DNA from: a virus
Reading direction: 5' to 3' (one strand)
Length of the DNA: 45,111 nt
IMG/VR virus record: IMGVR_UViG_3300021379_000269
Location: 1-45,111 of that record
Shown here: positions 1-45,111 of the stretch, one piece after another
Numbering within the stretch: position 1 is the stretch's first letter
How the letters are laid out: each line of letters opens with the position of its first letter
Made by a program: the position numbers and the translations under genes
Notes under the pieces: generated by a model
What the model saw: the letters and a program-made list of their open reading frames with translations, nothing else
The model's database searches: none
What the model was told of the DNA's origin: nothing

Positions 1-511
1 TCCATTTTGCAAGATGTTGTTTATACTTTATATAGTATTCATGATACGATTTTATTGAAGAGTCGTATTTCACATCATCAGGCATTGCTGGATATGGTTC
101 ACAGAAACCAAGTTCATACATTTGATGTGGTGCTTTAGATAGAACACCTTCCAGTTTACGAAAACTCTCATGTGGCACATTCTTGTTATAACGATACATA
201 AACTCTGTATTCAGTTCTGTCCACATATTATACAACCACATATAATTCTGTTTTGATTTTCGTGTCCAGATACCACTAGGATGTTTTACATGAGATGCTT
301 TATATAGAGTTGTTTCCATAACAGGATCGGGATGTAACCATCTTTGTATCTTACGCCCGTTTGCAGTCTTTCCATAGTATGGTTCACCGTCCAATACACG
401 ATGTGCAGTAGACATCAACTGAGCATACTCAATAATCATTTTACTGCAATGACTATCATTGTGCATCTGGGCACAAGTTTTGGGGTCATTGTTTAGATAG
501 AATATGTTCAT
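1..511 (-). CDS. Conserved phage protein, C-terminus cut by window edge
   Basis: An open frame starts at ATG 509-511 and runs off the left edge, giving at least 170 residues and no stop. The start overlaps the stop of the upstream SleB-like gene (ATGA), which indicates translational coupling. The protein begins MNIFYLNNDPKTCAQMHNDS and continues with an AQLMSTAHRVLDGEPYY stretch. I recall this beginning from uncharacterised proteins of T4-like marine phages. It is rich in His, Tyr and Trp, as a metal- or nucleic-acid-binding enzyme might be, but I see no diagnostic catalytic motif and assign no function. Confidence 0.8.
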   Translation of the reverse strand, partial: MNIFYLNNDPKTCAQMHNDSHCSKMIIEYAQLMSTAHRVLDGEPYYGKTANGRKIQRWLHPDPVMETTLYKASHVKHPSGIWTRKSKQNYMWLYNMWTELNTEFMYRYNKNVPHESFRKLEGVLSKAPHQMYELGFCEPYPAMPDDVKYDSSIKSYHEYYIKYKQHLAKW

Positions 512-1038
512 TTTTCCCACCTGTAAAATATATGATCTTCAATCTCAATAGTTCTGGTTTTGGTTTCTGCCCATGCCGGTTTCACATAATCTGCATGATA
601 GTGTGTTGCACCTTCAGTAACATCCAATACCTTTATACTACCACTAATAATCTGTTCTGACAAGAACAAAATATTATCAAATTCTTTTTCATTTTTAGGA
701 ACATCTGATTTACCATCACAATACCAACTGAACTGACAACGATTACGAATAGGTATCATCACTGTAGGGTCTTTCCAACTTGGTCGTGACGGGCCTTCGT
801 AAACCACTCCACAAACTGTATTTGGGAATCGTTCATCATTGACACGATTGATAGTAACAGATGCAACCGCTAACTGTCCCACCTTTGGTTGGTTTCGTGC
901 TTCATGGTATATATTTAGAGCGAGACAGTGTGCTTCCGTTTGTTTGAAAGTATCCATTTCTCCTCTAGTTAATTCTGATGCACCAGCAGGGTCAGATATT
1001 GCTAAGAACCCCGATAAAAACATTTCTGCGAAAGTCAA
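508..1038 (-). CDS. SleB-like cell wall hydrolase (Hydrolase_2 family)
   Basis: This 176-residue protein resembles the SleB/CwlJ cell-wall hydrolase family, which cuts peptidoglycan. The supporting core is CLALNIYHEARNQP near residues 38-51 (the conserved E-A-R region), then VASVTINRVND, CQFSWYCDG and ATHYHADYVKPAW, the usual order in the family. The N-terminus MTFAEMFLSGFLAISDPAG is mildly hydrophobic and could be a weak export signal; Met6 is an alternative start. The gene overlaps both neighbours by four bases. It sits in an early-type operon, away from the spanins, so a role in cell-wall remodelling during infection is as likely as one in final lysis. Confidence 0.8.
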   Translation of the reverse strand: MTFAEMFLSGFLAISDPAGASELTRGEMDTFKQTEAHCLALNIYHEARNQPKVGQLAVASVTINRVNDERFPNTVCGVVYEGPSRPSWKDPTVMIPIRNRCQFSWYCDGKSDVPKNEKEFDNILFLSEQIISGSIKVLDVTEGATHYHADYVKPAWAETKTRTIEIEDHIFYRWEK

Positions 1039-1280
1039 AACGGTATCCTTTCATTCATAGAAGCAAGTTCTGCATGATACTCGGCTTCTGCCTGTCTCAT
1101 ATCATACTCACCATCAACACCGTTTAGAACCTCTTCGGCATATTCACCGAAACAGATACCAAACTTTTCTTTTGCCTTTGCAATAATGACAGGATATGTT
1201 TCTGTCAATTGTCCATCTTTGTCATAGAAGTCGTAGACAAATTCTTCGACATCCATAAGCATTGCACTCACTTTTCCCAT
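1035..1280 (-). CDS. Small acidic hypothetical protein
   Basis: An 81-residue acidic protein, MGKVSAMLMDVEEF onward, with a repetitive Glu/Ala-rich C-terminus (MRQAEAEYHAELASMNE). I do not recognise it. Its start overlaps the stop of the 58-residue gene upstream by one base (TAATG), and its stop overlaps the SleB-like start by four, so it belongs to the operon fed by the promoter at 2032-2060. Confidence 0.75.
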   Translation of the reverse strand: MGKVSAMLMDVEEFVYDFYDKDGQLTETYPVIIAKAKEKFGICFGEYAEEVLNGVDGEYDMRQAEAEYHAELASMNERIPF

Positions 1281-1456
1281 TATATACTCCTTTGTTCAAA
1301 TAGTGTTTCTACTAGAGATGAGATTCCATTGTCGATGATTGGATTGAAACCAACAACCTTATTCGCATCTAAAGCATTTTGGAATTCCTCAACAGTCATG
1401 GACAAAACCTCATCCATGATCTGTTCCTTTACAATTTCGTTCTGAGAACAACTCAT
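1280..1456 (-). CDS. 58-residue hypothetical protein
   Basis: A short gene beginning MSCSQNEIVKEQIMDEVLSM that exactly fills the gap between its neighbours. Its ATG overlaps the stop of the 114-residue gene (TAATG) and its own TAA overlaps the next ATG in the same way. It is mostly helical and acidic with no recognised motif. The double TAATG coupling is the main evidence that it is real. Confidence 0.7.
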   Translation of the reverse strand: MSCSQNEIVKEQIMDEVLSMTVEEFQNALDANKVVGFNPIIDNGISSLVETLFEQRSI

Positions 1457-1800
1457 TACACAATCTCCTCAAAACCAAATCCAGCAACTTTATACTTCTT
1501 AGTTCCAAACAACATTTGGTCACCAACAGAAGTAGAACGCAATCCGTATTCTTTACCATCAATAACTTCTAGTGGAGCCATGACAGTAACATCTTCGGAG
1601 TAGTCTGGATTTTGGACAACCTGTCCATCAAACTCAAAGACTTGTGGTTTACTCCAAGAACCTTCGATGTTATTGGTTTTACGATATGCATACTCAAGAG
1701 CATCATTCGTAGTAAAAGTTTCGGGAACATCCACAAACGCAACAGTGCGTGGCGAATCCTCAAATGCAGTATGAATAACTGCGACTTGTTTCGTTTTCAT
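1456..1800 (-). CDS. Hypothetical protein, 114 residues
   Basis: Begins MKTKQVAVIHTAFEDSPRTV and is predicted mixed alpha/beta. It contains DALEYAYRKTNNIEGSWS and a C-terminal MLFGTKKYKVAGFGFEEIV strand-rich tail. I do not recognise the family. It is second in an operon of short genes running from 2000 to the left edge and is coupled to both neighbours by TAATG or one-base overlaps. Confidence 0.75.
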   Translation of the reverse strand: MKTKQVAVIHTAFEDSPRTVAFVDVPETFTTNDALEYAYRKTNNIEGSWSKPQVFEFDGQVVQNPDYSEDVTVMAPLEVIDGKEYGLRSTSVGDQMLFGTKKYKVAGFGFEEIV

Positions 1801-2000
1801 TATATAATCTCCTTCACGATTTGTTTTACGAAAGAACTGATAGACATATCTTTAACTGCACCATCAGAGTATTGGACTGTTACAAAGTCTTCATTGTAAG
1901 GCCCATCCAATTGGTCAATAACTTCAGCAGTGGCGGTTTCAAGTTTTTCTTCCAACCAGTTCCACAACTGAACTTCAAATTTCTTACCGTATAGAATCAT
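1800..2000 (-). CDS. Hypothetical protein, first gene of early operon
   Basis: A 66-residue protein, MILYGKKFEVQLWNWLEEKL onward. No family is recognised. It is the first gene after the promoter at 2032-2060. Its leader carries TTGAGAGAAAGAGGT followed six bases later by the ATG, so the Shine-Dalgarno GAGG lies inside the shared leader element described at 2006-2020. Confidence 0.75.
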   Translation of the reverse strand: MILYGKKFEVQLWNWLEEKLETATAEVIDQLDGPYNEDFVTVQYSDGAVKDMSISSFVKQIVKEII

Positions 2001-2005
2001 AATTT

Positions 2006-2020
2006 ACCTCTTTCTCTCAA
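2006..2020 (-). promoter_or_regulatory. Shared leader element overlapping the RBS
   Basis: The minus strand reads TTGAGAGAAAGAGGT, close after the predicted transcription start and including the Shine-Dalgarno GAGG. Related elements lie at 2731-2748, 7131-7143, 8311-8323 and 9223-9237, in the leaders of other early-type transcripts. The loop of the candidate RNA at 2800-2900 is complementary to it: UCUCUCAA pairs with TTGAGAGA and ACCUC with GAGGT. Confidence 0.6.
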
Positions 2021-2031
2021 CTTACATAGCA

Positions 2032-2060
2032 ATATTATCAAATTGTCAATACCCTGTCAA
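2032..2060 (-). promoter_or_regulatory. Sigma70-like promoter
   Basis: TTGACA (2055-2060), 17-bp spacer, TAATAT (2032-2037), preceded by AAAAGTGC. The TGA inside TTGACA is the stop codon of the gene ending at 2057. It drives the operon from 2000 leftwards. Confidence 0.75.
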
Positions 2061-2317
2061 GCACTTTTGTAATATTTGTTGTAAATTATTTTTATTTTAT
2101 CTAACTCTGGATGTTTGTGTATCCACTGGCCAGTAGAAGGATTGAATTCTGTCTTGAAGAAATTATCCATCTTTTCATTGCCTGTAGACTCATTCACCTT
2201 TATTTCTCTACAAAGACTATCAAAGTCTGCATCACTCATAATAGAATCATTTTCCATTTCATATGCATATGCAGCGACTGACAATTTAATTCTATTTCTT
2301 ATTTCTTGATTGATCAT
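2057..2317 (-). CDS. Conserved phage protein, 86 residues
   Basis: Begins MINQEIRNRIKLSVAAYAYE, then SIMSDADFDSLCREIK and a C-terminal TGQWIHKHPELDKIKIIY. This arrangement is familiar from T4-like marine phages, but I know no function for it. The MSDADFD segment superficially resembles the N-terminal lead-in of NAD-dependent DNA ligases, without a catalytic lysine. It overlaps the SprT-like gene by four bases (ATGA). Its stop codon is built into the -35 box of the next promoter. Confidence 0.75.
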   Translation of the reverse strand: MINQEIRNRIKLSVAAYAYEMENDSIMSDADFDSLCREIKVNESTGNEKMDNFFKTEFNPSTGQWIHKHPELDKIKIIYNKYYKSA

Positions 2318-2727
2318 AAAATATCAGCATCCCATACTAACTGAGCAAGTTTGTCTTGCATACGATATGCTTCCTTTTCCCAAGGCAAGTCGTAGTATGC
2401 AGTCTTAGGGTCGACTTTTCTACCCTTCCAGATTTCACCATAACCACAAGTTTCTTTGCGATAATACTGCTTAACATGAACCATCTCATGACACAGTGTG
2501 GTTACAAAATCTTTAAGGGTTAGGTCTTTACTCACTTCGATTGTGAACTCTTTGTTGGTATCTTCCATCATACACCAACCAACTGCATCACCAGTTAGTT
2601 TTTTAATCTCAACTACAATCTCCAAAGTGCGAACACGAGGGAGTAGAGCCGAAATCATTTCGTAGATAGTCTTTTCAGCGATTTCTCTCTGAAAACGATT
2701 TCCACCAGTGACTTCAATAATGTTCAT
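2314..2727 (-). CDS. SprT-like zinc metalloprotein
   Basis: A 137-residue protein with the zinc-protease signature HEMVH in TTLCHEMVHVKQYYRKE (about residues 82-98). The two His would bind zinc and the Glu would be catalytic. A later Tyr/Trp-rich segment ends in DLPWEKEAYRMQDKL, where the third ligand Glu may lie. The pattern fits SprT-like metallopeptidases, the fold of DNA-protein crosslink proteases such as SPRTN. Its leader has TTTGAGAAATGAGGTGTT between the promoter at 2759-2787 and the ATG. Confidence 0.75.
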   Translation of the reverse strand: MNIIEVTGGNRFQREIAEKTIYEMISALLPRVRTLEIVVEIKKLTGDAVGWCMMEDTNKEFTIEVSKDLTLKDFVTTLCHEMVHVKQYYRKETCGYGEIWKGRKVDPKTAYYDLPWEKEAYRMQDKLAQLVWDADIL

Positions 2728-2730
2728 AAA

Positions 2731-2748
2731 AACACCTCATTTCTCAAA
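2731..2748 (-). promoter_or_regulatory. Shared leader element before the SprT-like gene
   Basis: The minus strand reads TTTGAGAAATGAGGTGTT. TTGAGA and GAGGTGTT are complementary to UCUCAA and AACACCUC in the loop and adjoining stem of the candidate RNA encoded just upstream (2800-2900). Confidence 0.55.
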
Positions 2749-2758
2749 CTATACTTAT

Positions 2759-2787
2759 ATTATATGTTATTAAAACAAGTATGTCAA
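2759..2787 (-). promoter_or_regulatory. Consensus sigma70-like promoter
   Basis: Exact consensus: TTGACA (2782-2787), 17-bp spacer, TATAAT (2759-2764), preceded by AAAAAGTGC. The spacer is nearly identical to those at 8334-8362 and 9249-9277. It drives the SprT-like gene and the gene after it. Confidence 0.85.
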
Positions 2788-2799
2788 GCACTTTTTGCT

Positions 2800-2836
2800 A
2801 AAAAAAAAGCCCTGTAAAATCAACGATTTACAGGGC
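2800..2836 (-). terminator. Strong intrinsic terminator
   Basis: A 10-bp perfect stem GCCCTGTAAA/TTTACAGGGC with an 8-base loop, followed by nine T on the minus strand. It ends the short transcript that starts near 2900 and also the endolysin transcript, just before the next promoter. Confidence 0.9.
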
Positions 2837-2900
2837 TTCAAAGGGTATGGTGAGAACAACTTGAGAGAGAGTTGAGAGAGAGGTGTTGCCCTCACCATTC
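2800..2900 (-). ncRNA. Candidate phage small RNA with tandem CUCUCUCUCAA loop
   Basis: A roughly 100-nt transcript is bounded by a sigma70-like promoter (2905-2933) and an intrinsic terminator (2800-2836). Bases 2885-2898 pair with 2847-2860 as a continuous 14-bp stem (two G-U pairs). The 24-nt loop (2861-2884) contains CUCUCUCUCAA twice in tandem plus ACCUC. The loop is complementary to TTGAGAGA and GAGG(T) in leaders at 2006, 2731 and 9223, partly to those at 7131 and 8311, and to GAGAGAGAG before the ATG at 16426. No phage RNA of this kind is known to me. Regulation of translation initiation is inferred, not shown. The only reading frame through it also runs through the terminator, so I treat it as noncoding. 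Confidence 0.65.
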
Positions 2901-2904
2901 TTTT

Positions 2905-2933
2905 ATAGTATCCGAAAGGACACTAAATGTCAA
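2905..2933 (-). promoter_or_regulatory. Promoter of the candidate small RNA
   Basis: TTGACA (2928-2933), 17-bp spacer, TACTAT (2905-2910). The TGA within TTGACA is the endolysin stop codon. The -35 box lies in the loop region of an inverted repeat (CACTAAA and TTTAGTG). The only thing downstream before a terminator is about 100 bases of noncoding sequence. Confidence 0.65.
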
Positions 2934-3439
2934 CACATTTTTAGTGCCTCTTCTGTGGTTTCTTTAACTCTGCGAGTCCAACCACGACCAAAGGTTTCAA
3001 ATGTGGAAAGTTGCTCATAGTATCCTTGTCGAGCATCTTGATACGCCTTGATGGTTTCTTCCAAACCATTCTCTTCGACATATTCATTTACCTGTCGTAA
3101 AGTGTTAGGGCCAATAGCACCATCAGCACCGGCACCAACAAGATTTTGTAGATACTTAGCGGCTCGCCCAGTGCCAGCATTAACACCGAAATCGAACACA
3201 CACAGATCCAAACCACTAGGTAGTTCATCGCCTTTTACCCTTCCCCAATAGTTCTTTTCATAGATAGGTGCGACATCCTCAACCGTTAGGTCTTTCATGT
3301 CTTTAGTTCCACCCCATTCCTCATAGACTCTTTTAGTGACTCCAAGATTGGTTTCGCCGCCAGGGTCTTTTGGATGGTTTACATACCCACCTTCATGGTG
3401 AAGTATCATTTCCAAACAATGTTGATAATTTTCTTTCAT
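2930..3439 (-). CDS. Endolysin, GH108 N-acetylmuramidase
   Basis: A 169-residue muramidase that cleaves peptidoglycan. The GH108 signature is near the N-terminus: HHEGGYVNHPKDPGGETNLGVT (positions about 14-35), whose EGGY glutamate is the expected catalytic acid. The C-terminal half (DFGVNAGTGRAAKYLQ, DGAIGPNTLRQVN) matches the peptidoglycan-binding region that follows in this family. Length is normal and no signal peptide is seen, so export would need a holin. AAGGAGTT precedes the ATG. The spanin genes are about 13 kb away, so the lysis genes are not in one cassette. Confidence 0.92.
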   Translation of the reverse strand: MKENYQHCLEMILHHEGGYVNHPKDPGGETNLGVTKRVYEEWGGTKDMKDLTVEDVAPIYEKNYWGRVKGDELPSGLDLCVFDFGVNAGTGRAAKYLQNLVGAGADGAIGPNTLRQVNEYVEENGLEETIKAYQDARQGYYEQLSTFETFGRGWTRRVKETTEEALKMC

Positions 3440-3440
3440 A

Positions 3441-3893
3441 TTAACTCCTTAGATAATTATCGTTCCAACCAAATGCTTCCTTGACTACATTTTCAGATAG
3501 TCCTTTATACACTTGGTGAAGTTTCTTGTCTTTAGCATCAACAAGTAGTTGTGCCTCAGATGAATGTAGGCCTTCCAGTATTGCAATAAAGAGATTTTCT
3601 CTTTTGAACTGTGGAAGAGTATCATCACCGCCTTTGATAAAACGGTATAGTTTTTTTGCTTCTCTACGAAGCATAGTATGTTCAGTTCCTTCTTCTGCCT
3701 CATTTGGTGTATAAGGAACATCACCCGCTGGAATCAACCAAACGATATTTGGGTCGAATGATGATTTGATTACCATACGAAGCGGTTCACAATCATACTG
3801 CTTGAGCAGTTCGACCTTTTTGTCTTTAGTCTTTGCGTTATGCACTTTCTTTAGAACCTCAGAAAGTAGAGGTGTATAGGTGTCTTTTGCCAT
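3441..3893 (-). CDS. Conserved phage protein (DUF6433-like)
   Basis: A 150-residue protein starting MAKDTYTPLLSEVLKKVHNA. The ATG at 3893, one base after the RNase H stop, is preferred to an upstream in-frame one. It contains PLRMVIKSSFDPNIVWLIPAG, then LRREAKKLYRFIKGG and a C-terminal VVKEAFGWNDNYL. This layout is a common conserved protein of T4-like marine phages, named DUF6433 from memory. Function unknown. It lies between RNase H and endolysin. Confidence 0.75.
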   Translation of the reverse strand: MAKDTYTPLLSEVLKKVHNAKTKDKKVELLKQYDCEPLRMVIKSSFDPNIVWLIPAGDVPYTPNEAEEGTEHTMLRREAKKLYRFIKGGDDTLPQFKRENLFIAILEGLHSSEAQLLVDAKDKKLHQVYKGLSENVVKEAFGWNDNYLRS

Positions 3894-3894
3894 A

Positions 3895-4752
3895 TTAAAA
3901 GTCTCCAATGTCATTCATGAGATTTCTCAATCTCTTTTTTATAAAATAATTTAGTAGTTTTGATCTTTCACCTTTTGGGGGATTCTGATATTCCTCTAGA
4001 ATCTTACCCTTCAAGTCACTTGGAATACAATCCAAATCAATCAAAGTTTTATTGCGTTGATAGTTTCGCAACATCTCCTCACTACAAAAATCTTCTGGTT
4101 CAAGGTCTTTCCAAGTTTCCAGTTTCTTCTTTGTAAGCGGTTTCTGACGCAACTCATCTACAAATGTATTGTCAGACGATAAGAAGTTAGGAATACCATC
4201 ACTCCTGTCGCCCTTCAATATGTGCTCTTTAATATATATATGAGGATCTTGTCCGTTTACAAATTTCTTCTGAACTGGACTATACTGTTTTACAAAGTTG
4301 TGTTTCTGCAACTGTATAAAGTCCTTGTCACCAGAGAGAACTAAGACATTTTCGTATTCTGATGGTGTTACAGAAATATGTTCGATAATTGCTGCAATGC
4401 AATCATCTGCTTCTGCACCCTCTACTTCTAATACTTTATAGGGAAAATTGTCTCTTATCTCATCTCTAATATTATTTAGAGTTTCAAAGATTGTAGCCCA
4501 ATCGAGTCCAGATGCTTCTCTATCTTTCTTTCGATTAGATTTATAATTGGGGAAGTATTCTCTTCTCCAATATTTTTTGCTGTCATAACAAAGAACCAAT
4601 TCACCATATTCTTCATAAAACCTAGAACGATACATTCTAAGTGAATTAAGAACCATGTGACGAACCAAATCTTCATCGACATCATTTTTTCGTGAACCAA
4701 TTTGCATCATCAAATTACTGATAGTGACTTGGTTCATATCAACTAGTATCAT
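3895..4752 (-). CDS. rnh: RNase H, 5'-3' exonuclease of the FEN family
   Basis: A 285-residue homologue of T4 RNase H, which removes RNA primers and flaps from lagging-strand fragments. Acidic metal-binding motifs appear in order: MILVDMNQV at the start, CYDSKKYWRREYFPNYKSNR (about 54-73), the cluster VEGAEADDC (about 109-117), VLSGDKDFIQL (about 137-147) and LKGDRSDGIPNF. These are the usual PIN/FEN carboxylates. Length is near T4's 305. It has its own promoter at 4784-4812 and an AAGGTG ribosome binding site. It works with the helicase, primase and polymerase found in this window. Confidence 0.93.
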   Translation of the reverse strand: MILVDMNQVTISNLMMQIGSRKNDVDEDLVRHMVLNSLRMYRSRFYEEYGELVLCYDSKKYWRREYFPNYKSNRKKDREASGLDWATIFETLNNIRDEIRDNFPYKVLEVEGAEADDCIAAIIEHISVTPSEYENVLVLSGDKDFIQLQKHNFVKQYSPVQKKFVNGQDPHIYIKEHILKGDRSDGIPNFLSSDNTFVDELRQKPLTKKKLETWKDLEPEDFCSEEMLRNYQRNKTLIDLDCIPSDLKGKILEEYQNPPKGERSKLLNYFIKKRLRNLMNDIGDF

Positions 4753-4783
4753 TGTATTGTCACCTTATTTTTCATAGTATTAT

Positions 4784-4812
4784 ATATTAGTCTATATTCA
4801 CATGAATGTCAA
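4784..4812 (-). promoter_or_regulatory. Sigma70-like promoter for RNase H
   Basis: TTGACA (4807-4812), 17-bp spacer, TAATAT (4784-4789), then about 25 bases of leader to the RNase H ATG. It lies immediately after the tRNA-like hairpin at 4821-4861. Confidence 0.7.
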
Positions 4813-4820
4813 TAGATTTT

Positions 4821-4861
4821 TGGAGCGAGTGAAGTCTACGGCCGATGGCGACTCCACTCGC
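4821..4861 (-). other. tRNA-like minihelix ending in CCA
   Basis: The minus strand folds as a continuous 12-bp stem: GCGAGTGGAGTC (4861-4850) pairs with GACTTCACTCGC (4836-4825) with one G-U. A 13-base inner part can form GCC/GGC. It ends in TCCA, the same discriminator and CCA as tRNA-Gly directly upstream, and both elements are preceded by TTATGCG. It has no D, anticodon or T arms. It may be a degenerate tRNA copy, a processing signal or a minihelix RNA. No T-run follows, so a terminator is unlikely. Confidence 0.5.
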
Positions 4862-4868
4862 ATAAACT

Positions 4869-4942
4869 TGGAGCGGGCAAGGAGAATCGAACTCCTGTCA
4901 TCAGATTGGAAATCTGAGGTAATACCATTATACGATGCCCGC
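4869..4942 (-). tRNA. tRNA-Gly (TCC)
   Basis: A 74-base cloverleaf with acceptor GCGGGCA pairing with TGCCCGC, discriminator T and an encoded CCA. The T arm contains GGAGTTCGATTCTCC. The anticodon loop TTTCCAA in stem TCAGA/TCTGA gives anticodon TCC, reading GGA and GGG. Confidence 0.92.
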
Positions 4943-4947
4943 ATAAT

Positions 4948-5145
4948 TCATTTCTTTCTTTGTGCCTTTATACACACCAACTGATTATTAGGAGGCGGGA
5001 AACCATTTGTTCTACCCATATTCCTTATAACCCTTTCTCGTTTTAGCATACATTCATTCATACTGTAATATTTACCGTATACTTCAGCATCCACTGTAGG
5101 ATTTGTTGAACCCCATATCAATTGAATTGTCACTAATACCCACAT
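4948..5145 (-). CDS. Small conserved hypothetical protein between tRNAs
   Basis: A 65-residue protein beginning MWVLVTIQLIWGS, a hydrophobic start that could be a signal or membrane anchor. It continues with MNECMLKRERVIRN and ends NNQLVCIKAQRKK. Two Cys could pair if exported. Similar short proteins occur in marine T4-like phages in my memory; function unknown. It lies between tRNA-Gly and tRNA-Thr with AAAGGA before the start. Confidence 0.7.
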   Translation of the reverse strand: MWVLVTIQLIWGSTNPTVDAEVYGKYYSMNECMLKRERVIRNMGRTNGFPPPNNQLVCIKAQRKK

Positions 5146-5161
5146 AAATGTATCCTTTTTC

Positions 5162-5237
5162 TGGTGCTGGTTGAGAGACTCGAACTCCCGGCCTGAGGTT
5201 TACAAAACCCCTGCTCTACCAACTGAGCTAAACCAGC
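5162..5237 (-). tRNA. tRNA-Thr (TGT)
   Basis: A 76-base cloverleaf with acceptor GCTGGTT pairing with AACCAGC, discriminator A and an encoded CCA. The D arm is GCTCAGTTGGTAGAGC and the T arm contains GGGAGTTCGAGTCTC. The anticodon loop TTTGTAA gives TGT, reading ACA. Confidence 0.92.
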
Positions 5238-5238
5238 G

Positions 5239-5625
5239 TTATTCTTCTAGAGTTTTCTGGATTAAATCTTCCATCATCTCCATATCAATTCTAGTTATCA
5301 ACTGTCCATCTTCTTTTGTTGTTGAAACAAATAAATCCACAATGTCTTGCATAGGATGTTCCATATCCATATCTCTGTAAATTGTAGATTTAACTAGTTC
5401 AATCAGAAAACCGACATCTCTAATAAATTCTGTCTTATTTGTAGACACACCATTTTCATTCAAGTTATGAATTAGGTTGACTACTAATCCTTCTGTAAGA
5501 TGTTCTGCAAACATAACTGCTTCACGCAATTCCATTTCAGAATTATCTATTACAATTTCCTTTTGAGGTTTTGCCTTTTTAGGGAACTGAATAATTTTAC
5601 CCTTTTCGTCTGGCATAGTATCCAT
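5239..5625 (-). CDS. Conserved phage protein, acidic
   Basis: About 128 residues starting MDTMPDEKGKIIQFPKKAK. ATG 5625 follows a GGAAGAGGAAG ribosome binding site; ATG 5616 is equally possible. The protein is acidic and helical (ELREAVMFAEHLTEGLV, FIRDVGFLIELVKSTIYRD) and ends MMEDLIQKTLEE. It overlaps the basic gene upstream. I recall a related family in marine T4-like phages without a known function. The size and helical character would suit a small transcription accessory protein, but no motif proves it. Confidence 0.7.
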   Translation of the reverse strand: MDTMPDEKGKIIQFPKKAKPQKEIVIDNSEMELREAVMFAEHLTEGLVVNLIHNLNENGVSTNKTEFIRDVGFLIELVKSTIYRDMDMEHPMQDIVDLFVSTTKEDGQLITRIDMEMMEDLIQKTLEE

Positions 5626-6136
5626 CTTCCTCTTCCATTTCTCGTGTCCATTCACACTGAATGTCTGGATACCAAGTTCCAACATTGCGTTTAGGAGTTC
5701 CATCTTCATGGTATGCCATGACTAGACATACATTCTTCACTCTGTGTTGTTGGTATTCACCCCAAAACATATCCAACCAAGTTCCTGTTCTAAGGTATGT
5801 TTCCATGTTACGAACATACCCTTCATGTTGGAGTTGTTTTGCCAATGCACCTTTTACATTCTTTCGTGCGGCAGCCCGTTCTGCGGCCGCAAGTCCTTTT
5901 TGTGTCTTAATCCACTCTTTAACTTTCTTATGTGACCATGCATGATCGTCACCTTTTGCAAGAACATCTGGGTGAATTGATTTGTATTCTGGGGGATTTT
6001 CTTTTAGTCGTTTTTCACGAGCCTTGGCAAGACGCTCTGCAGCGGCCTTCTTCTGCTCTTCTGACATTGGTTTCCTACGCTTCCTAGGCTTAGGAATCGT
6101 GTTGTCACTTTCAATTCTAACATTTCGTCTTGCCAT
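5597..6136 (-). CDS. Basic conserved phage protein
   Basis: A 179-residue protein, very basic at the start (MARRNVRIES, KPRKRRKPMSEEQKKAAAERL) and suited to nucleic-acid or ribosome binding. The C-terminal half is aromatic and more globular (YLRTGTWLDMFWGEYQQHRV, NVGTWYPDIQCEWTREM). It lies directly downstream of bS21. I do not recognise a named domain. Confidence 0.75.
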   Translation of the reverse strand: MARRNVRIESDNTIPKPRKRRKPMSEEQKKAAAERLAKAREKRLKENPPEYKSIHPDVLAKGDDHAWSHKKVKEWIKTQKGLAAAERAAARKNVKGALAKQLQHEGYVRNMETYLRTGTWLDMFWGEYQQHRVKNVCLVMAYHEDGTPKRNVGTWYPDIQCEWTREMEEEDGYYARRKG

Positions 6137-6151
6137 TTCATCACCATTTAA

Positions 6152-6418
6152 TTAGTAACCAAGTTCTTCTTTACGCTTCTGCATCTTTCTTTTGTATCTA
6201 CGAGTTGCAGCAGCCTTTGCCTTTCTGCGTTTTGTTCCTTTACTTTCGTAAAAAGATCTTTCACGCAATTCTTGAAAAAACCCATCTTTAACGAGTTTCT
6301 TTTTCAATACTCTTAATGCCTTATTCACATCACCATCACGAACCGTAACAGTCAATCCCTGTGGGAACTCTGACTTCGGTTTATATTGTCTTTTATTATT
6401 ATACTTATTATACCTCAT
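6152..6418 (-). CDS. rpsU: Ribosomal protein bS21 homologue
   Basis: An 88-residue phage-encoded bS21. The family core is clear: LTVTVRDGDVNKALRVLKKK, then FFQELRERSFYESKGTKRRK and a strongly basic C-terminal helix with AAATRRYKRKMQKRK. bS21 sits on the 30S subunit near the 16S 3' end and helps initiation. Phage copies are established in some marine phages. A phage bS21 could exchange with the host protein and favour phage mRNAs. It sits beside a tRNA gene, in a block that looks devoted to translation. Confidence 0.9.
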   Translation of the reverse strand: MRYNKYNNKRQYKPKSEFPQGLTVTVRDGDVNKALRVLKKKLVKDGFFQELRERSFYESKGTKRRKAKAAATRRYKRKMQKRKEELGY

Positions 6419-6436
6419 TATATCCTCATAGTTAGT

Positions 6437-6513
<77 letters not shown>

Positions 6514-6527
6514 ATTCCTTAACCCAA

Positions 6528-6974
6528 CTAATTTTTGTTAAATTTCAGACGATAAAATCGCCCGTCCTCAAAAAACTCAATAACACTATGAGAATACACT
6601 TCATATGTTTCTGAAGTATATGTAGTGTTATTAGAACATCTCTGTTCTTGACGATACCCTACAATGTTTCCATTTCGATTATCACCATGAGCATTACCCA
6701 ACAGTCCACCGATTACTGCACCAGCAGCACCATTGTTCTTTCCATTACCAACATTGTTTCCAATGATACCACCAATGATAGCACCACCAAGAATATCCCC
6801 TGTCTTGTCGTGTTTACCGTAGATAGGAACATCTACCATCTGACACACAGTTTCAGTATGTGGGATTTGTTTAGTAATTGATTTTGTGTAGTCTGTCACT
6901 TTAACATTCTCTGCCGCAAACACAGGGCCTGCAATTAGAGATGCAAGTGCTACACCAAACATCATCTTTTTCAT
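6528..6974 (-). CDS. Exported glycine-zipper protein
   Basis: A 148-residue protein with a classic signal peptide, MKKMMFGVALASLIAGPVFA, cleaved after AFA-type residues. A double glycine-zipper segment follows (ILGGAIIGGIIGNNVG, then GAAGAVIGGLLGNAHG), as in Rickettsia 17-kDa antigen or SlyB-like outer membrane proteins. There is no lipobox Cys. The C-terminal part is soluble (TSETYEVYSHSVIEFFEDGRF). It probably inserts in the periplasm or outer membrane, where it could block superinfection or alter the envelope; this is inference. AAGGAG precedes the ATG inside the end of the gene upstream. Confidence 0.8.
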   Translation of the reverse strand: MKKMMFGVALASLIAGPVFAAENVKVTDYTKSITKQIPHTETVCQMVDVPIYGKHDKTGDILGGAIIGGIIGNNVGNGKNNGAAGAVIGGLLGNAHGDNRNGNIVGYRQEQRCSNNTTYTSETYEVYSHSVIEFFEDGRFYRLKFNKN

Positions 6975-6976
6975 TT

Positions 6977-7129
6977 TTACTCCTTCACTTCCATAATAAA
7001 TTCACCACTTCCAAAAAGTTCAAACCCACCTTCACATTTTGTAATCTTCACATAGGTTTCTAGAACTTCACACATTAGTTTTGCGGCACCGATTGCCTCT
7101 TCTAAAGTTTCATAAATCACAATTTTCAT
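6977..7129 (-). CDS. 50-residue hypothetical protein
   Basis: Begins MKIVIYETLEEAIGAAKLMC and ends GSGEFIMEVKE. It looks like a small alpha/beta fold with two cysteines and no recognised family. It is the first gene after the promoter at 7155-7183. ATG 7129 has GAGG too close for a normal ribosome binding site; the in-frame GTG nine bases further on has better spacing and may be the real start. Confidence 0.65.
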   Translation of the reverse strand: MKIVIYETLEEAIGAAKLMCEVLETYVKITKCEGGFELFGSGEFIMEVKE

Positions 7130-7154
7130 TCCTCTTTCTCACACATTACTTCTT

Positions 7155-7183
7155 AATATACTACACCATTATCTACTTGTCAA
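7155..7183 (-). promoter_or_regulatory. Sigma70-like promoter
   Basis: TTGACA (7178-7183), 17-bp spacer, TATATT (7155-7160). The -35 box is coding sequence of the gene ending at 7173, whose stop lies in the spacer. The leader carries TGTGAGAAAGAGG. Confidence 0.7.
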
Positions 7184-7370
7184 GCGGAATTAGCGTTTTT
7201 TCGCCATTTTTTTCATCAGTCTTTACTTTGATGAAGTTATTCTTTTCTAACATATTTAAGGTTGCTTCGATAGCATCCTCTACTTTGACCCTTGAACCCT
7301 GCCATCTTCCAAAGTAGTAGAAAGCGGCAAGACACAATGTTGCAACAATTGAGTGCTCTATTGGTGTCAT
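7173..7370 (-). CDS. Small membrane protein
   Basis: A 65-residue protein beginning MTPIEHSIVATLCLAAFYYFGRWQG, with one likely transmembrane helix near residues 7-21. A charged cytoplasmic-type tail follows (VEDAIEATLNMLEKNNFIKVK). No function recognised. Its 3' end contains the -35 box for the next transcript. Confidence 0.7.
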   Translation of the reverse strand: MTPIEHSIVATLCLAAFYYFGRWQGSRVKVEDAIEATLNMLEKNNFIKVKTDEKNGEKTLIPLDK

Positions 7371-7377
7371 TTTTTGA

Positions 7378-7593
7378 TTACCTCTCTAGGATTACATAGT
7401 CACCAAAGTATTTATCGAATACTGACAGAAGGTTTTCATAGTCACCAGAAGTCATTTCAGTATTGATTTGGTCGTAATCCAAACCTAATTGTTTTGCAAA
7501 GTCTTTTGCATATCCCAAAAGGCAAAATGCATTACCTTGAGGCCCTGTTATATCTATAACGATTTCACTAGGCGGCAATTTCTTGCGTATCAT
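7378..7593 (-). CDS. Conserved phage protein, 71 residues
   Basis: The start is ATG 7593 because AAGGAG lies eight bases upstream. The product begins MIRKKLPPSEIVIDITGPQG, with NAFCLLGYAKDFAKQLGLD and MTSGDYENLLSVFDKYFGD. This compact fold is familiar from T4-like phages of marine hosts, but I know no function for it. It overlaps the EGASDEK-family gene upstream. Confidence 0.75.
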   Translation of the reverse strand: MIRKKLPPSEIVIDITGPQGNAFCLLGYAKDFAKQLGLDYDQINTEMTSGDYENLLSVFDKYFGDYVILER

Positions 7594-7762
7594 TTGCCAT
7601 CTCCTTTTCCATTTCATATTCAAATTTACGAACTATGTCCTTCTTTTCAATGAGAAGTTTTTCAACTGCCCACAGAGCAGCATACTTCTCATCAGAAGCA
7701 CCTTCGTTCATTGCAATCACAAGATTCTCAAGAACCTCAATATCACGAATCACATCATTCAT
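7568..7762 (-). CDS. EGASDEK-family small protein A
   Basis: A 64-residue protein from ATG 7762, which overlaps the preceding stop (TAATG). It contains LENLVIAMNEGASDEKYAALWAVEKLL. The same LEN-x-I-x-EGASDEK core occurs in the gene at 8714-8950, so the two are paralogues from an old duplication. Function unknown. Confidence 0.7.
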   Translation of the reverse strand: MNDVIRDIEVLENLVIAMNEGASDEKYAALWAVEKLLIEKKDIVRKFEYEMEKEMANDTQEIAA

Positions 7763-8304
7763 TATGCAGCATCCTTCCATTCTTTATAAGTTACAATATT
7801 TTCCAACTTCTTCACAAGTTCCCTACCATACTCTGTAAACAGAATATTGTAGTCATAAACCCAACCTTCCACATCTTGTATGTGGTAGAACTCTTGTCCA
7901 GCAGTCAACCAACGCAGTGCAGTTTCTTCATCACCAGCACCCAAGTCGATAGTTTTCTGAACAAGTTCTTTGAACTCTTCTACCTGTTCAGAGTAGAACT
8001 TCTGTTCCCTTTCATACTCTTCGTTAGCGACTTTACAAAGATGTTCATACTCCTCTTGGAGTTCTTCGTCAGTCATGTTGTCGAAATCATAATGACGACC
8101 TTTCACACCATATGCATCCTTGTGTGTTTCATACACAGACATTTCTAGCATATGACGATCATACTGAGCAGGAGTGGTAATACCATACTCTTTCCAGTGT
8201 TCCAGATCGGTAGTAATCATACCAGCCCAACTGCCTGGATTTGCATCAATCCACTCTTGGGTTTTGGCATTGATTGCCTCGATATGTTTAACTAAGTCAT
8301 TCAT
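7762..8304 (-). CDS. Hypothetical protein, 180 residues
   Basis: An acidic, largely helical protein starting MNDLVKHIEAINAKTQEWID. A long helical stretch EELQEEYEHLCKVANEEYER precedes EETALRWLTAGQEFYHIQDV. No domain recognised. It is first after a perfect consensus promoter (8334-8362), with leader element TGAGAAATGAGGTG before the ATG. Confidence 0.75.
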   Translation of the reverse strand: MNDLVKHIEAINAKTQEWIDANPGSWAGMITTDLEHWKEYGITTPAQYDRHMLEMSVYETHKDAYGVKGRHYDFDNMTDEELQEEYEHLCKVANEEYEREQKFYSEQVEEFKELVQKTIDLGAGDEETALRWLTAGQEFYHIQDVEGWVYDYNILFTEYGRELVKKLENIVTYKEWKDAA

Positions 8305-8310
8305 AATTTC

Positions 8311-8323
8311 ACCTCATTTCTCA
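8311..8323 (-). promoter_or_regulatory. Shared leader element before 8304
   Basis: The minus strand reads TGAGAAATGAGGT, nearly identical to the leader at 2731-2748, between the promoter and the ATG. The GAGG is the ribosome binding site. Confidence 0.5.
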
Positions 8324-8333
8324 CTATACTTAC

Positions 8334-8362
8334 ATTATATGTTATTAAAACAACAATGTCAA
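8334..8362 (-). promoter_or_regulatory. Consensus sigma70-like promoter
   Basis: TTGACA (8357-8362), 17-bp spacer, TATAAT (8334-8339), preceded by AAAAGTGC. The last eleven spacer bases match those at 2759-2787. Confidence 0.85.
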
Positions 8363-8377
8363 GCACTTTTGCCATTT

Positions 8378-8704
8378 TTATTCCACTCGATCATGGATAG
8401 GAACAGCACCATAAAAGTGATGTCCAAGCATCTCTTTTACCTTTTCACTGAACCGACTATCAGATGTTGCAGCATAGTTACCGCCCATCATAGTCATCTT
8501 ACCTTCTGCTTCCTCTGGAATAACCTTTACAGAAGAACCAAAACCAAAAGTCTGTTTTACCAACTTTGCGGCAGGATATTCATCACATGGGTCGAAAGGC
8601 CCATCCACATTTGTCAAACAAAGTCCTTTGATGTTCCTAGATGAAACACCACCGTTTGTGCAATCATACTTGCCGTTCTTATATACATTGACTAATAAAC
8701 CCAT
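8378..8704 (-). CDS. Conserved hypothetical protein, 108 residues
   Basis: Begins MGLLVNVYKNGKYDCTNGGV, with GPFDPCDEYPAAKLVKQTFG and a C-terminal MLGHHFYGAVPIHDRVE. It has the look of a small conserved phage protein of no known role. AGGAGAATATTATGGG covers its RBS and start, and an identical string precedes the next gene upstream at 8950. Confidence 0.7.
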   Translation of the reverse strand: MGLLVNVYKNGKYDCTNGGVSSRNIKGLCLTNVDGPFDPCDEYPAAKLVKQTFGFGSSVKVIPEEAEGKMTMMGGNYAATSDSRFSEKVKEMLGHHFYGAVPIHDRVE

Positions 8705-8713
8705 AATATTCTC

Positions 8714-8950
8714 CTAACTAATGTTCCACTTAACTTCAAGTTTACCTTTTTTCAGGCAGTCGGCAAGATACTCCATGTATCCAATACCCATTCGTTTCTC
8801 ATCAGAGGCACCCTCTGTGATATTGATGATAGCATTTTCAAGATTCTCAATCATTGACTTCTCTGCCTCACCAAAGTTCATTACGAACTGTCCGTCTGCA
8901 TTTTCAACAAACATCTTTTTCTCTTTCCAATCTTGGTAAAAATAACCCAT
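8714..8950 (-). CDS. EGASDEK-family small protein B
   Basis: A 78-residue protein beginning MGYFYQDWKEKKMFVENADG. Its C-terminal half contains IENLENAIINITEGASDEKR, the core shared with the gene at 7568-7762. Extra N-terminal residues distinguish this copy. Function unknown. Confidence 0.7.
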   Translation of the reverse strand: MGYFYQDWKEKKMFVENADGQFVMNFGEAEKSMIENLENAIINITEGASDEKRMGIGYMEYLADCLKKGKLEVKWNIS

Positions 8951-8960
8951 AATATTCTCC

Positions 8961-9218
8961 TTAGTTAATCCACTCTAGGCTGTTGTCTTTAAGAATGATG
9001 TCTCTAACTCTTTCTCTGTCAAGTGAGTCACCACCACCCCATGTCATTTCATCGTTTAGAGATGCAATGTATTTCTTAGTAGCATTCAAAACCATTCTGT
9101 TAGTCATACCTTTAATTGGGTAGATACCAGATTTTGCATTGTAGAATGAATCTACATATGAAACGAAATCACAGATTTCTGAAACGATTTCATCAACATT
9201 TGAAACGATTTGAGTCAT
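8961..9218 (-). CDS. Hypothetical protein, 85 residues
   Basis: Begins MTQIVSNVDEIVSEICDFVS, then GIYPIKGMTNRMVLNATKKY and a charged SLDRERVRDIILKDNSLEW end. It is the first gene after the promoter at 9249-9277. No family recognised. Confidence 0.7.
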   Translation of the reverse strand: MTQIVSNVDEIVSEICDFVSYVDSFYNAKSGIYPIKGMTNRMVLNATKKYIASLNDEMTWGGGDSLDRERVRDIILKDNSLEWIN

Positions 9219-9222
9219 AATT

Positions 9223-9237
9223 TATCCTTTCTCTCAA
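9223..9237 (-). promoter_or_regulatory. Shared leader element before 9218
   Basis: The minus strand reads TTGAGAGAAAGGATA. TTGAGAGA is an exact complement of UCUCUCAA in the candidate RNA loop at 2861-2884. AAGGA is the ribosome binding site. Confidence 0.5.
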
Positions 9238-9248
9238 TTTCTATATAC

Positions 9249-9277
9249 AGTATATGTTATCATAACAAGTTTGTCAA
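9249..9277 (-). promoter_or_regulatory. Sigma70-like promoter
   Basis: TTGACA (9272-9277), 17-bp spacer, TATACT (9249-9254), preceded by AAAAAGTGC. It belongs to the same family as 2759-2787 and 8334-8362. Confidence 0.8.
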
Positions 9278-9301
9278 GCACTTTTTACAAAAAAATGGCT
9301 T

Positions 9302-9325
9302 AAAAAAACCCTTGAAAATCAAGGG
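9302..9325 (-). terminator. Intrinsic terminator
   Basis: Stem CCCTTGA/TCAAGGG with a three-base loop, followed by seven T on the minus strand. It separates the operon ending at 9398 from the promoter at 9249-9277. Confidence 0.85.
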
Positions 9326-9332
9326 CTTTTTC

Positions 9333-9394
9333 GTCCCGATAGGGAATATATTACTATTTTTTAGATAAAAATGGGATTATAGTCCCGATTGGGG
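9333..9394 (-). repeat. Two diverged GTCCCGAT hairpin repeats
   Basis: On the plus strand GTCCCGATAGGG (9333-9344) and GTCCCGATTGGG (9382-9393) repeat 49 bases apart in the 3' untranslated region after the stop at 9398. Each can form a small CCC/GGG hairpin. They may protect or process the RNA end, or bind a protein. Nothing else is seen between 9326 and 9397. Confidence 0.45.
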
Positions 9395-9397
9395 TGA

Positions 9398-9553
9398 TTA
9401 TATTAGATAACCTTTTCGTTGGAGTTCTCTCTGTCTTCTCTCCAAATCTGCATGGTCAGTGGACTGGGCAAGATATGCCTCTTCCCGCCTGCGTTGTCTG
9501 GTGTAAGAATCCATGATGAACAAATCAGCAAAGAAAGTAAGGATACTTTTCAT
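9398..9553 (-). CDS. DUF3563-like small protein
   Basis: A 51-residue protein beginning MKSILTFFADLFIMDSYTRQ. The second half, REEAYLAQSTDHADLERRQREL, matches the EAYLxxSxDxxDLExRxRxL pattern I remember from DUF3563. The first half is hydrophobic and could bind a membrane. ATGA overlap with the gene upstream supports translation. Confidence 0.75.
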   Translation of the reverse strand: MKSILTFFADLFIMDSYTRQRRREEAYLAQSTDHADLERRQRELQRKGYLI

Positions 9554-9756
9554 TTCTTCTTTGCAACCTCTAGCATAAGGTGTTTTGCTTCTTCGTAGTA
9601 TCCCATCTGTGCAAGTTGACTTGCCGCACGAGAAGCACCCATAATTTCAAAAGTTGTAATTATCTTATCAAAAATTACGGATGATAGGTGAGCGATTTTG
9701 TCGCAAATCTCACAAGTCTCTTTGTAAGCAACTCTGAGTGTTAAACCAATAGACAT
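9550..9756 (-). CDS. Hypothetical protein, 68 residues
   Basis: The preferred start is ATG 9756, six bases after AAGGAG; ATG 9759 is also possible. The product begins MSIGLTLRVAYKETCEICDK and ends YYEEAKHLMLEVAKKK. A CEIC pair might bind metal or form a disulphide. No family recognised. Confidence 0.65.
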   Translation of the reverse strand: MSIGLTLRVAYKETCEICDKIAHLSSVIFDKIITTFEIMGASRAASQLAQMGYYEEAKHLMLEVAKKK

Positions 9757-9914
9757 CATATTCTCCTTTTTGTATGTGTGATGTATTCATAATATGCTAA
9801 AACATCTTCATCGTTAAGATGTTTCGTATCTTTGTGATACTCTGTTCTGATAAATCTTACAATATCAGTGTGTTTTGTTTTCGTTTGAAACAGTTTTGCA
9901 AACCATTTTGACAT
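9756..9914 (-). CDS. Small basic hypothetical protein
   Basis: A 52-residue frame starting MSKWFAKLFQTKTKHTDIV and ending YYEYITHTKRRI, coupled to the next gene by overlapping stop and start. No Shine-Dalgarno is obvious except GGAGTATG about ten bases upstream. Hypothetical. Confidence 0.6.
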   Translation of the reverse strand: MSKWFAKLFQTKTKHTDIVRFIRTEYHKDTKHLNDEDVLAYYEYITHTKRRI

Positions 9915-9930
9915 TTTATTTCATACTCCA

Positions 9931-9962
9931 TAAAAGACTAAAGGGATGCAAAAACATCCCTA
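9931..9962 (-). terminator. Terminator-like hairpin
   Basis: Stem AGGGATG/CATCCCT with a five-base loop, followed by TTAGTCTTTT, right after the stop of the 19-residue gene. The T-run is interrupted, so termination may be partial. Confidence 0.6.
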
Positions 9963-9963
9963 G

Positions 9964-10023
9964 TTAATTGTTTGATTTCGGGTCGCTCAAAGCTTCCCAT
10001 TCCTCATCTGTGTAAGGCCACAT
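9964..10023 (-). CDS. Tiny 19-residue peptide gene
   Basis: The frame starts MWPYTDEEWEALSD and has AAGGAG seven bases before the ATG. A terminator-like hairpin follows directly. Tiny acidic WPYT-type peptides occur in marine T4-like phages in my memory. The strong RBS and dedicated terminator make it credible. Function unknown. Confidence 0.6.
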   Translation of the reverse strand: MWPYTDEEWEALSDPKSNN

Positions 10024-10053
10024 TGTATTTCTCCTTCGGGGGATTTACACTTT

Positions 10054-10061
10054 TATTTATG
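10054..10061 (-). promoter_or_regulatory. Possible T4-type late promoter
   Basis: CATAAATA, one base off the T4 late box TATAAATA, about 31 bases before the 19-residue gene. The surrounding 10024-10128 gap holds only this box and a TTGCACTGCAA inverted repeat. Confidence 0.35.
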
Positions 10062-10128
10062 TCAGTAACACTGTCTTTTTTGTTGCACTGCAATGTTTTT
10101 TTGGCATAACTGCTTTTCCAAAATCGCA

Positions 10129-10692
10129 CTAATCCCAATTCTTGCGAATATTGGATTCTGGATTTATTGCCATATAACCATTACTGTTACCATAACATTT
10201 CAAGTGTGTGTAGATTTTATTTGGATTGTGTTCGTTTATTTTATCTGCCCACCATTCTATTGGTTTGACAGTGCAATGTGCATTCTCACCATTAGGTAGA
10301 ACTGCGATTGCAGGCCGTGTGCAGATTCCCAAGAATACAAACTTGTTTGCATGACTGAAGATATAGTCAAAGACTTCTGGAATAACTGACTCTGGAATAT
10401 GTTCCATTACATCAGTAGAATAGATACCATCAAAATTTTGTTCTGGTAACTTTTCAAACTCTGGAATGGATGGGTCATAAAGTGAAGGCATGAAACCCCA
10501 ATCATTATGAAGTCCCAACTTCTTGTATTGTTGTGCCTTTCCACATCCATAATCTAAAACACTTTTAGATTGTGTGTCAGCAATTAACTCAACAATATGT
10601 TTGTGTTGTGCTGGATAAGATACACCATCACCCCAACCAGAATTATGATATTGCTTATATTGTTCAACATATTTCTGTTTAATCTGTTCCAT
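10129..10692 (-). CDS. Class I SAM-dependent methyltransferase
   Basis: A 187-residue protein with SAM-binding motif I SVLDYGCGKAQQ (about 44-55), an acidic motif II region SLYDPSIPEF, and FDGIYSTDVMEHIPE (about 86-100), the usual motif IV/post-IV of small-molecule or RNA methyltransferases. The C-terminal part is unusual (ENAHCTVKPIEWWADKINEH). No DNA-specific SPPY motif is present. The substrate is unknown. Similar stand-alone methyltransferases are common in marine myoviruses. Confidence 0.8.
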   Translation of the reverse strand: MEQIKQKYVEQYKQYHNSGWGDGVSYPAQHKHIVELIADTQSKSVLDYGCGKAQQYKKLGLHNDWGFMPSLYDPSIPEFEKLPEQNFDGIYSTDVMEHIPESVIPEVFDYIFSHANKFVFLGICTRPAIAVLPNGENAHCTVKPIEWWADKINEHNPNKIYTHLKCYGNSNGYMAINPESNIRKNWD

Positions 10693-11017
10693 TATGTAAC
10701 CTCATAAAATATTCAGCATCTACAACAACAAGTGGTTTCTTGTTGTTTTTCTTCATCACAACAATTGGTTCATAATCTCCACTGTTGGATTCTGCTTGAG
10801 AATACGCTTCCCAAACATTAAGTTTTTCAACATTTTTACATTCAATGGAATATGGAAACTTCTCTCTTGCGGCTCGTGCCATAATCAAGTCTTCACCACC
10901 AGCACCCATAGAACGAGATTCGATGTCTTCTGGGTGAACATCTAGTTCTTCAACTAGTTTGTCTCTTACCCACTGTTGCAGTCTCCTGCCTTTCGCTTTT
11001 GCGCTTTGCGTCTTCAT
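10679..11017 (-). CDS. Predicted PD-(D/E)XK nuclease
   Basis: A 112-residue protein with the restriction-like nuclease core SMGAGGEDLIMARAAREKFP, then YSIECKNVEKLN. GED supplies the acidic residue and ECK the E-x-K metal site. The basic N-terminus (KAKGRRLQQWVRDKL) suits DNA binding. Size and pattern resemble phage Holliday-junction-resolvase-like nucleases. Its start lies inside the small gene at 10950-11105 in another frame. Confidence 0.7.
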   Translation of the reverse strand: MKTQSAKAKGRRLQQWVRDKLVEELDVHPEDIESRSMGAGGEDLIMARAAREKFPYSIECKNVEKLNVWEAYSQAESNSGDYEPIVVMKKNNKKPLVVVDAEYFMRLHNGTD

Positions 11018-11105
11018 TATTTTTCATCCCAAATATTCGATCCCAATTGGATTCAAATTGCTCACGATTATTTATAGGTCTTGGTTTACTACCCTTCCCA
11101 CTCAT
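10950..11105 (-). CDS. 51-residue protein overlapping both neighbours
   Basis: The frame starts MSGKGSKPRPINNREQFESN and continues WDRIFGMKNNEDAK. The NREQFESNWDRIF core recalls a short conserved protein of T4-like marine phages. It overlaps the zinc-ribbon gene by 17 bases and the nuclease gene by 68. GAAGAGG lies directly before the ATG. TATAAATA inside this gene (plus 11068-11075) looks like a late promoter but is explained by coding for PINN. Confidence 0.65.
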   Translation of the reverse strand: MSGKGSKPRPINNREQFESNWDRIFGMKNNEDAKRKSERQETATVGKRQTS

Positions 11106-11247
11106 CCTCTTCATCCTCTAAATCATCTTCTAGTGTAATTTCGGTTGCACAGAATGGACAGAACGATACTTTGTAGTATCGCTCTTCCATATCATGTTTT
11201 ATCTCAAAAGATGCTTCACAATCTTCACATTGTAATATTTTTCTCAT
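11089..11247 (-). CDS. Small zinc-ribbon protein
   Basis: A 52-residue protein from ATG 11247 (ATGA overlap with nrdB), beginning MRKILQCEDCEASFEIKHDM. Two CxxC pairs (CEDC and CPFC) about 30 residues apart form a zinc ribbon. The tail is strongly acidic (EDDLEDEEDEWEG). It is probably a nucleic-acid- or protein-binding adaptor. Its place directly after nrdB is conserved in related phages as far as I recall. Confidence 0.75.
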   Translation of the reverse strand: MRKILQCEDCEASFEIKHDMEERYYKVSFCPFCATEITLEDDLEDEEDEWEG

Positions 11248-12455
11248 GCCGCTTCTGTTTCGTATACATCGTCCCACTTTCCACTAAGTCCAGCAACCTC
11301 ATATTCGGTTACACGATTTTCAAAGAAGTTCGTATGGTCTGCACCATTAAGAACCCACTCAAGCCATGGTAGGGGATTGTCTTTTACTTTGTAGTTACCT
11401 TTTAGTCCTAGTTGAATCAACCTTCTGTCTGTTATATATCTAACATATTGTTTGACTTCTTTTTCTTCTAGTCCTTCAATATCACCAAGTTTATATGCAA
11501 GGTCGACAAATGCATCTTCAAGTTTAACTGCCTGTCTTGCCATCTCATAGATTGTTGCCTTGAACTCATCGTTCACAATCTTCGGATGTTCTGCACAATA
11601 TGCCTTAAAGAGTTTTGCAATACCTTCCACATGAATAGATTCGTCACGAATACTCCACTCAACAACTTTACCCATACCCTTCATCTTACCGAAACGCTGG
11701 AAGTTGAGAAGCATGACAAATGATGCAAAGAGAGCGATACCCTCATTCATCACAGACTTTGCCATCGCAAGTGCAAGTCCTTTGACTGTATTAGGATCAC
11801 TATCCATCATAAAGTCAATCTTGTCTGCCATCTCTGTGTATTCTAGAAACGCATGATATTCTGCATCAGATAGTCCAAGTGTTTCGTTTAGAAGTGCATA
11901 TGCACGCTGGTGAATCGCTTCTCTGTTTGCAAATGAACCAAGCATATTTCTTACTTCATTATTCTTAAACTTAGGAATAAGTTGGTCATAATAGTTCTGT
12001 CCAACTGCAACATCTGACTGTGTGAATAGTCTAAGTATGTTCGTAATATACTCTTTCTCAATTGCACTAACTTTACCAGACTTCCAATCAGCAACATCTT
12101 CAGACAAGTCAAGTTCATCTTCAATCCAGTGAACTTTCTCATGTCTTGTTGTGATTTCAACAGCCCAAGGATAGTGGAATGGTTTGTAGGTTTCTGAGAA
12201 AACCATCAACCCACCACCTTTTTTCTTTACAAACTGCTCTGATACTGCCATGAACTGGTCGTATGTGCCAATCAACTTATCGTCAATAAAGATTTGAGGA
12301 ACAGAACGAGCGCCTGGCACTTTTTGATAGAATGCCATTCTCTCTTCTTCATTATCTAGTTTATATTCTGTGAACTCATATCCATGATCGTTAAACCATT
12401 TCTTTGCTTTGTCACAAAATGGACAATGTGATTTACTGTAAATTTCTACTTTCAT
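11244..12455 (-). CDS. nrdB: Glutaredoxin-NrdB fusion, class I ribonucleotide reductase small subunit
   Basis: A 403-residue protein whose first ~75 residues are a glutaredoxin (MKVEIYSKSHCPFCDKAKKW, then SVPQIFIDDKLIGTYD with the cis-Pro). The rest is the NrdB radical subunit. Iron ligands are visible in EAIHQRAY (Glu, His and the radical Tyr), MNEGIALFASF and RDESIHVEGI. The start is ATG 12455, after GAGGAAG; an upstream in-frame ATG is ignored. Fusing the reductant to the subunit should help keep the phage enzyme reduced in a depleted host. It pairs with nrdA ten bases upstream. Confidence 0.93.
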   Translation of the reverse strand: MKVEIYSKSHCPFCDKAKKWFNDHGYEFTEYKLDNEEERMAFYQKVPGARSVPQIFIDDKLIGTYDQFMAVSEQFVKKKGGGLMVFSETYKPFHYPWAVEITTRHEKVHWIEDELDLSEDVADWKSGKVSAIEKEYITNILRLFTQSDVAVGQNYYDQLIPKFKNNEVRNMLGSFANREAIHQRAYALLNETLGLSDAEYHAFLEYTEMADKIDFMMDSDPNTVKGLALAMAKSVMNEGIALFASFVMLLNFQRFGKMKGMGKVVEWSIRDESIHVEGIAKLFKAYCAEHPKIVNDEFKATIYEMARQAVKLEDAFVDLAYKLGDIEGLEEKEVKQYVRYITDRRLIQLGLKGNYKVKDNPLPWLEWVLNGADHTNFFENRVTEYEVAGLSGKWDDVYETEAA

Positions 12456-12465
12456 TTCTCTTCCT

Positions 12466-14289
12466 CTATCCTTGACAGGCAACACATTCGTCTTGTGATT
12501 GTGCTTCCATTGTTTGTGTTTCAAAATCTGCAAGAGCTTCTCTTGTTACTTTCTTTGCAACATTTTCTGCTCTTTGTGATGTCTCTGTTCTAAGGTAATA
12601 CAATCCCTTCGTTCCCAATTTCCATGCGGCAAAGTGGGCACGATGCAAGTCTTTCTTTTCTGCACCAGCAGGGAAAAATAGATTTAGTGATTGTCCTTGA
12701 CAGAGGTATTCTTGTCTGTCTGCTGCTTGTTCCACCAACACCATTTGATCGAGTTCAATCGCTGTTTTGAAAACATCTTTGATTTCTTGCGATAGGAAGT
12801 CGAGGTGTTGGACAGATCCGCCGTTAGTGATAATATCCGACCAAACATCTTGTGTGTTCTTTCCTAGTTTTTCTAGTTCTTCTTCAAGGTATTTATTCTT
12901 CACCAAATGAGAACCAGCACGAGTTCTGTGTGTATATGCATTCGCCTTTGACGGTTCAATAGATGGTGAAGTTGAAACAATAATAGAACTGTTTGCGTTA
13001 GGAGCGATTGCAAGTAGGTGTGCATTGCGTCTACCAGTTCCTTGCATATCTGGAGCCTCACCTCTTTCTAATCCCATAGTGTTTGATTCTTTCACTGCTT
13101 CTTCTTTGATAAACCTAAACACCCTGTGATTTAGTTCTCTTGCCTCCCATGAGTCAAAAGGGATTCTCTTCTGGTGTAATAGTGAATGCCACCCCATAGC
13201 ACCTAGACCAAGACTTCTTTCTTGTGTTGCACTATATCTTGCACGAGAAATTTCATCACCAGCATTATCAATGAAAACCTGTAGAACATTGTCCAAGAAA
13301 CGAATCAAATCACGAATAAGAGTCGTGTCTTTCCATTCATCAAACTTTTCTAGGTTTACAGATGAAAGACAACATACAGCAGTTCTGTCATCTGAAGTTG
13401 GTAGATGGATTTCATTACATAGATTAGAACCATGAATCTTCAAACCCTTTGCCTTCATTGTGTGTGGTAATGCACGATTAGCAGTATCAATGAAGTTAAG
13501 ATATGGTTCACCAGTTCTGTAGCGAACTTCTAAAATTTGTTGCCATAGAGTTCTTGCAGGCATTGAATCACGAACAGTATCATCATTAGGGTCTTTCAAA
13601 TCCCACATCTCACCTCTTTCTACAGCACGCATAAAATCATCAGTGATATTGATTGCATGGTGTAGGTTTAGGTTCTTACGGTTTACATCACCAGTTGGAA
13701 CTCTCATGTTGAGGAACTCAATGATGTCTGGGTGTGATACATCCATGTATGCCGCATAAGAACCCTTACGAGTTTTACCTTGACGGTAAGCAGTCATATC
13801 TGCATCAACAGTGTGTAGGAAAGGCATAGGCCCTGGCGCCTTGTCAGAGATTGCACGAACACTACTCCAGTGTCCACCAACACCACCACCTTTAACAGAT
13901 AACCAACGCAACTCAGCAGAGTGGTCGATTAGTCCTTCAAGTGAATCTGGAACATATGTTAGGAAACACGAAATAGGAAGTGCTTTTACTTTTTGTCCAG
14001 GCATAGGTGCATTAGACAATACAGGTGATGCATACATGAACCACCCTTTTGATACTGCATCATAGATACGCTGTGCAAGTCCCAAATCACCGTCTGAGTA
14101 TGCTACTGCTGCACGAGCGAATGCCTGTTGAGGGGAATCTTCATTGTCGTTACAATAATAGTCCTTGAGAAGTTTATATGCTTGTTCTGATAATTCTTTG
14201 TCTTTACTTTTGTCAATTTTAATGCCGAGGAAATCTTGACCAGACTCTTCCTCAGCCTTTGCGAAATGGATAACTTCTGCAAGGCTCAT
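12466..14289 (-). CDS. nrdA: Ribonucleotide reductase large subunit
   Basis: A 607-residue catalytic subunit of class I ribonucleotide reductase, which makes deoxynucleotides for phage DNA. Active-site features in order: PISCFLTY (first redox Cys), NLCNEIHLP (radical Cys with Asn and Glu), AVCCLSSVNLEKF (second Cys), LYYLRTETSQ (the Tyr pair of the radical path) and the C-terminal CVAC redox pair. It is shorter than the ~750-residue bacterial enzyme because the N-terminal ATP-cone is absent, so dATP feedback inhibition through that domain should be lost. TTAGGAG precedes the ATG. Confidence 0.95.
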   Translation of the reverse strand: MSLAEVIHFAKAEEESGQDFLGIKIDKSKDKELSEQAYKLLKDYYCNDNEDSPQQAFARAAVAYSDGDLGLAQRIYDAVSKGWFMYASPVLSNAPMPGQKVKALPISCFLTYVPDSLEGLIDHSAELRWLSVKGGGVGGHWSSVRAISDKAPGPMPFLHTVDADMTAYRQGKTRKGSYAAYMDVSHPDIIEFLNMRVPTGDVNRKNLNLHHAINITDDFMRAVERGEMWDLKDPNDDTVRDSMPARTLWQQILEVRYRTGEPYLNFIDTANRALPHTMKAKGLKIHGSNLCNEIHLPTSDDRTAVCCLSSVNLEKFDEWKDTTLIRDLIRFLDNVLQVFIDNAGDEISRARYSATQERSLGLGAMGWHSLLHQKRIPFDSWEARELNHRVFRFIKEEAVKESNTMGLERGEAPDMQGTGRRNAHLLAIAPNANSSIIVSTSPSIEPSKANAYTHRTRAGSHLVKNKYLEEELEKLGKNTQDVWSDIITNGGSVQHLDFLSQEIKDVFKTAIELDQMVLVEQAADRQEYLCQGQSLNLFFPAGAEKKDLHRAHFAAWKLGTKGLYYLRTETSQRAENVAKKVTREALADFETQTMEAQSQDECVACQG

Positions 14290-14317
14290 AGATTTTCTCC
14301 TAATTTGTTTCTTCTGT

Positions 14318-15346
14318 TTATGTCCGTTTCCACGAATTGAAAACGGTTTGTGCTTGTAATCCCCGATGGGTGTTACTATGTATAATAGTCATGATCTCTG
14401 CTGAAGACTTTCCAGCAAGAACCATATCATTTATATCTTTCTCTTGTGTTCCTTTCGGCCAGACTACAACTGAGTATCCTTCAGTGATACACCGTTCTAT
14501 CTGTTTACACACTTCTTTGTTTCTTGGTTCGTTGTCTGGGACAAGAACAACTTTATCTTTGTATTGAGGAACTCGCAAATCACTTTGAGCAACTGCGATA
14601 GAATTCTCCAAGAAAAGACTATCAAAAGGCCCCTCCACGACATAAAGTAAACGAGAAGGGTCAACCCTATCCAGACCAAAAATCTTTGGATGGTCTTTGT
14701 CCAATATAATAGTGATATATTTTTGAGGTTCACTACCGAATGCTCTCCCTTGATATGCAAATATGTCACCATTCTCTTTTCTGAATGGTATTATCATTCT
14801 AGGGTGATCCCCATCAGTTGTGGGAAACTTGTTCGGAACTAAAGTGTTCGTGAACTCAAAAAATTTTGGACAGAAATATATATCATTCCAGGCTTCTCTA
14901 GGCAGTCCTCTTTCGTATAAAAATTTGACAGCAGGATGATTTTTTTCAAGTTCATCGAAAGTTTTTAGATTACTAAATTTAGGTTTAGTATTGAACTCTG
15001 GTTTATCAAATTTGAAGTCTGGTTTGGGGACAGAAGCACCTGGCGTTCTGTCTCCCTGTCCATTTGATGTCAGTCCTTCTTTATATCTCTCCATAATATA
15101 TTCTTTATAGAGAGATGCATCGACAAACTCTATTACTTTGGATAGAGTTGTTCCATGAGAACAATTATGACACTTATAGAAAAGGTCATTCTTTGTTCTA
15201 TAGATAAACCCCCGAGCCTTCTTACGGTTCTTTTGTGAGTCACCACAAAATGGACACGAGAAGTTCCACAGATAATCACCTTTCTTGGTGAAGTTTCTGA
15301 GTCTAGGACTGATTAGGGATATGTATTTTGTGTCGATGTAATTCAT
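14318..15346 (-). CDS. 61: DNA primase (gp61-like)
   Basis: A 342-residue T4 gp61-type primase. An N-terminal zinc finger is formed by CPFCGDSQ and CHNC (about 31-57). A TOPRIM core follows: LLYVVEGPFDSLFLEN and VVLVPDNEPRNK, with VVVWPKGTQEKDINDMV. It lays RNA primers for the gp41 helicase and gp43 polymerase. The promoter at 15355-15383 puts transcription start within about two bases of the ATG, so its mRNA may be leaderless. Confidence 0.92.
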   Translation of the reverse strand: MNYIDTKYISLISPRLRNFTKKGDYLWNFSCPFCGDSQKNRKKARGFIYRTKNDLFYKCHNCSHGTTLSKVIEFVDASLYKEYIMERYKEGLTSNGQGDRTPGASVPKPDFKFDKPEFNTKPKFSNLKTFDELEKNHPAVKFLYERGLPREAWNDIYFCPKFFEFTNTLVPNKFPTTDGDHPRMIIPFRKENGDIFAYQGRAFGSEPQKYITIILDKDHPKIFGLDRVDPSRLLYVVEGPFDSLFLENSIAVAQSDLRVPQYKDKVVLVPDNEPRNKEVCKQIERCITEGYSVVVWPKGTQEKDINDMVLAGKSSAEIMTIIHSNTHRGLQAQTVFNSWKRT

Positions 15347-15354
15347 TGTTTCTC

Positions 15355-15383
15355 ATAATATAGTATTTCACCTCAAAAGTCAA
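15355..15383 (-). promoter_or_regulatory. Sigma70-like promoter for primase
   Basis: TTGACT (15378-15383), 17-bp spacer, TATTAT (15355-15360). The ATG of primase begins nine bases after the -10 box, leaving almost no leader. Confidence 0.65.
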
Positions 15384-15392
15384 TAGATTTAT

Positions 15393-15845
15393 TCAACTCC
15401 AAATAGGGAGTTTTTGTAGGATAAATCCAACAACAATAGCGCCACCAATGATAACATGACGCCATTTTTCCAGTATGCCTACTCTGGTTGTTAATTCTTC
15501 ACGCAACTTCATGAACTGTTCCGTTTCCTTACGGTTATGTTCATTCATTGCATCGACAAGTCTTCGTTCCATCTCTGACATATGTTGAGATGTTTCCTTC
15601 GCATTAGTCGTAATACGAGAATGCAACTCCATAATATTGTCTTGAAGTTTTTTCTCTTGTTCGTCCAATGCCTCTTCCTGTCTGATTAGTTTTTCTTCAT
15701 GAACGGCCATAATAGTATGTAAAGAAGTAGAGACATCGGCAATCTTTTCGATTGCCTTGTCGAGTCGAATATGAAGTTTACTCATATCAGAAACTTCTTT
15801 TTTTAATAGTTCAACTTCTGTCTCTAATGTCTTTACAGTTGCCAT
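15393..15845 (-). CDS. Coiled-coil protein with C-terminal membrane anchor (XhlA-like)
   Basis: A 150-residue protein starting MATVKTLETEVELLKKEVSD. It is a long coiled coil over residues about 1-125 with one transmembrane helix at the end, GILEKWRHVIIGGAIVVGFI. The LEKWRxxIIGG junction resembles XhlA-type haemolysin/holin-accessory proteins. It sits in the membrane and lysis block, coupled by TAATG to the DUF1353 gene. A role in lysis is plausible but unproven. Confidence 0.75.
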   Translation of the reverse strand: MATVKTLETEVELLKKEVSDMSKLHIRLDKAIEKIADVSTSLHTIMAVHEEKLIRQEEALDEQEKKLQDNIMELHSRITTNAKETSQHMSEMERRLVDAMNEHNRKETEQFMKLREELTTRVGILEKWRHVIIGGAIVVGFILQKLPIWS

Positions 15846-16426
15846 TATTTAACCTGTGCGTTTACCTTACGGTGTCCATTCCATGCAACGAATCCACCCA
15901 ATCTCAATGCCCAATATGCAAGGTAGTTAAGAAAGTGAAATCCATTCTGTTCTATATTTATATCTCTGAATATAACATCAGCATCCTTTTGTGTCAAGAT
16001 GCCCATTGTTCCTTTGCCTTTTTTCTTGAGTGTTTCATATTTGTATGCATAGTCATGAACAAGTCCACCCATCAATAGGACACCAACTGGTGATAACCAT
16101 GTATGAAGAAACTTAGGAATAGATGCACCATCAAACTGGAAACCTTTAGGAATAACATATTCGACACCATCTATTTTATAGTGCCAGTCCTTTGCGATTT
16201 CCCATTGACGAGAACCCATCAACCACATCCAGATTGCACCCCAAAATCCTTTACCGGCCGTTGGGATTGCGATTGGTTTCATGTGTGGCATTTCAGTATA
16301 TTCAAAACCAATTCTTTTATTTTTATTGTCTACACCAAAAAGGTTGATTGCCCAACCTATAATAATAAGAATACCTACAACGGTAAATTGCCACCAAGTG
16401 ACAAGTTGTTCTAGTATGAAGTCCAT
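15845..16426 (-). CDS. DUF1353-like protein with N-terminal membrane helix
   Basis: A 193-residue protein. Residues 10-30 are a membrane helix (WWQFTVVGILIIIGWAINLF). The rest has the DUF1353 pattern: YVIPKGFQFDGASIPKFLH (about 91-109), MGGLVHDYAYKY (His-Asp-Tyr) and DADVIFRDI. The conserved His/Asp residues suggest a hydrolytic or metal-binding site. DUF1353 genes are often near phage lysis or tail genes. GAGAGAGAG runs right up to the ATG and is a perfect complement of CUCUCUCUC in the candidate RNA at 2800-2900. Confidence 0.8.
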   Translation of the reverse strand: MDFILEQLVTWWQFTVVGILIIIGWAINLFGVDNKNKRIGFEYTEMPHMKPIAIPTAGKGFWGAIWMWLMGSRQWEIAKDWHYKIDGVEYVIPKGFQFDGASIPKFLHTWLSPVGVLLMGGLVHDYAYKYETLKKKGKGTMGILTQKDADVIFRDINIEQNGFHFLNYLAYWALRLGGFVAWNGHRKVNAQVK

Positions 16427-16443
16427 CTCTCTCTCCTTAGATG

Positions 16444-16842
16444 TTATTCTTTAGGTTTTTCTGGTTCTTCTGTTACCGCCTTCTCATAATATAGTATAAT
16501 TTCGTTTTGTTGTTCCAGATACCTTTTTATGTCTGCAATGTTTAATGCAAGATTTTCATAATCTTTCATGCTCAAAGCAACAAACGCAAGTTCACCATAA
16601 GTTTCAGTGAACTCCTCCACAAACGCTTCGTAGTTATCTTTTGTAACTACAAAGACTCTAGTATCATTCAGTTGGAGTGGCTTCGGTCTGGCGACTATCG
16701 GTATCTGAGTTTTCTCTATCTTCGTTACCGTCTTGATTTCCGTTTCCGGCATCAGACTGCTGCAACCAGACAGGAAGAGGATACTCATTACTATTACCGC
16801 TGTCATCCATGAAGTCACGCCACAAGTTTGCTGTTGCGCCAT
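16444..16842 (-). CDS. Outer-membrane spanin lipoprotein (Rz1-like)
   Basis: A 132-residue lipoprotein. Residues 13-26 are hydrophobic and end in lipobox LSGC (Cys27), so it would be lipid-anchored in the outer membrane. The start overlaps the inner spanin gene in another frame by 179 bases, the overlapping Rz/Rz1 arrangement. It ends in an acidic EEPEKPKE tail. At 132 residues it is longer than classical Rz1. It would bridge to the inner spanin to fuse the membranes at lysis. Confidence 0.82.
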   Translation of the reverse strand: MAQQQTCGVTSWMTAVIVMSILFLSGCSSLMPETEIKTVTKIEKTQIPIVARPKPLQLNDTRVFVVTKDNYEAFVEEFTETYGELAFVALSMKDYENLALNIADIKRYLEQQNEIILYYEKAVTEEPEKPKE

Positions 16843-17167
16843 TCATTTTTCCTTCCAATACTTTGGAATTTTTAAGTGCCTCTACTACGAGGTCAAGTCT
16901 ACTTAGTTTGCCTCTTAGTTCATCACTATAGGCTTCTGCCTTTTGTAAATCTTGTTGTAATGACAAGTTCAAATCTGCCATCTTAACAATATCGTCTTGT
17001 AGAGATTGAACACTCTCTTCAGCAGTTTGCACTGCAACTTCTAACTGAGCGTTGTTCTCTCTCAATACCTTAATGGTATTTTGGGTAGTGTCGTAATAGT
17101 ATTTTGCACCATAACCAACACCACCCAATATCGCAAGAATAATAATCAATGCGTAGACTTTAAGCAT
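16664..17167 (-). CDS. Inner-membrane spanin (Rz-like)
   Basis: A 167-residue protein with one N-terminal transmembrane helix (MLKVYALIIILAILGGVGYG) followed by a periplasmic coiled coil (VLRENNAQLEVAVQTAEESV through about residue 95). The C-terminal 50 residues are low complexity (GNGNQDGNEDRENSDTD), probably because this DNA also encodes the outer spanin. Topology and overlap fit an i-spanin. Confidence 0.82.
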   Translation of the reverse strand: MLKVYALIIILAILGGVGYGAKYYYDTTQNTIKVLRENNAQLEVAVQTAEESVQSLQDDIVKMADLNLSLQQDLQKAEAYSDELRGKLSRLDLVVEALKNSKVLEGKMNGATANLWRDFMDDSGNSNEYPLPVWLQQSDAGNGNQDGNEDRENSDTDSRQTEATPTE

Positions 17168-17329
17168 TTACTCTGCCTTCCAAATAGTCCATGCACCGTA
17201 TAGAATTGCAGCATACGCCAGAGCGCCTGCAATCGGTTTTGCAATCAGAACAACTACACCAAGTGCGACAAGCGCTGCACCGTCCCATGTAGTTCTTTCA
17301 CTGATTCTTTTGATAACCCAATTCTTCAT
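17168..17329 (-). CDS. Small two-helix membrane protein, possible holin
   Basis: A 53-residue protein, MKNWVIKRISERTTWDGAAL, followed by two adjacent hydrophobic stretches separated by KPIAG and ending IWKAE. The small size, two helices and place directly before the spanin pair fit a holin or pinholin. Similar short proteins in other phages are usually only labelled membrane proteins, so the lysis role is inferred. Confidence 0.65.
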   Translation of the reverse strand: MKNWVIKRISERTTWDGAALVALGVVVLIAKPIAGALAYAAILYGAWTIWKAE

Positions 17330-17436
17330 TTTGTTACCTTCTTCTTTCTTGTATATGTTCTTTTTTTCTTGGGAGTAGTTTTAACAACTTCTTCTTTCTT
17401 ACCAATACCAAAAAGATTTTTTATAAATTTCAACAT
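17326..17436 (-). CDS. Small basic protein, 36 residues
   Basis: Starts MLKFIKNLFGIGKKEEVVK and ends in a basic KKKRTYTRKKKVTK tail. GTGAGG precedes the ATG, and the stop overlaps the next ATG (ATGA). The amphipathic start and cationic tail could touch membranes or nucleic acid. Hypothetical. Confidence 0.6.
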   Translation of the reverse strand: MLKFIKNLFGIGKKEEVVKTTPKKKRTYTRKKKVTK

Positions 17437-17464
17437 AAAATTTTCACCTCACTTGTTTATTATG

Positions 17465-17614
17465 TTATTTTGCCCTAATCTTCCAAGATGTTTCTACTGG
17501 TTTCTTAGGTTCTGTTTTCACAACTTCTTCAGTAGGTTCTACTGTTTCAACAACTTCTGTTGTTACAACTTCTTCTACCTTCTTTGTTGCTTTTTTCTTC
17601 TTTTTACCAAACAT
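17465..17614 (-). CDS. Small charged protein, 49 residues
   Basis: Starts MFGKKKKKATKKVEEVVTTE. A low-complexity Val/Glu/Thr/Pro middle is followed by a short ETSWKIRAK end. TAGGAGA lies before the ATG. Like its 36-residue neighbour, it joins Lys runs to EEVV segments, so the two may be related. Short MFGKKKK-type proteins occur in cyanophages in my memory. Confidence 0.6.
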   Translation of the reverse strand: MFGKKKKKATKKVEEVVTTEVVETVEPTEEVVKTEPKKPVETSWKIRAK

Positions 17615-17623
17615 TTCTTTCTC

Positions 17624-18079
17624 CTAGTTGAATGATAGTTTTGGGTTTGAAGTTGCAAAGTTTGGTTTTCTCATAACAGTCTTTGCAACCAAGTCAAGTT
17701 CCTTACCATCCCATTTTAGGACGAAAGGCATATTTATATCTGTCTGCATATCATTTAGAACTGCCTCAGCATCTGGGCCCAGTTGTGCAATTTTCTTACC
17801 ATGCATTTTACGAGATTGCTTAAACATACGAATAAGTTCTCCCACAGTAATCTGTTTCTTGTTTCTCGCATCATTCACTCTGTCCAAGAAGTGTCGAGTG
17901 AACTCAACATCAATTCCTACACTCTTATATAGTTTGTCTGCATATTTCTCTACTGTATCCAAGTCTTGTTTTGACAACTGAGCGTCACCAGCGGCCGCAT
18001 TCAAGTCTGCAATTGGATGATATGTTCCAAAGGGAACACCAGAGTATGACTGTTCAATAAATTTCTTAAATGTTTTCAT
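17624..18079 (-). CDS. Probable capsid-associated protein, CTS-like start
   Basis: A 151-residue protein beginning MKTFKKFIEQ, close to the T4 capsid-targeting peptide. The body has EFTRHFLDRVNDARNKKQIT, ELIRMFKQSRKMHGKK and NMPFVLKWDGKELDLVAKTV, like a small HEPN/toxin-like or structural domain; I cannot name it. It overlaps the structural gene upstream (TAATG). The peptide lacks an exact (I/L)xE site (FIE is seen), so packaging is less certain than for the gene at 20379. Confidence 0.7.
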   Translation of the reverse strand: MKTFKKFIEQSYSGVPFGTYHPIADLNAAAGDAQLSKQDLDTVEKYADKLYKSVGIDVEFTRHFLDRVNDARNKKQITVGELIRMFKQSRKMHGKKIAQLGPDAEAVLNDMQTDINMPFVLKWDGKELDLVAKTVMRKPNFATSNPKLSFN

Positions 18080-18876
18080 TATGCGTTATCCACCAGAATA
18101 ATTGTAAAGTCAGCAGATATTGTTGCATTAGATGAACCTTGAACTCTCAAGTCAATATCTGTTTTCTCTGTGAATTTTAGGGGAACAGAAAACTCAATTG
18201 ATTGACTCGCCTGGTTCAGTGAAAGTGTAGATGCAACTCTAAACGCACCACCGAAAGGTCTTTGAAATAAGAACAAGTCTGTTGATTGGTTCTTACTTGC
18301 AGATGCATTGATGTTAGTCATGTATCCAGTTTTACCAGCAGGAACAGTATAGAAGCACTGTAATGTCTGTCCAAAATCAGCACCAATCTCTGTTACAACA
18401 ACACCACCAATAGATGCTTGAATCTTACCAACATTCGTTGCAGTATTCATAAATGCACGATTCACTCTTGTGAATGATGTTGCACCAACAACTGGTGTTG
18501 TTCCAGTAAGCGTAAATGTCTCTTCTACAAACTCATAGTTTGCATCTAGTCCTTGAATAGTAACATCAGTCACATCAGAACCACTTGTAGAAACTACAGA
18601 GAGTGTTCCAGCAGAATGCCCCCAATTGTATAGTGCAGTTGCAGATGTATCTGCCGCAGTCCATACAGTTGAGAATGTTGCTAGTGCAGTTCCAAATACA
18701 CCACCGTATTTGTGAACACCAGAATAACCAGCAAGTCCACCAGCCGCAATAATCACATTAGACGCAGCACCAAAAGTGTTGATGATGTTACCATCTTGGT
18801 CTGCAATCATCACTACTTCATGGTTAGTAGTCTGTTGTGGCAGATATGCGTTGGTATACTTACTATACTGTGCCAT
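18079..18876 (-). CDS. Probable virion structural protein
   Basis: A 265-residue beta-rich protein with almost no Cys, many Thr/Ser/Gly and repeating strands (GGVFGTALATFSTVWTAADT, VETFTLTGTTPVVGATSFTR type segments). C-terminal jelly-roll-like strands include IEFSVPLKFTEKTDIDLRV. This composition fits a capsid decoration, tail or fibre protein and recalls structural proteins of marine myoviruses. It is expected late. Confidence 0.7.
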   Translation of the reverse strand: MAQYSKYTNAYLPQQTTNHEVVMIADQDGNIINTFGAASNVIIAAGGLAGYSGVHKYGGVFGTALATFSTVWTAADTSATALYNWGHSAGTLSVVSTSGSDVTDVTIQGLDANYEFVEETFTLTGTTPVVGATSFTRVNRAFMNTATNVGKIQASIGGVVVTEIGADFGQTLQCFYTVPAGKTGYMTNINASASKNQSTDLFLFQRPFGGAFRVASTLSLNQASQSIEFSVPLKFTEKTDIDLRVQGSSNATISADFTIILVDNA

Positions 18877-18877
18877 A

Positions 18878-19387
18878 TTACTTTACCTTTGACAATGCAA
18901 AGTCAGCAATCTTCATAAACTCTGCCTTCTTACCGTTCAACATCTTACGCATCTTCTCTTGGTTAGATTTATTAACCATATCGAAAACCTGTGTAACAGC
19001 AGATGCAGTGAACAAATCAACCTTCATATTACCGTCTTTGAACTTAATGTTTTGATTTTGTTTGTTCTTGACAATCTTTTTCAAAACATCTACATTATCT
19101 TCTGAAAGAACTGATGCTCTTTCAAGTGTTGATTCCGTAACTTTCTTTGCAAGTTTAGATTCTCTTTTTGCCTTCAGTTCTGTCATTCTCTTATAGAACT
19201 GTCTTGCTTCCCTAGTTCGACCATCGTAAGGATTTTTCTTTTTTTTCTTTGCCATCTGTGCATCAGGCGGCATAGAAACTGCACCACTACCAGCATTGTT
19301 AGTAGGTGCTTCCTCTTCGACTTTGTTTAGGCCTAACTTAGGGTCATCATAAAACTTTTTCATGATGTCATCGAATTTGACGCTCAT
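18878..19387 (-). CDS. Hypothetical protein, structural block
   Basis: A 169-residue protein starting MSVKFDDIMKKFYDDPKLGL. A disordered Pro/Gly/Lys segment (SMPPDAQMAKKKKKNPYDGR) joins a helical, basic C-terminal half (RASVLSEDNVDVLKKIV, MRKMLNGKKAEFMKIADF). No family recognised. The flexible hub-like design suggests a capsid or tail accessory. Confidence 0.65.
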   Translation of the reverse strand: MSVKFDDIMKKFYDDPKLGLNKVEEEAPTNNAGSGAVSMPPDAQMAKKKKKNPYDGRTREARQFYKRMTELKAKRESKLAKKVTESTLERASVLSEDNVDVLKKIVKNKQNQNIKFKDGNMKVDLFTASAVTQVFDMVNKSNQEKMRKMLNGKKAEFMKIADFALSKVK

Positions 19388-19998
19388 ATTAAGTCCCCTA
19401 TATCTATTTCTTTAATGTCTTCAGCAGAAACAAATATCTTCTGCTTGGTTTTTCTATGGATAACTGGAAATACATCCACTCCTAGAATAGTGTCTTCTGG
19501 TGCAGTATCTTCAAATGTTTCAACCTCATCACCTGTAAGTGCTTCGATTTCATCATCAGATTCACCACCAGTTGCAATGTCCTGTGTCAGAACATAAATC
19601 CCTTTAGAAAGTTTACCGTTATCTAGTGTAACTTCCTCTGCAATAGTATCGTCAAGTTCGATGTTGTTTTCTTTGAGATACTTTAGAAACTCTTTTTCAA
19701 ACATATCTGGATCTTCGATATGTTCTTTGAATGTGTCTTTTAGTAGAAACAGGGCTGCAGCGTATGTCCCTAGTTTTGTTCTTAAACCAGGCACCTTACC
19801 AAAAATCTTTTTGATATTGAATACGAGTTTGTGTAGAACGGTATATGCGTTCTTCTCTTTTGATGTTGTAAGTTGTTTATCTGTTCTTTTACCCTTTTCA
19901 TCAATAATACCCATCTTGTAGGCATCACTATCGACAAACGGTGTTGTCAACAGTCTGATAAATCGGTATGTAACAAATAAGTCAATCGCTCTTCCCAT
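19384..19998 (-). CDS. Conserved phage protein, 204 residues
   Basis: Begins MGRAIDLFVTYRFIRLLTTP and has a basic helical N-terminal part (VFNIKKIFGKVPGLRTKLGT) and an acidic C-terminal part ending EDIKEIDIGDLI. The YRFIRLLTTPF start is familiar from T4-like marine phage proteins beside structural genes. Function unknown. Confidence 0.65.
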   Translation of the reverse strand: MGRAIDLFVTYRFIRLLTTPFVDSDAYKMGIIDEKGKRTDKQLTTSKEKNAYTVLHKLVFNIKKIFGKVPGLRTKLGTYAAALFLLKDTFKEHIEDPDMFEKEFLKYLKENNIELDDTIAEEVTLDNGKLSKGIYVLTQDIATGGESDDEIEALTGDEVETFEDTAPEDTILGVDVFPVIHRKTKQKIFVSAEDIKEIDIGDLI

Positions 19999-20360
19999 TA
20001 TAGTTTCTCTAATACCTTTTTGACTTTTTCATCTTCTTCAATGTCATTTAGTTCACTTTCTGGTAACATTCCTAAGAAGTTCATGAATGTTTTAATAACA
20101 CTCCAGTAGTTCGGTTCTATTTTGAACAACATGAGTGTTGAACCAGCATCTGCACCAAAAACATTAAATATCACAATCATGTGGTTGAGTATCAATCTTT
20201 CTTTCAACTCACCAGTTTCTTCATACTTTCTCAACAAACGCTTTATATACTTAAAGCGTTTCATATCATCATGGAACTCAGACTCACCTTCACACTGTGG
20301 ATTATCATAATGTTTTATAGCAAACATTATAATATTATCGTTAGTTAGTTTTTCAAACAT
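19998..20360 (-). CDS. Conserved phage protein (DUF7207-like)
   Basis: A 120-residue helical protein beginning MFEKLTNDNIIMFAIKHYDN, with MKRFKYIKRLLRKYEETGEL, RLILNHMIVIFNVFGADAGS and a C-terminal WSVIKTFMNFLG. This is a widespread small protein of T4-like marine phages, recalled as DUF7207. The family is usually found near structural genes, as here. Mechanism unknown. Confidence 0.7.
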   Translation of the reverse strand: MFEKLTNDNIIMFAIKHYDNPQCEGESEFHDDMKRFKYIKRLLRKYEETGELKERLILNHMIVIFNVFGADAGSTLMLFKIEPNYWSVIKTFMNFLGMLPESELNDIEEDEKVKKVLEKL

Positions 20361-20378
20361 AATGCCTCACCGTTATAA

Positions 20379-20789
20379 TTAAACGATTTTGGCTCTGATA
20401 AAGTGAGTTCCTTTTGCAGTCGGTTCGTGCATAATCTGTAGAGACAATCCACCCTCAACTCTATGAGAGATACCGTCATCGTTCACATCTTCTCCAGTTT
20501 CGTCTTTACCAGTTCTTCCACCAAACTGTGTTAGAGGAACAGACATTGTTCCACCTTCTTCACTTAGGTCTGGCATATCGAAAGAAATAGAAAGTCTACC
20601 TAGTTTCTCTTGCATCTTATTCAATGCGTGTTCTGGAACAAGATATTCCATGTTACCCATCGCACCTAGAAATGCATTGATTCTTTGAATAGTTTCTGGT
20701 TTGGCAAGATCGTTGGAGAAATCAGAACCATCAACTGGATAACCAGCGTCTGTTGCTTTTTCAGCAATATACTTATTAAAAGTTTTCAT
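20379..20789 (-). CDS. Capsid-targeted internal protein candidate
   Basis: A 136-residue protein from ATG 20789 (TAATG overlap), beginning MKTFNKYIAE. This nearly equals the T4 internal-protein capsid-targeting peptide MKTYQEFIAE, with a prohead-protease site IAE at residue 10. The body (ALNKMQEKLGRLSISFDMPD, GGRTGKDETGEDVNDDGISH) is otherwise unknown. It may be packaged with the DNA and trimmed by the head protease. Confidence 0.7.
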   Translation of the reverse strand: MKTFNKYIAEKATDAGYPVDGSDFSNDLAKPETIQRINAFLGAMGNMEYLVPEHALNKMQEKLGRLSISFDMPDLSEEGGTMSVPLTQFGGRTGKDETGEDVNDDGISHRVEGGLSLQIMHEPTAKGTHFIRAKIV

Positions 20790-20953
20790 TATTCTTCTTC
20801 CTCTTCCGTAATCCAATCAGAAGAAAGATTCTCTTCCTCTACAACTTCTTCCTCTTCAACCACATTTGGGTTTACTTCTAGAATTTCTTGTAGAGCTTCT
20901 GGTTTTTCTTTTTTCTTCATTGGCATACCGTTTGCACCATATCTTACAGTCAT
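20789..20953 (-). CDS. Small acidic protein, 54 residues
   Basis: Starts MTVRYGANGMPMKKKEKPEA and ends in an acidic run (VVEEEEVVEEENLSSDWITE). ATG 20953 is preferred; an overlapping upstream ATG gives an immediate stop. It has an AAGGAG-type RBS and TAATG coupling to the CTS-like gene downstream. Hypothetical. Confidence 0.65.
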   Translation of the reverse strand: MTVRYGANGMPMKKKEKPEALQEILEVNPNVVEEEEVVEEENLSSDWITEEEEE

Positions 20954-20964
20954 ATCATTACTCC

Positions 20965-21420
20965 TTATGGATTGATTGTAATGCCGTTAGAACCAATTAC
21001 AACCCAATTAGAATTGGTAAACAGAAGTGTTGCAGAGTCGCCAACATCATCAAATGTAATTGAAGTTCCACCCGCCATATTAGTAGGTGTTACGACAGAA
21101 TCCCCACCATCAGCAATCATTGTGATGATTTTGATTTGTCCATTAGTTCCGTCTGCAATAGCGCCCGCATGAGCACCACCAGCAGTAACCGTGTCAATGT
21201 GACTGATAGATGCAGTAACATTAACTGCCTCTGTTGTTGTATCAACAACTTGAACAGTATCATCTAGTGCGATATATGTTGGAATGTTGTTGAAAAAGTT
21301 TGCAACCGAAATCTTTTTATTTACAGGGTTGCCACTTGGATCATCAATCACATGAAGAAGATCTTCACCAGCGATTGCGTTACCCAAATCAGTAAGTGCA
21401 GTAATCTTTTTATCTGCCAT
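20965..21420 (-). CDS. Probable virion structural protein
   Basis: A 151-residue beta-rich protein beginning MADKKITALTDLGNAIAGED, followed by LLHVIDDPSGNPVNKKISVA. That start is common on phage structural and tail-fibre-associated proteins. The C-terminal part is Gly/Asp/Thr-rich strands ending NWVVIGSNGITINP. No enzyme motif. Probably a late protein. Confidence 0.72.
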   Translation of the reverse strand: MADKKITALTDLGNAIAGEDLLHVIDDPSGNPVNKKISVANFFNNIPTYIALDDTVQVVDTTTEAVNVTASISHIDTVTAGGAHAGAIADGTNGQIKIITMIADGGDSVVTPTNMAGGTSITFDDVGDSATLLFTNSNWVVIGSNGITINP

Positions 21421-21447
21421 TTTAGTTTCTCCTAATTGTTAAAACCC

Positions 21448-21702
21448 TCAACTCAATACTGCTTTTAGGGCAGGATTATCGTCTTGCGAGGGAATGCTAC
21501 TGGCGGGATTCGCCTCAAGTTGTTGCAGAAACAAATCGCATTGTTGGATTGCACCATTGATGGCGTTTCCTTGTGCGGTAAGCTGCACTCTCATTTTATC
21601 TAGGTTCTGAATCTGACTTTGAATTTTCTCTAGGTCAGTTTCCAGTTCCGTTTTCTTTTTCTCAATGTCACCGACACTAAGTGTCTTTTCATTTTTAGAC
21701 AT
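21448..21702 (-). CDS. Coiled-coil protein, structural block
   Basis: An 84-residue protein, nearly all one coiled coil (DIEKKKTELETDLEKIQSQI, QNLDKMRVQLTAQGNAINGA) with a flexible end. Probably a small scaffold or tail component. TATAATATAAGAGG lies directly before it, but would place transcription start in the RBS, so I did not call it a promoter. Confidence 0.65.
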   Translation of the reverse strand: MSKNEKTLSVGDIEKKKTELETDLEKIQSQIQNLDKMRVQLTAQGNAINGAIQQCDLFLQQLEANPASSIPSQDDNPALKAVLS

Positions 21703-21723
21703 AATATCCTCTTATATTATATA

Positions 21724-21993
21724 TTATACATCTGCACCGATTGTTGTATCATCAGTGTTATCATCACCAGTGATAGAAGACATAGCAACAAGAACTTCAG
21801 TCTTGTTACGAGTTCTACCAGATGAATCAGTATATGTGTTGTTTGTTACCCAACCAGCGTGTGCAACACCTTTGTCTTTGTTACCTTGAATCTGTGCTTC
21901 TGCTTCTGAAATTCCAGCAACAGCAGTTTTTTCAGCGGTAGTCAAATACTTTGGTTTGTCAGCAGCTTGGTCAACTGTTCCCCATAGTGCCAT
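21724..21993 (-). CDS. Conserved structural-block protein, 89 residues
   Basis: Begins MALWGTVDQAADKPKYLTTAE, with KGVAHAGWVTNNTYTDSSGR and TEVLVAMSSITGDDN. The MxxWG...KPK start and AGW..Y.D..G pattern match a small virion protein of marine T4-like phages in my memory. AAGGAG precedes the ATG and a possible late box lies about 33 bases upstream. Confidence 0.7.
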   Translation of the reverse strand: MALWGTVDQAADKPKYLTTAEKTAVAGISEAEAQIQGNKDKGVAHAGWVTNNTYTDSSGRTRNKTEVLVAMSSITGDDNTDDTTIGADV

Positions 21994-22025
21994 TTTAGTT
22001 TCTCCTTAAAAGGTTTGTTATGTTC

Positions 22026-22033
22026 TATTTATC
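22026..22033 (-). promoter_or_regulatory. Possible T4-type late promoter
   Basis: GATAAATA, one base off TATAAATA, about 33 bases before the structural gene at 21993. It overlaps the stop of the HAD gene. Confidence 0.4.
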
Positions 22034-22541
22034 TAAATCCATATCTCTTCAATTGAGATATAGTGTTTGATGGACTAGTATGATGAATACCAATTCCACC
22101 CTTTGCTTCCCATTCTTTAATATTTTTGATGTAATCATCAATCAATAGATTTGGTTTACCATTATTTGTGGCATACCGTTGTTTGTCGGCCCGTTGAACA
22201 AGATATACCGTTCCTCTAGGATTGGCGTTCTTCTTCAACCATGCTTTCTTGCCTGGGCGACAATTCGGATCACGAGTAGAATATGCAGATAGAATATTTG
22301 CATTATATTTGTTAATCAAACCCCACATTCTCTGTGCGCCTGGCATCCAAGGCAAGGTGTGCCAGAAATCTTTTTTACTTTTGATTTCTTCCCACCTTTC
22401 TTCCTTGTCTGTCTTTGCAAAATCTTTACCAGTTAGTTTTTGATACCCACCGATAAAGTCACAAAGAACCATGTCCATGTCACAGTAAATCTGTGGAAGC
22501 TCGTCTTCGTTTATTTTTGTGAGTTCCACAAGAGTTTTCAT
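22029..22541 (-). CDS. HAD-family 5'-nucleotidase-like protein, CTS-like start
   Basis: A 170-residue HAD phosphatase of the NT5C-like type. Motif I is IYCDMDMVLCDF (about 19-30, nucleophile Asp); motif II falls in the NILSAYSTRDPN segment, and the late acidic motif is NLLIDDYIKNIK. It would remove phosphate from nucleotides or another small substrate. The start MKTLVELTKINE ends in INE, an (I/L)xE prohead-protease site, so it may be packaged. It sits among structural genes, not nucleotide genes. Confidence 0.78.
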   Translation of the reverse strand: MKTLVELTKINEDELPQIYCDMDMVLCDFIGGYQKLTGKDFAKTDKEERWEEIKSKKDFWHTLPWMPGAQRMWGLINKYNANILSAYSTRDPNCRPGKKAWLKKNANPRGTVYLVQRADKQRYATNNGKPNLLIDDYIKNIKEWEAKGGIGIHHTSPSNTISQLKRYGFR

Positions 22542-23293
22542 TACTTATCCTCATCTGCGTCTGGTGACACTTCTACTTTAGAAACAGGTTTCCCTGTCAT
22601 AGTCTTTTTGTCTGCCTTTGATTCGTCATCGTTTTCTTCGACTTTCTTTTTACCAGCAGATTCTTTCCACATATCAGTGATATGTTTTGCAGCAAGTTCA
22701 GCAAGAGAAAGTTCTTCTTTAACTTCTTCTTTCTTAGCACCTTTTGCTCTTAGTTTTGCAAGATCATCACCAGTGATTTTACCATCTTTGTTCATGTCGA
22801 TTTTCTTCTGTTTTGCAGTCAACTCTTCATTTTTCTTTTTTGCAAAGTCAGAATATCCTTCTCTTTCAAGAACCTTAAATGATGGAGCACCTTTAGACTT
22901 CATGTCCTTCATCAACTTGTCTGCATCATCTGGGAATTCGATTACGAGTTCGTCACCCTCATCGTATGCATCTTCGTAAGGCACCATATTTCCAGCAACT
23001 CTCTGTGTAAGAACTTTGTATGCTTTTGCAGCGTCACTAGAACTTCTGAACTGTAGAACAAGAAGGTCTGCTGGTTTCTCTTCCAACTTTGCTTCTGCCA
23101 TGTGATAACCTTTGTTGTCACAATGGTCACATCCTTCGCCTTTACACTTAGGACATTCTACTTTTTCTTCGTTCTTAGGTTTTTCACCTTTTTCTTTTTT
23201 CGCAATTGCGATAGCAGCCTGTTGCGCTGGAGAAACTGCCTCCAACACAGCACTTTCTAGACTGCCAGGTTTGGTTTTTAGATACTTAGGCAT
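22541..23293 (-). CDS. Multi-motif head protein candidate with zinc-finger and EF-hand
   Basis: A 250-residue protein. Near residue 47 is a DnaJ-type zinc site (CPKCKGEGCDHC). A middle alpha/beta domain covers LLVLQFRSSSDAAKAYKVLT. An EF-hand-like calcium loop is at MNKDGKITGDDL (about 166-177). LEE (in AKLEEKPA) and LAE (in LSLAELAAKH) are prohead-protease-type sites between segments. It overlaps its neighbours and may be an internal head or scaffold polyprotein. Confidence 0.7.
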   Translation of the reverse strand: MPKYLKTKPGSLESAVLEAVSPAQQAAIAIAKKEKGEKPKNEEKVECPKCKGEGCDHCDNKGYHMAEAKLEEKPADLLVLQFRSSSDAAKAYKVLTQRVAGNMVPYEDAYDEGDELVIEFPDDADKLMKDMKSKGAPSFKVLEREGYSDFAKKKNEELTAKQKKIDMNKDGKITGDDLAKLRAKGAKKEEVKEELSLAELAAKHITDMWKESAGKKKVEENDDESKADKKTMTGKPVSKVEVSPDADEDK

Positions 23294-25235
23294 CTTTTGG
23301 TTTCTCCTGTGCGTTTAGTTTGTTAATAGTTTCTTGTGCCTTTGCGATTTGCAATTGCAACTGAGCGATACGAGTTTTCTTTTTGTCATCTCGCATCTGG
23401 TCTACCGCCTTGGCAGAATCTGGTTTTTGAGGTTCACCCTCTTCTTCTTTGATTGGATACCCAATCATTTGTTTCTTCTTCACCTTAACAATCTTCAAAG
23501 TCTTTTTGTCTTTGATTTTCATTGGGGGAAGTTGAGAAGTTGAAATGATTGACTTTGCACCTTTCTCATCAGATGCAGTTCCAACAACCTTGTTACCATC
23601 AGCAGTATCAACTACTGCATATGGTTCACGCAATTCATTAAGGTCAGTCTCTTCAAAAACGACTGGCATAGATACAGTTGCCTGTGTCTTAGGGTCTAGA
23701 ACAACCATCCGTTCTTTACCTCTGGTATCATTCTTATAGTCTTTTGAAACCTTCTTGAAGTTTGCCTTTGAGATATGAACCTTACCATCTTTTACTTTAT
23801 AGTCTCTACCAGAAAGAACTGCTTCATCTAATTTACCACCAGCATCTGTGAATGCAGCGATTGCCATGTTCTTCTTCTCTTCATCAGACTTACCTTGAAA
23901 CTGTGGTGCGTCTGATTTCTTGAAGTCATCAATCCATGCACCCAAACCATCAGAGACTTTTAGTTTCTCTTCTAGTTCTACAGATTCTTCCACCGACTCT
24001 GGAACAACTCGTAGTTTACCAGCGACATAAAGAGGATGGTCTTTCATCGCCTTCTGTGCATCTTCTTCGTCATTTGAGTCAACAGAGATGATATACTTGT
24101 TACCCTTCTTTGCAACCTTGTGTCTAATCTTACCAAGTGCTTCTTTCGCTTGGTATGTGACTAGTTTGAGATTCAACATTGCTTCTTCTAATTCAGTTTC
24201 TTCTGGAACATATTCCATCTTCAAACCGATTTGTTTACCTAAGTCTTTAGTCTTTGGCCCCAATCCATAGTCATTCTTTTTGATTCTGTTTTGAAACCAT
24301 TTGATAATAGTTTTTCTTGCATCACCATTTGGGTTTTTATTACCATCAACATACAAGTCATCATAAAGTTCGTCATCACCAATAAATCTACCAATTACAT
24401 CAACAGCATCATCACCCTCTTTACCAAGTTTGATTGGTTTAGACATAAGTTTCTTGAGGGCGGCAATATCTTTTGGATTATCTGCCATATGCCATGTTCC
24501 TTCTTTGATGTCATCAATAGATGCACCCATATCACCGATAGCAAATGTTACCTTACCATCTCTCTTGTATAGGAACTTCTTTACTGCACCTTCGTTACCT
24601 TTAGTGACTAGAGTAATCTTTTCAACTCTACCTTTGTTTACCATGTTTTTTGATTTAACAACATAATCAACAAAGTCTTTTCCTTTACTGATTGTAGAAC
24701 TGGTTTTAAGTTTTACTGTAGAACCCTTCTTTAGTTTATCAAATGTTTTAACCAACTTAGGATCATCCATTTTCATTTCATCAAGATCGAGTTCTTCTTC
24801 AACAGACTCTACATTATCATGATTGATGTTTGCATGAAGTCCCTTCATTTTTTCATGTGTTCCAGAAAGTTTATTCTGCATCCACTCTGGGAATTCACCA
24901 CCACCTTGAATATGTTGCATGATTTCATTTGCAGCATATACAATGAACTTTAGTTGATCTGATGCCATACCACTTTCATCTGGTGATGCTGGTTCGTCTT
25001 CCTCTTTGATTGATGGATCGTAATCTGTATTCAATCTCTTTAGAACAGCTGCAACCTGTGGATGTTGAGACAATCCTTTTTTAATTTTTTCAATCTGATT
25101 GACAGCACCAGAGTAGTTACCTCTTGCATATCTTTTATCAGCAGCGATACCGATCGCCATCTTGATTTCTTTAGGTGAGAATCCCTCACGAATTTGCGAA
25201 AGGATTTCACTCATTGTTGTTGAGTATCTAGTCAT
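23286..25235 (-). CDS. Large multidomain head protein, possible polyprotein
   Basis: A 649-residue Lys/Glu-rich protein. IRE at residues 15-17 ends a capsid-targeting-like start; from Met8 it reads MSEILSQIRE. Short acidic linkers with LxE sites lie near 151-153 (LDE), 349-351 (LEE), 421-423 (LEE), 469-471 (LDE) and 532-537 (LNE and LRE), between compact domains including DDFKKSDAPQFQGKSDEEKK. That SDAPQFxGKS block recurs in marine phage virion proteins as I recall. No catalytic motif is clear. Processing by a T4 gp21-like protease is the best reading. Confidence 0.7.
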   Translation of the reverse strand: MTRYSTTMSEILSQIREGFSPKEIKMAIGIAADKRYARGNYSGAVNQIEKIKKGLSQHPQVAAVLKRLNTDYDPSIKEEDEPASPDESGMASDQLKFIVYAANEIMQHIQGGGEFPEWMQNKLSGTHEKMKGLHANINHDNVESVEEELDLDEMKMDDPKLVKTFDKLKKGSTVKLKTSSTISKGKDFVDYVVKSKNMVNKGRVEKITLVTKGNEGAVKKFLYKRDGKVTFAIGDMGASIDDIKEGTWHMADNPKDIAALKKLMSKPIKLGKEGDDAVDVIGRFIGDDELYDDLYVDGNKNPNGDARKTIIKWFQNRIKKNDYGLGPKTKDLGKQIGLKMEYVPEETELEEAMLNLKLVTYQAKEALGKIRHKVAKKGNKYIISVDSNDEEDAQKAMKDHPLYVAGKLRVVPESVEESVELEEKLKVSDGLGAWIDDFKKSDAPQFQGKSDEEKKNMAIAAFTDAGGKLDEAVLSGRDYKVKDGKVHISKANFKKVSKDYKNDTRGKERMVVLDPKTQATVSMPVVFEETDLNELREPYAVVDTADGNKVVGTASDEKGAKSIISTSQLPPMKIKDKKTLKIVKVKKKQMIGYPIKEEEGEPQKPDSAKAVDQMRDDKKKTRIAQLQLQIAKAQETINKLNAQEKPKDA

Positions 25236-25521
25236 AATCGTTTTCCCATATCTGCAAGAGCAGATTTCCTTTTCCTTTTATTAGTCTGTGGTATTCCATT
25301 TTAGGAATACTGTAAAGTTTACCTTTCTCAAGTTCTTTAGGAAGAGAGTTGTCCATTTGTAATTTCCAACCGTCACCCTCTAAAACCGTGACTTCTCTAG
25401 GTCTTTTGTCTCTGTGCCAGATTAGTTCTGAATCATCAACCTCACCAGAAAATTCCCTTATGATATACTTATCTTCAACCACATCTCTATATGGTTTACC
25501 AGTAGAAATTTCCACCACCAC
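25228..25521 (-). CDS. Small cupin-like protein
   Basis: A 97-residue protein with a cupin-type beta barrel: ELIWHRDKRPREVTVLEG, then KLYSIPKMEYHRLIKGKGN and LLLQIWEND. His residues at about 37 and 77 could bind metal. The start is a GTG at 25521 or 25518 preceded by TAGGA, overlapping the large gene upstream. Similar single cupins are common in T4-like cyanophages. Substrate unknown. Confidence 0.7.
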   Translation of the reverse strand: MVVEISTGKPYRDVVEDKYIIREFSGEVDDSELIWHRDKRPREVTVLEGDGWKLQMDNSLPKELEKGKLYSIPKMEYHRLIKGKGNLLLQIWENDYD

Positions 25522-27673
25522 TTAGTCCTAGTTGTTTTGCATAACGAGGTAGGTTACAACTCCAGTAACCCGCTTTTGTTTTGTCTTTCTGTTGATCGCA
25601 ATTATGACGAGCAGCAAAATTCTTTCTCGCCTCTTTATCGTCCAACTTGACTTTCAATCCAGTTGTGTCACCAAATGTGACTTTCTTAACATTTCCAGTT
25701 TTAGGGTCTTTGACATACACATAGTATTTCTTAGGCCCACCCACCTTTGGTTTGTTAAGTTCTACATCCTTTTCTTCTACCATAGGACAGTCCAATGGAA
25801 CTGGTTGTCCTTGATAGTAATCCATCTTTCCAAGATCACCTTCCATAAGTTCTTTATCAAAACCTACAGGATTATAGATACCAATTTTATAGGCATCTCT
25901 CTTCTCTTGGAAAAACTCAAAATACTTTTCTGAACCAACACGATAGATGTTAGATTCGATTAGATTTGATGTCTCACACTCATTACAACAATTTGGTGTT
26001 CCACAATCTAAATGTTCCTTGAATGAAAACTTTTTTACTTCCTGTCCTGGCGTCATCTTCTGAGTCATCTCCCTTCTTGCATCTGTTCCGATTTCACGAG
26101 GGTCTTCAACACTTTCTTTTGATGTGTCAGTTGCCATAAAACGACCTCTTCTCAAAGTCTTAAATGGAATCTTCACTTCTCCTCCAAAAATCTCTTTGGG
26201 GCCGATAATCTTCAAAGTGACTACTTGTGTATTATTGTCAATATTTACAAGTTCAAAATCAATCTCACTATATTTCTTACCTTTGTAAGACATATCAAAT
26301 CCAGTTATAAGTTTCTGAACTTTACCACCAGCGACTGCCTGTTTTGCTCTTGCCTCTTCTAGTTCAAAAGATTCACTCTTACCTTTATGTTGTTTCCACA
26401 AATCTGCATCGGCAGTTGTTCTTGTCTTACCGCCTGTGATGAAAGAATTGACTCTTGCATGGCCCCACTGCTCTGGAGTTGTGCCAGGGCGATGTCCACC
26501 CTTCCATGCAGCGACACCTCTTTTATAAACTTGTTTCAAAATACCAACTGAGATACCAGATGCATCTGCCTTCTTCTGAAGTGACTTATCTGCAGCACCT
26601 TCTGTCATTTCTTTATACAAGTCTGGAAACAACTTTTTCATCTTGTTTGTAGACTTAGATGGTTTTGTCTTTGCAGATGCATCGCCAGGCGCTGGTTTGT
26701 ATGCCTTAGGGTCATCGTCATCCTTTGCTGCCTGTTTTCTGAAGTGTGCATCTCTCTTGTCTTTTGTAGACTTTGCCATCTCATCACCCTCAGCATCTTT
26801 TGCATAATACTTAGCGGGTTGAGTTCCCTTCTTGTCTTTAATGTCTTTGTCTTGTTTTTCGTCTAATTGTAACTCATACAACCACTTTTTATAAGTTGTT
26901 CCATCTTCTTCTGCAAAGGTAACATAGTTAGTTCCTCTACGAACAATCCTACCAGAGACACCAGAGTAACTATCAGCAACTATTTCGCCAATAGTTAGTA
27001 TCTCTCCACGAACATATAAATCTCTAAAAATATCTTCTTCTGTGATAACTTCTGTTTTAGGAACAAAAGACTCACGAATACCCATATGTTTTCTTACATC
27101 TTTGAATAACTTGTCACCATCAGCAAAACCTCTAGGTAGTCCAAGTTTGAACTGTTCAAAATCATTTGCAGATGCAGCAGCCCTCATCTTAGATGCAGAC
27201 ATTCCAGTGACACCTTCTGCATCTGGGTCTCTTTCACCAGCAGATACAACTTCGATATTATCGAAACCATAATAACCGTGTCTTGCATCTACACCGTTAT
27301 ATTTGTTCAATAGAGAATTAAACTCATCAACTCTGTCAGAACCAACAACCATTACAATTGCCTTATGTCCTTTGTTGTATAGTGAGACTGCAATCTCAAA
27401 TACATTTCTTGCCTTATCTACGACAATGTTCCTTGCGTGTTTTGGGAACATCTTCTTCATGTATGCAACTTTTTTAGTGTAAGGTAGAGGGTCTTTCTTT
27501 GCGTTTTCAGAGTGTGAAGCAAAAACATAATAAGGGGCGCCAGGATTCTTCTTTGCCTGAGTCGCAACCGCATCTAATAGTTTTTCGTGTCCAGTTGTTG
27601 GGGGATTAAATCTACCAAAAGTAAATACGCAAGTATCCCCACGGGCTTCTCTTATTTCTCTAAAAGTTCTCAT
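25496..27673 (-). CDS. Multidomain nucleotidyltransferase, capsid-targeting candidate
   Basis: A 725-residue protein from ATG 27673 (ATGA overlap), starting MRTFREIREARG with IRE as a protease-type site. Residues ~12-190 are a NadR/cytidylyltransferase-like domain: VFTFGRFNPPTTGHEKL (TTGH active site), VGSDRVDEF and GMSASKMRAA. Further domains: GRIVRRGTNYVTFAEEDGT, a VAAWKGGHRPGTTPEQWGHA block (near 390-410, DUF5824-like from memory), a CGTPNCCNEC cysteine cluster near 556, and C-terminal ARHNCDQQKDKTKAGYWSC. LDE (near 270) and LEE (near 438) separate domains. It may join nucleotide chemistry to a capsid-packaged polyprotein. Confidence 0.82.
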   Translation of the reverse strand: MRTFREIREARGDTCVFTFGRFNPPTTGHEKLLDAVATQAKKNPGAPYYVFASHSENAKKDPLPYTKKVAYMKKMFPKHARNIVVDKARNVFEIAVSLYNKGHKAIVMVVGSDRVDEFNSLLNKYNGVDARHGYYGFDNIEVVSAGERDPDAEGVTGMSASKMRAAASANDFEQFKLGLPRGFADGDKLFKDVRKHMGIRESFVPKTEVITEEDIFRDLYVRGEILTIGEIVADSYSGVSGRIVRRGTNYVTFAEEDGTTYKKWLYELQLDEKQDKDIKDKKGTQPAKYYAKDAEGDEMAKSTKDKRDAHFRKQAAKDDDDPKAYKPAPGDASAKTKPSKSTNKMKKLFPDLYKEMTEGAADKSLQKKADASGISVGILKQVYKRGVAAWKGGHRPGTTPEQWGHARVNSFITGGKTRTTADADLWKQHKGKSESFELEEARAKQAVAGGKVQKLITGFDMSYKGKKYSEIDFELVNIDNNTQVVTLKIIGPKEIFGGEVKIPFKTLRRGRFMATDTSKESVEDPREIGTDARREMTQKMTPGQEVKKFSFKEHLDCGTPNCCNECETSNLIESNIYRVGSEKYFEFFQEKRDAYKIGIYNPVGFDKELMEGDLGKMDYYQGQPVPLDCPMVEEKDVELNKPKVGGPKKYYVYVKDPKTGNVKKVTFGDTTGLKVKLDDKEARKNFAARHNCDQQKDKTKAGYWSCNLPRYAKQLGLSGGGNFYW

Positions 27674-28914
27674 TTGTCCCATGCCTTAATTGCAGTAAAG
27701 TTGTTGAAACTAAATTCCATTCTATCGACTAGTTTAACTGCACCACCAGTAGTTCTATCAATTGCAACATAACCTTCTGGATTTACGACTTTGAATCCAT
27801 TAGAAGTTTTAATGAAAGTTCCAATGCTCTTAACAGTATTTAGTTTACTTACAATACCCATCTTTGCATCAACAATATGGTTTTGAAATGTAAGAATGTT
27901 AGTTAGATTTGCAGTATGTTTCTTGAGCTCACGAACAGTTTCTTTCTTATTTTGTTCTGCAACTTCTTTAGTCTTTGGAGTCTTTAGTTTGTCAATTCGT
28001 TTTTGATATACACCTTCAACCCACGCAATATATCCTTGTGCGTGTTGTTTAGGGTTAGTGATTGTTTGTCCAGCACGAACCTTTGAGTTATTGTATGTTT
28101 TCAAAGATGCACCAGATAAATCACCAGTAAAACTATTTTGAATATTGAGGAAATTATTAAGTAGTGTTGAGTTTACTTTTCTAAAAGTAGAACCAGCAGC
28201 AGATAGGGATGAAGTAACCTTATCTGTTTCAGTTGCAGTCATTGTCGATGAACCAGAAGTATCTTTATAGGTTGCATCATCCATCCATACAGATGCAGAC
28301 TTATTTAATTTAGAAATATTTGCACCAAACTTTGCTTTCATATCTTGTAGAGTTCTACCAGAATATGTTGTATGCCAAACTACACCAATCTTTGCGGTCT
28401 TGATTGCCTTACCCAAATCTGAGTTGACATCTGCAGCATAGACAATAGTGTTTGGTTGGAATGTGTAATAGGATTTACCATCAATGTTTTCTGTTGAAAC
28501 CGTATCACTGGTGAACATCAAGTCACCCTGTAGAACACCAGTGATTCCTAATTTAGAAAACTCAGAAAGGGCAACCTTAAATTTGGTTGCGAGATCACCA
28601 GAAACATCTGCATCAACTTCAGATGCAGTTTTGTATAATTTTGGATTTACATTGAATACAGATTTCTTCGCAACAAAGAACTTACCATCTTCTGGATCAA
28701 TTCCAGCAAAGATTGCAGGAGCACCATCCCATTTAACGGTCATGTTTATAGAGGAACGAGATGCACCCGCTAACATATCACGCAATGACCGTATAAAGTT
28801 GATAGAGGAACGGCCTCCGTCAACTCCATAGTTAAGAATTTCGTCTTCTATATGTTCTAGGTGTAGATTTTTCCCACCTTTATCTTCAGCGAGAAATCCA
28901 GAAAATTTAAGCAT
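27670..28914 (-). CDS. Ligase-like nucleotidyltransferase candidate (DUF6267-like)
   Basis: A 414-residue protein starting MLKFSGFLAE, a CTS-like peptide ending LAE at residue 10. The middle reads like the covalent nucleotidyltransferase (RNA/DNA ligase) fold: motif I VKWDGAPAIFAG (Lys61, Asp63, Gly64), motif III-like GVLQGDLMFT (126-135), motif IV-like NPEGYVAID (378-386) and motif V-like AVKLVDRME (392-400). A long insertion separates III from IV. I recall the family as DUF6267, without known activity. It lies behind a combined early and late promoter at 28956-28989. Confidence 0.68.
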   Translation of the reverse strand: MLKFSGFLAEDKGGKNLHLEHIEDEILNYGVDGGRSSINFIRSLRDMLAGASRSSINMTVKWDGAPAIFAGIDPEDGKFFVAKKSVFNVNPKLYKTASEVDADVSGDLATKFKVALSEFSKLGITGVLQGDLMFTSDTVSTENIDGKSYYTFQPNTIVYAADVNSDLGKAIKTAKIGVVWHTTYSGRTLQDMKAKFGANISKLNKSASVWMDDATYKDTSGSSTMTATETDKVTSSLSAAGSTFRKVNSTLLNNFLNIQNSFTGDLSGASLKTYNNSKVRAGQTITNPKQHAQGYIAWVEGVYQKRIDKLKTPKTKEVAEQNKKETVRELKKHTANLTNILTFQNHIVDAKMGIVSKLNTVKSIGTFIKTSNGFKVVNPEGYVAIDRTTGGAVKLVDRMEFSFNNFTAIKAWDK

Positions 28915-28955
28915 TTTAACACAGTTTCCATTTACACAAAGTTATATTACCGTAT

Positions 28956-28989
28956 TATTTATAATAACACAGCAGTTCATATTTGTCAA
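28956..28989 (-). promoter_or_regulatory. Fused sigma70 and T4-late promoter
   Basis: TTGACA (28984-28989), 17-bp spacer, TATTAT (28961-28966). This -10 overlaps an exact T4 late box TATAAATA (28956-28963), so the two share the bases TAT. One site could be read early by host RNA polymerase and late by a gp55-type sigma. It drives the gene at 28914. Confidence 0.7.
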
Positions 28990-29006
28990 GATGTTTTTAG
29001 AACAAA

Positions 29007-30398
29007 TTAAACTTTAATGTCGGAAAACTTGTCGTATGTTTGTGAAGTTCTACTATTATCAAAAACTGGTGTATCGTCTTGTCCAGAATCTATAATATCA
29101 TCCTGTGCTTCTTGTTCACAGTCATATAGTTTCATTCTTGCACGATCAATACCCACAACAAACCTTTTGTTAAGGCCTGGGTCATTGTATCTGTTCTTCA
29201 ATTGCTTCACCATAATCTGTCCCAACTGTTCTAGTTCTTCAGTTGAAATCAACGCAAACATTAGATCTGCGGTGGCAGGAAGTCCAAAAGATTCTGAAGT
29301 GTCTTCTAGTCCAACATCAGAGTTTGCATAACCACCACGAGTGGTTTGTGTTGCAGACATGATAGGAACATTTGTCTCCACTGCAAGTCCTCTGAGTTCT
29401 TCTGCAATCGCCTTGATATAGAAATAAGAACCAACATTTGCATTACCCTTGAAACGAGATGATGAACAAATGTTCAGATAGTCAATAAAGATAATGTCTG
29501 GGTGAAATGATTTCTTCAATGCAAGTTCTTTTAACAATGCACGAAAGTGTCCACTATGAGCAGATGCAGTTGGATATTCTTTGATGATAAGTTTACCTTC
29601 AGTTTTCTTCTGGATTTTAGATAGTCTGTCTGTAAACATTTTCTTAGGAAGATTATGTAAGTCTTCCATTGTGATATTCATCAAGTTCGCATCAATTCTT
29701 TCTGCAATGCGTTCCTCTGCCATCTCCATAGTAATATAAAGAACATTCTTTCCTTGCATTAGTGTAGACGCAGCCATGTGACACATGAACAACGACTTAC
29801 CAACACCAGTTCCAGCAAGTGCAATGTTTAGAGTTTTTTGTGGAAGTCCACCTTTTGTAATACGATTGAAGTAATCTAGGTCAAACTCAAGTTTCTCTTC
29901 TTTCTTGTGATAGAACTCAAATCGGTTTTCACCATCTTCAACATAATCGTGTCCTACATTATTGTCAAACGCAACTGCAAGTGCATCCTGTAGGATTGTA
30001 GGAATTGCTTCTGGGGTATGTTGTTTATCTTTACCCTCAATAATTTGAATACTGGATAGGATAGAATTGTAAACTGCTTTGTCTTTGCAAAACTTTTCAG
30101 TGGTATCCACTAACCACTGCATATCAACCTTTGCATCAGATAATGTTTCAACAACATTTAGAACAGTCTTGAACTCTTCTGGATTTAGGTCTGTTCGTCC
30201 ATCAATCTCAATTGACAGGGCCTCTTTGGTAGGTTGATTTCCATATTTTTCTACAAACTTGGTAATCTCTTCAAATACAACACGCTCATGACGATCTTGA
30301 AAATACTCTGCCTTGATATGTGGTAGAACCTTTCTAGCGTATGGTTCATTGTATACTAGGTTACTGAGTGTCGTTCTTTCTATCGTCTGTGTTGACAT
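29007..30398 (-). CDS. 41: Replicative helicase gp41 (DnaB family)
   Basis: A 463-residue T4-type hexameric helicase that unwinds DNA ahead of the polymerase and works with primase. The start is ATG 30398, after AAGGA, rather than 30410. Walker A is ALAGTGVGKSLF (about 196-207) and Walker B is IIFIDYLNI (about 307-315). The N-terminal SNLVYNEPYARKVLPHIKAEY is typical of marine T4-like phages. Later motifs include IMSATQTTRGG and FALISTEEL. It overlaps the 108-residue gene by 38 bases. Confidence 0.95.
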   Translation of the reverse strand: MSTQTIERTTLSNLVYNEPYARKVLPHIKAEYFQDRHERVVFEEITKFVEKYGNQPTKEALSIEIDGRTDLNPEEFKTVLNVVETLSDAKVDMQWLVDTTEKFCKDKAVYNSILSSIQIIEGKDKQHTPEAIPTILQDALAVAFDNNVGHDYVEDGENRFEFYHKKEEKLEFDLDYFNRITKGGLPQKTLNIALAGTGVGKSLFMCHMAASTLMQGKNVLYITMEMAEERIAERIDANLMNITMEDLHNLPKKMFTDRLSKIQKKTEGKLIIKEYPTASAHSGHFRALLKELALKKSFHPDIIFIDYLNICSSSRFKGNANVGSYFYIKAIAEELRGLAVETNVPIMSATQTTRGGYANSDVGLEDTSESFGLPATADLMFALISTEELEQLGQIMVKQLKNRYNDPGLNKRFVVGIDRARMKLYDCEQEAQDDIIDSGQDDTPVFDNSRTSQTYDKFSDIKV

Positions 30399-30687
30399 AT
30401 TGTAATTCATCCTTATCTAATTGTTCTGTTAAAATGTCCTGTAAGACATCACCAATAATCTTAAAGAAATCATCGTTAATCATCTCTTTAGGTAATCCAT
30501 TAGAGTCTAACACATCAAAGTCGAATTGTAAAGAAGCAGAATCATTTTCTTTATCTTCCTTTACCGATACTTCACCATATCTATAAACCACTCCTTGATA
30601 TTTCCCTGCCTCTTTAGTTAGGCCTATACCTGTCCAAGATTGATCTTTATTCTCCACATAGGTATACATATCTTTAATATTAGACAT
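30361..30687 (-). CDS. Hypothetical protein between helicase and P4H
   Basis: A 108-residue acidic protein starting [20 protein letters not shown], with a strand-rich middle (YQGVVYRYGEVSVKED) and helical tail ILTEQLDKDELQYVN. It is not the UvsY of other T4-like phages by any motif I can see. It overlaps both neighbours, so it should be made with helicase. Confidence 0.65.
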   Translation of the reverse strand: MSNIKDMYTYVENKDQSWTGIGLTKEAGKYQGVVYRYGEVSVKEDKENDSASLQFDFDVLDSNGLPKEMINDDFFKIIGDVLQDILTEQLDKDELQYVNTDDRKNDTQ

Positions 30688-31225
30688 AATGTAAATAACT
30701 TCCTATAATATATTTTGGTTTCTTAATTGGTTTTGTTCCAGCATGAAGATGTGTCCACATTGGGGGAAACATCAACATTCTACCTACTTCTGGTTTTACT
30801 CTAATATTAAATTGTGGGAAATCAGTAAACCCTCTTTCGTTATCATCAAGGTATAAAAAGAATACCAAGAATCTACGAGCAGAATCATAGTTACCAACAT
30901 CCACATGGTCTGAAAATTCATCCACATCATTTGGCATATATCGTTTCATACGAAAGTTTTCAAATGCAAATTGTTCTGGGAACATCTTATCTGTAACATT
31001 GCAGTCTTTACAATACTTGTCAATAAGGTCAAAGAATACTCTTTGGAGAACCCTACAGAAAGGCTCCCAATCTTTGAACTGTTGTAAATTGACTTGTGTA
31101 AAACTACGATGTCCCTCTAACACCACTTCTTCATGGTGTTGAGGGTTCTCTTCAAACATTGCAATAAGTTGTTTTGCAAGGTCTGGAGTGATTACATTAT
31201 CATATGTCTGAATGAACTTCGTCAT
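30680..31225 (-). CDS. 2OG-Fe(II) oxygenase, prolyl 4-hydroxylase-like
   Basis: A 181-residue dioxygenase. The Fe(II) site is [12 protein letters not shown] (His-x-Asp, about 109-115) with the distal His in [11 protein letters not shown] (about 157-167). The 2OG-anchoring Lys/Arg lies in the last 20 residues ([13 protein letters not shown]). The double-stranded beta-helix core is [10 protein letters not shown] and GRMLMFPP. It hydroxylates a protein or small molecule, substrate unknown. Marine T4-like phages often carry such P4H genes. It overlaps uvsX by 26 bases. Confidence 0.85.
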
Positions 31226-32270
31226 CTACTTCTTCATTCTCTGCGTCAAGTTGTGCCTTGTTACCATACTTAAACTCTTGTGATGCAGCATCATCCAGAA
31301 GTTTCATAATTTCTGGAGTATAGAACTTCTCTGGATCGTTGTTGATTGTCTTACCGAATGTCTTACTTCCATCAGGCAATTCAATACGAGTTGATACAGA
31401 TTTGAAGATACCATACTTTAGTGCAAGTTCAAGTAGTCCATAATAACGGTCAAGTCCACGCTCATACATGAGTCGAACATCTACCATTTTATTTTCAATA
31501 GTCAAACGAGACTTTGCATTCTTACAGTGAATGATGTTACCGACAACTTCAGTTCCATCCTTTTCTTTCTTCTTAGAAAGATATACGATTGATGATGCGG
31601 CATACTTGAGTCCAGAACCACCACCCATTTCTTTGGTAGGGAACATTGAACCAACAACATCATATGTGTGGTTAGTTACAACCATTGGAACTTTTGCCTT
31701 ACCAAGTTTCAGTGTCAATACACGAAACGCAGCCTTGAGAACTTGAGCCCGTGTCATATCACGAGTTTCTTTACCTTCACTTGTGTCCTCTACTTCTTTC
31801 GTTGTAGACAACATACCAAGTGAGTCAAGACACATCATCATAGGTTGTCTTTCACCCTCTGGTGTTTCCATGTATTTGTCAAGAACTTTAATTGCTTGTG
31901 TTCTAAATTCTTGAACTGTAGTGACAGGCATAATAACCATACGAGATGGGTCAATACCTCTGTCAATAACCATCTGTTTTGTGATTGCAGATTCAGACTC
32001 AAAATACAACACACCAGCATTTGGGTTTGCATCAAGGAATGACTTCACCATACCCATCACAAAGAAGGTTTTACCAGTGGCACTTTCACCAGCGACAGCA
32101 GTAATCTTATTGGCAGGAAGTCCACCATAGATACTACCAGAAAGTAGTGCGTTGAAGATATACGAACCAGTATCAATAAAGGAATCTACATCCCCCGCTT
32201 CAACACCATCTGATACTAGTGCAGCATATTCGTTGCCTGCTGTCTTGGCAATGTCCTTAAAAAAGTCCAT
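31200..32270 (-). CDS. uvsX: RecA-like recombinase UvsX
   Basis: A 356-residue recombinase for strand exchange, recombination-dependent replication and repair. Walker A is [15 protein letters not shown] (about 59-73), Walker B is [10 protein letters not shown] (about 145-154), and loop regions include [14 protein letters not shown]. The N-terminal [19 protein letters not shown] is typical of T4-like phages. Length is slightly below T4's 391. MazG lies upstream. uvsY was not found in this window. Confidence 0.95.
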
Positions 32271-32273
32271 AAG

Positions 32274-32684
32274 TTAAATGTCTCCTTCTTTCCTGTTTTC
32301 AGAACGAAACGCCTCAAATCCGTTTGGATAACGAGATTCTAGTTTTTCAATGTTCATCCAAATGACATCCTCAAGTGGAACATCAAGAGCAATACATCCT
32401 TGTGCAACATACCACATTATATCACCAAGTTCTCTTTTGAGATGATAAACAGTATGTTCATCCATTGGTTTACCTTGAAAGACGCATTTCTTCACAATCT
32501 CTGTGAACTCACCACCTTCTGCACAAATACCCATTGCAGCGGTAATTAGTCTTTCTGGTGACAAACCAGATGTTTCGTCAATAATATCTAGTGAGTCAGA
32601 AAACTCCTGTGGGTCTTTCGAGGCCTCACTAGTAACCTCATCAACAAATCGAATATAGTCTACGAGAAGTGTTTCATCTTTCAT
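32274..32684 (-). CDS. mazG: MazG-like nucleotide pyrophosphohydrolase
   Basis: A 136-residue protein from ATG 32684 (TAATG overlap). The MazG motif is AMGICAEGGEFTEIVKKCV (EGGE/EE metal site, about 52-70) with the second site LKRELGDIMWYVAQG (about 84-98). MazG enzymes cut nucleoside triphosphates; phage copies may lower ppGpp or clean the nucleotide pool. Its place beside uvsX and the ribonucleotide reductase genes fits. Confidence 0.9.
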   Translation of the reverse strand: MKDETLLVDYIRFVDEVTSEASKDPQEFSDSLDIIDETSGLSPERLITAAMGICAEGGEFTEIVKKCVFQGKPMDEHTVYHLKRELGDIMWYVAQGCIALDVPLEDVIWMNIEKLESRYPNGFEAFRSENRKEGDI

Positions 32685-32977
32685 TATACAATTCCTTTCG
32701 GTGGTAGTTGAATGCCACTGGTTTGTGATGTCCATCCAGTAGCAAGTTCTGAAACGGTTTCTAGCATAAACATAATACTAGAACGGGCGAAACTAAAATT
32801 ACCATCTGGTTCTTTTCCTGTCATACTAATACCGTTGACAAGTCCAACACCTTGCTGTGTTACTTGAACCATTCTTGGTTTATAAAGTGTGATGTGTGTA
32901 TCACTCTCATCAACGAAACGCCCGATGATTTCGGCTCCGTTGACCATCACTAGAGTAGTAACTTTATTCTTTTCCAT
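32684..32977 (-). CDS. Small Sm-like or beta-barrel protein
   Basis: 97 residues from ATG 32977, starting MEKNKVTTLVMVNGAEIIGR and continuing FVDESDTHITLYKPRMVQVT. Two beta segments with GxxIxGxF and xxxxLxxPRMVQ look like an LSM/Hfq barrel, but the family is unnamed to me. The alternative start at 33049 would overlap the GNAT gene too much. If Sm-like, it could bind RNA. Confidence 0.6.
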   Translation of the reverse strand: MEKNKVTTLVMVNGAEIIGRFVDESDTHITLYKPRMVQVTQQGVGLVNGISMTGKEPDGNFSFARSSIMFMLETVSELATGWTSQTSGIQLPPKGIV

Positions 32978-33419
32978 AATTCCATTTCCAAACTTTGCCT
33001 GGCATATTACCACCAGACCAATTGATGAACCCAACTTCTTCCATTCCAACTCTTTGGTAAAACCTGTTTGCTGGAATGTTTTCAGAACGAACCGTTAGGT
33101 ATACATCCGTTCCTACAAAATCGAAAAACTCCTTGATAACCTTTTCTGCATTACCATTGCCAGGAGTAGAATTGATAATCTGATGAATCATATGAGATCC
33201 AGCAGTTACACTTACATTCGTATCTCTTCCAATCTTTCGATTCGATTTAGACCTATGATATGTTATTAACACTCCTTTGTCAAGAACTAATTGACTTTTT
33301 TCTAGTCTAACTCTGACATGAGATTTCCTTACATGAGGAAACCAATCTTTATTTTCATGGAATACTTTCCATGCTTCATCAAATTCGTTAAGCGTTAAGT
33401 GTCTCATCAATTGTCTCAT
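32964..33419 (-). CDS. GNAT acetyltransferase-like protein
   Basis: A 151-residue protein with the end of the GNAT acetyl-CoA fold: VYLTVRSENIPANRFYQRVGMEEVGFI, where NxxANRFYxRxGM is typical. The earlier STPGNGNAEKVIKEFFD part gives the pyrophosphate-binding loop region. It probably acetylates a protein or small molecule. ATG 33407 is an alternative start. It contains an internal sigma70-like promoter at 33255-33283. Confidence 0.78.
   Translation of the reverse strand: MRQLMRHLTLNEFDEAWKVFHENKDWFPHVRKSHVRVRLEKSQLVLDKGVLITYHRSKSNRKIGRDTNVSVTAGSHMIHQIINSTPGNGNAEKVIKEFFDFVGTDVYLTVRSENIPANRFYQRVGMEEVGFINWSGGNMPGKVWKWNYGKE
33255..33283 (-). promoter_or_regulatory. Possible internal promoter in the GNAT gene
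   Basis: TTGACA (33278-33283), 17-bp spacer, TATCAT (33255-33260). The spacer ends in TTAATAACA, as at 2759-2787 and 8334-8362, although the bases also encode protein. It could boost the MazG-UvsX-helicase run. Confidence 0.4.
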
Positions 33420-33966
33420 TGTTAATTACATCAACCACTAGATGAACCCTATCAATATCTGAATTGTTTTCTACTGCGTGGGCCTTTGCAACATCCAACC
33501 ACCAACATTCACCTTTTGCCATGTGAAATTCTGCAATACCATTATCCAACCATGAACGAAATATAATTTTATCATCAGTGATTACAGGAATATGTAGGCG
33601 TTTAATTTTTCCTGTTTTTATATCCTTGTCTACTTTGTCAGTATGTTTTGCAATTTTAGTTCCTGCTTCCAAACGCATCAAACGAACTCTGTCTGTTTCT
33701 GCTGGAATGTTTTCTAGGATTGCACCAATATTCAATTCATGATAAAGTGCAGTTTCCTGTAGAGTATCACTTGTTTCTGTTCCTAGAACACCACCCTTAC
33801 CAATTTGTTTTGGATCTGCACCGTAACCTTTTAGAGAGATTGCAGTCCAGTTTCCCTTCTTATTATACTTTGTTACAACTGGTGCAAAGTCTTTATTGTT
33901 TTCACACCATTCTACAATCGGTTGCAACTGTTCGTCTGTTATTTTTATGTTTTCAAATATTCTCAT
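33388..33966 (-). CDS. Aspartyl/asparaginyl beta-hydroxylase-like oxygenase
   Basis: A 192-residue 2OG-Fe(II) oxygenase. The Fe site is GTKIAKHTDKVDKD (first His, about 103-116); LHIPVITDD and WWLDVAKAHAVENNSDIDRVH carry the distal His and Arg. The pattern is typical of the Asp/Asn beta-hydroxylase family. The start overlaps the methylase gene (ATGA). With the P4H and cupin genes it makes three oxygenase-type proteins here. Substrate unknown. Confidence 0.82.
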   Translation of the reverse strand: MRIFENIKITDEQLQPIVEWCENNKDFAPVVTKYNKKGNWTAISLKGYGADPKQIGKGGVLGTETSDTLQETALYHELNIGAILENIPAETDRVRLMRLEAGTKIAKHTDKVDKDIKTGKIKRLHIPVITDDKIIFRSWLDNGIAEFHMAKGECWWLDVAKAHAVENNSDIDRVHLVVDVINNETIDETLNA

Positions 33967-35252
33967 GCAAAGAACTCCTCTAATGTATTTACTTTGATTT
34001 CTTTGAATAAGTCAACTGAAGTGTCTTTACCAAAACACCAAACATTCTCCATGTAGAGTTTGTTCATGAACTCATCCATTTTATCTTTATCAAAGTTACC
34101 TTCTTCATCCTTAAATACAGATGCACCTTGAGGCCTCTGCATAATTCTCATACCAATTTGTCCTAAGAAGTTAGGACGAAGCATATCTACTAGTTCATCA
34201 CCAGAACGGTATCTCTTACCGTGAATTTTAGGATCAAGAATGTTGACAAGCAAAACACCTTTCTCACTCAATGAATTGAAACTGTTTTGTGCAACAGGCA
34301 AGTAGAAATCATCTCTCCACTTTTCATATTCATTGAATTTTGCCCACGACTGTAGTTCTTCTTTTTCACCACCTTCATTATATCGTTCAGTCGAAAAGTA
34401 TGGGGGTGATGTGAATGCACAGTCAACATCCTTGATTTCATCCCATGGCAAATCTTCTGCACCACAGTTATACATTTGAACTGTTTTCTTGCCACGGCTC
34501 TTGTCGTATATCTTATCATAGAAGTCTATCATCTTTTGATAACGAGCAAAGGTATTTGGATTTGGGTCACAACCAATATAATGAGTTGCATTTGAGGCAT
34601 AGAAACCTGTCAGTCTATCACCCCAACCCATAGAAGTATCCAACACAGTTTTTGCGTTAGACATTTCGTAAATTGTTTTCGCAACAATAGGTTTGAACTG
34701 TGTTGCAATATAAGTTCCCAATCTGAATGCCATTGTGTAGGTTTTAGGTGTCAGTTCTTTTGCATCATTCACACCTCTCCAAATAGGGCCGAACGCACCC
34801 CAAATATTATCACCGTCTTCCCAACGAGTAACTGGTGCTTTGAAACCATAAGAACCACAACGCATACGCAAGTCATTCATAAATGAGTCTGCACAATAGT
34901 TGAAGTTAGATGGGCCGTCAATAAAACCTAGTCCATGTTCTGCATATGAATATTTGTAATCATCATATTTTTCTACGACATCTTTAGTTGGAATATAAAT
35001 GTAATCAGTAAAAGGCGCCTTTTCTAGTTTACGAAAATTTTCAATAACCTTTTGTTCACTGAATTGTTTGAGTGGATATGGCGGTTTCTCTCTTGTGATA
35101 TATTCTGCAAGAGTGGAACGAAATAATTCTTTACCATACTTTTCTGTTGTTGAAACAAACAAAGAACGATTCATTACAGGAAGTCCATTGCTGTCTGCAC
35201 AACTTCTTAGTAATTCATATAGTTCTGGGTTTATTTCTGTCTTATCACTCAT
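33963..35252 (-). CDS. DNA methyltransferase-like protein
   Basis: A 429-residue protein. The catalytic motif is DCAFTSPPYFSTERYNEGGE (near 279-298), the (S/N/D)PPY signature of DNA amino-methyltransferases. A SAM region is NAKTVLDTSMGWGDRLTGFY with YIGCDPNPNTF. An N-terminal region without a named domain may set target choice. It probably makes N4-methylcytosine or N6-methyladenine, protecting phage DNA or marking genes. It overlaps the polymerase gene by four bases. No restriction gene is seen nearby. Confidence 0.83.
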   Translation of the reverse strand: MSDKTEINPELYELLRSCADSNGLPVMNRSLFVSTTEKYGKELFRSTLAEYITREKPPYPLKQFSEQKVIENFRKLEKAPFTDYIYIPTKDVVEKYDDYKYSYAEHGLGFIDGPSNFNYCADSFMNDLRMRCGSYGFKAPVTRWEDGDNIWGAFGPIWRGVNDAKELTPKTYTMAFRLGTYIATQFKPIVAKTIYEMSNAKTVLDTSMGWGDRLTGFYASNATHYIGCDPNPNTFARYQKMIDFYDKIYDKSRGKKTVQMYNCGAEDLPWDEIKDVDCAFTSPPYFSTERYNEGGEKEELQSWAKFNEYEKWRDDFYLPVAQNSFNSLSEKGVLLVNILDPKIHGKRYRSGDELVDMLRPNFLGQIGMRIMQRPQGASVFKDEEGNFDKDKMDEFMNKLYMENVWCFGKDTSVDLFKEIKVNTLEEFFA

Positions 35253-37771
35253 CCAAAAAAGTCCTCTAGTGTTGTTTGTGTTCCATAGGAACGATCAATT
35301 TTCCATCCAATCTGATCCATAATAAAAGTCAAGGGTTCTACAAAGGCCTTGTCGAATTGTTTATCATAGTCTAAATGTGAGTGAATGTCAAGTTCTTTTG
35401 GTAATTTTGTCATAAAAGAAATCACATTCGATTGCATACGATTAGGTGTTCTCATGTTGAGAAACTTAATCTTCTCACCTTCTTGTATCAGTGGATACTT
35501 GTTTGTTAGTTTTTGTTGTCTTACAAAATGATTGTATAAAAGAACACCTTTGATATGCATTGGTGTTCCCTTCTTGAAAATGTTTGCACTATCAGCCCAG
35601 TTTCCGATTCCATTTACAGAACGAGGAAACGCAATCTCCTCTGGTGACAGTTTCATAAACTCTTCACGAAAATCTTGGATGAAGTTGTTTACATCCTTTT
35701 CATTACCAGACATGATAATCTTTAGTGTTTCTTTAATCTTATCACGACAAGGTGCAGGCGTAGATGACTTGACTGCCTCGATACCCATAATCTTGAGTTG
35801 CGGTTCATGATAACGAACACCCTCAACATCCCATGCATTTAGAATGTATCGTTTCTTTGCAGTCCAGATGCCTTTATCTGCGATTACCTCTCGCTTCATC
35901 TGCATCTTCTGATCGTATGCGTTTACATACGAAGCAAGAGCTTGATAACTCTTATCAATAAAAGGTTCAATCTTCTCTTGAGCGACTCGATCAAGGAAGT
36001 CCACGGCCCTCCCACGATACGAATCTTCCGACTCATCGCTTCTCTTTTTAAGCACGCTGTCAACCAATTTGTCAAAAGTAAGATATACTGAATCCGTATC
36101 ACTTGCAATGACATAATCAACTCCTTCAGTTTTAAGTAATTTGTTCATGTAGATGTTTAGGGATTTTTCAATCCATCGAATAGAGAGTTGTCCAGAGGTT
36201 GTAATACCTTCTGCAATCCTCAATTCATAATAACGAAACCATTCGTTACCAATCGCACCATAGGCAGAGTTCAATGAAATCTTTCTCGCCATCTGGATGT
36301 TATGAAAACGAGATACATCTTTTAGATACTTTGGATCTTTTGTATCCTCATATTTCTGTTTTGCATCCAACATCTTTTTCTTGTAGATGGTTCGATCATC
36401 ATACATCATCTGCATCATCTCAGGCAGAAAACCCTGTTGGTTCTTTGAGAACATTGCACCGTTTGGTGTAAGTGTTACATTGTCCTGTGGCAATATAGGA
36501 AGTTTCTTTGCATCCAACATATAATCCACATCAATATTTGGATCGAACTGTGGTAACAAAGTCTCTGGTGAAATATTGTATTGCATAATCAAGTGTGGAT
36601 ATAGAGAGTTCAAGTCAAAAGACAGAACCCACTTGTGTTGTCCCACTTGTGGTTCTTTCACATATGCACCAGCATATTTTTCACTCTTACTTTCACTTCT
36701 TGTTTTCTGTGGAATGACAATCTTCTTTTTAAGAAGATGATTATAAATCAAAACATCCCAATACTTAACAGAAGTAAATGCATCAGTAATATTTACTTTT
36801 GCATCATAGGCCATGGTCAAGTGCAAGTCGATAAGTTTCATCTTATCATCTAGTTTGTCAACGAGTTCCACATCCTGTATGTTATAGTCTAGGAATGATT
36901 GATAGTCATTCGTATACCACTCACGAAAAGTCTCATATGGATTTTCGTCCTTGCGTTCACCTAGTTCAACATGAGCAATATGGTCAAGTCGATAGGATTC
37001 CTGTCTTACATAAGTGTGTTTACGATAGAGTAGAAGATAATCCAAGTCCTCAACACCCATGATGTCATAGACTTGTTCTCTTTTACCATATGCACCAGTG
37101 ATAGTTCTTGCATTGACTACACCCCAAGGCGATAGTCTTTTCATTGCATCCTCACCCATAACCTGTTTGATACGGTTACAGATATAAGGAATATCAAATC
37201 GTTCAGTATTCCAACCAGTGATAATATCTGGATGGTCACTTTCCCACCATGCAAGGAACTGTGCGAGAAGTTCACGCTCGGTTTGACATTTGATGTATTG
37301 CACATCTTCTCTGTCATTCTCATAGTCGTAAAGTCCCCAAACCTTGATACGCCCTGTCTGGTGATTTTTGATTGTAATCGCCAACATTGGTTCAAGGGCC
37401 TGATCGGCATTTGGGAATCCGTTCTCGCATTCCACCTCAATATCAATTGTAACAATACGCATCTGCGAACTGTCGAATTCAATCTGTCGAGGATACTTTT
37501 CTGCGATATAGGTATAAGGGAATTGTGTCAACCCATAAACAAGATGTGGTTGACTTTCGTATTGGGCAACAAACTCTTTCGCTTCCTTGATTGTAAGAAA
37601 CTTCATTGGACTGACATTTTTACCGTCAAGTGTTTTCCAACCAGTTTCTTTTGCAACAGGAACATAGAGAGTAGGTTCGTATTTAACTTTGAAGTTAGAA
37701 CGAACACCATTCTCTACGGCACGAACAAGTAATTGATTACCCCACTGGGCAATATGTGTGTAAAATCGCAT
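35249..37771 (-). CDS. 43: DNA polymerase gp43 (family B)
   Basis: An 840-residue replicative polymerase with proofreading exonuclease. Exo I is RIVTIDIEVECEN (about 105-117); Exo II/III regions include IITGWNTERFDIPYI and YNIQDVELV. Polymerase motif A is SFDLNSLYPHLIMQ, motif B KISLNSAYGAIGN and motif C ASDTDSVYLTF. Length is near T4's 898. The N-terminal MRFYTHIAQWGNQLLVR confirms the start. Promoter 37778-37806 begins transcription near the ATG, so the mRNA may be leaderless. Confidence 0.97.
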   Translation of the reverse strand: MRFYTHIAQWGNQLLVRAVENGVRSNFKVKYEPTLYVPVAKETGWKTLDGKNVSPMKFLTIKEAKEFVAQYESQPHLVYGLTQFPYTYIAEKYPRQIEFDSSQMRIVTIDIEVECENGFPNADQALEPMLAITIKNHQTGRIKVWGLYDYENDREDVQYIKCQTERELLAQFLAWWESDHPDIITGWNTERFDIPYICNRIKQVMGEDAMKRLSPWGVVNARTITGAYGKREQVYDIMGVEDLDYLLLYRKHTYVRQESYRLDHIAHVELGERKDENPYETFREWYTNDYQSFLDYNIQDVELVDKLDDKMKLIDLHLTMAYDAKVNITDAFTSVKYWDVLIYNHLLKKKIVIPQKTRSESKSEKYAGAYVKEPQVGQHKWVLSFDLNSLYPHLIMQYNISPETLLPQFDPNIDVDYMLDAKKLPILPQDNVTLTPNGAMFSKNQQGFLPEMMQMMYDDRTIYKKKMLDAKQKYEDTKDPKYLKDVSRFHNIQMARKISLNSAYGAIGNEWFRYYELRIAEGITTSGQLSIRWIEKSLNIYMNKLLKTEGVDYVIASDTDSVYLTFDKLVDSVLKKRSDESEDSYRGRAVDFLDRVAQEKIEPFIDKSYQALASYVNAYDQKMQMKREVIADKGIWTAKKRYILNAWDVEGVRYHEPQLKIMGIEAVKSSTPAPCRDKIKETLKIIMSGNEKDVNNFIQDFREEFMKLSPEEIAFPRSVNGIGNWADSANIFKKGTPMHIKGVLLYNHFVRQQKLTNKYPLIQEGEKIKFLNMRTPNRMQSNVISFMTKLPKELDIHSHLDYDKQFDKAFVEPLTFIMDQIGWKIDRSYGTQTTLEDFFG

Positions 37772-37777
37772 TATGTA

Positions 37778-37806
37778 AATATACCACCGTTAGGGGTTAA
37801 TGTCAA
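37778..37806 (-). promoter_or_regulatory. Sigma70-like promoter for DNA polymerase
   Basis: TTGACA (37801-37806), 17-bp spacer, TATATT (37778-37783). The TGA inside TTGACA is the stop of the 74-residue gene. The polymerase ATG starts at 37771, where transcription should begin. Confidence 0.75.
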
Positions 37807-38027
37807 GAGAAAAGTGTATATTGAGTTTGTTCTTCTTTTGAGAAGTGTTGGTCAATCATATCAATCACATCTTGGTATTTTGCAATCTCTAGGATTTCAC
37901 CTTCCATTGCTTCAATAATGTCTGGGTGTTCGCCAATACCAGCAGGATTGTTTAGATAGACAAGAACATTTGCTTTGTGTTTTGCAATATGTCCTTCTGC
38001 GTGTTTTCTTAGTGCATCAAGTAACAT
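37803..38027 (-). CDS. Conserved phage protein, 74 residues
   Basis: ATG 38027 is preferred because AAAGGAA lies just upstream, within a longer frame. It reads MLLDALRKHAEGHIAKHKAN, then YLNNPAGIGEHPDIIEAMEG, a small helical protein common in T4-like marine phages. Its stop is part of the polymerase -35 box. Function unknown. Confidence 0.72.
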   Translation of the reverse strand: MLLDALRKHAEGHIAKHKANVLVYLNNPAGIGEHPDIIEAMEGEILEIAKYQDVIDMIDQHFSKEEQTQYTLFS

Positions 38028-38041
38028 GATATTTCCTTTCA

Positions 38042-39487
38042 TTAGCCGTCATCATCATTTGGTTCTGCTCTTTCAATCCAATCAGATAATACAAATCGTC
38101 TAATAGGATTTACAGACACCTTAAATCTAGTCAACAATTCTCTGTTTACCAAAACAGTTGACATAGAATCTTTTGTGGATAGTCCAAATGGAACATCCTT
38201 ATATAGTTTGTTATTAAAACGAACATCCAAATGAACGATTGGACGCTCATCAATTTTGCCTACATGGGCAGGGTGAGACATTCCCATAAGTTTGTTTTCA
38301 AACTTCTTACCATTCTTACCCCATAAAACTTTCTTACCTTTGACTTCTAGTTCGTCTACAACAAACATAGATGCCTTTGTTCCGTTACCAGTATCGAACT
38401 TTGCACGAATCGGGCCATAACCATCAATCTCAATGCGTTCAACATATCCTGCTTCTGTTGGGAATGAGTGTCTACGATTTTGTGCAGAGGTTAGATACTC
38501 TAACATTTTCTCTACAATCTCTACTGGTTTTGCTTTACCCTTGTAATCATTCGCATCACTTTCTTCCATAGTGATGTCATACATTCCAAAGTTAGAACCA
38601 ATGCCTGCACTACCGTTACACTCAAGAATATAAATGTTGTTGCCGATAATAGCATGGTCAACCCCAACGATGTAAGCACCAACTGCCCGAGCTGCTGCAA
38701 GAACTGCTTCTCTTTCTTTTTCTGTGAGTTCATGCGGTTCTGTTGTTGCACCTCTGTGTCTATTAGATCTGAAGTCATTTTCTGGTTGGATTCTTTTAGT
38801 GGATGCCAATATCTTACCGTTCATTACTACGGTTCTAATATCGTAATCAAATTTCAAATATTCCTGTATGAGTAGTTCTGCCTTAAACTTCCAAAGAGAT
38901 TGGATAACAGAAACCATACTCTGAAAATCATTAACAATAGAAACACCAATACCTTGTGTTCCTGTAATTGTTTTAATAATAACTGGAAACTTACCACCAA
39001 TCTTATCGTGGGCCGGTTCAATAGATTGTTCATTTGAAACAAGTGCTGTTCTTGGAACAGGAATATTATCTCTTTCAAACGAGATGTAAGATGACATTTT
39101 ATTATCACAAGTCATCATACCATCACGATTGTTTACCATAAACGCACCAGCGTTTTCAAATGTTCCTAATATAGCAAGTCCAATTTCATCTTCAAGCACG
39201 CCCGCTCGCACGAAACAAACGGTTCTTGAAGTGTCAAACTCTACATCTTTACCATCAACATTTGAGATAGTAAGAGTTCCTTTTTCAAGATCGTTTTTCG
39301 ATACCCATGCGTCACGAACATTTACAACATGACATTCAATACCCATTTTTTCACAGGCAGTTGCAATCATGTTACTAACAAGTTCTTTGTTTTTAGAACG
39401 AACTTTAGTTAGAACTGCAACTTGAATTTCTACCTCTTTAAGAGGTTGTTGTTCTTCTTTGATGAAACTAGAAAATGATACTGCCAC
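38042..39487 (-). CDS. RimK-like ATP-grasp fused to retropepsin-like domain, CTS-like start
   Basis: A 481-residue protein from a GTG directly after regA. Residues 1-11 (MAVSFSSFIKE) resemble capsid-targeting peptides, with IKE as a protease-type site. Residues ~20-330 are RimK-like ATP-grasp: IKTITGTQGIGVSIV (Gly-rich loop), LLIQEYLKFDYDIRTVV, then ILECNGSAGIGSNFG (metal site). RimK adds Glu to protein or peptide ends. Residues ~350-470 have IRAKFDTGNGTKASM (DTG at 365-367) and a second strand VLVNRELLTRF, like the retropepsin-type zinc-protease (RimB) family. Ligase and protease are thus in one chain. Target unknown. Confidence 0.82.
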   Translation of the reverse strand: MAVSFSSFIKEEQQPLKEVEIQVAVLTKVRSKNKELVSNMIATACEKMGIECHVVNVRDAWVSKNDLEKGTLTISNVDGKDVEFDTSRTVCFVRAGVLEDEIGLAILGTFENAGAFMVNNRDGMMTCDNKMSSYISFERDNIPVPRTALVSNEQSIEPAHDKIGGKFPVIIKTITGTQGIGVSIVNDFQSMVSVIQSLWKFKAELLIQEYLKFDYDIRTVVMNGKILASTKRIQPENDFRSNRHRGATTEPHELTEKEREAVLAAARAVGAYIVGVDHAIIGNNIYILECNGSAGIGSNFGMYDITMEESDANDYKGKAKPVEIVEKMLEYLTSAQNRRHSFPTEAGYVERIEIDGYGPIRAKFDTGNGTKASMFVVDELEVKGKKVLWGKNGKKFENKLMGMSHPAHVGKIDERPIVHLDVRFNNKLYKDVPFGLSTKDSMSTVLVNRELLTRFKVSVNPIRRFVLSDWIERAEPNDDDG

Positions 39488-39892
39488 TTACTCAACTCTC
39501 TTTTTACCGATGTTATATTTTGTTTCCAAAATCCACTCATCCTTCTCCTTAAAGGCAATAACTTTAATTTGCGATAGAGGGGCCTTTGGTTCTGCCTCTC
39601 CAACAATTTCAATTAGACCCCAATCTCCCAAAAGTCCAGCAATTGAGTTTCTTCTTGATATGTCGTTTTCGTTTAGGTTTGTGTCTTTTCCATCAAGAGC
39701 AAAGAGTTCTTTGAAATGGACAATGTAATATTTACCCTGTTTATGTAGTATGTGACAGGATTGATATAACTTTCTTTCTTTACGAGATGCAACCCCAATT
39801 CGGGATAGTGTCTCACGAACCTTTAGGAAGTCATCTGGTTCTTTTAGTTTTACTTCCAGCATCCTTTCGGGCTGCCATTCAATTTCATTCAT
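39488..39892 (-). CDS. regA: RegA translational repressor
   Basis: A 134-residue homologue of T4 RegA, which binds the ribosome sites of early mRNAs and shuts them off. The conserved run is KEPDDFLKVRETLSRIGVAS (about 17-36), then LYQSCHILHKQGKYYIVHFK and RRNSIAGLLGDWGLIEIV. Ten extra residues precede the usual start, but the RBS GGTGGAAG and ATGA coupling favour ATG 39892. With the candidate RNA at 2800-2900 this phage may have both protein and RNA control of early translation. Confidence 0.93.
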   Translation of the reverse strand: MNEIEWQPERMLEVKLKEPDDFLKVRETLSRIGVASRKERKLYQSCHILHKQGKYYIVHFKELFALDGKDTNLNENDISRRNSIAGLLGDWGLIEIVGEAEPKAPLSQIKVIAFKEKDEWILETKYNIGKKRVE

Positions 39893-40278
39893 TTTCTTCC
39901 ACCTTTATTCAAACTATTTTTTATAGCGGTTATCTGTTCATTATCAAGTATCTTGAGAGCAGCCTTGGCCTTTTCATTACTATAACCATAATACTCTTTT
40001 ACATACTCTAAATCTTTCAACTTATCTGCCTTTACCCAAGGCGCATATCGTTTCTTAGACCTAATAGTATTTAGTAAAAAGTCATATTGGAGTTTGGAGT
40101 CAAGGTGATGTCTCATATTCATTTCATTAACGAACATGATAGTATCATTAAAAGGTGCAAGACACTTGTTAATGATAAAGGAAGAATACTTCTTTTCCCA
40201 CATAGGGTCATCTGAATCCATCAGATTTTCCTTTGTGAGATTGATTGAATTTAGATATTCTTTTAGTTCATAACTCAT
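39889..40278 (-). CDS. 62: Clamp loader small subunit gp62
   Basis: A 129-residue protein directly after gp44 with ATGA coupling, as in T4. Start MSYELKEYLNSINLTKENLM, then YSSFIINKCLAPFNDTIMFV and APWVKADKLKDLEYVKEYYG. These match gp62 of T4-like phages, though it is shorter than T4's 187. It makes the gp44/62 complex that loads clamp gp45. Confidence 0.88.
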   Translation of the reverse strand: MSYELKEYLNSINLTKENLMDSDDPMWEKKYSSFIINKCLAPFNDTIMFVNEMNMRHHLDSKLQYDFLLNTIRSKKRYAPWVKADKLKDLEYVKEYYGYSNEKAKAALKILDNEQITAIKNSLNKGGRK

Positions 40279-41213
40279 TTGAACTTCACCTGTGTCATAA
40301 TCTCAATCATATATGCAAGCATATTGATTTCTTGGTCTGCGACAAAGGCAGATTTGTAAGAATAATCTGCTGTTGCGAGAACAAGATGTGGCACAGTTTG
40401 AGGTTCAAGTTCCTCATAGAGTGTATCATAAACTTTACGATACATACGAGCAGGGTCGTTGTCTAGATTGTTTGCAACCCACTTACGAATAGACTTGAAG
40501 TCTTTCTCTTTGAGGAAAGTAGTCAAGTCCTTCATATTCGTTTCTGAGATATTGACAAGAACTCCACTGTCAATCATACCAGAAGCAGAATATCGTTGTA
40601 GTTCGTTTAGAACCCTTCTCCAATCTGGGAAGTGTTTCTCTACAACACCAGCGACAGCACGAGGTTCAAACTGAACTTTTTCTTCTACAAGAATATCTTG
40701 AACTCTTTTGAAGAATTGTCCAGCAAGTTTCGGTTTGTCAGAGGATGGTATACGAAACTCCACAACAGAACACCGGCTGTGGAGTGGTTCGATGATACGG
40801 TTCTTAAAGTTACAAGTAAGGATGAATCCACAATTCTTGTGGAACTCTTCAATAAATCCACGCAACGCTGGTTGAGTTGACTGTGGATTCAGATAATCTG
40901 CCTCATCCAAAATTACAAACTTACGATTACCATCCATAGAGACAGTAGACGCAAAGTTCTTAATCTTATTTCTGAGAACATCAATACCCGATTCTTCAGA
41001 ACCGTTAATCATCATGTAAGTAGCGCCCAGTTCTTCAAGCATCGCTTTTGCCACTGTGGTCTTACCTACACCAGGCCCACCAGAAAGTAGAAGATTTGGT
41101 ATGTGTCCTTCATCTACAAAGGTCTGGAAAGTCTTTTTCAAATCATCAGTAAGAATAGTCTCACTGATTTTGGATGGACGATATTTCTCCACCCATAACA
41201 TCACATCATTCAT
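40275..41213 (-). CDS. 44: Clamp loader large subunit gp44
   Basis: A 312-residue AAA+ ATPase. The start is ATG 41213, seven bases after AAGGAG. Walker A is GGPGVGKTTVAKAM (about 41-54), Walker B VILDEADYLN (about 100-109) and SRCSVVEFR holds the arginine finger. The N-terminal LWVEKYRPSKISETIL is typical. It loads clamp gp45 onto primer ends with gp62. The tiny peptide gene at 41228 ends just before its RBS. Confidence 0.95.
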   Translation of the reverse strand: MNDVMLWVEKYRPSKISETILTDDLKKTFQTFVDEGHIPNLLLSGGPGVGKTTVAKAMLEELGATYMMINGSEESGIDVLRNKIKNFASTVSMDGNRKFVILDEADYLNPQSTQPALRGFIEEFHKNCGFILTCNFKNRIIEPLHSRCSVVEFRIPSSDKPKLAGQFFKRVQDILVEEKVQFEPRAVAGVVEKHFPDWRRVLNELQRYSASGMIDSGVLVNISETNMKDLTTFLKEKDFKSIRKWVANNLDNDPARMYRKVYDTLYEELEPQTVPHLVLATADYSYKSAFVADQEINMLAYMIEIMTQVKFK

Positions 41214-41227
41214 AATATATCTCCTTG

Positions 41228-41284
41228 TCAATAATGTTCCATATATGAGTCATTAAACCACTTAATGACTTGTTTATGAACCAT
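41228..41284 (-). CDS. Tiny 18-residue leader peptide candidate
   Basis: MVHKQVIKWFNDSYMEHY starts at an ATG overlapping the gp45 stop (TAATG) and stops one base before the AAGGAG of gp44. It exactly fills the gap, so translation would run gp45, peptide, gp44 without a break. It contains a 9-bp inverted repeat. It may couple the genes or act as a leader peptide. No codon evidence beyond the fit. Confidence 0.4.
   Translation of the reverse strand: MVHKQVIKWFNDSYMEHY
41248..41270 (-). other. Hairpin between gp45 and gp44
   Basis: AGTCATTAA pairs with TTAATGACT (9 bp) around a GTGGT loop inside the 18-residue frame. No T-run follows. It may adjust the level of gp44 to gp45 or act as an RNA-processing site. 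Confidence 0.5.
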
Positions 41285-41943
41285 TAAGCAGCTTCAAGTG
41301 CAATAAAGTATTCAACAGGTTTCGACACATTTGAGAAATGTGAAATACCTTTAGATGAAACTTCTACCTTGTAGTCTCCACCAAGAAGTTTTAGGTTTTC
41401 AACCTTAAAGAAGTATGTGAAGTCAGATGGTGCATTCTCACCAACTGTAATACTAAAATCGTTTGAAGTGTCATTCTTACGATCAGTAACAAGAAGGTCA
41501 ATGTTACCACCAGCAGTTCCTTTAAGAACCACATCAGGCACACCAAGAACAGCAGATGCCTTTAGTATCTGGTTGAATGTATCTTGAGTAAATGTAAACT
41601 CAACATCAACAGAAGGCATAGTGATTTCTGTTTTGGGTGCAGTTACAATAGAAGGGTCACTAAAGAAGTAGTTCAGTGAACTACCACCACCTTCTTCGTT
41701 TAGTTTTACTGCCTTGTCATTGAAATCCAAAGTTGGATCTTTGAACAAAGACAATGCAGATAAGAATTCATTCAGATCATAGATTGCAAACTCTTGATTG
41801 AAAGTATCTGGAATAGTTGCTTTGGATACAATGTTTTTCATTGCAGACATTGTTCCAATCACATTGCCATTTTTTACCAGAAGATTCTGGTTAATGGTCG
41901 AAAAGTTCTTTAGAACTTCTCTGGTATCATTACTAAGTTTCAT
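41284..41943 (-). CDS. 45: Sliding clamp gp45
   Basis: A 219-residue clamp from ATG 41943, eight bases after AAGGAG; a TTG just upstream is less likely. The fold shows SNDTREVLKNFSTINQNLLV, AIYDLNEFLSALSLFKDPTL and a C-terminal PVEYFIALEAA. T4 gp45 is 228 residues. It holds gp43 on DNA and, in T4, also activates late transcription with gp33 and gp55, which fits the late boxes seen here. Confidence 0.93.
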   Translation of the reverse strand: MKLSNDTREVLKNFSTINQNLLVKNGNVIGTMSAMKNIVSKATIPDTFNQEFAIYDLNEFLSALSLFKDPTLDFNDKAVKLNEEGGGSSLNYFFSDPSIVTAPKTEITMPSVDVEFTFTQDTFNQILKASAVLGVPDVVLKGTAGGNIDLLVTDRKNDTSNDFSITVGENAPSDFTYFFKVENLKLLGGDYKVEVSSKGISHFSNVSKPVEYFIALEAA

Positions 41944-41946
41944 CAA

Positions 41947-42222
41947 TTATTCTCCTTGAGTGTCATGATTATGAAGTGCCATTATACCATAATGGATTAC
42001 TTTTAGCAAGTCATTTCTGTTCTTGCCATCTTTCTTTCCGTATCGTTGTGAGTATTTCAGAATATTGCCGATACAGAAACCTTCACCATGTCCACTGTCC
42101 ATGATGAATTCAGTCGCCTGAAATTTGTTATGAGAGTAATGGGCATTATAAGTCCCATCAATATATTCTTTCAGTTCTGCAAGAATCTTATCTTCAGAAT
42201 ACTTGTAGTCAATCTTTTTCAC
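41947..42222 (-). CDS. DUF3310-like protein
   Basis: A 91-residue protein from a GTG preceded by AGGA. The pattern is YNAHYSHNKFQATEFIMDSG, GFCIGNILKYSQRYGKKDGK and NDLLKVIHYGIMALHNHD, as in DUF3310 proteins of many phages (sometimes labelled nucleotide-kinase-like). His and Tyr rows suggest nucleotide binding. No proven function. Confidence 0.82.
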   Translation of the reverse strand: MKKIDYKYSEDKILAELKEYIDGTYNAHYSHNKFQATEFIMDSGHGEGFCIGNILKYSQRYGKKDGKNRNDLLKVIHYGIMALHNHDTQGE

Positions 42223-42243
42223 AATCTCATCCTATAAAGTTAG

Positions 42244-42266
42244 TGTGGGGGCGCAATGCCCCCACA
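42244..42266 (-). terminator. GC-rich terminator-like hairpin
   Basis: A 9-bp stem TGTGGGGGC/GCCCCCACA with a five-base loop between the HTH gene and DUF3310. It is the most GC-rich element nearby. The following TAACTTTAT has few T, so it may pause or stabilise RNA rather than fully terminate. Confidence 0.55.
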
Positions 42267-42272
42267 ACATGA

Positions 42273-42545
42273 TTAGCTCTGATAACGAGCTTCGTAAGAG
42301 TAGTCACCTTCTAGAGCTCTAAGTCCAGCGGCGATAATACCTTTTGATGGTTCACCAAGACGATATGCAGTCTTACCATCTACCTCATTAGTGTAGATGC
42401 AGTGTCCTTCATTTCTAAGAGTATCAACCATTGCTCTTGGGGAACTTAGGTCAAACTTGGTTCTTAGAGTTTTCCAAGTCACATTTTTACCACTTGATAG
42501 AAGATTTAGAACCTTCTGTTTTTTAGTTAGTGCTTTTCTAGCCAT
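42273..42545 (-). CDS. Winged-helix-like DNA-binding protein
   Basis: A 90-residue protein starting MARKALTKKQKVLNLLSSGK. The first 65 residues read as a winged helix: KVLNLLSSGKNVTWKTLRTK, FDLSSPRAMVDTLRNEGHCI (recognition helix) and YTNEVDGKTAYRLG (wing). It probably regulates phage promoters or modifies host transcription. Its own promoter is at 42591-42619. Confidence 0.72.
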   Translation of the reverse strand: MARKALTKKQKVLNLLSSGKNVTWKTLRTKFDLSSPRAMVDTLRNEGHCIYTNEVDGKTAYRLGEPSKGIIAAGLRALEGDYSYEARYQS

Positions 42546-42590
42546 AATGTCTCCATTCTTTAATTGCTACACTGTTTGTGCAGTATTGAT

Positions 42591-42619
42591 AATATACCAG
42601 AAAATAGGTATAATGTCAA
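42591..42619 (-). promoter_or_regulatory. Sigma70-like promoter
   Basis: TTGACA (42614-42619), 17-bp spacer, TATATT (42591-42596), about 40 bases of leader and GGAGAC before the HTH gene. It lies just after the stop of the gene ending at 42627. Confidence 0.75.
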
Positions 42620-42626
42620 TACTTTT

Positions 42627-43655
42627 TTATCTTATCGGATTTCCATCCTTATCCACAAGGAATCTCATGTCCTCTAGAACTGTGTCTTGAGGCATAAATC
42701 CTAAGATAATTAGTGGATTTTCTTTTACCCCAAAATATTGGGTAAAGGATTCATGTAATTCATTTAGACTGTTAATCAAGTTCTGACGCTTCACTGACAG
42801 AGAAGAGTTCTTTGTCGGTGCCTTTACAGAACAAGTAAGATATGATTTCCTACCTGTTTTAATAAAGTTTTTGATAGCATAGATGTAAGGGTCTAAAATA
42901 TTCTGTGAAGAATATCCTGTCATTTGACGAATTGGATCAAAATTACCACCTTGTGCAAGTGTCTGATATTCACTAGAAGCGGTTTCGTTAATCCAAGTGC
43001 GAACATCTTCTTGGTTATATGTCTTATATCGTCTTGGAGTTGTAGTCTCTGAAGAAACTGCCTTCAGAATTCTTCCCCTAGACTTACTGTTTAGATTAGG
43101 CCAATACTTATCTAAAGTGTTTTCGATTTCTTCTTCATCATCGGAAATACCACCTTTAGAAAGAAGAGACTTCATAAAATTCTCAACACCATTTTCGCCA
43201 GTTTGAAATTCAACATCCAACAACTTGTATGTATTTTCAAACGCCTGACAGGCCTCGATTTGAACTGGTGTTCCAGTTAATTCCCAAAACCAATAACGGT
43301 CAACATTGTTTTGTCCGATAGCATTTGTTCTACCAAAACCGATTGCCAAATCATGTGAGAATTTTGATTCTGGGTCAGAACACTTTGTTACCATAGGGAG
43401 TTCTTGCCAAAGTTGAACTTCTTTTGCAAAGGAAACTCTGAGTCGTTCTTTTTCGTCTGGAGTATGTCCTTTTAGTCTTCCTTTGTTAAAACTTGCGTCA
43501 TCAGAACGCCGAATTTTATTCAAATAAAGACAGACTGGAACTAGACTAATACCAACTCCAATGTGATCATATTTTCGGGGTCTTGGAAAGAGTTTTGATG
43601 CCGTTTCGACATCAAGATTGACAACCTCATTTAGAGGCATAGTAGATGTAAACAT
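42627..43655 (-). CDS. Unknown 342-residue phage protein
   Basis: Starts at ATG 43655, six bases after GGAG, reading MFTSTMPLNEVVNLDVETAS. Mixed alpha/beta, with FPRPRKYDHIGVGISLVPVC and KGHTPDEKERLRVSFAKEVQ, then an acidic linker SDDEEEIENTLDKYWPNLNS and a C-terminal PLIILGFMPQDTVLEDMRFL. I find no nuclease, kinase or methylase motif. It stands between two strong regulatory signals with its own promoter in a terminator loop, so dose or timing seems important. Confidence 0.75.
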   Translation of the reverse strand: MFTSTMPLNEVVNLDVETASKLFPRPRKYDHIGVGISLVPVCLYLNKIRRSDDASFNKGRLKGHTPDEKERLRVSFAKEVQLWQELPMVTKCSDPESKFSHDLAIGFGRTNAIGQNNVDRYWFWELTGTPVQIEACQAFENTYKLLDVEFQTGENGVENFMKSLLSKGGISDDEEEIENTLDKYWPNLNSKSRGRILKAVSSETTTPRRYKTYNQEDVRTWINETASSEYQTLAQGGNFDPIRQMTGYSSQNILDPYIYAIKNFIKTGRKSYLTCSVKAPTKNSSLSVKRQNLINSLNELHESFTQYFGVKENPLIILGFMPQDTVLEDMRFLVDKDGNPIR

Positions 43656-43728
43656 TTTTTTCTCCAAAGTTAAAGGTGTAAGTTACAAGTCGTAATGAGT
43701 TGTAAAAAACACAAGTTACATTATCTAT

Positions 43729-43757
43729 AGTATATTATAAAAGAGCGCCTCTGTCAA
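43729..43757 (-). promoter_or_regulatory. Promoter with -35 inside a terminator loop
   Basis: TTGACA (43752-43757), 17-bp spacer, TATACT (43729-43734). The -35 box is exactly the six-base loop of the hsp20 terminator, so half of the spacer is the terminator's second arm. It drives the 342-residue gene. Confidence 0.75.
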
Positions 43758-43766
43758 GAGGCGCTC
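43743..43766 (-). terminator. Terminator after hsp20
   Basis: Stem GAGCGCCTC/GAGGCGCTC (9 bp) with loop TTGACA, followed by TTTTATAA on the minus strand. The loop is also the -35 box of the next promoter. Confidence 0.8.
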
Positions 43767-43776
43767 CACAACTTTT

Positions 43777-44211
43777 TTACTTGATTTTAATCAAACGAGG
43801 TTTCTTTTCCTCTGGGATGATTCTTTCAAGTTCTACATTCAGCAACCCATTTTCAAAGGTCGCTCCCTTAACTACCACATCATCAGCGATAGTGAAAGAA
43901 CGAGTAAATGCACGATTTGAAATACCTTTATGTAGATATGTCACTTCGTCAACCAATTCTTCCTTCTTTTCGACTGACTTAACTGTAAGAGTATTCTCTT
44001 TAGTCTCAATCTCAATATCGTCTTTACCGAAACCAGCAACCGCAATTTGAATTGCGTAGTTAGTATCAGATACCTTTACGATATTGTAAGGCGGGTAGTT
44101 AGTTGTTGCAACAGAACTCTCATCAAAGAGTGTGTCGAACATTCTATCGAAACCGATAGAGTAGGTTTTAACCCTATCAAAAGGGTCAGTTGTTAGAGCT
44201 GTATTTACCAT
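43777..44211 (-). CDS. Small heat-shock protein Hsp20 (IbpA-like)
   Basis: A 144-residue alpha-crystallin chaperone from ATG 44211, after AAGGAG; an earlier frame ATG at 44265 would lie at the late transcription start. The alpha-crystallin core runs NIVKVSDTNYAIQIAVAGFG, ENTLTVKSVEKKE, GISNRAFTRSFTIADDVVVK and GLLNVELERIIP. The N-terminal TDPFDRVKTYSIGFDRMFDT is IbpA-like. It should prevent aggregation during virion assembly. The exact late box TATAAATA lies 59 bases upstream. Confidence 0.93.
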   Translation of the reverse strand: MVNTALTTDPFDRVKTYSIGFDRMFDTLFDESSVATTNYPPYNIVKVSDTNYAIQIAVAGFGKDDIEIETKENTLTVKSVEKKEELVDEVTYLHKGISNRAFTRSFTIADDVVVKGATFENGLLNVELERIIPEEKKPRLIKIK

Positions 44212-44269
44212 TTTGTTTCTCCTTTTTAAGCAAGTTACAGTTGTGATACCCATTAGGCGTATCACCCCT

Positions 44270-44277
44270 TATTTATA
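44270..44277 (-). promoter_or_regulatory. T4-type late promoter for hsp20
   Basis: Exact TATAAATA on the minus strand. Expected transcription start is about 44264, giving a leader of about 53 bases with AAGGAG before ATG 44211. Confidence 0.72.
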
Positions 44278-44278
44278 A

Positions 44279-44371
44279 TGGTAGTTTTTTGGGCGGAAAC
44301 TACCAAAACCGTATTTTGTGTCACAGAGTAAGCATATGTTTGTGACAACAGGGCGACTTACGAACTGCACC
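44279..44371 (-). ncRNA. Candidate structured noncoding RNA or leader
   Basis: About 93 bases without a reading frame follow the promoter at 44377-44407. Hairpin 1: TGTCACA (44341-44347) pairs with TGTGACA (44319-44325) around a 15-base loop. Hairpin 2: TGGTAGTTT (44297-44305) pairs with AAACTACCA (44279-44287). No strong T-run follows, so it may instead be the 5' leader of hsp20. The late box begins two bases after hairpin 2. Confidence 0.4.
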
Positions 44372-44376
44372 CTAAT

Positions 44377-44407
44377 ATTATATAGGTATCCGAAAAGGGT
44401 TTTTCAA
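44377..44407 (-). promoter_or_regulatory. Possible promoter overlapping a terminator
   Basis: TTGAAA (44402-44407) lies across the loop of the terminator at 44393-44414; TATAAT (44377-44382) follows after 19 bp, or TATATA after 17. It may drive the noncoding stretch ahead of hsp20. Confidence 0.45.
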
Positions 44408-44414
44408 CCCTTTT
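44393..44414 (-). terminator. Terminator after the DUF932 gene
   Basis: Stem AAAAGGGTT/AACCCTTTT with a GAAA loop; the last arm supplies TTTT. It lies 11 bases after the DUF932 stop. Confidence 0.75.
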
Positions 44415-44425
44415 CTTCAATTTTT

Positions 44426-45111
44426 TTATGCAGCCTCGGCATACTCAAGTGCCTTATCAAGGGCGTTGAGTTTTACCTTACGGTTTCGTCCATACCATGC
44501 AGACTGTAGGCGAGAGTCGTTCTCACGACCTTGCAAGTGGTCTGTCATGTGTGTGACTGAGTTAAATGCAGTCCACCATGAACCTTGTGCAAAGTTAGCG
44601 CCAGGTTGTGTATCCAAGTTTTCGTAAGCAATCTTTGCATTACGAGAAGTGAATGGAATCACATTGTCCACCTTTTCTTTCGCAGGCGCACCGAATACCT
44701 CATTGAAGTATTGGATTACATTGTCAGCAGTGTATCGTTTTGAACCAAGAAACTCTGCCATTGACTTGTATTGTTCCATCTTCTCACGAGCAATACCCAT
44801 CTGTTCTTTCACCATATCTGGGTCAAAAGCGGTTCGGTGATTTACCGTAACCATCTGGTCAGACTGTTTTGAAAGTGACAGTGTAAGAGTATTGTTACAT
44901 ACAACACGAATAGGTGTCATACGAATATTGATAGACTTACCAAACTGGTGAGGATTAGTAAACAGAAAGTAGTTATCTGTTACATCACCATTGAACAACT
45001 CAAAAGACTCTTTTGTCTTTGCAAGTGCCCAAACCATCTGTCCACCTTTAAGTGAACCAGCGGTATGCATTTCCATATCACCAGCAGTGACATAATCATT
45101 AAAAAACTCAA
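44426..45111 (-). CDS. DUF932-like protein, N-terminus cut by window edge
   Basis: At least 228 residues. The frame remains open to the right edge, and EFFNDYVTAGDMEMHTAGSL continues the family beginning, so the Met at 45076 is internal. The DUF932 pattern includes KGGQMVWALAKTKESFEL, IRVVCNNTLTLSLS, SWWTAFNSVTHMTDHLQG and a C-terminal LNALDKALEYA. DUF932 proteins occur in plasmids and phages, with no proven role. The terminator at 44393-44414 ends the gene. Confidence 0.85.
   Translation of the reverse strand, partial: EFFNDYVTAGDMEMHTAGSLKGGQMVWALAKTKESFELFNGDVTDNYFLFTNPHQFGKSINIRMTPIRVVCNNTLTLSLSKQSDQMVTVNHRTAFDPDMVKEQMGIAREKMEQYKSMAEFLGSKRYTADNVIQYFNEVFGAPAKEKVDNVIPFTSRNAKIAYENLDTQPGANFAQGSWWTAFNSVTHMTDHLQGRENDSRLQSAWYGRNRKVKLNALDKALEYAEAA

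Follow-up and report, generated by a model that had tools for sequence, protein, structure and literature searches.

The T4 phage turns off many of its early mRNAs at the start of translation by means of two proteins, the RegB endoribonuclease and the RegA repressor, with RegB inactivating early mRNAs by cutting inside the Shine-Dalgarno GGAG (PMC3014915). The same 2010 review of T4 post-transcriptional control records no small trans-acting RNA functionally characterised from that phage (PMC3014915). In alpha-proteobacteria, AbcR1/2 and NfeR1 are short trans-acting RNAs that carry a pyrimidine anti-Shine-Dalgarno (anti-SD) seed and have their sites at the ribosome-binding site (PMC8844928). 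Phages also encode RNAs of their own: c4 of phages P1/P7 (RF01695) is an antisense RNA controlling a phage gene (PMC2864571; PMC12197685), and lambda PreS and vibriophage VpdS are described in PMC12197685 as sRNAs active in infection. The hairpin RNA that we describe here, from a 45,111-nt viral stretch analysed whole (hereafter the window), appears neither in the accessible text of that 2025 phage sRNA review (PMC12197685) nor in the accessible text of the genome paper (PMC9004378) for Melnitz, the nearest cultured relative, which carries it too.

The element lies on the minus strand of the window (2933→2800), between a GH108 endolysin gene upstream (2930..3439, minus strand; Pfam PF05838, 106.8 bits) and a gene for a SprT-like metalloprotease (2314..2727, minus strand), the conserved downstream neighbour, whose Pfam SprT-like match (E 5e-5) scores 23.5 bits, slightly under the 25.6 cut-off, and which is served by a separate promoter at about 2787-2759. 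A sigma70-type promoter (2905..2933, minus strand; TTGACA-17-TACTAT) places its -35 TTGACA at 2933-2928, overlapping the TGA stop codon of the endolysin gene, and its -10 TACTAT at 2910-2905, separated by a 17-nt spacer. There follows a hairpin (2847..2898, minus strand; covariance-model match 73.4 bits) with a 14-bp stem, AUGGUGAGGGCAAC/GUUGUUCUCACCAU, in which 2898-2885 pairs with 2860-2847. The stem carries a 24-nt pyrimidine loop, ACCUCUCUCUCAACUCUCUCUCAA (2861..2884, minus strand), made of two CUCUCUCAA units in tandem; this is the proposed seed, kept across varying stems, and folding gives it an unpaired probability of 0.999. An intrinsic terminator predicted from the fold, AAGCCCUGUAAAUC..GAUUUUACAGGGCUUUUUUUU, closes the element (about 2801..2838, minus strand). 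For the 105-nt stretch the folding energy is -40.1 kcal/mol, as against -18.2±3.0 in shuffles (z = -7.3; 0/200 shuffles as low). A sequence-only reading of the window had described a sigma70-like promoter right after the endolysin gene, a 14-bp stem presenting a 24-base loop with a tandem repeat, and a strong terminator closing a noncoding stretch of about 100 bases; each of these is present.

Over the element, no family of Rfam 15 reaches its gathering cut-off, c4 antisense RNA (RF01695) included, and in the whole window three tRNAs alone score above cut-off. A permissive Rfam search gave sub-threshold matches only at the element, the best on the same strand being suhB/mmgR (RF00519) at 23.9 bits, well under its gathering score of 41.

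Might the region instead be a small coding gene? The window does hold a 42-aa ATG-initiated ORF at 2770-2898, the Melnitz annotation places a CDS (CDS_66) over the hairpin, and many members have an ATG in the 5' arm. Counted from the first ATG, however, the frame of the CU block is not constant, each of the three being used (by 17, 8 and 6 members); 13 of the 44 lack an ATG at that place, indels of 2 nt separate close relatives (L011/L030, L001/L014), and stem covariation (below) outweighs any coding signal. With no reading frame conserved across members we rejected this explanation, which we regard as exceedingly improbable. The Melnitz annotation in question (QZI94798.1; MZ577097.1, 38547-38726), which overlies the hairpin RNA, is probably spurious.

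The same anatomy recurs in 44 distinct hairpins of marine T4-like phages, including the cultured Methylophilales phage Melnitz (Kyanoviridae; locus L145), where the element likewise follows the endolysin gene; scans of IMG/VR by loop pattern and by endolysin protein supplied dozens of further members. Melnitz is the sole complete cultured genome with the element in this analysis, most of the other data being contigs. A script called a promoter at 41 of the 44 distinct hairpins, and a T-run terminator, judged on sequence only, follows 28. Nine (L098, L100, L101, L006, L030, L015, L005, L111 and L020) have a tRNA-Gly 6-12 nt downstream, so that their 3' end would be set by tRNA processing. Covariance model R1 detects the hairpin once each in the window and Melnitz, and not at all in phages Mosig and HTVC008M (L153). 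A nucleotide search of cultured phages with two divergent variants returned no match. Viral contigs without an endolysin-linked hairpin, searched in full, yielded only the variants of L089, L138/L140 and L155, the remaining weak matches in those contigs having a different structure. A loop-pattern scan of cellular genomes turned up no hairpin of such anatomy among the matches listed, from at least 118 genome loci; a cellular origin of the element was discarded, there being no equivalent hairpin among those matches.

What is conserved across these members is the loop, and what varies is the stem. The Melnitz stem (AUGGAUGGGAAUUC/GAAUUCCCAUCCAU) is almost wholly different from that of the window, with a loop that is nearly the same. 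In a hand-picked, nearly gap-free alignment (A2), changes on both sides of the stem occur at 12 of 15 pairs and 94% of cells pair, against 37-57% in controls with slid partners. A model-based alignment of 34 distinct sequences (A3), which, unlike A2, leans towards the model, gives compensatory double changes at 14 of 15 pairs and 94.3% pairing (0/500 shuffles); across both alignment tests slid partners pair at 37-63%. The loop is thus conserved across hairpins whose stems are rewritten. Judged by these comparisons, the hairpin is a conserved, structured noncoding RNA family, previously undescribed. The covariation search that the sequence-only reading had suggested finds a stem rewritten by compensatory changes, a loop that is kept, and early leaders complementary to that loop.

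We turn to these leaders, taken as those of genes that closely follow a sigma70 promoter, with promoters called by a simple rule. When the 74 gene starts of the window are ranked by complementarity to the loop, five of the top six places go to early-promoter leaders, of which the window has six (p = 2e-6). The best of the five predicted targets is the leader of a 66-aa gene (1800-2000), whose box AAGUUGAGAGAAAGAGGU (2006..2023, minus strand) offers a 10-nt perfect match to the loop, with a duplex energy of -22.0 and a net of about -21.5 kcal/mol after opening of the mRNA. The others, all on the minus strand, are the leaders of the gene at 6977-7129 (7130..7148; net -13.0 kcal/mol), of the gene at 8961-9218 (9219..9242; 8-nt perfect match, net -11.3 kcal/mol), with a box that is kept in L073, of the gene at 7762-8304 (8305..8327; net -10.9 kcal/mol), with a box that is kept in the L035 and L136 orthologues, and of the SprT-like gene, whose box UUUGAGAAAUGAGGUG (2733..2748) has a net of -9.1 kcal/mol. 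The sixth early leader, at 4752, is not complementary to the loop (net -3.1). The purine matches pointed out from sequence in the leaders at 2006, 2731, 7131, 8311 and 9223 are these five among the top six of the 74 starts. A further match had been noted before the ATG at 16426, where GGAGAGAGAG abuts the start of a DUF1353 gene and 9 nt are complementary to the loop: the match itself is real, and as a target it is probably a chance one, there being no early promoter and the homologues in Melnitz and HTVC008M missing the GAGAGAGAG element.

The presence of the SprT-like gene in this list raises the question of whether the RNA regulates that neighbour only, the remaining matches reflecting a shared style of leader. 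SprT synteny across divergent phages would fit such a restricted role, as would two pairs of loci (L138/L281 and L286/L300) in which the hairpin sits in the SprT 5' UTR with 8 and 12 nt complementary to its ribosome-binding region; of the five matches in the window, however, that of the SprT leader ranks last and that of the gene at 2000 first. We consider regulation of SprT alone unlikely.

The complementarity is not a property of leaders in general. Over all gene starts of the window, the loop does no better than shuffled loops (-7.25 vs -7.31), and GAGAGA is only mildly commoner there than in hairpin-free phages; with so slight an enrichment in whole-genome counts of leader motifs, a regulon spanning all genes was rejected. 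Early leaders, by comparison, share a GA box that starts near the predicted 5' end (for example GUAAGUUGAGAGAAAGAGGUAAAUU-AUG at 2000). Those of Mosig and HTVC008M are similar in layout but have AUGAAAAAGGA and no GA box. GAGA occurs in 101 of 174 early leaders of hairpin phages and in 7 of 36 of hairpin-free phages (Fisher 3e-5), a contrast that may reflect few independent events since both hairpin and GA box follow phage lineage. Pairing energies between each phage's own loop and its early leaders average -10.76 kcal/mol, as against -8.98±0.26 for shuffled loops (0/100); in the same energy test, the early leaders of hairpin-free phages are no different from shuffles. The excess survives removal of the last 8 nt (z about -11) or 12 nt (z -6) before the AUG, and a small excess is left when the last 14 nt are trimmed (z -2.3). 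Melnitz on its own shows early-leader enrichment (p = 0.0018), with early leaders making up only 3 of its 11 most complementary starts, and control phages are not significant. Part of the complementarity signal is due to ordinary Shine-Dalgarno sites, which are likewise stronger in early leaders (16S anti-SD p = 0.0013). The signal, as computed, is confined to early-promoter leaders. Together with the covariation of the stem, this confinement supports the earlier suggestion of an antisense-type RNA acting against a group of early genes; a sponge for early-gene leaders is the alternative.

Two further explanations dispense with the phage leaders as principal partners. The loop is a nearly pure (CU)n tract, duplicated and held open, and could act as a decoy, capturing a host protein that binds pyrimidines, for instance Rho (through YC-dinucleotide sites) or ribosomal protein S1, both of which favour (CU)n-like pyrimidine RNA; the complementarity to leaders would then be incidental. 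A decoy leaves unexplained why it is early leaders specifically that are complementary, and why, in variant RNAs (below), downstream elements match loops that have changed to CAUC, CAUUUC or CAUCAU, and we hold it to be very unlikely. The loop also resembles the 3' end of 16S rRNA (ACCUC..), and the anti-SD RNAs already known have cellular mRNAs as their targets, so that silencing or redirection of host mRNAs might be its main task and phage leaders mere side targets. The Shine-Dalgarno sites of Melnitz and the window are mostly AGGAGA, which is not specially complementary to the loop, and such a host-directed role seems to us distinctly unlikely.

Variant RNAs, obtained by using the L138 SprT-like protein as query, inform on the relationship between loop and purine element. 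Across the family the synteny of the element is with the SprT-like gene rather than with the endolysin gene. In L286/L300 and in L138/L281 the SprT-like gene carries the hairpin in its 5' UTR, and the loop, altered in both, is complementary to the SprT ribosome-binding region (UCUCAUUUCUCU/AGAGAAAUGAGA, 12 nt, and UCUCAUCU/AGAUGAGA, 8 nt, respectively); in L089 and L357 the loop instead matches a second hairpin downstream in the same RNA (UCUCAUCAU/AUGAUGAGA and UCAUCAUAA/UUAUGAUGA, 9 nt each). Loop and downstream purine element have thus changed together in four related lineages, with perfect complementarity of 8, 12, 9 and 9 nt. When ten loops were compared, the own loop was best or equal best for each of the four downstream elements; shuffled loops equalled the cognate match in 110, 10, 67 and 19 of 5000 for the four lineages, and the four cognate pairings give the top total of 24 permutations (1 in 24 on permutation alone). 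Swapping loops among the free-standing RNAs gives p = 0.24 by energy and 0.037 by match length over 28 types, and p = 0.05 and 0.03 over six groups; these are weak results from a test of low power, because all free-standing loops fit the shared GA box.

The two-hairpin RNAs (L089:1580-1720 and L357:9850-10000), in which 9 nt of the first hairpin's CU loop are an exact complement of the second hairpin's loop region, may possibly form an internal kissing or pseudoknot switch. A second, larger free-standing type of about 120 nt is found upstream of SprT (L310:5767-5895, with equivalents in L336, L329, L323, L321, L319, L324, L327, L292 and L326); it has an extra outer helix, AAAGACUU/AAGUCUUU, around the CU loop, a conserved GUGAUUYGC segment and a terminator, and its primary sequence is highly conserved, unlike that of the window type. 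The 3' part of this larger RNA has in common with the SprT leaders of L096, L103, L100 and L128 a GGUGAUUCGC-like segment. At L345:10882 and L347:10882, a CU-loop hairpin and terminator come right after the stop of a gene downstream of SprT, with no clear promoter; they may be a version derived from a 3' UTR, or else coincidental.

From structure, conservation and complementarity, all products of sequence analysis, we infer transcription, pairing in the cell and repression along the following lines. The segment 2898→2801 would be a free-standing phage small RNA of about 97 nt, with an early sigma70 promoter of its own and a 3' end at the intrinsic terminator or, in relatives, at a directly adjoining tRNA. 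Its long stem would be a mere scaffold presenting the open, duplicated, anti-SD-like loop, which would pair in trans with a UUGAGAGAAAGAGGU-like GA box lying across the ribosome-binding site, close to the 5' end of early mRNAs, among them those of the adjacent SprT-like gene and of four others in the window. As the stable RNA accumulates, binding of the 30S subunit would be blocked and the early genes turned down. That it is an early-made antisense RNA covering the ribosome-binding sites of early phage mRNAs and turning them down is the reading we think somewhat probable. Repression is the mode of action suggested by analogy, because the anti-SD seeds of AbcR1/2 and NfeR1 repress at ribosome-binding sites (PMC8844928), and early shut-off the role likewise suggested, because T4 RegB and RegA turn off early mRNAs (PMC3014915).

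Pairing of the RNA with early leaders could also have the opposite outcome, activation or protection, with a covered 5' end shielding early mRNAs from host RNases. The GA box begins within a few nucleotides of the predicted 5' end, and pairing there could stop 5'-end-dependent decay; the same box overlaps the ribosome-binding site, however, so that pairing should block translation too, and the experimentally tested anti-SD-loop RNAs, AbcR1/2 and NfeR1, repress (PMC8844928). We judge protection to be quite unlikely.

Returning to repression, we see about an even chance that the broader picture holds, in which a group of T4-like phages would shut off an entire class of its early mRNAs by RNA instead of protein, with a single RNA whose duplicated anti-SD loop, borne on a stem free to evolve, matches a leader box built into early promoters; in other lineages this RNA regulon would have moved into the SprT 5' UTR. 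The family spans contigs of marine T4-like phages together with Melnitz, a globally distributed phage cultured on Methylophilales H5P1. The proposal is concrete and testable: a candidate switch, made of RNA, by which lytic phages would control early genes. It also offers an example in which loop, scaffold and targets are all readable from sequence alone.

Set against the described systems, the phage RNA resembles AbcR1/2 in that their aSD1 (CUCCUCCC) lies in a hairpin loop, and NfeR1 in its redundant seed copies. Those RNAs differ in being cellular, in silencing transport and metabolism genes and in having CUCCUCCC as seed, where the phage RNA has (CU)n, predicted viral targets and no Rfam match. 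The c4 RNA is processed from its target's own transcript and has a single target; it is an RNA of temperate phages, whereas the element here has its own promoter and terminator, several predicted targets and, again, no Rfam match. PreS and VpdS are described as Hfq-linked and as acting chiefly on host genes or host sRNAs (PMC12197685), in contrast to a predicted target set made up of the phage's own early genes. The RegB profile PF10715 had no match in six records, with controls equally silent. In the job proposed, the RNA would be a counterpart of T4 RegB and RegA, differing in that these are proteins.
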